Shown here: one piece after another, positions 1 to 33,545 of the stretch
Layout: each line of letters opens with the position of its first letter
Numbering within the stretch: position 1 is the first letter of the stretch
Source of the DNA: Mitsuokella multacida DSM 20544
GTDB lineage: Bacteria; Bacillota; Negativicutes; Selenomonadales; Selenomonadaceae
DNA length: 33,545 bases
Direction: 5' to 3'
NCBI RefSeq assembly: GCF_000155955.1
Contig: NZ_GG697142.2
Coordinates: 1 to 33,545, forward strand
Position numbers and translations under genes: made by a program
The notes under the pieces: model-generated
Seen by the model: only the letters and a program-made list of their open reading frames with translations
Told to the model about the DNA's origin: nothing
Databases searched by the model: none

Positions 1-16
1 TGTCGAGGGCTTAACT
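1..16 (+). rRNA. 23S rRNA, 3' end only (partial)
   Basis: The first bases (GTCGAGGGCTTAAC) match the conserved 3' terminus of Firmicute 23S rRNA, and a 5S gene follows at the normal distance. Only the last bases of the gene lie in the window, so the exact mature end is uncertain. The spacer to the 5S gene contains a 7-bp stem (59-65 with 72-78), plausibly an rRNA processing stem. Confidence 0.6.
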
Positions 17-85
17 AGAGAACTGAAATGTTCGCAAAGTAGTTTCTTCTGTATAGTTTTGAATGTGCAAGCATTCAATAGAATA

Positions 86-200
86 TCCGGTGATGATGCC
101 TGAATGGTTCCACCTGTTCCCATACCGAACACAGTAGTTAAGCATTCAGAGGCCGAAAGTACTTGTCTGGAGACGGACTGGGAGGATAGGAAGTTGCCGG
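86..200 (+). rRNA. rrf: 5S ribosomal RNA
   Basis: About 115 nt with terminal complementarity (TCCGGT... and ...TTGCCGG) and the conserved 5S core around CCCATACCGAACACAG and GGCCGAAAGTA. It lies directly after the 23S 3' end and before a strong intrinsic terminator, the usual 23S-5S order of a bacterial rRNA operon. The ends are judged from the helix I pairing, so they may be off by a base or two. Confidence 0.93.
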
Positions 201-210
201 TTAAGCAAGG

Positions 211-235
211 GCTCCGCTGAGGCGGAGCTTTTTTT
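211..235 (+). terminator. Intrinsic terminator of the rRNA operon
   Basis: Stem GCTCCGC (211-217) pairs with GCGGAGC (222-228) over a 4-nt loop and is followed by seven T residues. Confidence 0.9.
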
Positions 236-291
236 ACTATATCGTTCGATATTTTTTCGGAAATTATTCTGGGAAATTCTCGAATTGATGC

Positions 292-320
292 TTGACAGCT
301 CGGTGGAACATCTGTATAAT
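292..320 (+). promoter_or_regulatory. Consensus sigma-70 promoter for the tRNA cluster
   Basis: TTGACA (292-297) and TATAAT (315-320) are separated by exactly 17 bp, a perfect match to the housekeeping consensus. It lies after the 5S terminator and about 70 bp before tRNA-Lys, so the tRNAs have their own strong promoter separate from the rRNA operon. The remainder of the 236-388 gap shows nothing else. Confidence 0.9.
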
Positions 321-388
321 TATATCCTGTGAGTGACACATTAGGATATCTACTTTAATTGCAGCAGTGAATTTCGACGCTCACGTTT

Positions 389-464
389 GGTTCACTAGCT
401 CAGTTGGCAGAGCACCTGACTTTTAATCAGGGTGTCCCGGGTTCGAATCCCGGGTGAGCCACCA
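389..464 (+). tRNA. tRNA-Lys (anticodon TTT)
   Basis: 76 nt including an encoded CCA. The acceptor stem GGTTCAC pairs with GTGAGCC. The anticodon stem CCTGA/TCAGG (from 415) encloses loop CTTTTAA with anticodon TTT at 422-424. The T-arm GGGTTCGAATCCC is canonical. First gene of a three-tRNA transcript. Confidence 0.97.
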
Positions 465-493
465 ATTATTGATGAGAGTCCAAATAATATTAT

Positions 494-570
494 GGCCCGG
501 TAGTTTAGTTGGTTAGAATGCCGCCCTGTCACGGCGGAGGTCATGGGTTCAAGTCCCATTCGGGTCGCCA
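494..570 (+). tRNA. tRNA-Asp (anticodon GTC)
   Basis: 77 nt with encoded CCA. The acceptor GGCCCGG pairs with TCGGGTC including two G-U pairs. The anticodon stem CCGCC/GGCGG encloses loop CTGTCAC with GTC at 528-530. Second gene of the tRNA transcript, 29 nt after tRNA-Lys. Confidence 0.97.
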
Positions 571-574
571 TCTT

Positions 575-650
575 GCCTCGGTAGCTCAGTCGGTAGAGCA
601 GGGGACTGAAAATCCCCGTGTCAGTGGTTCGATTCCGCTCTGAGGCACCA
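575..650 (+). tRNA. tRNA-Phe (anticodon GAA)
   Basis: 76 nt with encoded CCA. The anticodon stem GGGGA/TCCCC encloses loop CTGAAAA with GAA at 608-610. It sits only 4 nt after tRNA-Asp and directly before a terminator, so it is the last gene of the transcript. Confidence 0.97.
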
Positions 651-661
651 CTTGACATCAT

Positions 662-683
662 GCCCGCATTGCGGGCTTTTTTT
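662..683 (+). terminator. Intrinsic terminator of the tRNA cluster
   Basis: GCCCGC (662-667) pairs with GCGGGC (671-676) over an ATT loop, followed by seven T residues. No clear promoter is visible between here and the next gene at 720, which may rely on read-through. Confidence 0.88.
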
Positions 684-719
684 GTATCATGATTTTTGTA
701 GGATAGCAGGAGGTATGCA

Positions 720-1298
720 ATGGAGGCGTTTCTCGCGTCGTTCCTCGTGGTCTTTCTCGCAGAGCTCGGAGATAAGACACAGTTCATCGTCATGGCGTTC
801 ACGGCCAAATACCGCTGGCAGTCGGTGTTTGCTGGCATGACACTCGGCATCTTCGTCGTTCACTCGCTGGCGGTCGCGGTGGGTTCGCTGGCAGGACAGC
901 TGATCCCCGTTCATCTCATGACCGTCATCGCTTCATGTCTGTTCATCGGCTTTGGCATCTGGACGCTGCGCGGTGACGATGAGGAAGAAGAGGAAGCAGC
1001 GGCAACGTCGCGCTTCGGCCCGCTGCTGACGGTCGCCATGACCTTCATCGTCGGCGAGATGGGCGATAAGACGCAGTTCGCGGCGATGGCCATGGCCGCA
1101 CAGTATGAATCGTGGTTCATGGTCCTCGCGGGCGCTGTCGTCGGCATGGTGCTTGCCGACAGCCTCGGCATCCTGGCGGGAGCCTTCTTACACCGCAAAC
1201 TGCCGGCCAAGAAGATGCGCTACCTGTCGGCTGGCATCTTCCTGTTCTTCGGTGTGGTGGGCCTGCTGCAGAGCGCGTTCCAGGGCGTGTTTGCGTGA
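720..1298 (+). CDS. GDT1/UPF0016 family cation (probably Mn2+) exporter
   Basis: 192-aa membrane protein with the two-repeat architecture of the GDT1/TMEM165 (UPF0016) family. Each half carries the hallmark E-x-G-D-K-T motif: ELGDKTQF at residues 15-22 and EMGDKTQF at 113-120. Each half has about three hydrophobic helices, and the halves are joined by a very acidic cytosolic linker (residues 86-92). Characterised bacterial relatives export manganese and eukaryotic ones exchange Mn2+/Ca2+ for protons, so Mn2+ efflux at the inner membrane is the likely role; the substrate is inferred from the family. The ATG at 720 has an AGGAGG (708-713) 6 nt upstream. There is no yybP-ykoY-like manganese riboswitch in the short 36-nt gap after the tRNA terminator. 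Confidence 0.88.
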   Translation: MEAFLASFLVVFLAELGDKTQFIVMAFTAKYRWQSVFAGMTLGIFVVHSLAVAVGSLAGQLIPVHLMTVIASCLFIGFGIWTLRGDDEEEEEAAATSRFGPLLTVAMTFIVGEMGDKTQFAAMAMAAQYESWFMVLAGAVVGMVLADSLGILAGAFLHRKLPAKKMRYLSAGIFLFFGVVGLLQSAFQGVFA

Positions 1299-1307
1299 CC
1301 GTTTTCC

Positions 1308-1335
1308 TTGTATTTTCCAGATTGTGATGTATAAT
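1308..1335 (+). promoter_or_regulatory. Putative promoter of the DedA gene
   Basis: TTGTAT (1308-1313) and TATAAT (1330-1335) with a 16-bp spacer, about 45 bp upstream of the DedA start codon. Confidence 0.6.
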
Positions 1336-1381
1336 GGGTGTAGTTTGAGATATCGATAAAGAGAAAGGAAGACTTGCAAAC

Positions 1382-2005
1382 ATGGAACAGTTTTCGACGA
1401 TGTTCTTGGAGTTCATTGCCTCGTGGGGGTACTTCGCGATCGCCATCCTCATGGCTGCGGAGAATGCCTGCATCCCGATTCCCAGTGAGCTCATCCTCGG
1501 CTTTGCGGGTTATCTGATCTTTTCGGGGCAGCTGACCTTTGCAGGCGCCCTGACGGCGGGTATGGTCGGCGGCATGGCCGGTTCGATCTTTGCCTACCTC
1601 GTCGGCCATCGCGGCGGGCGCAGCTTTGTCGACCGCTATGGCCATTACTTCTTCATCAAGAAGTCGCATGTCGATGTGGCGCAGAACTGGTTCGACAAGT
1701 ACGGCCTCAAGGCCGTGTTCTTCAGCCGCATGCTGCCGGTCGTGCGCACGTTCATCTCGCTGCCGGCTGGCTTTGCCCATGTCGACATGAAGAAATTCCT
1801 CGTGCTGACGTTTGCCGGTGCACTGCCCTGGACGGCGCTGATTCTCTACGCCGGCATGATGCTCGGCGAGAGCTGGAAGATTCTGACGCAGATCGGCCAT
1901 GAGGCGAGCATCGCCTTCGTCGTGGTCGCCGCAGTCGTCATCGCGGTGCTCTACGTACGCCATAAGCGCAAAAAAAACGCGCAGGAAAGCATTGACGCGG
2001 AATAA
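1382..2005 (+). CDS. DedA family membrane protein (VTT domain)
   Basis: 207-aa protein of the DedA/VTT (SNARE-associated) family. The N-terminal segment contains the typical AENACIPIPSE pattern (about residues 22-32), followed by a G-rich central segment with F-x-R-x-(L/M)-P (FSRMLPVVRT, about 118-127) and the family's PAGFAHVDMKKF region. Four or five hydrophobic helices are apparent. DedA proteins act in membrane lipid and proton homeostasis, and several recycle undecaprenyl phosphate or phosphatidylethanolamine across the inner membrane; which substrate applies here cannot be read from the sequence. The C-terminal tail is basic (RHKRKKN) and cytosolic. ATG at 1382 has AAAGGA about 12 nt upstream, a rather long spacing. 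Confidence 0.88.
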   Translation: MEQFSTMFLEFIASWGYFAIAILMAAENACIPIPSELILGFAGYLIFSGQLTFAGALTAGMVGGMAGSIFAYLVGHRGGRSFVDRYGHYFFIKKSHVDVAQNWFDKYGLKAVFFSRMLPVVRTFISLPAGFAHVDMKKFLVLTFAGALPWTALILYAGMMLGESWKILTQIGHEASIAFVVVAAVVIAVLYVRHKRKKNAQESIDAE

Positions 2006-2015
2006 CGAGAAAACG

Positions 2016-2059
2016 AAAGCCGTCTCAGGATTCTCAGTGAATCTTGAGACGGCTTTTTT
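2016..2059. terminator. Bidirectional terminator between convergent genes
   Basis: An 18-bp inverted repeat (2016-2033 with 2039-2056, core GCCGTCTCA/TGAGACGGC) has an A-run on the left and six T residues on the right. It can therefore end both the DedA transcript (+) and the AEC transporter transcript (-). Confidence 0.9.
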
Positions 2060-2079
2060 GCTACCCAATGTCATTGCAG

Positions 2080-3033
2080 TCAGCGCAGAAGGAAGAAGAG
2101 CGCTGGGAAGAGGATGGGCAGGAAGAGGCCTGTCGTGATGACGAAGGAGGCGACGGCGAGGTCGGTCGTCAGGTGGTAGAGGCGCGAGGTCAGCACGGCA
2201 TTGATGGCCGTTGGGCAGAAGGAGCAGATCACGAGCGTGCCCTGCGTGACGGGCTCGTCGACGAAGAGGTAGATCAGCACGCCGAAGAGGACCGGCGTGA
2301 TCAGGAAGCGCAGGGCGGTCAGCGAGCGGACTCTGTGCGCGTAGCGGCGCACCTGCTGGAAGTCAATCAGGAAGCCGACGGGCAGCATGGCAATCCAGGC
2401 GGCGATGTGGACAAGCCCCTGGAAGACCGGTGCGAGGGCAGGCGGCCGCTCGATGCCGCAGGCGTTGAACAGGAGTCCTGCGGCCATGCCGATGAGGCTC
2501 AGCTGGTTGAGCGAGAAGAACATGTCACAGAAGCTGTGCAGCCGGTCGGTCTTGCGGACGGCATGCGTGTGCTTCATGTAGCAGTACTGGGCCATCGGGA
2601 AGATGACGAGCACGAGCAGGATGTTCTGGCACGTGCCGATGAGCTGCGTGTAGGCAAAGCCCTGCTCGTCGTAGAGGATGAAGGCGCAGACGCCGCCGAG
2701 CGTGCCGATGTTCGCGAGCATGGCGCTCGCGATGTAGGCGCCGCGGTCGAGCCAGCTCTTAAAATGGCGGGCGAAGGCGACGGTGCCGATGGCGCCCGGC
2801 ACAAGGATCAGCAGGAAGCCGAAGATCGGCACGGTCAGCAGGCTCCACGAGATCGGCAGGACCCAGAAGCTCAGCAGCGCGAGCACGGTGTAGATGCAGA
2901 CGACGTTGAAGCGGATGAGTTTGTTGATGGCCTCACCGGAGACGAGGTGCCGTTGGTGCAGGAAGTAACCGACGGCGAGCGGTGCGATGAGGTCGGTCAG
3001 CACGAAGATGAGGCGCAGGTTTGCAGTATCCAT
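2080..3033 (-). CDS. AEC family (auxin efflux carrier-like) transporter
   Basis: 317-aa polytopic membrane protein with about ten hydrophobic helices in two halves, matching the AEC/Mem_trans family. The region LANIGTLGGVCAF (about residues 105-117) corresponds to the conserved N-x-G-x-(L/M)-G helix break of AEC carriers. A second break, CSFCPTAINAVLTSRLY (about 266-282), resembles the family's second P-x-(S/A)-x-N-A motif. Bacterial AEC proteins carry malate and other organic anions; the substrate here is unknown. It is transcribed alone, convergent with DedA and divergent from the EamA transporter. The ATG (minus strand, 3033) is preceded by AGAGGTGA at a slightly long spacing, within a small GAGGT/ACCTC inverted repeat (3042-3052). 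Confidence 0.85.
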   Translation of the reverse strand: MDTANLRLIFVLTDLIAPLAVGYFLHQRHLVSGEAINKLIRFNVVCIYTVLALLSFWVLPISWSLLTVPIFGFLLILVPGAIGTVAFARHFKSWLDRGAYIASAMLANIGTLGGVCAFILYDEQGFAYTQLIGTCQNILLVLVIFPMAQYCYMKHTHAVRKTDRLHSFCDMFFSLNQLSLIGMAAGLLFNACGIERPPALAPVFQGLVHIAAWIAMLPVGFLIDFQQVRRYAHRVRSLTALRFLITPVLFGVLIYLFVDEPVTQGTLVICSFCPTAINAVLTSRLYHLTTDLAVASFVITTGLFLPILFPALFFLLR

Positions 3034-3119
3034 GATGTGATGAGGTCACCTCTTTCTGGGAATCCTATCTAAATAATATAGATGATAATCCCTGTTCATC
3101 GTATCACGTTTGCGAAGGG

Positions 3120-3147
3120 TTGTAAATCGAGCGGCTTGTGCTATAAT
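3120..3147 (+). promoter_or_regulatory. Putative promoter of the EamA transporter
   Basis: TTGTAA (3120-3125), 16-bp spacer and TATAAT (3142-3147) with an extended TGn (3139-3141). It lies in the 187-bp divergent gap between the AEC and EamA genes. A single YTGTAAA-type octamer overlaps the -35. Confidence 0.65.
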
Positions 3148-3220
3148 GAGTGCGATATCAGCTCGTTTCATATTGTATTTTTGCAGGACAATGGGGTCCT
3201 GAAGAGCAGGAGGGGATATT

Positions 3221-4147
3221 TTGCGCAATCTCGTCATCGGATCGTTTTTCTTATCTCTGGCGGGGAGCATCTGGGGAGGCATGTTCATCGCCGTGCGGCT
3301 CTCCATCTTCGTCATCCCGCCTGTGCCGCTCGTCTGGATGCGCTATGGCACGGCATTGCTGGCACTGATAATCCTGATGCTCATTACGCACTCCTCCTGG
3401 CACATCGACAAGAAGGACCGCAAGCTCCTCGTGCTCTCGGCGCTCTCGGGGCAGGTGCTCTCCATCGTGACGCAGGAGACGGGCACGATGATGACCTCTG
3501 CGCAGACGGGCTCGGTCATCACGGCAGCGACGCCGGCCTTCATGGTCGTTTTCGGCTACTTCCTGCTGCACGAGAAGCTCACGGCGGGGCGCATCGCCTC
3601 GGTCCTTCTAGCGACGATCGGCGTGCTCTTCGTCGTCTTTGACCCCGATAACTTCACGGTCAATCCCCTCGGCGGCGCCTCGCTCTTCGTGGCGGCCGTC
3701 ACCTGGGCCTTCATGTCGGTCCTCTTGAAGTTCCTCTCGAAGTACTCCGTCATCACGGTGACGTTCTACAGCGTGCTCATCGCCTTCCTGACCTTGACGC
3801 CGTATGGCCTCTACTGGCTGCTATCATCGGCGGACTACGCGGCGATGGCCTCGCCGTCCGTCTGGGGCTCGGTGCTCTACCTCGGCTTCATCTCGACGAC
3901 GGCTGGCTTCTGCCTCTGGAACAAGGGCCTCCTCTACATGGATGCTTCTCTTGCGGGGCTCTTCATGTTCTTCCAGCCGATTGTCGGGACGTTCCTCGGC
4001 TGGCTGCTGCTCGCAGAGCCCGTCACCCTCTATTTCTGGATCGGCTTCGCGCTCATTGCGGCCGGCGTCGTGCTCGCGCTGCGCGGTGGCAATACGACGG
4101 CTGCCGAGAAGCTCGCGCGCCATCACCGCGACTGCCTCGACCATTAA
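3221..4147 (+). CDS. DMT superfamily (EamA) transporter
   Basis: 308-aa protein with ten predicted helices in two EamA repeats (about residues 8-140 and 150-285). The first repeat shows the typical SIWGGMFIAVRL...PPVPLVWMRYG pattern, and the second ends in FFQPIVGTFLGWLLLAEPVT, a standard EamA signature. These carriers export or import amino acids and metabolites across the inner membrane; the substrate is not predictable here. Translation most likely starts at the TTG at 3221, placed 7 nt after AGGAGGGG (3208-3214); no in-frame ATG with a comparable site lies nearby. The gene ends seven bases before the rpsF promoter, with no terminator visible between. Confidence 0.87.
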   Translation: MRNLVIGSFFLSLAGSIWGGMFIAVRLSIFVIPPVPLVWMRYGTALLALIILMLITHSSWHIDKKDRKLLVLSALSGQVLSIVTQETGTMMTSAQTGSVITAATPAFMVVFGYFLLHEKLTAGRIASVLLATIGVLFVVFDPDNFTVNPLGGASLFVAAVTWAFMSVLLKFLSKYSVITVTFYSVLIAFLTLTPYGLYWLLSSADYAAMASPSVWGSVLYLGFISTTAGFCLWNKGLLYMDASLAGLFMFFQPIVGTFLGWLLLAEPVTLYFWIGFALIAAGVVLALRGGNTTAAEKLARHHRDCLDH

Positions 4148-4153
4148 TTATGC

Positions 4154-4182
4154 TTGCATTCGCTCGCCGTTCGTGGTATACT
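4154..4182 (+). promoter_or_regulatory. Promoter of the rpsF-ssb-rpsR operon
   Basis: TTGCAT (4154-4159), 17-bp spacer and TATACT (4177-4182) with an extended TGG just before the -10. Confidence 0.82.
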
Positions 4183-4189
4183 TGTTTAG

Positions 4190-4235
4190 TCGCTGAAAAG
4201 CGAAGATGTAACTCTGCTCCTCGTAGTAGGGGAGC
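4190..4235 (+). promoter_or_regulatory. Structured 5' leader of rpsF (possible S6:S18 autoregulatory element)
   Basis: Two hairpins can form between the transcription start and the ribosome binding site. The first is TCGCT-GAAA-AGCGA (4190-4203), with a GNRA tetraloop. The second is GCTCCTC/GGGGAGC (4216-4222 with 4229-4235), with a 6-nt loop. In many bacteria an mRNA element at this position binds the S6:S18 complex and represses the operon. I see the structure and position but cannot confirm the specific protein-binding motif. Confidence 0.4.
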
Positions 4236-4261
4236 CAAAGACCAAAGAGGGAGGTGATTTC

Positions 4262-4549
4262 GTGAGAAAGTACGAAGTCATATTTATCGTGAAACCGATG
4301 GAAGAGGATGCAACGAACGCTGTCATCGAGAAGTTCAGCAACCTGATCCAGAACAACGGTGGTACTATCGATAAAGAAGATCGCTGGGGCAAGAAGCGTC
4401 TTGCTTATGAGATCAAGGACTGCACGGAAGGTTACTACTGCCTGTTCAACGTTACGTGTGAGCCGGCATGCGTTGCTGAGTGCGACCGTGTCATGAAGAT
4501 TACGGACGAGCTCCTCAAGCACATGATCGTCAAGTCCGACGAAGAGTGA
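4262..4549 (+). CDS. rpsF: 30S ribosomal protein S6
   Basis: 95 aa, the usual S6 length, with the conserved start RKYEVIFIVKP, the central region GGTIDKEDRWGKKRLAYEI and the Y-C-L-F-N strand. S6 binds 16S rRNA of the small subunit platform together with S18, encoded two genes downstream. The GTG start at 4262 follows AGGGAGGTG by a normal distance. First gene of the rpsF-ssb-rpsR operon. Confidence 0.96.
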   Translation: MRKYEVIFIVKPMEEDATNAVIEKFSNLIQNNGGTIDKEDRWGKKRLAYEIKDCTEGYYCLFNVTCEPACVAECDRVMKITDELLKHMIVKSDEE

Positions 4550-4614
4550 GCGAGAGACTTGTAAAAGTTCTTTAAGATGTACTACACCATATGGGTGTCA
4601 GGGAGGCATACCTC

Positions 4615-5076
4615 ATGAACAAGGCAATACTGATTGGACGTCTGACTCGTGATCCTGAGGTCCGCTATACGCAGTCTGGTGTGGCTGTATGCACCTTCAC
4701 ACTGGCTGTTGACCGTCGTTTTGCTCGCAGAGATGCGAATGACGGCCAGCCGACGGCGGATTTCATTCCTATCGTGGCATGGCGCAAGCTTGCTGAGATC
4801 TGTGGTAATAACCTGATCAAGGGCCGCCGCATCTCGGTGGAGGGCCGCATCCAGGTCAGGAGCTACGAGGCACAGGACGGTTCGAAGCGTTATGTGACGG
4901 AAATCGTAGCCGATGAGATTGAGTTCCTCGATTCGAGAAGCTCGGTCCAGCACGAAGGTGGTTTCGGTGCTGGTGCTGGTGCTGGTGCTCCGGCGCCGCA
5001 GCCGCAGCCGCAGTCGAAGCCGGCGGATGCAGGTTCTTTTGGCCCGTCTATCCCTGATGAAGAAATCCCATTTTAA
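4615..5076 (+). CDS. ssb: Single-stranded DNA-binding protein
   Basis: 153 aa. The N-terminal OB fold (about residues 1-105) has the standard MNKAILIGRLTRDPEVRYT opening and the W-R-K-L-A-E region. A flexible linker follows, made of Gly-Ala and Pro-Gln repeats, and the protein ends in the acidic tip PDEEIPF that recruits replication and repair partners. It protects ssDNA during replication. I choose ATG 4615 because GGGAGG (4601-4606) lies 8 nt upstream and the family begins at this Met; an in-frame ATG at 4591 would add eight residues without support. Co-transcription between rpsF and rpsR is the classical Firmicute arrangement. Confidence 0.95.
   Translation: MNKAILIGRLTRDPEVRYTQSGVAVCTFTLAVDRRFARRDANDGQPTADFIPIVAWRKLAEICGNNLIKGRRISVEGRIQVRSYEAQDGSKRYVTEIVADEIEFLDSRSSVQHEGGFGAGAGAGAPAPQPQPQSKPADAGSFGPSIPDEEIPF
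4966..4989 (+). repeat. Hexanucleotide repeat (GGTGCT x4) in the ssb linker
   Basis: Four perfect in-frame copies of GGTGCT encode Gly-Ala pairs and are followed by CCGCAG repeats coding Pro-Gln. Slippage would change the linker length by two residues per unit without breaking the frame. Confidence 0.85.
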
Positions 5077-5097
5077 GACTGGAGGGGAATTACTTTG

Positions 5098-5328
5098 ATG
5101 AGACGTGACAGAGGCAGAAGACCTCGTAGAAAGGTCTGCTCGTTCTGCGTAGACAAGGTCGATCATATCGACTATAAAGACGTTGCAAAACTGCGCCGCT
5201 TCGTTACGGAGCGCGGCAAGATTTTACCGCGTCGTATCTCCGGCAACTGCGCTAAGCATCAGCGTCAGGTGACGGTCGCAATCAAACGCGCACGCAATAT
5301 CGCACTGCTGCCGTTTACTGCAGAATAA
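5098..5328 (+). CDS. rpsR: 30S ribosomal protein S18
   Basis: 76 aa with the S18 hallmarks: basic N-terminus, [11 protein letters not shown], the G-K-I-L-P-R-R segment and the K-R-A-R-x-I-A-L-L-P-F ending. It carries C-S-F-C near the N-terminus and G-N-C-A-K-H later, which fits the zinc-binding C+ paralogue form of S18. ATG 5098 is preferred over the adjoining TTG 5095. The Shine-Dalgarno GGAGGGG spans 5081-5087. Last gene of the operon. Confidence 0.95.
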
Positions 5329-5335
5329 CGATGAC

Positions 5336-5367
5336 AAAGTGCTGTACTTCGGTACAGCGCTTTTTTT
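5336..5367 (+). terminator. Intrinsic terminator of the rpsF-ssb-rpsR operon
   Basis: A 9-bp stem (5339-5347 with 5352-5360, one G-U pair) closes on a UUCG tetraloop and is followed by seven T residues. Confidence 0.93.
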
Positions 5368-5433
5368 ATGTTTTCATGTTTTCTTAGATGATTGGATGGA
5401 TGGTTAGATGATGGAATCGAAAGGGGGAGCATC

Positions 5434-6993
5434 ATGCACAGGCGCATCGAGAGTGCCATGACCATGATGACGGACCCGCGTCATTTCAAGCTGCGCCTCT
5501 TCATTGAGGGCAATATCATCGGTGTGGCGACCGGCATGGTCATCGCACTGTTCCGCTACCTGCTCGAGCTCTCAGAGGAGTACCTGCCCGTGCTCTACCG
5601 CTGGCTGCCAGAGCACATCGTCTGGATACCGATCTGGTTCCTCGCGCTCTTCCTTTGCAGCTGGATCCTCTATCGCATCGTGAGCAAGGACGGCATGACG
5701 TCTGGTTCGGGCATCCCGCAGATCAAAGGCATCCTGCTCGGCGAGATGGACATGAACTGGGCGCGCGTCCTCGTGCTGAAGTTCACGGGTGCGGTGCTCG
5801 GCATCGGCGCGGGCATGTCGCTCGGCCGCGAGGGCCCGAGCGTCCAGCTCGGTGCCTGCCTCGGACAGGGGCTCGGCCGCCTCACGCATCGCTCGTATGC
5901 GGAGAGCCACTACCTGCTGACGGCCGGCGCGGGCGCGGGCCTTGCGGCGGCCTTCAACGCGCCGCTCGCCGGCGTGATCTTCTGCCTGGAGGAGCTCACG
6001 AAGAACTTCTCGGCTTTCGTGCTCATGGGGGCCATCTCGGCAGCCGTCACGGCGACGACGGTCACGCAGTACTTCTTCGGCATGCAGCCCGTCTTCCACA
6101 TGGGCGTCGTGCCGGTCATCGACACAGGCGACATGTACTTTCTGCTCATCCTGCTCGGCGCATTTGTCGGCCTCCTGGGCCTCGCGTTCAACCCGATGCT
6201 CACGCGCTCGCAGGACTTCTACAAGAAGGTGCCCGCGCGCTGGCGGCCGGTCGTGCCGCTCTTCTGCGCTGGTGTCCTCGGCTTCGTGCTGCCGCAGGTC
6301 CTCGGCGGCGGCAGCCGCCTCGTCGACTCGCTCGTCGTGACGGACTACACGCTCGCGTTCCTCGTCCTGCTGCTCGCCGCGAAATTCCTCTTCACGATGG
6401 TCTGCTTCGGCTCGGGCGTGCCCGGCGGCATCTTCCTGCCCATGCTCGTGCTCGGCTCAGTCGGCGGCGCTGTCTTTGCCAAGGTCGCGATCTTCTTTCA
6501 GTGGATGCCGGAGCTCTTTGCCGTCAACTGCATCGTCTTCGGCATGGCTGCCTACTTCTCGGCCGTCGTCAAGTCGCCGATCACGGGCAGCATCCTGATC
6601 ATGGAGATGACGGGCTCCTTTGAGCACATGCTCGCGCTGATCATCGTCTCGATGACGGCCTACCTCGTCGCGGACCTCACGGGCGGCGCGCCCGTCTACG
6701 ACATGCTGCTCGCGCGCAGCCTGGCCGTGCGCAAGAAGATCGCGAGCCGCATCCGCCATCGGCGCATCCTCCTGGAGCTGTCGGTCGGCGTGAAGTCGGC
6801 TCTCGACGGCAAGACGCCTGCCGATGCGCTCTGGCCGTCGGGCTGCGTCCTCGTCAATGTGCGCCGCGGGCCGCATGAGCTTGCGCCGCGCGATGACCTT
6901 GTACTGCAGGCGGGCGATGCGCTCTTCGTGCTGACGGATGCCGACGATACGGCAGCCCTGCAGGCGCTCGCCGCGGAGCATCCGGATCAATAG
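5434..6993 (+). CDS. ClC family Cl-/H+ antiporter with C-terminal RCK_C (TrkA_C-like) domain
   Basis: 519 aa from ATG 5434. The ClC core (about residues 15-430) contains all three selectivity-filter motifs: GSGIPQ (91-96), GREGPSVQ (131-138, gating Glu E133) and GSGVPGGIFLP (326-336). E187 in LEEL aligns with the internal proton glutamate of E. coli ClcA, so a proton-coupled antiporter is more likely than a channel. The serine in GSGIP argues for chloride rather than the fluoride-specific branch. About 75 C-terminal residues resemble a TrkA_C/RCK_C regulatory domain rather than CBS domains. I place the start at 5434 because AAGGGGG (5421-5427) lies just upstream; the longer reading from 5392 would add 14 unconserved residues from a GATG-rich stretch. 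No terminator is evident in 6994-7084. Confidence 0.92.
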   Translation: MHRRIESAMTMMTDPRHFKLRLFIEGNIIGVATGMVIALFRYLLELSEEYLPVLYRWLPEHIVWIPIWFLALFLCSWILYRIVSKDGMTSGSGIPQIKGILLGEMDMNWARVLVLKFTGAVLGIGAGMSLGREGPSVQLGACLGQGLGRLTHRSYAESHYLLTAGAGAGLAAAFNAPLAGVIFCLEELTKNFSAFVLMGAISAAVTATTVTQYFFGMQPVFHMGVVPVIDTGDMYFLLILLGAFVGLLGLAFNPMLTRSQDFYKKVPARWRPVVPLFCAGVLGFVLPQVLGGGSRLVDSLVVTDYTLAFLVLLLAAKFLFTMVCFGSGVPGGIFLPMLVLGSVGGAVFAKVAIFFQWMPELFAVNCIVFGMAAYFSAVVKSPITGSILIMEMTGSFEHMLALIIVSMTAYLVADLTGGAPVYDMLLARSLAVRKKIASRIRHRRILLELSVGVKSALDGKTPADALWPSGCVLVNVRRGPHELAPRDDLVLQAGDALFVLTDADDTAALQALAAEHPDQ

Positions 6994-7084
6994 CTCGTTC
7001 GTCAGGGATAGTGCACAGAATCGGCAAAATCCTGCTCATTCGCACGCATTATCAGAGGATATGAGAGATTCTTTGCAGAAAGGC

Positions 7085-7123
7085 TTGATAATTTTTCTCT
7101 TATCTAGTACAATAATCGTACAA
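7085..7123 (+). promoter_or_regulatory. Promoter and candidate operator of the DeoR-family gene
   Basis: TTGATA (7085-7090) and TACAAT (7108-7113) are spaced by 17 bp. A direct repeat GTACAA occurs at 7107-7112 and 7118-7123, 11 bp apart (one helical turn) and overlapping the -10. It is a plausible autoregulatory operator for the DeoR protein encoded immediately downstream. The preceding 6994-7084 shows nothing else. Confidence 0.6.
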
Positions 7124-7169
7124 CAAGAGCAAACAATAAATGCGAATTGGTTTCATAGGAGTGAGCAAT

Positions 7170-7937
7170 ATGTTTTTGGAAGAACGTCAGGACATCATCC
7201 TGAGCATGCTGGCACGCGACGGCAAGGTGCGCGTCCGTGACCTCAGTGAGAAATTCAAGGTCACGGAGGACTGCATCCGCAAGGACCTCGGTGCCCTCGA
7301 GAAGAAGGGCAAGCTCAAACGCACGTATGGCGGTGCTGTGCGCATCCGCGAGAACAGTCACATGGTCGAGGTCAGCAAGCACCGCAATACGGACGTCGAG
7401 GCTAAGCAGCGCATCGCGCAGGCTGCCGTCAAGCTCATCCACGAGAAGGACATGGTTTTCCTCGACATCTCGACGAGCAACCTCGCCATCGCAGAGCTCC
7501 TCGTCAAGATGGAGCTTGAGGTCACGGTCGTCACGAACATGATCGACATCCTCGTCGTGCTCGCGCGCAATCCGAAGATCCGCGTGGTCTTCGCCGGCGG
7601 CAAGATCAACAAGAGCCGCGATGGCTTCTGGGGCGGCATGACGCTCGACTTCATCTCGCGCCTCAAGCCGGACATCGCCTTTGTCGGCGCAGTCGGCGTC
7701 GACGTCAAGGAGAACAGTGTTTCGACGTACGACATCGATGACGGCATCAACAAGGCCGCCATCATCCGCCACAGCAAGAAAGCCTACGTCGTGGCCGAAG
7801 CGCGCAAGCTCAGCACGGATGGCAACTACAACTACACGACGCTTGACACGCTCTCGGGTCTCATCACGGATTCGGAGCCGGCAGCAGACATCCGCGCAGC
7901 AGCGGATTCGTACGGCGTGGAGATCATCCTGCCATGA
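7170..7937 (+). CDS. DeoR/GlpR family transcriptional regulator
   Basis: 255 aa from ATG 7170. The N-terminal winged helix (about residues 1-56) shows the DeoR signature: MFLEERQDIILSML, the V-R-V-R-D-L-S-E-K-F helix, and KKGKLKRTYGGAV. The C-terminal sensor domain (about 75-240) is of the sugar-phosphate isomerase-like type, with FLDISTSNLAIA, VVTNMIDI and VFAGGKIN. These regulators usually bind a phosphorylated sugar and repress a catabolic operon. Here no sugar genes are adjacent; instead the stop overlaps the start of an LtaS-like enzyme by 4 bp (ATGA), so the two are translationally coupled. I choose 7170 over ATG 7140 because AGGAG (7157-7161) sits 8 nt upstream and homologues begin here. 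The recognition helix reads VTEDCIRKDL where most members have VSxxTIRRDL. Confidence 0.9.
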   Translation: MFLEERQDIILSMLARDGKVRVRDLSEKFKVTEDCIRKDLGALEKKGKLKRTYGGAVRIRENSHMVEVSKHRNTDVEAKQRIAQAAVKLIHEKDMVFLDISTSNLAIAELLVKMELEVTVVTNMIDILVVLARNPKIRVVFAGGKINKSRDGFWGGMTLDFISRLKPDIAFVGAVGVDVKENSVSTYDIDDGINKAAIIRHSKKAYVVAEARKLSTDGNYNYTTLDTLSGLITDSEPAADIRAAADSYGVEIILP

Positions 7938-9982
7938 TGTTCTCTATGCCCGCATGGCTTTCGCGGTTTACTCGGTCTCGGTTTACTTGGAAAACTCTAT
8001 ATACGGGCATCCTGGAAGGACTGAAGGTATTTGCGTTTTACCTCGCAGTCCTTTCCGCTTTCCGGGGCTTTTTCATCGCGTGGCTGGCACCGTATATGGG
8101 AGCTTCGACGGGCGGCCACGACATCTTTCTCGCACTATGGCGCGGCTTCCGCCTCTCGATGCAGACGGCCGGCGCGCTGACGCTCGTGAGCTTCGTGCCG
8201 GGGCTGCTGCTCCATTATCTCTGGCCGCGCTGGGAGCGGCGCATTGTGCTCGCGCTCAACGGCGTGCTGCTCTCGGTGCTCTCGATCCTCTTTGTCGCGA
8301 GCTTCCCATTCTACCGGCAGTTCCATGCGAACTTCAACCAGATGCTCTTCACGGGCGCTAACGACGATATCTACGCGCTCCTCATCACGATGGTGCAGCA
8401 GTACTACCTGCCCGTGCGCCTCGCAGGAGCCCTGCTGCTCGCCTATGTTCTCTGGCGCGGCCTGCGCGCACTGCTTCGCTGCAGCTGGCTCGAGGACTGC
8501 ATGGATGGCGTGCGTCTGCCCGCGCCCGTGCGCTGGCTCGGCCGGCTGGCCTTCCTCTACCTGACGTACATCGCCGTGCTGCTCGGCATCTTCGGCGGCA
8601 GCCTGGGCTGGCAGACGGCCGTCAACTGGGAGAACGCCGGCGTCACGAAGGACGAGTTCCTCAATGAGGCCATCCTCGACAACGTGCAGGCCATCTACCG
8701 CGCCTACAACCTCAATGAGCGCATGCTGGCCTGCAACGGCCTCGACTTCACGACGGAAGACATCCGCAATCTGGCGGCGCGCCTTTCGGGCAAGCCCGCC
8801 GATACGGATGACCTCGACGTCTACCTGACGAAGGAAGCGCAGGGCCCGCAGGTCGAGAAGCCGAAGCAAGTCATCGTCATCCTGTCGGAGAGCTTCGCCA
8901 ACTGGCCATTGCTCGACAAGTACGAGGATATCCCCATCTCGCATGGCATGCGCAGCCTCATCGCGGAGGATGACACGGACTACTGTCCGACGTTCCTGCC
9001 AAATGGTGCGAGCACGGTCTCGGCTGTCACGGGCGTCGTGACGGACTTCGCCGATGCCAACCTCTACCTGACAACGATGCCGGAGTCCTTCGCCGCGCCG
9101 TACCCGACGGCCAGCGCCCCGCAGATGGAGAAGCTCGGCTACACGACGAACTTCTGGTATGCAGGGTCGTCCACCTGGGAGCGCATCGGCGCCTTCACGC
9201 AGGCACAGGGCTTTGACCACTTCTACAGCCGCGGCGACTTCGGCGATGTGCCGGGCAGCGTCTGGGGCTGTGAGGATGAGGTGCTCTACGAGAAGGTCCT
9301 CGACGGTCTCGACCCGGATACGCCGAGCTTCAACGTCCTGCTCAATGCCTCGAATCACTCGCCGTACGATCTCGACCTCGAGGCCAAGGGCTTTGATAAG
9401 GAGGCCGTGCGCGCCGCACTGCCGGAGGACCACCAGCAGGATGAGGAGCTCTTGAAGGAGCTCGGTCATTACTGGTACGCCGACCGCGAGCTCGCGAAGT
9501 TCGTCAAGGCCGTCAAAGAGAAGTGCCCCGAGAGCCTCATCGTCATCGTCGGCGATCATGGCGACCGCTACAACATCGACAAGACGCCGACGATGTACGA
9601 GCGCTACGGCATCCCCTTCATCATCACGGGCAAGGGCATCCACAAGGGGACCTTGCTGCCGGATGCGGCGGGCAGCCAGATTGACATCATGCCGACTATC
9701 TACGAGCTCATTGCCCCGAAGGGGTTCTCGTACATGGCGGTCGGTTCGAGCCTGACGCGGACGAACCGCCAGGGCGTCAACTACGGCTTCTTCATCACGC
9801 GCCATGCCATCGGCAAGGCGGACACGGTGCCGCTCGTGCCGGAGTCCGTCGACGGCGGTGAGCCGCCGACAATCGACCAGCAGGCGATGGAGGACTACAT
9901 CAACGGCGTCCGCAGCATCTCGTGGTGGCGCCCGAAGTACGGCGCAATCCTCGACGCGTCGAAGCTCGAGGGACGCCGCTGA
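7934..9982 (+). CDS. LtaS-like sulfatase-fold phosphoglycerol transferase (membrane protein)
   Basis: 682 aa. The N-terminal part (about residues 15-240) has about five hydrophobic helices. It is followed by an extracytoplasmic sulfatase/alkaline-phosphatase-fold domain (about 305-620). Expected catalytic features are present: E319 in ILSESFANW, S360-T361 in NGASTVSAV at the nucleophile position, N-H-S-P-Y for the LtaS histidine, and D541-H542 in GDHGDRY. LtaS enzymes polymerise glycerol phosphate onto lipoteichoic acid; related enzymes in diderms (OpgB-type) decorate periplasmic glycans. If the host is a diderm Negativicute, a glycan or LPS substrate is more likely than LTA; that is inference. 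Translation starts at 7934 or 7937 (ATGATG), overlapping the DeoR stop. Confidence 0.85.
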   Translation: MMFSMPAWLSRFTRSRFTWKTLYTGILEGLKVFAFYLAVLSAFRGFFIAWLAPYMGASTGGHDIFLALWRGFRLSMQTAGALTLVSFVPGLLLHYLWPRWERRIVLALNGVLLSVLSILFVASFPFYRQFHANFNQMLFTGANDDIYALLITMVQQYYLPVRLAGALLLAYVLWRGLRALLRCSWLEDCMDGVRLPAPVRWLGRLAFLYLTYIAVLLGIFGGSLGWQTAVNWENAGVTKDEFLNEAILDNVQAIYRAYNLNERMLACNGLDFTTEDIRNLAARLSGKPADTDDLDVYLTKEAQGPQVEKPKQVIVILSESFANWPLLDKYEDIPISHGMRSLIAEDDTDYCPTFLPNGASTVSAVTGVVTDFADANLYLTTMPESFAAPYPTASAPQMEKLGYTTNFWYAGSSTWERIGAFTQAQGFDHFYSRGDFGDVPGSVWGCEDEVLYEKVLDGLDPDTPSFNVLLNASNHSPYDLDLEAKGFDKEAVRAALPEDHQQDEELLKELGHYWYADRELAKFVKAVKEKCPESLIVIVGDHGDRYNIDKTPTMYERYGIPFIITGKGIHKGTLLPDAAGSQIDIMPTIYELIAPKGFSYMAVGSSLTRTNRQGVNYGFFITRHAIGKADTVPLVPESVDGGEPPTIDQQAMEDYINGVRSISWWRPKYGAILDASKLEGRR

Positions 9983-10004
9983 GCCGATGAAGGGAGAAAG
10001 AACA

Positions 10005-10913
10005 ATGATTTCACTGAAAGACTGCCAGCTCTGCCCGCGCCGCTGCGGCGTGGACCGCACGCAGCGGATGGGCTTCTGCGGCGCGGGCGCGAAAGCGCGC
10101 ATCGCGCTCGTCTCCCTGCACAAGTGGGAGGAGCCGTGCCTCACGGGCGCCGATGGTCGAGGGGCGGGCACCGTCTTTTTCTCGTACTGCAACCTGCGCT
10201 GCTGCTTCTGCCAGAACCATGAGATTTCCCATGAGGGACGCGGCATCGAGGTGACGGACGAGCGTCTCGCCGAGATTTTCCTAGAGCAGCAGGCGCGCGG
10301 CGCGGCGACGCTCGACCTCGTGACACCGACGCACTACGTGCCCGAGATCCTGCACGCGCTGCATATGGCCAAGGAGCAGGGCTTCCAGCTGCCTGTCGTC
10401 TACAACTCGGGTGCCTATGAGACGGAAGAGACTATCGAGGCCCTGCGCGGGGAGGTCGATATCTTCCTGCCGGACCTCAAGTACGCTGACGAGGCGAGCG
10501 CGCGCGAGTACTCGCTGGCGCCCGACTACTTCGCCGTGGCGACGAAGGCCATCGCGCGCATGTACGAGGAGGTCGGCCCGCTGCAGTTTACGCCGGACGG
10601 GCAGCTCAAGAGGGGCGTCATCATCCGTCACCTCGTGCTGCCGGGCCACCGCCATGAGAGCATGCGCGTGCTCGACTGGATTCATGAGACATTCGGCGAC
10701 ACGGTACAGATTTCCCTGATGAACCAGTACACGCCGATGTACCGGGCGGCGGAGCACAAGGGCATGAACCGCCGGCTGACGACGTTTGAGTACCAGTCGG
10801 TCGTCGACCATGCCCTGAATCTCGGCATCACGCACTGCTACGTGCAGCAGGGCCGCACGGCCGACACGAAGTTCGTGCCGCACTTCGATGGCAGCGGCGT
10901 CGAGCAGGGGTGA
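10005..10913 (+). CDS. PflX-like radical SAM protein (COG1313 type)
   Basis: 302 aa. Four N-terminal cysteines form a rubredoxin-like cluster (C7, C10, C14, C25 in CQLCPRRCG...GFCGAG). The radical SAM motif follows as CNLRCCFC, with C62, C66 and C69 as the CxxxCxxC ligands of the 4Fe-4S cluster. The rest follows the PflX/COG1313 pattern (HKWEEPC, GAGTVFFS, NSGAYE, DIFLPDLKY, RHLVLPGH, ISLMNQYTP). The family is annotated as a putative pyruvate-formate-lyase-activating homologue, but its real substrate is not established. ATG 10005 is preceded by AGGGAG (9991-9996). It lies 22 nt after the LtaS-like gene, likely in the same transcript. No PFL-type target is nearby. Confidence 0.87.
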   Translation: MISLKDCQLCPRRCGVDRTQRMGFCGAGAKARIALVSLHKWEEPCLTGADGRGAGTVFFSYCNLRCCFCQNHEISHEGRGIEVTDERLAEIFLEQQARGAATLDLVTPTHYVPEILHALHMAKEQGFQLPVVYNSGAYETEETIEALRGEVDIFLPDLKYADEASAREYSLAPDYFAVATKAIARMYEEVGPLQFTPDGQLKRGVIIRHLVLPGHRHESMRVLDWIHETFGDTVQISLMNQYTPMYRAAEHKGMNRRLTTFEYQSVVDHALNLGITHCYVQQGRTADTKFVPHFDGSGVEQG

Positions 10914-10960
10914 TGCTCAGGAGTTATACCTAGAAGGATTCGCGATAAGGAGGAATGTGC

Positions 10961-11878
10961 TTGGATAATGTTTTCGTCACGGTATTCTTGTTTTGCTTTT
11001 CGCTGCTGCCGATGGCTTATCTGCGCTACTATCCATTCCGCATCATCGCGACATTGCGCGAGCAGCGCATCCTGATCGCCGGCCATCTCATCATCTTTGT
11101 GGTCGAGTTCCTGCTCGTCACGGCACTCTTCGTGTCGGGCCATGCGCCGATGCAGGGCAATGCCTTCCAAAAGCTCTACTTCGTATGCTACTGGCCGTAT
11201 TTCCTGCTGCTGATGTTCACGATACGGCCCTTCTGGTTCCGCCATTTCTTCGTGCTCGGGATACAGGCCATCTATGCGGTATTCATCCACACGGCGACAG
11301 TCCTGCTCCTCAAACAGATCTGGATGCAGATGACTTATTTTGCCAGCCTGTACTTCATCTGCTATCTCACCCTGCTGTTGCTGAGCTTCCCCGGGATGAT
11401 ATGGCTGCTCGGCAGGCTCTTCACGCGGGAACAGCTCATGAAGGCACAGTGGACGGCCTCATCGTTCTGGAAGTATCTCGGTTTCGTGCCGCTGCTCCTT
11501 GCCTTTTACCAGGGGAGCATGGGCTATGTGGATCTGCTCCAGCAGGTCCAGGATCTGTCGGGCGTCCATCTCTACATGCTGGTGAGCCGAGGCATCCTCG
11601 TCATCATCGGAGGCATCCTCGTCATCTCCGTGCGCAGCGGCTTTCGCCAGGTACAATACATGTTCCACGCGAAAGAGCGCAGCATGAAGATGCAGGAGCA
11701 TCTTCGTGAGATCCACGACTATGCCAATACGTTGCAGGAGGAGCAGCAGAAACTCGCCATCCTTCGCCACGACAGCCGCCATCAGCTGCGCGTGCTGGCC
11801 GAGCTCATCGAGAGCGGCCATTACGATGAGGCGGAGCGGCATCTGCGCGCCCTGAGAAAGGAGGTGGAGCGCCGTTGA
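10961..11878 (+). CDS. 7-TM sensor protein with HPK10-like dimerisation/phospho-acceptor helix, no ATPase domain
   Basis: 305 aa from TTG 10961. About seven hydrophobic helices (residues 1-230) are followed by a coiled-coil linker. A helix then carries the canonical HPK10 acceptor motif: LRHDSRHQL, with H270 (codon 11768-11770) followed by D271 and the typical GHYDEAERHLRAL continuation. The protein stops there and has no HATPase_c domain. The next gene encodes a paralogue: YYPFRIIATLREQR here aligns with ILPFRRFLTAAQKK there, and EFLLVTALF with EAHLVTVIV. The stop overlaps the next start by 4 nt (TTGA). The TTG start is preferred because AAGGAGG (10947-10953) ends 7 nt upstream, whereas ATG 10955 is too close. 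It may be a partner or phospho-acceptor subunit of a split kinase, or a sensor that modulates the next protein. Confidence 0.78.
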   Translation: MDNVFVTVFLFCFSLLPMAYLRYYPFRIIATLREQRILIAGHLIIFVVEFLLVTALFVSGHAPMQGNAFQKLYFVCYWPYFLLLMFTIRPFWFRHFFVLGIQAIYAVFIHTATVLLLKQIWMQMTYFASLYFICYLTLLLLSFPGMIWLLGRLFTREQLMKAQWTASSFWKYLGFVPLLLAFYQGSMGYVDLLQQVQDLSGVHLYMLVSRGILVIIGGILVISVRSGFRQVQYMFHAKERSMKMQEHLREIHDYANTLQEEQQKLAILRHDSRHQLRVLAELIESGHYDEAERHLRALRKEVERR

Positions 11879-13230
11879 GCTTCGATATGACGACGTTTGG
11901 CGTCACCTGGATCTACGTCTTGATCCTGCAGCCCTTTGCGCTCCTGCAGATCCTGCCGTTCCGCCGCTTCCTGACAGCAGCGCAGAAGAAGCGCCTCGTC
12001 ATCTGCTGGTGCCTGCTCATCGTGCTGGAGGCACATCTCGTCACGGTGATCGTCTCTATGGCGATCTTCCCATCGCATCAGATTGCCTACTGGCTGCTCG
12101 GCTACCTCATCTGGGTGCCACAGTTCCTGCTGGCCTTCAGCTTCACGCGCCGCTTCTGGGCAGGCCACATCTTCATCGCGGCCTTCCGCATCCTGTTCTC
12201 GAGCATCATCTACACGTTTACGCGCGCAATCCTGCTGATGGCCTTCCCCGACAAGCTGTTGCCGAGCCTCTACTTTGAGCAGATCTTGCTCTACGGCATC
12301 TTGTCGCTGCTGATCTTTCCCATCCTGCTGCGCTTCTTCACGGATACGTTCCGCCACTTCGAGATGGCCTCGACGCGCCGCTACTGGCGCATCATCACGC
12401 TGCTCCCTGTGCTGCTCGCCATCGAGTCGCTCTACCTAAGCCTGCTCAACTCGCAGGAGCAGGTCTTTGCCTTGCTGCTGCCGCGCTTCATGCTGCTCAT
12501 CGTCATCATCCTGCTCATGGCCAGCATCCGCAGCGGCCAGAGTGAGGTCTATCGGGAGTTGCAGGTCTTCGAAAAAGAACACGAGCTGCAGAGGCAGCTC
12601 GTGTCAACGGCGCGTTATGTGAAGATGTCAGAGGAGTCGAGGCATCGCATGGCCTCAATCTACGAGAAGCGGCGGCACCATATTGACCATCTGCTCGCAC
12701 TCGTGAGCCAGAGGGACCGTGAGGGAGCGCTGGCCTGTATCGAGGCACTCGGCGCGCAGTTCAGCCGCACGAAGCTGCCGCAGTACTGCAAGAACACCCT
12801 GATCAACGCGGCGCTAACGGTCTACTTCGCGCGGGCCAAGGAGCTCGCCATTCCGGTGACAGCTGCCATTGACCTGCCAGAAGAGCTCTCTTTCAGCGGC
12901 GACCTCTCCATCGTGCTCTCGAATCTCGTGGAGAATGCCCTGCTTGCGAGCCAGAAACAACCGCCTGCTGCACGCCATATCGCCGTCATGACGATGTGCC
13001 AAGGTGATGTCATCAACGTGCTCGTCAAGAATCGCTTTGATGCGCCTGTCGAGTTCGATGAGGAGGGGCTGCCCGTGACGCATGTCAAGGGGCATGGCAT
13101 CGGCATGAAGTCCTTGTCCCGCTTTTGCGATAAGTACAAGGCGAGTGTCTTCTGCCAGCAGAAAGACGGCTGGTTCATGACCTATCTCCAGGTGCCGCTG
13201 CTCGCTGAGGCGTCAGATCGTAGTCGATGA
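11875..13230 (+). CDS. 7-TM sensor histidine kinase, GHKL ATPase domain (HPK10/AgrC-like)
   Basis: 451 aa from TTG 11875, placed 8 nt after AAGGAGGTG. About seven N-terminal helices (residues 1-230) form the sensor. The acceptor-helix region reads EKRRHHIDHLL with H268-H269, so the usual Asp after the acceptor His is replaced by His. The HATPase_c domain (about 315-445) has N354 in the N-box SNLVENALLAS and the G-box GHGIG at 406-410. HPK10 kinases sense peptides or cell-envelope signals and phosphorylate LytTR regulators; a LytTR regulator is encoded convergently just downstream. The last 18 bp overlap the 3' end of that gene on the other strand. Confidence 0.87.
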   Translation: MSFDMTTFGVTWIYVLILQPFALLQILPFRRFLTAAQKKRLVICWCLLIVLEAHLVTVIVSMAIFPSHQIAYWLLGYLIWVPQFLLAFSFTRRFWAGHIFIAAFRILFSSIIYTFTRAILLMAFPDKLLPSLYFEQILLYGILSLLIFPILLRFFTDTFRHFEMASTRRYWRIITLLPVLLAIESLYLSLLNSQEQVFALLLPRFMLLIVIILLMASIRSGQSEVYRELQVFEKEHELQRQLVSTARYVKMSEESRHRMASIYEKRRHHIDHLLALVSQRDREGALACIEALGAQFSRTKLPQYCKNTLINAALTVYFARAKELAIPVTAAIDLPEELSFSGDLSIVLSNLVENALLASQKQPPAARHIAVMTMCQGDVINVLVKNRFDAPVEFDEEGLPVTHVKGHGIGMKSLSRFCDKYKASVFCQQKDGWFMTYLQVPLLAEASDRSR

Positions 13231-13947
13231 GAACATGAATCGGAAATATATTTCCTGGAACATCCTGTACTTGCGCTTGCCGAGCGGGAGCTTTTGCCCT
13301 GCAATCTCCACGTAATCCGCCTTGATGATGTGGACGGCTGCCAGGTTGACGAGATAGCCTTTGTTCGGTGAGGCGAACTGTCCCGACGCAATCTTGTCGA
13401 GCTCATCCTTTATCTCCTGGCCGGACTTGCGTGTCTCGAGTACGGTACCGTCCGCCAGATGGACCTGCAGGATGTGGCCGTGGCTCTCGAAGTAGAGGAT
13501 CTGCGAGATTTCCTCGATACAGAGTCCACCGCCTACAAGGCGCAGCATGATCTTGGCGCTGCTGCGCTGGCGGATGAAGGCGATGGCCCGGTCCATCGCC
13601 TGGTTGAACTGGCTCTGCGTGAACGGCTTCAGCAGGTAGTCCGTGGCCTTGACCGCAAAGGCATCCATGGCGAATTCATCGCTCGTCGTCAGGAAGATGA
13701 TCTCCGTGCTGCTGCTGAACTTGCGCAGTTCTTGTGCCACCTCCGTGCCAAGGATGCCCGGCATGCAGACGTCGAGCAGGACGATATCGAAGATAGCACC
13801 CTGATTGATTGTGTCGACGAAGGAAAAGGCGTTGTCAAAGGTCTCGTATGATACAGTATCCTGTTTATCTTGGAAATATCGTTCAGATGACTGCCGGATG
13901 GAGCGGATCTGGTCGGGCTGGTCATCACAGATTGCGATATGAAGCAT
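13213..13947 (-). CDS. LytTR family response regulator
   Basis: 244 aa. Receiver domain (residues 1-120): acidic pocket D8-D9, phospho-acceptor D59 in LLDVCMPG, T87 and K107 in LLKPF. C-terminal LytTR DNA-binding domain (about 140-238), with YFESHGHILQVHL and the NKGYLVNLAAVHIIKAD segment where the family recognises DNA. It should be the partner of the adjacent HPK10-type kinase pair. Unusually it lies on the opposite strand, tail to tail with an 18-bp overlap, so kinase and regulator cannot share one mRNA. The ATG at 13947 (minus) has AAAGGATGTG just upstream. Direct targets are unknown; the neighbouring envelope transferases are candidates. Confidence 0.92.
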   Translation of the reverse strand: MLHIAICDDQPDQIRSIRQSSERYFQDKQDTVSYETFDNAFSFVDTINQGAIFDIVLLDVCMPGILGTEVAQELRKFSSSTEIIFLTTSDEFAMDAFAVKATDYLLKPFTQSQFNQAMDRAIAFIRQRSSAKIMLRLVGGGLCIEEISQILYFESHGHILQVHLADGTVLETRKSGQEIKDELDKIASGQFASPNKGYLVNLAAVHIIKADYVEIAGQKLPLGKRKYRMFQEIYFRFMFSSTTI

Positions 13948-14058
13948 GGTGTCACATCCTTTTTTAGTTTTAGATGGCTTTCGTTGTCAAAACAAGACTC
14001 TCCTGTGCGTGGGGAGTACTCTATCCAATAGTATACTGTTTTTGGCGTCATGTGCCTG

Positions 14059-14085
14059 AAACCGTCCTGAAAGGGCGGTTTTTTT
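14059..14085 (+). terminator. Plus-strand intrinsic terminator downstream of the kinase pair
   Basis: AAACCGTCC (14059-14067) pairs with GGGCGGTTT (14073-14081) over a TGAAA loop, followed by more T residues. The T-tract is on the plus strand only. The only plus-strand genes upstream are the kinase pair ending at 13230, so the kinase transcript may run antisense through the whole response-regulator gene to reach it. Confidence 0.75.
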
Positions 14086-14087
14086 GC

Positions 14088-14134
14088 ATGAACAAACAGG
14101 CCCTGTCGCATTGCGGCAGGGCCTGTTTGTTCAT
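14088..14134. terminator. Long perfect hairpin, probable terminator of the EptA-like gene
   Basis: An 18-bp perfect inverted repeat (14088-14105 with 14117-14134) can be extended to a 22-bp stem with an ATT loop. The GC core GGCCCTG/CAGGGCC is flanked by A-rich and T-rich arms (AACAAACA/TGTTTGTT). It can therefore work as a terminator for the minus-strand gene ending at 14138 and, less ideally, in the plus direction. Confidence 0.8.
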
Positions 14135-14137
14135 TTA

Positions 14138-15967
14138 TCACTGTTCTGGTGTGCCGTCCGGGTCGGCGGAGAGCTTGTACTGGCCGAGCATGGTCGTCAG
14201 GTTGTCGCGGTTGAAGCGGTAGGCTGTGCTCGTGAAGTCCTGTCCCGGGTCGTAGTGCTCGGACGGGGCGTTGAGCAGGCCGCAGACCGTGTCGTAGAGC
14301 ATGTCGTTCGTGAAGTAGCGGCTCTCATGGCTCCTGAGCGTGGCCGTGCGGCCCGGCAGGGCGGCCTGGTATGACGGCGAGAGGTAGATCCACATCGGGA
14401 TGCGGACCATGTCGAAGCTGAAGACGTCCGGATTGTGGGAGATCGTCAGGTTCTCGCCGTGGTCGGAGAAGTAGACCATCGCCTGCAGGTTGAGGTTCTT
14501 CTTGGCGTAGTCGAAGACCTGCGAGAGGATGTAGTCGGTGTAGAGGATGCTGTTGGCATACGAGGCTTCCGACGTCATCGTCGAACTGCCCTCTTCGCCC
14601 TGGAATTTGTTGAAGCCCTCTGGGTAGCGGTTGTTGTAGTAGATGTGGCTGCCCATGATGTGCAGGACGATGAAGTTGTTCTTGTTGGGATCGACCTGCA
14701 TCAGGTATGGCAGCAGGGTCTCATCGTACTTGTCGGAGAAGTTGTAGGAGTCGTCGGTCCATTCCGCGTGGTCGGCCGTCTTGGCGACGAGCGTGATGGC
14801 GCTGTCGTACTGGCCGTAGCGGCCCTGATTGCTGAACCAGTAGGTGTCGTAGCCCGACTTCTTGGCGACGTCGAGGATGGAGGCGGAGTTGAAGAACTCC
14901 TTGCCGTTGTACTGGCTCTGCTCCGTCAGGGCGCGCTGCAGGACGGGGACGGTCTGCGACCAGGAGGAGTAGGCATTCTGGAAGAACAGGAAGTCGGGAC
15001 TATTTTCCTGCTGGCTCTGCCACGGCGTGTCGTCGTAGGCATAGTTCTTGGTGAAGGCCTTCATGTAGTTGCGTGAGGCCGACTCGCCGATGACGACGAT
15101 GACCGTGCCCGGGGCCTTGGCCGCGAGCGTCTGCGTGCCCTCGACGGAGATGCTCGCGAAGCGCTCCTCGTAGTTGAGGCTGTAGGTCTGCGTCTGCTTG
15201 ACGTAGGTGTCGACATCGTTCCAGAGGTCGGCAATCGAGGTCTGCGGCACGTACCAGAAGAGCGAGATGAGCGAGCCGATGACGAGCAGTGCGAGCGCGC
15301 CCATGCGGCCCGCCGTCGAGTCCTCCTGTTCGAGTCGGCGTGCAAACGTCATGTGGCCGCGCCAGCAGGCGTAGAGGAAGAGGCCGAGTCCCGCGATGAT
15401 GATGCAGGCGGGGATGACGCCGACGTTCGACTCGATGAAGTCGATGCTCTCGCGCCAGTTCGTCAGGTAGAGCGCCATCAGCGAGGCCGGCGAGAGGCAG
15501 TGCCAGACGATGAAGTAGTAGGCGTACTGGATGAAGGGGATGACGATGCCGAAGAGGTTCAGCAGCGCCATCAGGGCTGCGATGATCTTCTCGTGGCCGA
15601 GCCGGAACAGCGCGCCCTCAAGCGCGGTGAGCAGCAGGAAGAGCGAGGTGCCGACGAGGAAGTCGAAGCAGATCTTCGACATGTACCAGTCTTGATGATA
15701 CGTCCAGGTGTAGAGCAGCGGGAAAGCGCTGCACCAGGCGAGTCCTGTGAAGAGATTCGGCAGGGTCGCCCATGAGAAGAGGGGGACGTGCGTGCCGTAC
15801 TGCACGAGCACGAGCGCGAGCATGACGGGCAGGAAGACGGGGATGAAGTACTCCGCGCCCATGTCCTGCCCGATGTCGATGTAGAACGCGATCAGACAGA
15901 TGTAGTAGATACCGGCTGCCGTCAGCCAGCGGATGAGACGGTCTTGTCTCTCGGTAGAAAGTTGCAT
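14138..15967 (-). CDS. EptA/phosphoethanolamine-transferase-like sulfatase-fold membrane enzyme
   Basis: 609 aa. About six to seven hydrophobic helices (residues 12-240) precede a periplasmic sulfatase-fold domain (about 285-570). Catalytic features match the lipid A/glycan phosphoethanolamine transferases (EptA/EptC/OpgE type): E295 in VIGESASRN, T339 in SSWSQTVPVL at the nucleophile position, HIMGSH, and D502-H503 in FSDHGEN. Such enzymes add phosphoethanolamine to LPS or envelope glycans and change surface charge. The exact acceptor is not predictable. It is transcribed alone from its own promoter (16040-16068) with a small leader hairpin (15986-15992 with 16001-16007). GAGGT sits 7 nt before the ATG. 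It is only distantly similar to the LtaS-like gene at 7934. Confidence 0.85.
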   Translation of the reverse strand: MQLSTERQDRLIRWLTAAGIYYICLIAFYIDIGQDMGAEYFIPVFLPVMLALVLVQYGTHVPLFSWATLPNLFTGLAWCSAFPLLYTWTYHQDWYMSKICFDFLVGTSLFLLLTALEGALFRLGHEKIIAALMALLNLFGIVIPFIQYAYYFIVWHCLSPASLMALYLTNWRESIDFIESNVGVIPACIIIAGLGLFLYACWRGHMTFARRLEQEDSTAGRMGALALLVIGSLISLFWYVPQTSIADLWNDVDTYVKQTQTYSLNYEERFASISVEGTQTLAAKAPGTVIVVIGESASRNYMKAFTKNYAYDDTPWQSQQENSPDFLFFQNAYSSWSQTVPVLQRALTEQSQYNGKEFFNSASILDVAKKSGYDTYWFSNQGRYGQYDSAITLVAKTADHAEWTDDSYNFSDKYDETLLPYLMQVDPNKNNFIVLHIMGSHIYYNNRYPEGFNKFQGEEGSSTMTSEASYANSILYTDYILSQVFDYAKKNLNLQAMVYFSDHGENLTISHNPDVFSFDMVRIPMWIYLSPSYQAALPGRTATLRSHESRYFTNDMLYDTVCGLLNAPSEHYDPGQDFTSTAYRFNRDNLTTMLGQYKLSADPDGTPEQ

Positions 15968-16039
15968 GCCATTACCTCAGTTCGAAGCTGCCGAACGCAG
16001 GGCAGCTGTCCATACATATTGATAAGAAAATCCCGATAC

Positions 16040-16068
16040 ATTTTACCTGAAATCATGTCGTTCGTCAA
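16040..16068 (-). promoter_or_regulatory. Promoter of the EptA-like gene
   Basis: On the minus strand, TTGACG (16063-16068) and TAAAAT (16040-16045) are separated by 17 bp. The leader is about 70 nt and contains a 7-bp hairpin, AGCTGCC/GGCAGCT (15986-16007). Confidence 0.75.
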
Positions 16069-16154
16069 TTTCAGAATGGGCCACAGGCGGCGTGCGGGAA
16101 GGTGAGATTGAGCCTGAGCGAGTGCTTCCACGTCTGTCCGTGTGAATTTCATGA

Positions 16155-16183
16155 TTGCCAGAGATGCGCATCTCTGATACAAT
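16155..16183 (+). promoter_or_regulatory. nrdD promoter with an 18-bp palindrome in its spacer
   Basis: TTGCCA (16155-16160) and TACAAT (16178-16183, with extended TGA) are spaced by 17 bp. A perfect 18-bp palindrome, CAGAGATGCGCATCTCTG (16159-16176), fills almost the whole spacer and is a strong candidate operator. It does not resemble the NrdR box or an FNR site. No cobalamin riboswitch box was found in the leader. Confidence 0.75.
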
Positions 16184-16220
16184 ATATACCTGTCATCAAG
16201 AAACGGACCACTACATATAG

Positions 16221-16276
16221 GGGAGGCGCAGAGGCGCTGCACAAGATGAGCCGAAAGCTCGCGGCGCAAGAATCAC
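16221..16276 (+). other. nrdD leader: hairpins, no Shine-Dalgarno at the start codon
   Basis: The only purine-rich box, GGGAGG (16221-16226), is about 50 nt from the start codon. In between lie short inverted repeats: GCGC-AGAG-GCGC, and GAGC-CGAAA-GCTC (16248-16260). An in-frame stop at 16247 and the absence of other start codons force initiation at ATG 16277, where no ribosome binding site is visible. Confidence 0.45.
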
Positions 16277-18553
16277 ATGAATCTGAAGACTGTAACGAAA
16301 CGTTCTGGCCACACCGTGCCATATAATCGCGAAAAGATCTACCACGCCATTGCCGGAGCAAATGCCGACGGCGGCAACACGATGTCTGAGAAGGATGTCG
16401 ACGAGGTGACGAGCCAGGTCGAATGGGACATCAAGGACCGCGACAACGTCAGCGTCGAGGAGATCCAGGACATCGTCGAGCAGGAGCTCATGAAGTACGA
16501 CTTCTACGACATCGCGAAGAAGTACATCACCTACCGCCAGAAGCATGCGGAGCGCCGCGCGGCACAGAAGCATCTGATGGAATCGTACCGCGACATCTTC
16601 TTCGCGGACTCGGTCGACTCCGACCTCAAGCGCGACAATGCGAACATCAATACGGATGCCTCGATGGGCATCATGCTCAAGCTCGGCGCTGAGGGTGCGA
16701 AGCACTTCGTCGACAACTACGTGCTCGACGAGGAGTACGCAGAGGCGGACCGCGAGAACTACATCCACATCCACGACAAGGACTTCTCGCTGATCACGTT
16801 CAACTGCTGCCAGATCGACCTCCTGAAGCTCTTCCACGGCGGCTTCTCGACGGGCCACGGCTTCCTGCGTGAGCCAAATTCCATCCGCGCCTACGCGTCG
16901 CTCGCCTGCATCGCCATCCAGTCGAACCAGAACGACATGTTCGGCGGCCAGAGCATCAACGCTTTTGATTACGCGATGGCAGAGGGCGTGCGCAAGTCCT
17001 TCCGCAAGGCCATCTTCGACGAGGCACACAAGGCGCTCATCTATCGCTTCGGCATGGACCTGTTCCGCGACTACGGTGCGTTCAAGAAGGTCTTTGGCGA
17101 GCATCTGGCAATGGACCGCTGCCACTTCACGGAGAACGACGACGACCCGAAGGCAAAAGAGGGCATCGAGGCAGTCGTCGAGGCCCTCGATGCCATCCTC
17201 GTGGACGAGTACCACAAGCCGACGACGGACGTCGTCGTCGATGCGAACAACATCTACCATCTGGCCTGCGCCGATGTCGTCGAGGAGACGCATCAGGCGA
17301 TGGAGGCCCTGATCCACAACTTCAACACGCTGCACAGCCGCGCCGGCGCGCAGGTGCCGTTCTCATCCATCAACTACGGCATGGACACGTCGCCTGAGGG
17401 CCGCCTCGTCATCAGCGAGGTCCTCAACGCCATCTGGGCCGGTCTTGGCTACGGCGAGACGCCGATCTTCCCGATCTCAGTCTTCCAGCTCAAGGCGGGT
17501 GTCAACTACAACCCGGGCGACCCGAACTACGACCTCTTCCTCAAGGCCTGCAAGGTCAGCGCAAAACGCCTGTTCCCGAACTTCGTCAACATCGATGCGC
17601 CGTACAACCTTCAGTACTACAAGCCGGGTGACTACAACAGCGTCGTCGCGACGATGGGCTGTCGCACGCGCGTCATGAGCAACATCAACGGCCCGGAGGA
17701 GTCGGGCAGCCGCGGCAACTTCTCGTTCACGACGATCAATCTGCCGAAGCTCGCGCTCGAGGCCAAGGGCGACCTCAAGAAGTTCTGGGAGCTCTACGAC
17801 CACTACATCGACCTCAGTCACGACTATCTGCTCTCGCGCCTCGCGATCATCGAGCAGAAGCACGTCTACAACTACCCGTTCCTCATGGGGCAGGGTGTCT
17901 GGATGGACAGCGAGAAGCTCAAGCCGACGGACTCCATCAAGGAGGTCCTCAAGCACGCCTCGTACTCCATCGGCTTCTGCGGCCTTGCCGAGTGCCTCAA
18001 GGCCCTTGTCGGTAAGCATCACGGCGAGAGCGAGGAAGCACAGCAGCTCGGCCTCAAGATCGTCGGCCATCTGCGCGAGCGCACGGATGCCTACACGGAG
18101 GCGGAGCACCGTAACTGGTCGACATTCGGCACGCCGGCTGAGTCGACGGCCGGCCAGTTCCAGCGCGCGAACCGCAAGAAGTACGGCATCATCCCGGGCG
18201 TGACGGACCGCGAGTACATGACGAACTCCAGCCATGTGCCGGTCTACTACCCAATCAAGGCCATCGACAAGATCCGCATCGAGGCGCCGTATCATGCGCT
18301 CGAGAATGCCGGCCACATCGCCTATATCGAGATGGACGGCGACCCGTCGAAGAACGTCAAGGCCTTCGAGGCTGTCGTCCGCGCGATGCATGATGCCAAC
18401 ATGGGTTACTTCTCCATCAACCACCCGGTTGACCGCGACCCCGTCTGCGGCTACACGGGCATCATCGAGAACGAGTGCCCGCACTGCCACCGCAAAGAGG
18501 TCTCGCGCGGCCACATCGTCGTGCCGCGCATGAAGGCCAGCTGCTGCGAGTGA
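16277..18553 (+). CDS. nrdD: Anaerobic ribonucleoside-triphosphate reductase NrdD homologue lacking the usual C-terminal glycyl-radical segment
   Basis: 758 aa. An N-terminal ATP-cone (about residues 2-92) is followed by the ten-stranded barrel typical of class III reductases, with YIHIHDKDF, FSTGHGFLREPNSI, PFSSINYGMDTSPEGR, MGCRTRV, NFSFTTINLPKL and SSHVPVYYPI. Class III enzymes reduce NTPs to dNTPs without oxygen, using a glycyl radical made by NrdG. In Firmicute homologues the sequence HPVDRDPVCGYTG...CPxC is followed by about 45 residues with RRITGYL (radical Gly) and RVKH. Here C724, C734 and C737 are present, but the protein ends 21 residues later in MKASCCE. I find no RITGYL-like coding in any frame downstream, so this is not a simple frameshift. 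No nrdG is adjacent. The family assignment is secure; activity is uncertain. Confidence 0.85.
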   Translation: MNLKTVTKRSGHTVPYNREKIYHAIAGANADGGNTMSEKDVDEVTSQVEWDIKDRDNVSVEEIQDIVEQELMKYDFYDIAKKYITYRQKHAERRAAQKHLMESYRDIFFADSVDSDLKRDNANINTDASMGIMLKLGAEGAKHFVDNYVLDEEYAEADRENYIHIHDKDFSLITFNCCQIDLLKLFHGGFSTGHGFLREPNSIRAYASLACIAIQSNQNDMFGGQSINAFDYAMAEGVRKSFRKAIFDEAHKALIYRFGMDLFRDYGAFKKVFGEHLAMDRCHFTENDDDPKAKEGIEAVVEALDAILVDEYHKPTTDVVVDANNIYHLACADVVEETHQAMEALIHNFNTLHSRAGAQVPFSSINYGMDTSPEGRLVISEVLNAIWAGLGYGETPIFPISVFQLKAGVNYNPGDPNYDLFLKACKVSAKRLFPNFVNIDAPYNLQYYKPGDYNSVVATMGCRTRVMSNINGPEESGSRGNFSFTTINLPKLALEAKGDLKKFWELYDHYIDLSHDYLLSRLAIIEQKHVYNYPFLMGQGVWMDSEKLKPTDSIKEVLKHASYSIGFCGLAECLKALVGKHHGESEEAQQLGLKIVGHLRERTDAYTEAEHRNWSTFGTPAESTAGQFQRANRKKYGIIPGVTDREYMTNSSHVPVYYPIKAIDKIRIEAPYHALENAGHIAYIEMDGDPSKNVKAFEAVVRAMHDANMGYFSINHPVDRDPVCGYTGIIENECPHCHRKEVSRGHIVVPRMKASCCE

Positions 18554-18590
18554 CTGTAAACTTGTAACGCGGCGCCTCATGATGTAGAAT
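18554..18590 (+). promoter_or_regulatory. ridA promoter with tandem octamer
   Basis: TTGTAA (18562-18567) and TAGAAT (18585-18590) are spaced by 17 bp. Two adjacent octamers, CTGTAAAC (18554-18561) and TTGTAACG (18562-18569), cover the -35. The same tandem motif appears near 19533, 24286 and 29849. It begins immediately after the nrdD stop codon. Confidence 0.65.
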
Positions 18591-18628
18591 AGAGACAGAT
18601 TGTATCTCGCTCATGAGGAGGAATTACC

Positions 18629-19000
18629 ATGAAAACCATCCATACGGATCAGGCGCCGGCAGCCGTCGGCCCGTACAGCCAGGCCATCGAAGCGAACGGC
18701 GTGCTCTACTGCTCGGGCCAGATTGCCATCAATCCGGCCGAGGGCAAGATCGTCGCCACGACGATCGAGGAGCAGGCAGAGCAGTGCTGCCGCAATGTCG
18801 AGGCCGTGCTCAAGGAAGCCGGCACGGACATGAGTCACGTCATCAAGACGACGTGCTTCCTCGCGGAGATCGCGGACTTCAAGGCATTCAACGAAGTCTA
18901 TGCGAAGCACTTCGTCTCGAAACCGGCGCGCAGCTGCGTGGCCGTCAAAGACCTGCCGGCCGGCGCACTCTGCGAGGTGGAGGTCACGGCTGTCCTCTGA
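18629..19000 (+). CDS. ridA: RidA (YjgF/YER057c/UK114) family enamine/imine deaminase
   Basis: 123 aa, the normal family length, with AVGPYSQAI at 12-20, GVLYCSGQIAINP at 24-36, the R101 position in KPARSCVAV, and CEVEVTAVL at the end. RidA hydrolyses reactive enamine/imine intermediates such as 2-aminoacrylate, produced by PLP-dependent serine/threonine dehydratases, and so protects amino-acid metabolism in the cytosol. AGGAGG (18616-18621) precedes ATG 18629. It has its own promoter and terminator, so it is probably a single-gene unit after nrdD. Confidence 0.94.
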   Translation: MKTIHTDQAPAAVGPYSQAIEANGVLYCSGQIAINPAEGKIVATTIEEQAEQCCRNVEAVLKEAGTDMSHVIKTTCFLAEIADFKAFNEVYAKHFVSKPARSCVAVKDLPAGALCEVEVTAVL

Positions 19001-19022
19001 ATCCGTGGCAAGATCGCGATAG

Positions 19023-19057
19023 AAAAAGAGCTCTGACATTGTCAGAGCTCTTTTTTT
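19023..19057. terminator. Bidirectional terminator between ridA and the small membrane gene
   Basis: A 15-bp perfect stem, AAAAAGAGCTCTGAC (19023-19037) with 19041-19055, has A and T tracts on both sides and lies between convergent genes. Confidence 0.92.
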
Positions 19058-19062
19058 CGGGA

Positions 19063-19395
19063 TCAACCGAAGAACTGGTAGTAGAGGACGATGAAGAACA
19101 GCGCGATTGCAAGGCCGATGCTCGCGGCGCTGGCTCGCTCCACGTAGATGGCCTTAGTCTCGGAGAGCTTGGCATGGCGGCGCACATACGTCAGGACCAG
19201 GGAGACCAGCAGCAGGACGTACATCGCACGGTTCATGTTGTCGAGATTTCCCCAGCCGATGAAGCAGATGAAGATCGTCAGGCCGATGAGGATCAGGATT
19301 GGGTAATCCTTGCCGACCTTCGGCTCTTTTTTCTTGTCGTCGGGTTTATTCTTCTCATAGAGCTTTTTCTGCAGTTTCTTATACTGATTTGCCAT
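19063..19395 (-). CDS. Small membrane protein of unknown function
   Basis: 110 aa. A lysine-rich cytosolic N-terminus (residues 1-29, YKKLQKKLYEKN...DDKKKEPK) is followed by three hydrophobic helices (about 31-48, 57-72 and 89-109). I do not recognise the family. It has its own promoter (19437-19465, minus strand) and shares a terminator with ridA. ATG at 19395 has AGGGAA upstream. The coding character and regulatory signals support a real gene. Confidence 0.72.
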   Translation of the reverse strand: MANQYKKLQKKLYEKNKPDDKKKEPKVGKDYPILILIGLTIFICFIGWGNLDNMNRAMYVLLLVSLVLTYVRRHAKLSETKAIYVERASAASIGLAIALFFIVLYYQFFG

Positions 19396-19436
19396 GGAGA
19401 TTCCCTGCCTTTTCGATTTACATATATTCTCTGCAT

Positions 19437-19465
19437 ATTATACCGTTTTGTAAACTTTTTTGCAA
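19437..19465 (-). promoter_or_regulatory. Promoter of the small membrane gene
   Basis: On the minus strand, TTGCAA (19460-19465) and TATAAT (19437-19442) are spaced by 17 bp. A single TTGTAAAC octamer (plus strand 19448-19455) lies in the spacer. Confidence 0.72.
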
Positions 19466-19532
19466 AAAGAATTGCAGGCGGAGAGGATGATTGTTAAAAT
19501 ATAAGGTGCAGTCTTATTGCTTTTATGGAGAA

Positions 19533-19560
19533 TTGTAAACCTGTAAAGACAGTAGATAAT
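19533..19560 (+). promoter_or_regulatory. Promoter of the AAA+ regulator, with tandem octamer
   Basis: TTGTAA (19533-19538) and GATAAT (19555-19560) are spaced by 16 bp. Two adjacent octamers, TTGTAAAC (19533-19540) and CTGTAAAG (19541-19548), cover the -35 and spacer. Confidence 0.6.
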
Positions 19561-19607
19561 CATCGTACCATCACATATCATGAGATTTTGTTCAAGGGGG
19601 GATTGAT

Positions 19608-21524
19608 GTGATAAGAGAACATCGCAGCAGAGAGAAGCTCGAGGGCTATTATCGCAAGTTCGTAGAAGAAGGCGTGCTCGACCCGAATGTCCATCCGTGG
19701 GTAGCAGAATCCTGGCTGAAGAGCCGGGAACTCGGCATCGGCACGGAGAAGATGGACGTATCGCGCAAATTGCCGAAGGAGGAGTTCACCGTACTGCAGG
19801 CGAAGAACCAGGATGCGATTGACTACCTCAGCGGTCTCAGCGAGGACATCCGGGAGTTCTTCCAGGAGTACAACCTCTCGCTCTTGCTCATCGATTCGGA
19901 ATGCCGCGTGCTCAAGAGCTACTCGCTGCCGTTCTACCAGATGACGCCGGGCGAGATCGAGGGCGTGCGCGTCGGCGTCGAGGATGTCGGCACGTCGAGT
20001 ATCAGCGTGGCCTACGCGCATCAGACGCCGTTCTGGATGTTCGGCCCGGAGATGTGGGTCAAGGAGTGCCAGCTCGGCGATGCCTGTTCGGCACCGATAA
20101 AGGTCAACGGTGAATTCCACTACATCATCACGCTCGTCTCGATGGAACAGGTGCCGATGCCGCAGGATGCGATCATCGCCCTGCTCCTGACGATGAAGAA
20201 CGCGCTCGAGGCGCATCTGACGGAATCCGTCCGCATCAAGGCGGAGGAGGCCATCCTCGATGCGACGCCTTTTGCCGTCTATCACGTCATGCCGGGCGGC
20301 GAGGTCGCCTATGCTAATAGGCTTGGCCACACACGCCTCGAGGGCATCGGCGCCAAGAAGCAGGATGACAAGAAGTGCACGTCGAACCTCAACGACGTCA
20401 TCATGAACTACCAGCATACGCCAATCTACAAGGGCTTCAACGGCGTGCCGTCCTATAACAAAGAAGTCACGTGGATTACGCCGAAGAAGACATATGAGGA
20501 CATCACGACGGTCGTGCCGCTCGAGCGCGATGCAGACCGCGCCGTCGAGTCCGTCGTCGTCGTCTCGATGCCCATCGAGGACCTCAGGACGCTCGTCGCG
20601 CACGCGGCGGGCTACACGGCGAAGTACAGCCTCAACTCGATGGTCGGCGAGGGCACGACGTTCGCGAGCGTTCGCGCGAAGGCCGCCCGTGTGGCGAAGA
20701 ACAAGCACCACGTGCTGATCCAGGGCGAGGCCGGCACGGGCAAGCAGCGCATGGCACATGGCATCCATCAGGCGAGCCCACGCGCGGCCGGTCCACTCAT
20801 CACGCTGCGCTGCGGTGACGCGACGCCTGAGATCCTCGAGCAGGAGCTCTTCGGCATCGTCATGGGACCGGATGTCAGCCACCAGGGCCGTCTGGAACTC
20901 GCTTCGGGCGGCACGCTCTTCCTCGATGAGATCGAGAAGATGCCGCGCTCGATTGCCGTCGCCCTGGCGAAGGCGCTCAAGACGGGCAAGACGCACCGCA
21001 TCGGCGAGACGGTCGAGCGCGACATCGACGTGCGCATCATCGCGGCCTGCGACAGCGACCTCAAGCGCCTGACGGAGCGCGGCCTCTTCGCGCCGGAGCT
21101 CTACGAGATCGTCTCGAAGAGTGTCGTGCGCGTACCGCCTCTGCGCAGCCGCCGCGAGGACATCCCGAAGCTCGCGGATCACATCATCTCGGAGCTCGCC
21201 GAGCAGCATCAGATGAAGCCGAAGCGCATCCTTCCGGAAACGGATGAGTTGCTCAAGCATTACGACTGGCCGGGCAATATCAAGCAGCTGCAGAGTGTGC
21301 TCGAATACGCCTTCTTCAATACGGCGAAGGACACGATTGCCCCGGATGACATCAGCCTCATGGGCGACGTCAAGCCGGACAACAAGTGGAAGGAAGATAA
21401 GGACGTCTTCGTCAAGGCATGGCAGGCCGCTGGTGGCAATGTCAGCCGCCTGGCGAACCTCCTCAACGTCAGCCGCGTGACGCTCTACCGCTACCTCAAG
21501 AAGTACAACCTCGAAAAGAAGTAA
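19608..21524 (+). CDS. PAS/GAF-AAA+-Fis transcriptional regulator (DhaR/AcoR-like) with degenerate sigma-54 features
   Basis: 638 aa from GTG 19608, 6 nt after AAGGGGGG. Order: GAF-like sensor (about residues 60-205, with GVEDVGTSSISVAYAH and CSAPI as in AcoR/DhaR), PAS-like segment (about 215-335), AAA+ domain (about 345-585) and a Fis-type helix-turn-helix (about 600-636, GGNVSRLANLLNVSRVTLYRYL). Walker A is intact (G373-K379, GEAGTGK) and Walker B reads LFLDEIEKMP. The sigma-54-contacting GAFTGA loop is absent: ELFG (413-416) is followed by IVMGPDVSHQ and GR, about four residues shorter than normal. Both arginine-finger positions are lost: FREDLYYRL becomes FAPELYEIV (494-502). It probably binds DNA but does not activate sigma-54 promoters; a TyrR-like sigma-70 role is likely. 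First gene before trmB and a SEDS gene. Confidence 0.88.
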   Translation: MIREHRSREKLEGYYRKFVEEGVLDPNVHPWVAESWLKSRELGIGTEKMDVSRKLPKEEFTVLQAKNQDAIDYLSGLSEDIREFFQEYNLSLLLIDSECRVLKSYSLPFYQMTPGEIEGVRVGVEDVGTSSISVAYAHQTPFWMFGPEMWVKECQLGDACSAPIKVNGEFHYIITLVSMEQVPMPQDAIIALLLTMKNALEAHLTESVRIKAEEAILDATPFAVYHVMPGGEVAYANRLGHTRLEGIGAKKQDDKKCTSNLNDVIMNYQHTPIYKGFNGVPSYNKEVTWITPKKTYEDITTVVPLERDADRAVESVVVVSMPIEDLRTLVAHAAGYTAKYSLNSMVGEGTTFASVRAKAARVAKNKHHVLIQGEAGTGKQRMAHGIHQASPRAAGPLITLRCGDATPEILEQELFGIVMGPDVSHQGRLELASGGTLFLDEIEKMPRSIAVALAKALKTGKTHRIGETVERDIDVRIIAACDSDLKRLTERGLFAPELYEIVSKSVVRVPPLRSRREDIPKLADHIISELAEQHQMKPKRILPETDELLKHYDWPGNIKQLQSVLEYAFFNTAKDTIAPDDISLMGDVKPDNKWKEDKDVFVKAWQAAGGNVSRLANLLNVSRVTLYRYLKKYNLEKK

Positions 21525-21552
21525 GAAAAGAATACGATAAAGGAGACACATC

Positions 21553-22203
21553 GTGCGTTTAAGAAGAAAACCGTGGGTGGACGAAGCCATCCACGAATTC
21601 GACGATTTCGTCGTGAGCCGTGACCAGGAGATCGGCGAGGAGAAGAAGGGCAAGTGGAGCGAGATCTTCGGCCGCCAGGCGCCACTCCACGTGGAGCTCG
21701 GCACGGGCAAGGGCGACTTCATCAGCCAGCTTGCCGAGCTCCATCCGGACATCAACTACATCGGCATCGAGATGCAGCAGGACGTGCTCTACTCGGCGGC
21801 CAAGAAGATTGCGGAGAGGGAGCTCAAGAATGTGCGCCTGCTCGTCTTCGACATCAATCACATCGAGGACATCTTCGCAGAGGGCGAGGTGGACCGCTTC
21901 TACATCAACTTCTGCGACCCGTGGCCGAAGAAGCGCCATGCCAAGCGCCGCCTCACGCACGTCGGCTTCCTCGAGAAGTACCGCCGCCTGCTCAAGAAGC
22001 CGGGCGAACTCCACTTCAAGACGGACAACCGCCCGCTCTTCGACTTCTCGCTCGAGCAGTTCGAGGAGGCAGGGCTCCGCGTGCAGGACGTCTCGTACGA
22101 CCTCCATGCAGAGAACCGGCCGGACAACATCATGACGGAGTACGAGCGCAAGTTCAGCGGTTTCGGCGAGAAGATCAATCGCTGTGAAGTCATTTTCGAA
22201 TAA
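21553..22203 (+). CDS. trmB: tRNA (guanine-N7-)-methyltransferase
   Basis: 216 aa, usual length. SAM-binding motif HVELGTGKGDFISQLA (about residues 53-68), the IGIEMQQDVL acidic loop, and the TrmB hallmark FCDPWPKKRHAKRRL (about 119-133) with the catalytic Asp. The C-terminal TEYERKF motif is also present. It makes m7G46 in the variable loop of tRNA. The GTG start at 21553 follows AGGAG (21541-21545). It lies 28 bp after the regulator and 20 bp before the SEDS gene, so it is probably co-transcribed. Confidence 0.95.
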   Translation: MRLRRKPWVDEAIHEFDDFVVSRDQEIGEEKKGKWSEIFGRQAPLHVELGTGKGDFISQLAELHPDINYIGIEMQQDVLYSAAKKIAERELKNVRLLVFDINHIEDIFAEGEVDRFYINFCDPWPKKRHAKRRLTHVGFLEKYRRLLKKPGELHFKTDNRPLFDFSLEQFEEAGLRVQDVSYDLHAENRPDNIMTEYERKFSGFGEKINRCEVIFE

Positions 22204-22223
22204 GGGATGAAGGGGGCATTTTG

Positions 22224-23396
22224 ATGCTGATCCGGAAGACGCCCTGGCGCAATGAATCGGAGCCAGTCATCGTCATCATGGCTGTCCTGCTGCTGCTGGG
22301 GACCATCAACGTATTCAGCTCGAGCTTCGTCCTCGCGACGACGAGCTACAACAATCCGTACTACTTCCTCATCCGCCATGCGGTCTGGCTCGTCCTCGGC
22401 ATCTTCGTCTGCTTCGTCTGCAGCCGCGTCAATTACCACCGCTGGCAGGGCATCACGAAGTGGCTGCTGCTCGTTACCGTCGGCGCACTCATCCTGGTCC
22501 TGTTCGCGGGCGTGGTCGTCAATGGCGCAAGGCGCTGGCTCTCCTTTGCGGGCTTCAGCGTGCAGCCGGCGGAGTTTGCCAAACTCACGGGCATCCTGAT
22601 TGCCGCGCGCTTCCTGACCGTGATGATGAAGCACGAGAGGAAGATTGACCTGCTCAAGGCGCCACCGTACTGGATCATCTTCTTCATGGCCGCGCTCGTT
22701 GAGCTCGAGCCGGATATGGGCACGGCCTGCATCGTCTTCGGCGTGCCGTTCCTCATGGCCTTTCTCGTCGGCATTCCCTGGAAACAGGTCAAGGTGCTGT
22801 TCTTCGTCGGCATCGCGGCCCTCATCGGCCTGATCGTCTGGCAGCCGTACCGCCTGCTGCGCGTGAAGACGACGTACGACCCCTGGAGCGATGCGCAGGG
22901 CGTCGGCTATCAGGCCGTGCAGTCGATGTCGACAATCGGCTCGGGCGGCCTCTGGGGCATGGGCCTCGGCGAGGGCGTCAGCAAGTACGAGTACCTGCCG
23001 GAGGCGCATACGGACTTTGCCTTCGCGATCTTTGCGCAGGAGCACGGCTACCTCGGCGTCCTGCTCGTCATCGCGTTGTTCTTCATGCTGGCCGTCTGCT
23101 GCTACTACATCTCCGCGCGCGCGCACGACATCTACGGCCAGATCCTGACGCTTGGCATCATGCTGCTCGTCGTCGGGCAGGCGGCCGGCAACCTCTTCAT
23201 GGTCAGCGGCACCTTCCCCGTCGTCGGCATCCCGCTGCCGTTCATCAGTTACGGCGGCTCCTCGTTGCTCGTCACGATGGCCTCGATGGGCATCCTGCTG
23301 AACATCTGCCATCACGGCTTCCAGGTGCAGCGCGGCGAGGCGCGGCCCGAGGAGCATGATGCTGCGCATCAGGCGCCGCTCCACCTGGTCAAATGA
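22224..23396 (+). CDS. FtsW/RodA/SpoVE (SEDS) peptidoglycan glycosyltransferase
   Basis: 390 aa with ten hydrophobic helices and the SEDS landmarks: GARRWLSFAGFSVQPAEFAKL, LEPDMGTA, GLGEGVSKYEYLPEAHTDFAFAIFAQEHGYLG, and VVGIPLPFISYGGSSLL near the end. SEDS proteins polymerise glycan strands from lipid II with a class B PBP partner. The conserved HTDF region contains the Asp I believe is catalytic. FtsW (division), RodA (elongation) and SpoVE cannot be told apart here; no PBP gene is adjacent. ATG 22224 has GAAGGGGG (22209-22216) 7 nt upstream; the adjoining TTG 22221 is less well spaced. Confidence 0.92.
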   Translation: MLIRKTPWRNESEPVIVIMAVLLLLGTINVFSSSFVLATTSYNNPYYFLIRHAVWLVLGIFVCFVCSRVNYHRWQGITKWLLLVTVGALILVLFAGVVVNGARRWLSFAGFSVQPAEFAKLTGILIAARFLTVMMKHERKIDLLKAPPYWIIFFMAALVELEPDMGTACIVFGVPFLMAFLVGIPWKQVKVLFFVGIAALIGLIVWQPYRLLRVKTTYDPWSDAQGVGYQAVQSMSTIGSGGLWGMGLGEGVSKYEYLPEAHTDFAFAIFAQEHGYLGVLLVIALFFMLAVCCYYISARAHDIYGQILTLGIMLLVVGQAAGNLFMVSGTFPVVGIPLPFISYGGSSLLVTMASMGILLNICHHGFQVQRGEARPEEHDAAHQAPLHLVK

Positions 23397-23404
23397 GTCG
23401 CGTT

Positions 23405-23434
23405 TTGACCGGGTCTTGCGCAATGTGGTACAAT
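23405..23434 (+). promoter_or_regulatory. Promoter of the 3D-domain gene
   Basis: TTGACC (23405-23410) and TACAAT (23429-23434, extended TGG) are spaced by 18 bp. They lie just after the SEDS stop codon; no terminator is visible between. Confidence 0.65.
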
Positions 23435-23488
23435 AGAGGTTGTAGATTATCATGAAAGAGACGTGACAGATGCGTTTGAGAGAGGTGT

Positions 23489-24088
23489 GTGCGTTTGCGA
23501 AATCAGTTTGTTCTAGTAATCCTTATGGCCTCTTTTCTCCTGCTCTTCAGCACGACGGAGGCGATGGCGTCATCCATCCTCGTCCGGCAGGGCTCGCGCG
23601 GCCCTGCCGTGCGTCAAGTGCAGTCTCTGCTCATCGAGCAGGGGTGGCTGACCGGTGCAGCAGACGGCATCTGCGGCAACCAGACCGTCGCGGCGATCAA
23701 GTCCTTCCAGAAGGCGAACGGGCTCGATGCTGACGGCGTCTGCGGCAATGGAACCTACTCGGTGCTCTCGGGCGGTCGGGAATACGAGCCGTCCTCTGAT
23801 GAGAGCGAGGGCACGGTCATGTACGTCAATGCGACGGCGTACAGCGCCGATGACCCGGGCAACTCGGCCTACACGGCGCTCGGCACACACGTGCGCCACG
23901 GCATCATCGCGGTCGACCCGGACATCATCCCGCTCGGCACGCATGTCTACATCCCCGGTTACGGCGATGCTGTGGCGGAGGATGTCGGCGGGGCCATCCA
24001 TGGCCACCGCATCGACGTGGCTTTCGACACGCGGGCGGAGGCACTGGCCTTCGGCCGTCAGGACATCGAGATTTACATACGAGATTAA
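23489..24088 (+). CDS. Secreted peptidoglycan-binding/3D-domain protein (putative cell-wall lytic enzyme)
   Basis: 199 aa. A signal peptide (about residues 1-27, ending near AMA) precedes a peptidoglycan-binding_1 repeat (about 32-95: GPAVRQVQSLLIEQGWL...VAAIKSFQKANGL). The C-terminal 3D domain (about 108-198) contains VNATAYSADD, GIIAVDPDIIPLGTHVYIPGYG, AEDVGGAIHGHRIDVAFD and a final IYI strand, including the three conserved Asp residues. 3D domains share the MltA-like fold and often act as lytic transglycosylases (YuiC/Sps type). The GTG 23489 start has GAGAGAGG unusually close; TTG 23495, two codons later, is an equally good alternative. Confidence 0.86.
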   Translation: MRLRNQFVLVILMASFLLLFSTTEAMASSILVRQGSRGPAVRQVQSLLIEQGWLTGAADGICGNQTVAAIKSFQKANGLDADGVCGNGTYSVLSGGREYEPSSDESEGTVMYVNATAYSADDPGNSAYTALGTHVRHGIIAVDPDIIPLGTHVYIPGYGDAVAEDVGGAIHGHRIDVAFDTRAEALAFGRQDIEIYIRD

Positions 24089-24097
24089 GATTCAGGG

Positions 24098-24127
24098 AAG
24101 AACGCAGCTGTGGCTGCGTTCTTTTTG
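24098..24127 (+). terminator. Intrinsic terminator of the 3D-domain gene
   Basis: AAGAACGCAGC (24098-24108) pairs with 24113-24123 over a TGTG loop, followed by a T tract. The following 24128-24278 is AT-rich; it holds a single CTGTAAAC octamer (24140-24147) and nothing else I can identify. Confidence 0.9.
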
Positions 24128-24278
24128 TATACAGAAAGACTGTAAACCATACATTCCTCGTGTGAACGTTTCAGTCGGAAATTCCATCTCAATGGTACAA
24201 ACCTTGAACGAACGGTAAAAAAGTCCGCTTTAGAAAAACAAAATTCAAGTTTTTGTTCATTTTCTTTGCACAAAAGTG

Positions 24279-24307
24279 TTGACTATTGTAACTCTGTAAA
24301 CTATAAT
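24279..24307 (+). promoter_or_regulatory. Promoter of the liv operon, with tandem octamer in the spacer
   Basis: TTGACT (24279-24284) and TATAAT (24302-24307) are spaced by 17 bp. Two adjacent octamers, TTGTAACT (24286-24293) and CTGTAAAC (24294-24301), fill the spacer, a position where a bound regulator should block RNA polymerase. Confidence 0.78.
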
Positions 24308-24358
24308 AAGTTCATCGCAATAAGAGAATTGCTAGGGAGAGAAAAGGGAGGAATTCAT

Positions 24359-25534
24359 ATGAATTTCGGCAAGAAAGGTTTGAAACTCGCCAGCGTCCTC
24401 ATGGGCACGATGCTCATGGGCGGCGTGCTCGCCGGCTGTGGCAGCCAGGCTGACAGCAACGAGATCAAGGTCGGCGCGAACTTCGAGATGACCGGCAATG
24501 TCGCCAACTACGGCGCGGCAACGCTCGACGGCCTCAAGCTCGCGATCGATGAGATCAACGATGCGGGCGGCGTCGACGGCAAGAAGATCACGCTGGTCAC
24601 GGCCGACAATAAATCCGAGGCTTCTGAGGCCGTCAATGCGGCGACGAAACTGATCTCGGACGACAAGGTATCCGTCCTCGTCGGCCCGGCTGTCACGGCG
24701 AACGTCATCGCTGAGTCGCAGGTCGCCACGGACAACAAGGTCCCCATCATCGCACCGGATGCCACGAGCCCAGATGTCACGGTAGAGAATGGCAAAGTCA
24801 AGCCGTTCGTCTTCCGCAGCTGCTTCATCGACCCGCAGCAAGGCACGGTCATGGCGAAGTTCGCTTCCGAGAACCTCAAGGCTAAGACGGCTGTCATCTA
24901 TGTCGACAACAGCACGGACTACTCGAAGAGCCTCGGCAAGGTCTTCAAGGAGAAGTTCGAAGCAGCAGGCGGCAAGGTCCTCATGGAAGAAGCCTTCCTC
25001 GCTAAAGACCAGGACTTCAAGGCCACGCTGACGAAGCTCAAGACGGCGAACGCCGACGTCATCTTCGTCCCGGCTTATTATGAAGAAGTCGGCAAGATCG
25101 TCAAGCAGGCCCGCGAGCTCGGCATCACGTGCCCGATCCTCGGCACGGATGGCTGGGATGATTCCAAGGTAACGGATATCGCCGGTGCCGATGCCCTCAA
25201 CAACACGTATTTCAGCACGCATTACTCCGATAAGGATGAATCCGTAAAACCGTTCGTCGAAGCATTCAAGAACAAGTACGGCCATATGCCGAATGTCTTC
25301 GCAGCCCTCGGCTATGATGCCGGCAAGATGCTTGCCGATGCCATCAAGCGCGCTGGTAGCGGTGATCCGGAGAAGATCCAGAAGGCCCTCGAGGAGACGA
25401 AAGACCTCAAGGTCGGTACTGGCACGATCACGATGGACAAGAACCACAATCCGATCAAGCAGGCCGTCATCCTGCAGAATAAAGACGGCGACCGCGTCAT
25501 GGTTGCCAAGATCATGCCGGATTCTGAGGACTGA
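24359..25534 (+). CDS. livJ: Branched-chain amino acid ABC transporter substrate-binding lipoprotein
   Basis: 391 aa from ATG 24359, with AAGGGAGG 7 nt upstream. The signal peptide ends in a lipobox LAGC (C27), so this is a membrane-anchored lipoprotein. The mature part is a periplasmic-binding-protein type I (Leu/Ile/Val-binding) fold, with VGANFEMTGNVANYGAATLDGLKLAIDEIN near the start, LVGPAVTANVIAESQVA, VPIIAPDATSP and DQDFKATLTKLKTANADVIFVPAY. It captures branched-chain or related amino acids for the LivHMGF transporter encoded directly downstream. The exact ligand is inferred from the operon. Confidence 0.93.
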   Translation: MNFGKKGLKLASVLMGTMLMGGVLAGCGSQADSNEIKVGANFEMTGNVANYGAATLDGLKLAIDEINDAGGVDGKKITLVTADNKSEASEAVNAATKLISDDKVSVLVGPAVTANVIAESQVATDNKVPIIAPDATSPDVTVENGKVKPFVFRSCFIDPQQGTVMAKFASENLKAKTAVIYVDNSTDYSKSLGKVFKEKFEAAGGKVLMEEAFLAKDQDFKATLTKLKTANADVIFVPAYYEEVGKIVKQARELGITCPILGTDGWDDSKVTDIAGADALNNTYFSTHYSDKDESVKPFVEAFKNKYGHMPNVFAALGYDAGKMLADAIKRAGSGDPEKIQKALEETKDLKVGTGTITMDKNHNPIKQAVILQNKDGDRVMVAKIMPDSED

Positions 25535-25553
25535 TCCAAGAGTCTCGGACAAG

Positions 25554-25587
25554 AAAGCCTTCACCTCTCTTCGAGGGGAGGGCTTTT
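25554..25587 (+). terminator. Intergenic terminator between livJ and livH
   Basis: A stem of about 14 bp (25554-25567 with 25573-25586, one mismatch) has a short loop and T-rich tail. Placed inside the operon, it probably lets the binding protein be made in excess over the membrane components. Confidence 0.78.
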
Positions 25588-25629
25588 CTCTTTGTTAAGA
25601 GTTAAGAAAGGAAGGAAAGGAGCTATCCT

Positions 25630-26517
25630 ATGGAAATCCTGCATCAGGTCCTGCAGCAGCTCATCAATGGCATATCGCTCGGCAGCATCTATGCGCTGAT
25701 CGCGCTCGGCTATACGATGATCTACGGCATCATCAAGCTCATCAACTTCGCCCACGGTGATATCTACATGGTGGGCGCCTACATCGGCTTCTTCGCCATC
25801 ACGCAGGCACATCTCTCAATCGTGCCGTCTCTGCTCATCTCGCTCGTCGTCACAGGCTTTCTGGGCATGCTCGTCGAGCGTCTCGCCTACAAGCCGCTGC
25901 GCCATGCGCCGCGCATCTCGGTGCTCATCACGGCCATCGGTGTCTCGTTCTTCCTCGAGTACACGACGATGTATTTCGTCTCGCCGACGCCGCGTACGTT
26001 CCCGGCGATGTTCGGTGACGTAGCCGTCACGGTCGGCGGCATCGTCATCAACGGCCAGCAGATGCTGATCCTCGGCATCACGGCCGTGCTCATGGTCATC
26101 CTGACCTACATCGTCCAGAAGACGAAGACGGGCAAGGCCATGCGCGCTGCCTCCTTCGATACGGAGACGGCGGAGCTCATGGGCATCAACTCGGACCGCA
26201 TCATCTCCATCACGTTCGGCATCGGCTCGGCACTCGCTGCCGTCGCCGGTGTGCTCGTCGGCATCTACTACAACTCGATTGACCCGCTCATGGGCATCAT
26301 GCCGGGCCTCAAGGCCTTCGTCGCAGCCGTTCTCGGCGGCATCGGCATCCTGCCGGGGGCTGTGGTCGGCGGACTGATCCTCGGCGTCGTCGAGGCGCTC
26401 GTCTCGGGCTTCATCTCGTCGACGTTCCGCGATGCGGCAGCCTTTGCCATCCTGATCCTCGTGTTGCTCGTGCGCCCGGCCGGCATCTTCGGCAAGAATA
26501 CGAAAGAAAAGGTTTAA
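25630..26517 (+). CDS. livH: Branched-chain amino acid ABC transporter permease
   Basis: 295 aa, about eight helices. Typical LivH features: QQLINGISLGSIYALIALGYTMIYGIIKLINFAHGD near the N-terminus, and the ABC-contact loop with AASFDTETAELMGINSDRII. The C-terminal part includes PGLKAFVAAVLGGIGILPGAVVGG. It forms the inner-membrane channel with LivM. AAAGGAG (25615-25621) precedes the ATG at 25630. Confidence 0.94.
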   Translation: MEILHQVLQQLINGISLGSIYALIALGYTMIYGIIKLINFAHGDIYMVGAYIGFFAITQAHLSIVPSLLISLVVTGFLGMLVERLAYKPLRHAPRISVLITAIGVSFFLEYTTMYFVSPTPRTFPAMFGDVAVTVGGIVINGQQMLILGITAVLMVILTYIVQKTKTGKAMRAASFDTETAELMGINSDRIISITFGIGSALAAVAGVLVGIYYNSIDPLMGIMPGLKAFVAAVLGGIGILPGAVVGGLILGVVEALVSGFISSTFRDAAAFAILILVLLVRPAGIFGKNTKEKV

Positions 26518-26529
26518 GGAGGGGAGCAT

Positions 26530-27486
26530 ATGAAATACTTACGCAAGAATGACTGCATCATGCTCGTCTTCTCAGTCGTCCTGTTCGCAGTCCTGCAGCT
26601 CCTGATCACGGAGCGCATCCTGAGCTCGTTCTGGCAGCTCAACCTCCTGATCATCGGCATCAACATCATCCTGGCCGCGAGCCTCAACCTCATCAACGGC
26701 TACACGGGCCAGTTCTCGCTCGGCCACGCCGGCTTCATGGCCGTCGGCGCCTATGTCGGCGTCGTCCTGACGACTAACTTCCACCTGCCGTTCGCCGTGG
26801 CCTTGATTGCGGGCGGCATCGCCGCCGGCTTCCTCGGCTTCCTCGTCGGCATCCCGACGCTGCGCCTGCGCGGCGACTACCTTGCCATCGCGACGCTGGG
26901 CCTCGGCGAGATCATCCGCATCGTCATCATGAACATCCAGTACGTCGGCGGCGCGGCCGGTTTCAAGGGAATCCCACACCACACGACGTTCGCCTGGGTC
27001 TTCTTCATCATGCTGTTCACGCTGTTCTTCATCAAGAACTTCGTCAACTCGAACCACGGCCGCGCCTGCTTGGCCATCCGCGAGAATGAGATTGCGGCAG
27101 AGTCCATGGGCGTCAACACGACGAAGTACAAGGTCATGGCTTTCACGATCGGCGCTGCCTTTGCCGGCGTCGCAGGCGGCCTGTTCGCGCACTGCTTCTA
27201 CCTCATCAGTCCGGCGTCCTTCACCTTCATGCAGACGTTCAACTACCTCATCATGGTCGTCATGGGCGGCCTCGGCTCCATCACGGGCTCGATTGCCGGT
27301 GCTTTCGTCGTCACCTTTATTTCGGCTGCGCTCGCGAGCTGGCCGGAGTTCCGCATGATCATCTATGCCATCGCGCTGATCCTCCTGATGTTCTATCGCC
27401 CGCAGGGCCTGTTCGGCTACATGGAGATCACGAATATGGGCATTTTCCGCCGTATTTTCAAGAAAGGGGAGACGCCTCATGAGTGA
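26530..27486 (+). CDS. livM: Branched-chain amino acid ABC transporter permease
   Basis: 318 aa with about eight to ten helices. LivM signatures: NLINGYTGQFSLGHAGFMAVGAY, LRLRGDYLAIATLGLGEI, RENEIAAESMGVNTTKYKVMAF and VMGGLGSITGSIAGA. It is the second permease of the Liv complex. AAGGAGGGG upstream of ATG 26530 gives strong translation. The end overlaps livG by 8 bp. Confidence 0.94.
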   Translation: MKYLRKNDCIMLVFSVVLFAVLQLLITERILSSFWQLNLLIIGINIILAASLNLINGYTGQFSLGHAGFMAVGAYVGVVLTTNFHLPFAVALIAGGIAAGFLGFLVGIPTLRLRGDYLAIATLGLGEIIRIVIMNIQYVGGAAGFKGIPHHTTFAWVFFIMLFTLFFIKNFVNSNHGRACLAIRENEIAAESMGVNTTKYKVMAFTIGAAFAGVAGGLFAHCFYLISPASFTFMQTFNYLIMVVMGGLGSITGSIAGAFVVTFISAALASWPEFRMIIYAIALILLMFYRPQGLFGYMEITNMGIFRRIFKKGETPHE

Positions 27487-28243
27487 GCTCTTGCGCACCG
27501 AGAATGTCTCGGAAGTATTCGGCGGCCTTAAGGCCGTCACGGATTTCAACATCCATCTGGACCGCGGCGAGCTCGTCGGCCTCATCGGGCCGAACGGTGC
27601 GGGCAAGACGACAGCCTTCAACATGCTGACGGGCGTCTATCAGCCGACGACGGGCAGCATCACCTTCGAGGGCGAGAGCATCGTCGGCCTCAAGCCGTAT
27701 CAGGTCACGCAGCGCGGCATCGCGCGCACGTTCCAGAACATCCGCCTGTTCTCGGAACTCACGGTCCTCGAGAACGTCAAGATCGCCTTCCACTACCACG
27801 TCAAGTACGGCCTTCTGGAGTCGGTCTTCCGCATCGGCCGCTACTTCAAGGAAGAGGAAGAAATCGAGAAGGAGGCACACAGACTCCTCAAGATCTTCCA
27901 CCTCGACGACAAGGCCTATGAGGTCGCCAAGAACCTGCCGTACGGCGCACAGCGCCGCCTCGAGATTGCGCGCGCTCTCGCGGCCAAGCCGAAGCTCCTG
28001 CTGCTCGACGAGCCGGCTGCCGGCATGAACCCGCAGGAGACGAAGGAGCTCATGGACATGATCCGCTGGATCCGCAAGGAGTTTGGGCTGACCATCCTGC
28101 TCATCGAGCACGACATGAGCCTCGTCATGGGCATCTGCGAGCGCATCTATGTGCTCGAATACGGCGAGATCATCGCCCAGGGCACGCCGGATGAGATCAA
28201 GCAGGACCCGGAGGTCATCCGGGCCTACCTCGGCGGCGAATGA
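27479..28243 (+). CDS. livG: Branched-chain amino acid ABC transporter ATP-binding protein
   Basis: 254 aa. Walker A GPNGAGKTT at residues 37-45, Q-loop region TFQNIRLFSELTVLENV, signature LPYGAQR (153-159, the usual LivG variant of LSGGQ), Walker B LLLLDEP with D177-E178, and the LivG-specific C-terminal VLEYGEIIAQGTPDEIK...YLGGE. It powers LivHM as a heterodimer with LivF. Translationally coupled to livM through an 8-bp overlap. Confidence 0.95.
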   Translation: MSELLRTENVSEVFGGLKAVTDFNIHLDRGELVGLIGPNGAGKTTAFNMLTGVYQPTTGSITFEGESIVGLKPYQVTQRGIARTFQNIRLFSELTVLENVKIAFHYHVKYGLLESVFRIGRYFKEEEEIEKEAHRLLKIFHLDDKAYEVAKNLPYGAQRRLEIARALAAKPKLLLLDEPAAGMNPQETKELMDMIRWIRKEFGLTILLIEHDMSLVMGICERIYVLEYGEIIAQGTPDEIKQDPEVIRAYLGGE

Positions 28244-28287
28244 GCAGGGTCAGAAGTACGGAAGATGTACGGAAAGCAGGGATGTAT

Positions 28288-29004
28288 ATGGCAGAACCGA
28301 TGCTGAAAATCGATAATATAGACGTGTACTACGGCGCCATCCACGCGCTCAAGGGCATTAGTCTCGAGGTCAAGGAGGGCGAGATCGTCACCCTGATCGG
28401 CGCCAATGGTGCCGGCAAGTCGACGACGCTGCGCACGATCTCGGGACTCCTGAAACCGAAGACGGGCGGTATCACCTTTCTCGGCCAGGATATCGCGGGC
28501 GTGCGCGCACACGAAATCGTCAAGAAGGGCATCTCGCAGGTGCCGGAGGGGCGCCGCGTCTTCGCGGAGATGACGGTCATGGAGAACCTCGACCTCGGCG
28601 CCTTCGTGCGCAAGGACAAGGCTGGCATCCAGCAGGACCTCAAGCATGTCTTCGAGCTCTTCCCGCGCCTCGAGGAGCGCAAGAACCAGTCGGCCGGCAC
28701 GCTCTCAGGCGGCGAGCAGCAGATGCTCGCCATGGGCCGCGCGCTCATGAGCCGCCCAAAGCTCCTGCTGCTCGATGAGCCTTCGATGGGCCTCGCGCCG
28801 CTGCTCATCAAGGAGATCTTCAACATCATCGTCGACATTAACAAGAGCGGCACGACGGTCCTGCTCGTCGAGCAGAACGCCAACATGGCACTCTCCATCG
28901 CCAACCGCGCCTACGTCCTCGAGACGGGCCGCATCACGCTCTCTGGAAGCGCAAAAGAGCTCGCGGCCAGCGAGGATGTCCGCAAGGCCTACCTTGGCGG
29001 CTGA
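28288..29004 (+). CDS. livF: Branched-chain amino acid ABC transporter ATP-binding protein
   Basis: 238 aa from ATG 28288. Walker A GANGAGKST at residues 38-46, VPEGRRVFAEMTVMENL, signature LSGGEQQMLAMGRAL, and Walker B LLLLDEPSMGLAP. Second ATPase of the Liv complex. An ATG at 28240 overlapping the livG stop is in frame, but it lacks a ribosome binding site and would add 16 unconserved residues; AGGGATG lies before 28288. This matches the usual LivF length. Confidence 0.93.
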   Translation: MAEPMLKIDNIDVYYGAIHALKGISLEVKEGEIVTLIGANGAGKSTTLRTISGLLKPKTGGITFLGQDIAGVRAHEIVKKGISQVPEGRRVFAEMTVMENLDLGAFVRKDKAGIQQDLKHVFELFPRLEERKNQSAGTLSGGEQQMLAMGRALMSRPKLLLLDEPSMGLAPLLIKEIFNIIVDINKSGTTVLLVEQNANMALSIANRAYVLETGRITLSGSAKELAASEDVRKAYLGG

Positions 29005-29018
29005 TGTGTTTTCCCGGT

Positions 29019-29061
29019 GCATTCGCCGTGCGGCAGGAACTCTGGAATCCGTGGCGAATGT
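29019..29061. repeat. Inverted repeat in the livF-CBS gap
   Basis: GCATTCGCC (29019-29027) can pair with GGCGAATGT (29053-29061) around a 25-nt loop that itself contains CGG/CCG pairing. There is no T tract, so it is not a standard terminator. It could be a leader element of the CBS-ACT gene or an mRNA-stabilising stem. Confidence 0.45.
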
Positions 29062-29102
29062 ATCCTTATCAAGATCAAGAAAATCGCAGAGGGGGATTCT
29101 GA

Positions 29103-29747
29103 ATGTTTGTAGCAAATCGCATGGCCAAGAACCCGGTGACCGTCTCGCCAGACACGCCGGTCGATGAAGCGGCTTCGGCCATGAAGAAGGGCCATTTCCG
29201 CCGCCTGCCCGTCGTCGAGGACGGCAAGCTCGTCGGCTTCCTTTCGGACAAGGACATCATGCGCGTGGCGCCGTCGCCGGCGACGACGCTCTCGCGCTAC
29301 GAGGCGCGCTCGCTGCTCGCCAAGCTCAAGATCGGGGACATCATGAACAAAGAGGTCATCTCCGTCAATGAAGATGCGACGATCGAGGAAGCGGCGCTCA
29401 TCATGTACAACCACAAGATCGGCGGTCTGCCCGTCGTCTCGAGCGTCGGCGCTGTCGTCGGCGTCATCACGGAGACGGATATCTTCAAGACATTCGTCGA
29501 TGTCATGGGCCTGCAGGAAGGCAAGACGCGCCTGACGCTGCTCGTCGACAACAAGGTCGGTGTCGTCTACGACATTGCCGGCATCTTCACGGAATGCGGC
29601 CTGTCCATCGACAGCCTCGTGACGTGCCGCCAGCCGTATGGCAAATACGAGATTGTCGTGCGCGGCGACATCCCTGATGTCGATGCCATCAGCGCGAAGA
29701 TCAAGGCCAAGGGATATGAGATCATCCATACGGCCCGCATCGGCTGA
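29103..29747 (+). CDS. CBS-pair plus ACT-domain protein (AcuB-like)
   Basis: 214 aa. Two CBS domains (about residues 1-60 and 78-135), with VSPDTPVDEAASAMKKGHFRRLPVVEDGKLVGFLSDKDIM and the matching second copy DIMNKEVISVNEDATIEEAALIMYNHKIGGLPVV. A C-terminal ACT-type domain follows (about 141-214, RLTLLVDNKVGVVYDIAGIFTECGLSIDSLVTCRQ). CBS pairs bind adenine nucleotides and ACT domains bind amino acids, so this looks like a cytosolic sensor. B. subtilis AcuB has the same architecture. Its place directly after livF and before a terminator suggests it belongs to the liv transcript. ATG 29103 follows GAGGGGG. Confidence 0.9.
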   Translation: MFVANRMAKNPVTVSPDTPVDEAASAMKKGHFRRLPVVEDGKLVGFLSDKDIMRVAPSPATTLSRYEARSLLAKLKIGDIMNKEVISVNEDATIEEAALIMYNHKIGGLPVVSSVGAVVGVITETDIFKTFVDVMGLQEGKTRLTLLVDNKVGVVYDIAGIFTECGLSIDSLVTCRQPYGKYEIVVRGDIPDVDAISAKIKAKGYEIIHTARIG

Positions 29748-29784
29748 GCCAAGCGCAGCACATAGCAAATACAGAAGCTCAAGG

Positions 29785-29829
29785 AAGAGCCTTTTCTCCA
29801 CGGAGTTTGTGGAGGAAGGGCTCTTTTTG
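29785..29829 (+). terminator. Strong terminator ending the liv/CBS-ACT transcript
   Basis: A 17-bp stem with three G-U pairs (29785-29801 with 29809-29825) has a 7-nt loop and is followed by a T tract. Confidence 0.92.
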
Positions 29830-29848
29830 TTCCTTGTATACAGATATA

Positions 29849-29864
29849 CATTACAGATTTACAG
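29849..29864 (-). repeat. Tandem octamer upstream of the TAXI binding-protein gene
   Basis: On the minus strand, CTGTAAAT (29857-29864) and CTGTAATG (29849-29856) are adjacent copies of the octamer seen at the ridA, regulator and livJ promoters. Here they lie about 20 bp upstream of the -35 box and in reverse orientation. Confidence 0.6.
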
Positions 29865-29883
29865 GTAAATTCCATTTTCTAAC

Positions 29884-29912
29884 TTGCCAGTGTATATATA
29901 CTATGTTATAAT
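29884..29912 (+). promoter_or_regulatory. Promoter of the TAXI-TRAP genes
   Basis: TTGCCA (29884-29889) and TATAAT (29907-29912) are spaced by 17 bp. The spacer contains the alternating TATATATA run. Confidence 0.82.
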
Positions 29913-29961
29913 TTTATACATAATATAATTCATCCGATATAAATAGTGGGAGGCGTTCAAC

Positions 29962-30924
29962 ATGAAGTTTCATTCTTTGACCAAAATGCTGACCGTGGGA
30001 CTCATAGCGGTTGTGACAGCGGCGCTCTTAGCCGGATGCGGCAGTGAGAGCAGCCAGAAGAAATTCCTCAATATCGCGACGGGCGGTACGGCTGGCACGT
30101 ACTACCCGATCGGCGGTGCGATGGCGGAGATCCTCAATAAGGAGATCCCGGGCATGAATGCGAGTGCGCAGTCGACTGGTGCGACGGTCGCGAACATCAA
30201 CATGCTCAAGGATAACTCCGTCGACCTGGCCATCGTGCAGAACGATATCACGTACTACGCCGTCAATGGCACGGAGATGTTCAAGGACAAGAAAGTCGAC
30301 AACATCCGCGGCATCGCCTCGCTCTATCCGGAGACCTGCCAGTTCGTCACGCTTGACAAGTCGGGCATCAAGAGTATCAATGAGCTCAAGGGCAAGCGCG
30401 TCGCCGTCGGTGCGGCCGGCTCCGGCGCTGAGGCGAATGCCCGCCAGATCCTCGAAGCGTACGGCATCACCTACGATGACATCGACGTCCAGTACCTGTC
30501 CTTCGCTGAAGGCGCCAGCGCCCTCAAGGACGGCAACGTCGATGCAGCTTTCCTGACGGCCGGCTATCCGACCTCGTCCGTACAGGATATCGCCTCGCAG
30601 AACAAGGTCCGCCTGTTGCCGGTCGATGCCGACAAGGCCGAGGCCCTGATCGCGAAGTACCCGTTCTACACGAAGACGACAATCCCGGCCGGCACGTACG
30701 CTGGCTTCGACGAGGAGGTCCCGACGATCTCCGTCATGGCAATGCTCGTCGCGACGGACAAGGTCGACGATAAGATGGGCTATGACATCGCGAAGGCCAT
30801 CTTCACGAATCTCGACCGCCTGCAGGCCGCTCATTCCGTCGGCAAGCTCATCACGAAGGACACGGCCCTCGAGGGCATGTCGCTGCCGATGAATGCCGGT
30901 GCCGAGAAGTTCTTCAAAGAGTAA
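29962..30924 (+). CDS. TAXI family TRAP transporter solute-binding lipoprotein
   Basis: 320 aa. The signal peptide ends in lipobox LAGC (C26). The mature domain has the TAXI pattern: FLNIATGGTAGTYYPIGGAMAEILNK, STGATVANINMLKDNSVDLAIVQND, the AAGSGAEANARQILEAYGI segment and a final LPMNAGAEKFFKE. TAXI proteins capture organic acids or amino acids such as glutamate or 2-oxoglutarate and deliver them to the fused TRAP permease encoded downstream. GGGAGGCG precedes ATG 29962. Confidence 0.93.
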   Translation: MKFHSLTKMLTVGLIAVVTAALLAGCGSESSQKKFLNIATGGTAGTYYPIGGAMAEILNKEIPGMNASAQSTGATVANINMLKDNSVDLAIVQNDITYYAVNGTEMFKDKKVDNIRGIASLYPETCQFVTLDKSGIKSINELKGKRVAVGAAGSGAEANARQILEAYGITYDDIDVQYLSFAEGASALKDGNVDAAFLTAGYPTSSVQDIASQNKVRLLPVDADKAEALIAKYPFYTKTTIPAGTYAGFDEEVPTISVMAMLVATDKVDDKMGYDIAKAIFTNLDRLQAAHSVGKLITKDTALEGMSLPMNAGAEKFFKE

Positions 30925-30940
30925 TAGCAATGTGATCTAG

Positions 30941-31010
30941 AAAAAGGCCTCTTTCGTCCGCTCATGCGACGTGCTGTGCGCGATGGATGTGCGGTGGAGG
31001 AGGCCTTTTT
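30941..31010 (+). terminator. Terminator-like stem between the TAXI gene and the DUF1850 gene
   Basis: AAAAAGGCCTC (30941-30951) pairs perfectly with GAGGCCTTTTT (31000-31010). The 48-nt intervening sequence can extend the stem (CCGC with GCGG) and form inner structure. The T run follows the stem. It probably raises binding-protein expression relative to the permease. Confidence 0.65.
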
Positions 31011-31030
31011 GATATTGTCTGGTGGTCTGT

Positions 31031-31516
31031 ATGCGTCGTTATCCGATCTGTCTCTGGCTGACCCTGCTCGGCTCTGTCTTCGCCGTGCTCTCCGTCCTGC
31101 TGACGCCGTGCTTCACTGTGCGGGCGGCGGGGGAGCGCGTGGCGATGGTCGAGGCGAGGGCCGGTCTGCCATTTTCTATCCACTTCATCCACTCGGTGCA
31201 GAAGACGCCGGTCCTCGAGAACCTCGAAGTCAATGAGGCGAAGGACGGCTTCACTCTGCTCTCGACGAAGTACCAGTCTTTCGGCGTAGGGCTGCCGTTC
31301 CTTGCCGAGGAAGGCGACTTCCGTGAGGAAGGCGACTACTATGTCTTTGACCACATGGACCGACATTTTAAGACCCTCGCCCTGCGCACGGGCGTTGGCA
31401 CGCAGCTGACGCTGACGGTCGCGGGGCGGGAGTATCGCCTCTATGAACGATATGCGCCCGGCACGCGCATCGATCTCGCCATCGTGCCGTTCTACCGGGC
31501 TCTGCTCGGCAGCTGA
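31031..31516 (+). CDS. DUF1850 family protein, TRAP-associated
   Basis: 161 aa from ATG 31031. An N-terminal hydrophobic helix (about residues 6-25) anchors or exports the protein. The rest is the small DUF1850 domain, with FSIHFIHSVQKTPVLENLEV as its most conserved part (H-S-V and E). DUF1850 genes are typically found between TAXI binding proteins and fused TRAP permeases, as here, but the function is unknown; an accessory role in the transporter is inferred. GTG 31022 is an in-frame alternative. A weak GGTGG precedes the ATG. Confidence 0.82.
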   Translation: MRRYPICLWLTLLGSVFAVLSVLLTPCFTVRAAGERVAMVEARAGLPFSIHFIHSVQKTPVLENLEVNEAKDGFTLLSTKYQSFGVGLPFLAEEGDFREEGDYYVFDHMDRHFKTLALRTGVGTQLTLTVAGREYRLYERYAPGTRIDLAIVPFYRALLGS

Positions 31517-31576
31517 CTCCGATACTTTTCCTTCCCTGAGATGTTCAGGAGCAGGGAAGCAGAAAGGATGTTTTTT

Positions 31577-33508
31577 ATGACTGAAAAGCTGGACCCAAAA
31601 TCCGCAGAAGACATTTTAAAGAAATACGATAAAGAATCCGATACGATGATGTACAAGGGGGTCATGGCGAAGATCGTCTCCGCCATTGCCATCACGTTCT
31701 CCATCTTCCAGCTCTACACGGCGACGTTCGGCGTGCTCGACGCGCAGCTGCAGCGAGCCGTCCACCTCGGCTTCGGCCTGGCGCTCGTGTACCTCCTGTA
31801 CCCGACGCGCAAGTCGTGGTCGCGCTACAAGGTGCATCCGTTTGACGTGCTGCTCTCGATCCTCGGCGCTGCGGCACCTGCCTACATCGTCTTCGAGTAC
31901 CAGCACCTCGTGCTGCGCTCGGGCACGGTCTCGGGCGTGGACCTCGCCGTCGGCCTGCTGGGCATCCTGCTCGTCATCGAGGCGACGCGCCGCATCGTCG
32001 GCCTGCCGATGGTCTGCGTCGTGCTGGCCTTCCTGATCTACGCGTTTGCCGGCCCCTACATGCCGGGCGTTCTCGCGCACCGCGGGCTGACAATCGAGCA
32101 GCTCGTTGGCCACCTCTACTTCACGACGGAGGGCATCTTCGGCATTCCGCTCGGCGTCTCGTCGACGTTCATCTTCCTGTTCATCCTGTTCGGCGCCTAT
32201 CTGGAGTCCACGGGCCTCGGCAAGTTCTTCATTGACCTCGCCAACGCCATCGCGGGCTGGGCCAGCGGCGGTCCGGCGAAGGTTGCCGTGCTGTCGTCGG
32301 GCCTCATGGGCACGGTCTCCGGCAGTTCTGTCGCCAATGTCGTCGGTACGGGCTCTCTGACCATCCCGATGATGAAGAAGCTCGGCTACCACAAGGATTT
32401 TGCCGGTGCTGTTGAGGCGGCGGCCTCGACGGGCGGCCAGCTCATGCCGCCGGTCATGGGCGCGGCGGCCTTCCTCATGGCGGAGTTCGTCGGCGTTCCC
32501 TACATCGACATCGTCAAGGCGGCCATCGTGCCGGCCTTCCTCTACTTCGCCGGCATCTGGCTCGGCGTCCACTTCGAAGCGAAGCGCGGCAACCTCAAAG
32601 GCATCCCGCGCAGCCAGTTGCCGAAGATCGGCACAATCCTCAAGGAGCGCGGCCATCTGGCCCTGCCGCTCATCGTCATCGTCTACTTGCTCGTATCCGG
32701 CTACACGCCGATGCGCGCGGCGCTCGTCGCCATCGTCCTGTCCATCCTCTGCTCGGCTCTGCGCAAGTCCACGCGCATGAAGCCAATCGAGATTGTCCGC
32801 GGCCTCGACCGCGGCGCGCGCAATGTGCTCTCGGTCCTCGTCGCCTGCGCCGCAGCCGGCATCATCATCGGCGTCGTCACGAAGACGGGCGTCGGCCTCA
32901 AACTGGCTTCGGGCCTTCTGGACCTCTCGGGCGGCCTGCTGCTGCCGACGATGTTCTTCACGATGATCACGGCCATCGTCCTCGGCATGGGCGTGCCGAC
33001 GACGGCCAACTACGTCATCACCTCGACGATTGCGGCACCTGCTCTCGTGCAGATGGGCGTCCCCGTTCTCTGCGCGCACATGTTCGTCTTCTACTTCGGC
33101 ATCATCGCCGACGTCACGCCTCCTGTCGCCCTGGCGGCTTTTGCCGGGTCCGGCATCGCGGGCGGCAACCCCCTGAGGACCGGCATCAATGCGTCGAAGC
33201 TGGCCATCGCGGCCTTCATCATCCCGTACATGTTCGTCCTGTCACCCGTGCTCTTGATGCTCGAGGGCACGATGCTCGACCTGTTCATGACGACGCTGAC
33301 GGCGCTCATCGGCATGGTCGCGCTGTCCTCGGCGCTCATCGGCTATCTGGCGGACAACTGCAGCCTGCTGGAGCGCCTCGTGCTCGTCGCAGGCGGCCTC
33401 ATGATGATCAAGCCGGGCTTCATGACGGATATCGCAGGCTTCGCCCTGTTTGCCGTCATCCTCATCCTGCAGCTCAAGCGCCGCAAGAGCGCTGCGCAGG
33501 CCTTATAA
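31577..33508 (+). CDS. TRAP transporter fused permease (DctQM, 4TM/12TM)
   Basis: 643 aa from ATG 31577, with AAAGGA 9 nt upstream. The N-terminal DctQ-like part (about residues 30-165) is fused to a DctM part (about 170-640). DctM contains FILFGAYLESTG, VLSSGLMGTVSGSSVANVVGTGSLTIPMMKKLGY and GQLMPPVMGAAAFLMAEF. It also has GMGVPTTANYVI and IIADVTPPVALAAFAGSGIAGG, the two Na+/substrate loops of TAXI-type permeases. It works with the lipoprotein at 29962 for sodium-driven uptake. An in-frame upstream ATG at 31568 is too close to the ribosome binding site. The last 37 bases of the window hold no further gene. Confidence 0.93.
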   Translation: MTEKLDPKSAEDILKKYDKESDTMMYKGVMAKIVSAIAITFSIFQLYTATFGVLDAQLQRAVHLGFGLALVYLLYPTRKSWSRYKVHPFDVLLSILGAAAPAYIVFEYQHLVLRSGTVSGVDLAVGLLGILLVIEATRRIVGLPMVCVVLAFLIYAFAGPYMPGVLAHRGLTIEQLVGHLYFTTEGIFGIPLGVSSTFIFLFILFGAYLESTGLGKFFIDLANAIAGWASGGPAKVAVLSSGLMGTVSGSSVANVVGTGSLTIPMMKKLGYHKDFAGAVEAAASTGGQLMPPVMGAAAFLMAEFVGVPYIDIVKAAIVPAFLYFAGIWLGVHFEAKRGNLKGIPRSQLPKIGTILKERGHLALPLIVIVYLLVSGYTPMRAALVAIVLSILCSALRKSTRMKPIEIVRGLDRGARNVLSVLVACAAAGIIIGVVTKTGVGLKLASGLLDLSGGLLLPTMFFTMITAIVLGMGVPTTANYVITSTIAAPALVQMGVPVLCAHMFVFYFGIIADVTPPVALAAFAGSGIAGGNPLRTGINASKLAIAAFIIPYMFVLSPVLLMLEGTMLDLFMTTLTALIGMVALSSALIGYLADNCSLLERLVLVAGGLMMIKPGFMTDIAGFALFAVILILQLKRRKSAAQAL

Positions 33509-33545
33509 AGCTCTCCTCAATTACTCAATTGCATATACCAAAAAA

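Follow-up and report, generated by a model that had tools for sequence, protein, structure and literature searches.

The locus described here raises the question of whether two adjacent membrane sensor genes, one without an ATPase domain and the other without an acceptor histidine, can together make up a single histidine kinase. The two genes, which we call A and B, lie in the window, by which we mean the whole stretch of 33,545 nucleotides that was analysed. Our reading, to which we give a probability of about 0.83, is that they encode a split kinase of the AgrC-like (HPK10) type that works only as a hetero-oligomer, in which B would phosphorylate A.

A probable acceptor half and kinase half

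Gene A (10961..11878, forward strand) encodes 305 amino acids from a TTG start at 10961 and is preceded by a Shine-Dalgarno-like AAGGAGG at 10947..10953 on the same strand; an ATG at 10955 is an alternative start. The protein consists of a seven-helix membrane sensor followed by a long helix (residues 204-284) and the DHp helices, after which it ends, the ATPase domain being absent. In the AlphaFold2 model, for which the input was an alignment of 22 short homologues (mean pLDDT 82.6), helix 204-284 continues the last membrane helix and carries H270, and a short helix follows at 288-304. The seven helices are consistent with a membrane domain, their placement in the membrane being our interpretation of the model. 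The codon of the acceptor H270 is found at 11768..11770 (forward strand), and the motif to which it belongs, R269-H270-D271-x-R273-H274, is invariant in 22/22 aligned short proteins. The C-terminus lies only 35 residues past this histidine.

A Pfam scan of A gave no ATPase match and no match of any kind over the cut-off. A sub-threshold match to SPOB_a covers residues 265-303, and weak matches to the same family were seen in six of the 22 short homologues. A might on this ground be taken for a Spo0B-type phosphotransferase, but we rejected this candidate because the score of 17.3 bits is below the cut-off of 28.1. No informative Pfam or NCBIfam family match was found among the 22 short proteins scanned, SPOB_a at E 0.0022 being the best. 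Fold comparison of the whole of A with the PDB gave a best Foldseek match of only E 1.7.

Gene B (11875..13230, forward strand) encodes 451 amino acids from a TTG start at 11875. The stop of A and the start of B share the four nucleotides TTGA (11875..11878, forward strand), an overlap that is consistent with translational coupling. B is a membrane sensor paralogous to A, with DHp helices that lack the acceptor histidine and an intact GHKL ATPase. Over 305 aligned positions the two proteins are 25% identical (BLASTP, E 2e-18 for a single comparison), and the model of B (mean pLDDT 84.1) has a helix pattern similar to that of A, followed by the catalytic domain. The modelled helices, seven in A with a similar pattern in B, agree with the 5-8 transmembrane segments that HPK10 sensors usually have (PMC4873836). 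The catalytic ATP-binding domain of B (12796..13197, forward strand; residues about 308-441) holds N354 and G406/G408/G410, and Pfam places HATPase_c_5 at residues 343-440, alongside a chance-level match to OrfB_IS605. The Foldseek matches of B are kinase modules, and the nearest solved structure, by sequence profile as well as by fold, is the AgrC kinase module (best Foldseek match 6e52).

The position that corresponds to the acceptor is occupied in B by E264 (codon 12664..12666, forward strand). The ungapped register that sets E264 opposite H270 of A has a BLOSUM62 score of +36, whereas the register that places H268 there scores -9. MAFFT and BLASTP likewise support E264, and when AgrC is aligned with a profile of 30 kinase-type proteins, its RHD histidine falls on a position with a Glu consensus. 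The same site reads YEKRRN and YEKQRQ in the B proteins of two sister species, so the R-H-H found in the window copy is not conserved, and it reads YQEKRE, YREKRD or YREKQD in those of Acidaminococcus relatives. Judged from these alignments, the acceptor of B is lost outright and is not an altered R-H-H motif, as the first-pass annotation had proposed; R-H-H is offset by four residues from the acceptor register and is absent from the sister species. What that annotation had said of the make-up of the two genes stands in all other respects, namely that they are adjacent and overlap by 4 nt, that they encode similar sensors, that the first keeps R-H270-D271 without an ATPase domain and that the second has a full GHKL ATPase.

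The RHD motif is thus found only in A and the GHKL ATPase only in B. The pair jointly holds both, and neither protein is a complete HPK10 kinase by itself. Acceptor and catalytic domains are on separate polypeptides, which is the defining feature of split histidine kinases. We also considered membership of the CheA family and rejected it, since the P1/P3/P4/P5 architecture is lacking and Pfam finds HATPase_c_5 in B only.

Next to the pair lies a gene for a response regulator with a receiver and a LytTR domain (13213..13947, reverse strand; Pfam Response_reg and LytTR), which overlaps B tail-to-tail by 18 nt. Its D59 is predicted from the motif to be the phosphorylatable residue. At a threshold of E 0.001 it is the only LytTR frame found in the genome, and it is probably the partner regulator of the pair.

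Complementary pairs in related genomes

Relatives were searched stepwise in sets of 60 relatives, 189 family genomes and 380 class genomes, and stretches were fetched around most of the listed matches. The resulting pair table comprises 126 fetched stretches and the window, with a sensor gene in 125 of the 127; matches outside the table include those of G325, G326, G332, G333, G335, G337 and G343 and the weak ones of G054, G096, G203-G205 and G209. Each sensor gene was scored for the acceptor histidine and for the ATPase, which was called intact when its N box had the Asn and its G box read [HQR]-G-x-G. The queries used for finding loci were of the acceptor type, a possible source of bias in the counts that follow.

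We find 54 tandem pairs, from 46 genomes with 11 genus codes and two family codes. In 43 of the 54 the complementarity is strict, one partner having the histidine without a working ATPase and the other the ATPase without the histidine. The expectation that homologues co-occur with complementary residues is therefore borne out, mostly with overlapping genes, but the fixed order expected along with it is not, as both acceptor-first and kinase-first pairs exist. Four further pairs miss the strict rule only through a contig end (L081, L132), one G-box residue (L139) or a frameshift in the kinase gene (L176), where the ATPase-coding DNA is preserved in another frame. Seven of the 54 pairs are exceptions. 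The histidine is still present in both partners of L028, L099 and L129 and is missing from both partners of L035 and L121, the ATPase is decayed in both partners of L083 by our scoring rule, and in the contig-cut L120 one partner has lost both functions and the other keeps SHELYE and the ATPase.

According to the first-pass annotation, a homologue of the first gene that stands alone or carries a full ATPase domain would speak against a split. Such homologues do occur, but as lone kinases in which histidine and ATPase are both kept (65 of the 70 one-gene loci), and being intact kinases they are no argument against the split. Among the other five one-gene loci, the partner or the kinase is cut by the contig end in L115 and L199, L180 is a pair with a frameshifted kinase, L090 is a broken full kinase, and L197 has lost both functions and has a cut partner alongside, and so resembles L035 and L120. 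A frameshift, a stop or a contig end accounts for each of the three ATPase-less genes that we found standing alone (L090, L115 and L180).

The truncation of the acceptor proteins follows a domain boundary. All 46 ATPase-less ORFs with the histidine, L090 among them, end 33-50 residues past it, which corresponds to the boundary between DHp and ATPase. Wherever such an ORF belongs to a pair its partner lacks the histidine (43/43), and the ATPase of that partner is strictly intact in 39 of the 43. Other acceptor partners are found in different states. A full-length histidine-bearing partner with a decayed ATPase is still present in L077, L089, L104 and L130, and at 12 loci the acceptor is a mini-protein of about 100 amino acids with one membrane helix, a coil and DHp. 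For the mini-acceptors of L138 and L194 the called ORF has 165-167 amino acids, and we infer an internal start. All 12 mini-acceptors were scanned, and ten of them gave no Pfam match over the cut-off and no NCBIfam match at all. Acceptor genes are easily overlooked, because the short proteins and the mini-acceptors mostly lack an informative match in either database.

Megasphaera sp. NM10 provides what reads as an intermediate state for the window-type pair. Its A homologue lies in a 467-codon open frame and carries RHDSRH as well as an ATPase region that can still be recognised but lacks the usual N and G boxes; its B homologue has an intact ATPase, no acceptor histidine and one in-frame TGA. 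The kinase gene is also frameshifted or stopped in the Acidaminococcus assemblies L176 and L180, and in all three cases this might be either an error or a real loss. The pair itself is present in 3/3 genomes of the window's genus, and gene A in six of nine Acidaminococcus-group genomes, with B frameshifted in two of these six (G218, G220). Between the window's genus and Acidaminococcus the A proteins share 44-53% identity. A truncation artefact of one assembly is ruled out by the presence of the genes in these two groups.

A LytTR-type regulator gene is found within 2.5 kb of 40 of the 54 pairs, on the opposite strand in 39 of these 40, and of 55 of the 70 one-gene loci; for the other 14 pairs no regulator gene lies within 2.5 kb on the fetched piece. 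A control search of the 189 family genomes with the kinase-type alignment found at least four places outside the 126 stretches (G100:C178, G154:C60, G165:C7 and G197:C7). Of these four places, all outside the pair table, L243 (G165) is a lone intact kinase, L240 (G197) is a histidine-less kinase with a mini-acceptor, the sensor frame being broken, and L241 and L242 are contig-end pieces.

Duplication, exchange of roles and selection

For the history of the two genes we used a tree of 111 representatives, computed from the sensor and DHp columns after deletion of those that hold the acceptor. It excludes the 12 mini-acceptors, near-copies, L025, L090 and L198, and also ORFs that are shorter than 280 amino acids or open at a contig start, as for example L029, L199 and the upstream gene of L120. 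In Selenomonadaceae, the pairs other than L129 and those of the window type have their upstream genes in one supported clade (100/99), in which lone kinases are also found, and their downstream genes in a second supported one (100/96). In a gene tree, two such clades are what one old tandem duplication with constant gene order would leave. The roles are not tied to this order. The kinase is upstream and the acceptor downstream in Anaerovibrio-like and several other loci, and the acceptor is upstream and the kinase downstream in 12 of the 18 pairs of genus code g12 and in L077 and L104. Because the roles differ within constant upstream and downstream clades, one duplicate pair has been resolved in opposite ways.

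The window pair and its Acidaminococcus relatives share a separate supported clade (100/99) with lone kinases. That all ATPase-less proteins in the tree go back to one origin is rejected (p-AU 5.6e-69, 23 rows against 88), the label in this test being defined by the trait, yet at a time when an earlier tree had already been seen. The pattern found, in several lineages and with both copies able to fill both roles, is the one predicted by complementary loss after tandem duplication, which the first-pass annotation had suggested.

Both A and B are under purifying selection. Comparison of three species from the window's genus gave dN/dS values of 0.22-0.29 (A) and 0.21-0.26 (B), with 0.13-0.17 in the ATPase domain of B. 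The values for DHp are more variable, with 0.11 in one comparison and 0.30 in another for A, and 0.14 and 0.27 for B.

Proposed mechanism, rival readings and known split kinases

In the mechanism that we propose, A and B would assemble into a hetero-oligomer, with contacts along the membrane helices, the coiled coil and the DHp helices. ATP bound by the ATPase domain of B would provide the phosphate for H270 of A, and A would pass it on to the neighbouring LytTR regulator. With a glutamate in the acceptor position, B would be unable to autophosphorylate at the usual site. With neither protein a kinase alone, the kinase output would require both. We infer the complex, the direction of the phosphotransfer and the partnership with the regulator from the pattern of residues and domains and from its recurrence.

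Other readings have to be weighed against this one. Some other histidine kinase of the cell might phosphorylate A, with B merely modulating A. A protein without an ATPase domain does need a partner, and one more HATPase_c_5 frame, the only HATPase family counted, exists elsewhere in the genome on another contig. The purifying selection on the ATPase of B and the histidine-less paralogue beside each of the 43 paired ATPase-less ORFs, with its ATPase strictly intact in 39, make this reading unlikely, and role swaps inside the upstream and downstream clades are hard to account for by it. A somewhat smaller chance goes to the idea that the LytTR regulator receives its phosphate from acetyl phosphate or another kinase and that A chiefly serves to remove it, as a phosphatase or phosphate sink. 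There is a parallel in the split CheA3/CheA4 kinase, where the acceptor CheA3 doubles as a phosphatase (PMC3591291), but the idea leaves unexplained why, in several lineages, the partner has an intact ATPase together with a lost acceptor.

It is very improbable that the pair is a decaying duplicate, with A a pseudogene left by truncation and B a kinase that is being lost. Some loci do look like this, as the histidine is lost from both copies in L035 and L121 and some kinase genes are interrupted. For the window pair, however, dN/dS values of 0.21-0.29 across both genes argue against decay, as do the same domain-boundary truncation in several lineages, the invariance of RHDxRH in all 22 aligned short proteins and the conservation of A at 44-53% identity between two genera. 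We give just as little credence to B as a complete kinase with H268 or H269 as an alternative acceptor. Two histidines do stand side by side in the window copy of B, roughly one helical turn away from the acceptor position, but the five orthologous motifs given above have none at this site, and the register that would bring H268 into place has a negative score where that of E264 is strongly positive. The split kinase with A as acceptor and B as catalytic partner is the reading we retain.

AgrC, whose kinase module is the nearest solved structure to B, forms a homodimer. The AgrC-AgrA system combines a polytopic membrane sensor, an RHD acceptor motif, a GHKL ATPase and a LytTR regulator; the window genes share the first three, and the adjacent LytTR gene is the putative counterpart of the last. 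For AgrC, phosphorylation has been reported to occur in trans (both PMC10482373). In AgrC, though, both functions are in one protein, whereas in A and B they are on different proteins.

Separation of this kind has precedents, a further one being Rv0600c/Rv0601c of M. tuberculosis. Split histidine kinases have been called rare, and the biochemically characterised one that is named is a chemotaxis CheA pair (PMC3591291). For CheA3 and CheA4 of Rhodobacter sphaeroides it is described that neither autophosphorylates alone and that CheA4 phosphorylates CheA3, from which the phosphate reaches CheY6 (PMC3591291). Like A and B, these have kinase and phosphorylatable domains on separate proteins. They differ in being of the CheA type, located in a cytoplasmic cluster and phosphorylated on a P1 domain, whereas the pairs described here are (usually) complete AgrC-like membrane sensors, encoded by adjacent paralogues and with the acceptor on DHp helices. 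Hik36/Hik43 of Synechocystis is a CheA homologue that is likewise split into two genes, with one shared regulator (PMC7656254), but it is of the CheA/PilL type with genes at distant positions, and the accessible part of that report describes no reciprocal tandem loss.

Acceptor-only proteins have been noticed before. HisKA proteins without HATPase make up 1556 of 42417, and 711 of them have a phosphatase motif and are discussed as possible split bifunctional kinases (PMC3591291); archaeal acceptor-only proteins have been termed 'possible incomplete histidine kinase' (PMC5847659). These share with A an acceptor domain without ATPase, but their kinase partner goes unnamed in the accessible text of the two reports, whereas A has a neighbour with the reciprocal loss. 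A similar design is used in the laboratory when kinase mutants are trans-complemented, for example MtrB H305Q, a His mutant, with MtrB N419D, an ATP-binding mutant, MtrB being described as acting in cis (PMC5956149). There too one partner is without the histidine and the other without ATP binding, but that is a laboratory assay and the A/B arrangement is natural.

Tandem membrane sensor pairs with reciprocal loss did not appear in the titles and abstract openings of the literature matches listed, which come mainly from open-access literature. Split kinases are known in principle, from CheA-like examples; judged by the matches listed, tandem membrane-sensor pairs with reciprocal loss are apparently new. 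They probably represent membrane receptor kinases of an obligately heteromeric class, which would have arisen repeatedly within Negativicutes from tandem AgrC-like duplicates with reciprocal loss of histidine and ATPase, where either copy can take either role and the acceptor can shrink to one membrane helix and DHp. If this is true, such pairs are a natural counterpart of the assay with a His mutant and an ATPase mutant, and trans phosphorylation and a dual-protein AND logic would be the rule in these systems. The split is seen here in ordinary membrane sensors, in several lineages and in both directions, and the reciprocal loss is a clean case of complementary degeneration of a kind that would keep duplicates alive. 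It predicts obligate trans-phosphorylation between different receptors, for which the kinase-only, acceptor-only and mini-acceptor proteins could serve as natural reagents in studies of DHp heterodimer assembly and two-input integration.

Concerning the surroundings of the pair in the window, a Pfam scan showed no AgrB-like gene among eight neighbours, and a promoter and terminator scan found sites no commoner than in shuffles. Nearby are genes for two proteins with sulfatase domains, for a radical SAM protein and for an anaerobic ribonucleotide reductase, among others.

Small acceptor genes beside His-less kinases

At several homologous loci (L138-L141, L188, L190-L196 and L240) a mini-acceptor gene of about 100 codons lies 3' of a His-less kinase gene, in most cases overlapping the end of the kinase gene. 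These genes encode one membrane helix, a coil and a DHp, the helices that carry the acceptor His, here with the motif RHDLRHHY. Our table of scored sensor genes contains 12 mini-acceptors, and the 10 of them that were scanned gave no Pfam match above the cut-off and no NCBIfam match.

Intermediate and young-looking pairs, and pairs without the acceptor His

A window-type pair in an intermediate state is found in Megasphaera sp. NM10 (L203, 3914-6689), where the homologue of gene A has a decayed yet retained ATPase region and the homologue of gene B is interrupted by one TGA. The tandem pair at locus L129 of genome G061 (40-2894) looks young, its two copies being sisters in the tree (100/100). 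The His is present in both; one copy has YPGMGT in place of the usual G box, and in its sister RHDMRH is changed to HHDMHH. The acceptor His has been lost from both copies in the pairs L035 and L121, and from the ATPase-dead copy in L120 and L197. Near L035 and the related L029, a large gene matches both ATPase and receiver profiles and may have become a replacement.

Surroundings of the locus in the window

Each side of the locus has a gene for a protein with a Pfam Sulfatase domain, at 7934-9982 (forward strand) and 14138-15967 (reverse strand), and we infer that both products are anchored in the membrane and resemble phosphoglycerol or phosphoethanolamine transferases. A near-perfect inverted repeat (14088-14134), with 23-nt arms of 96% complementarity and a 1-nt spacer, is located in the gap that separates the LytTR gene from the latter sulfatase gene; it is absent from the list produced by the terminator scan. 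In their tail-to-tail arrangement, gene B and the LytTR gene share their last 18 nt (13213-13230), so the 3' ends of their transcripts should be complementary.
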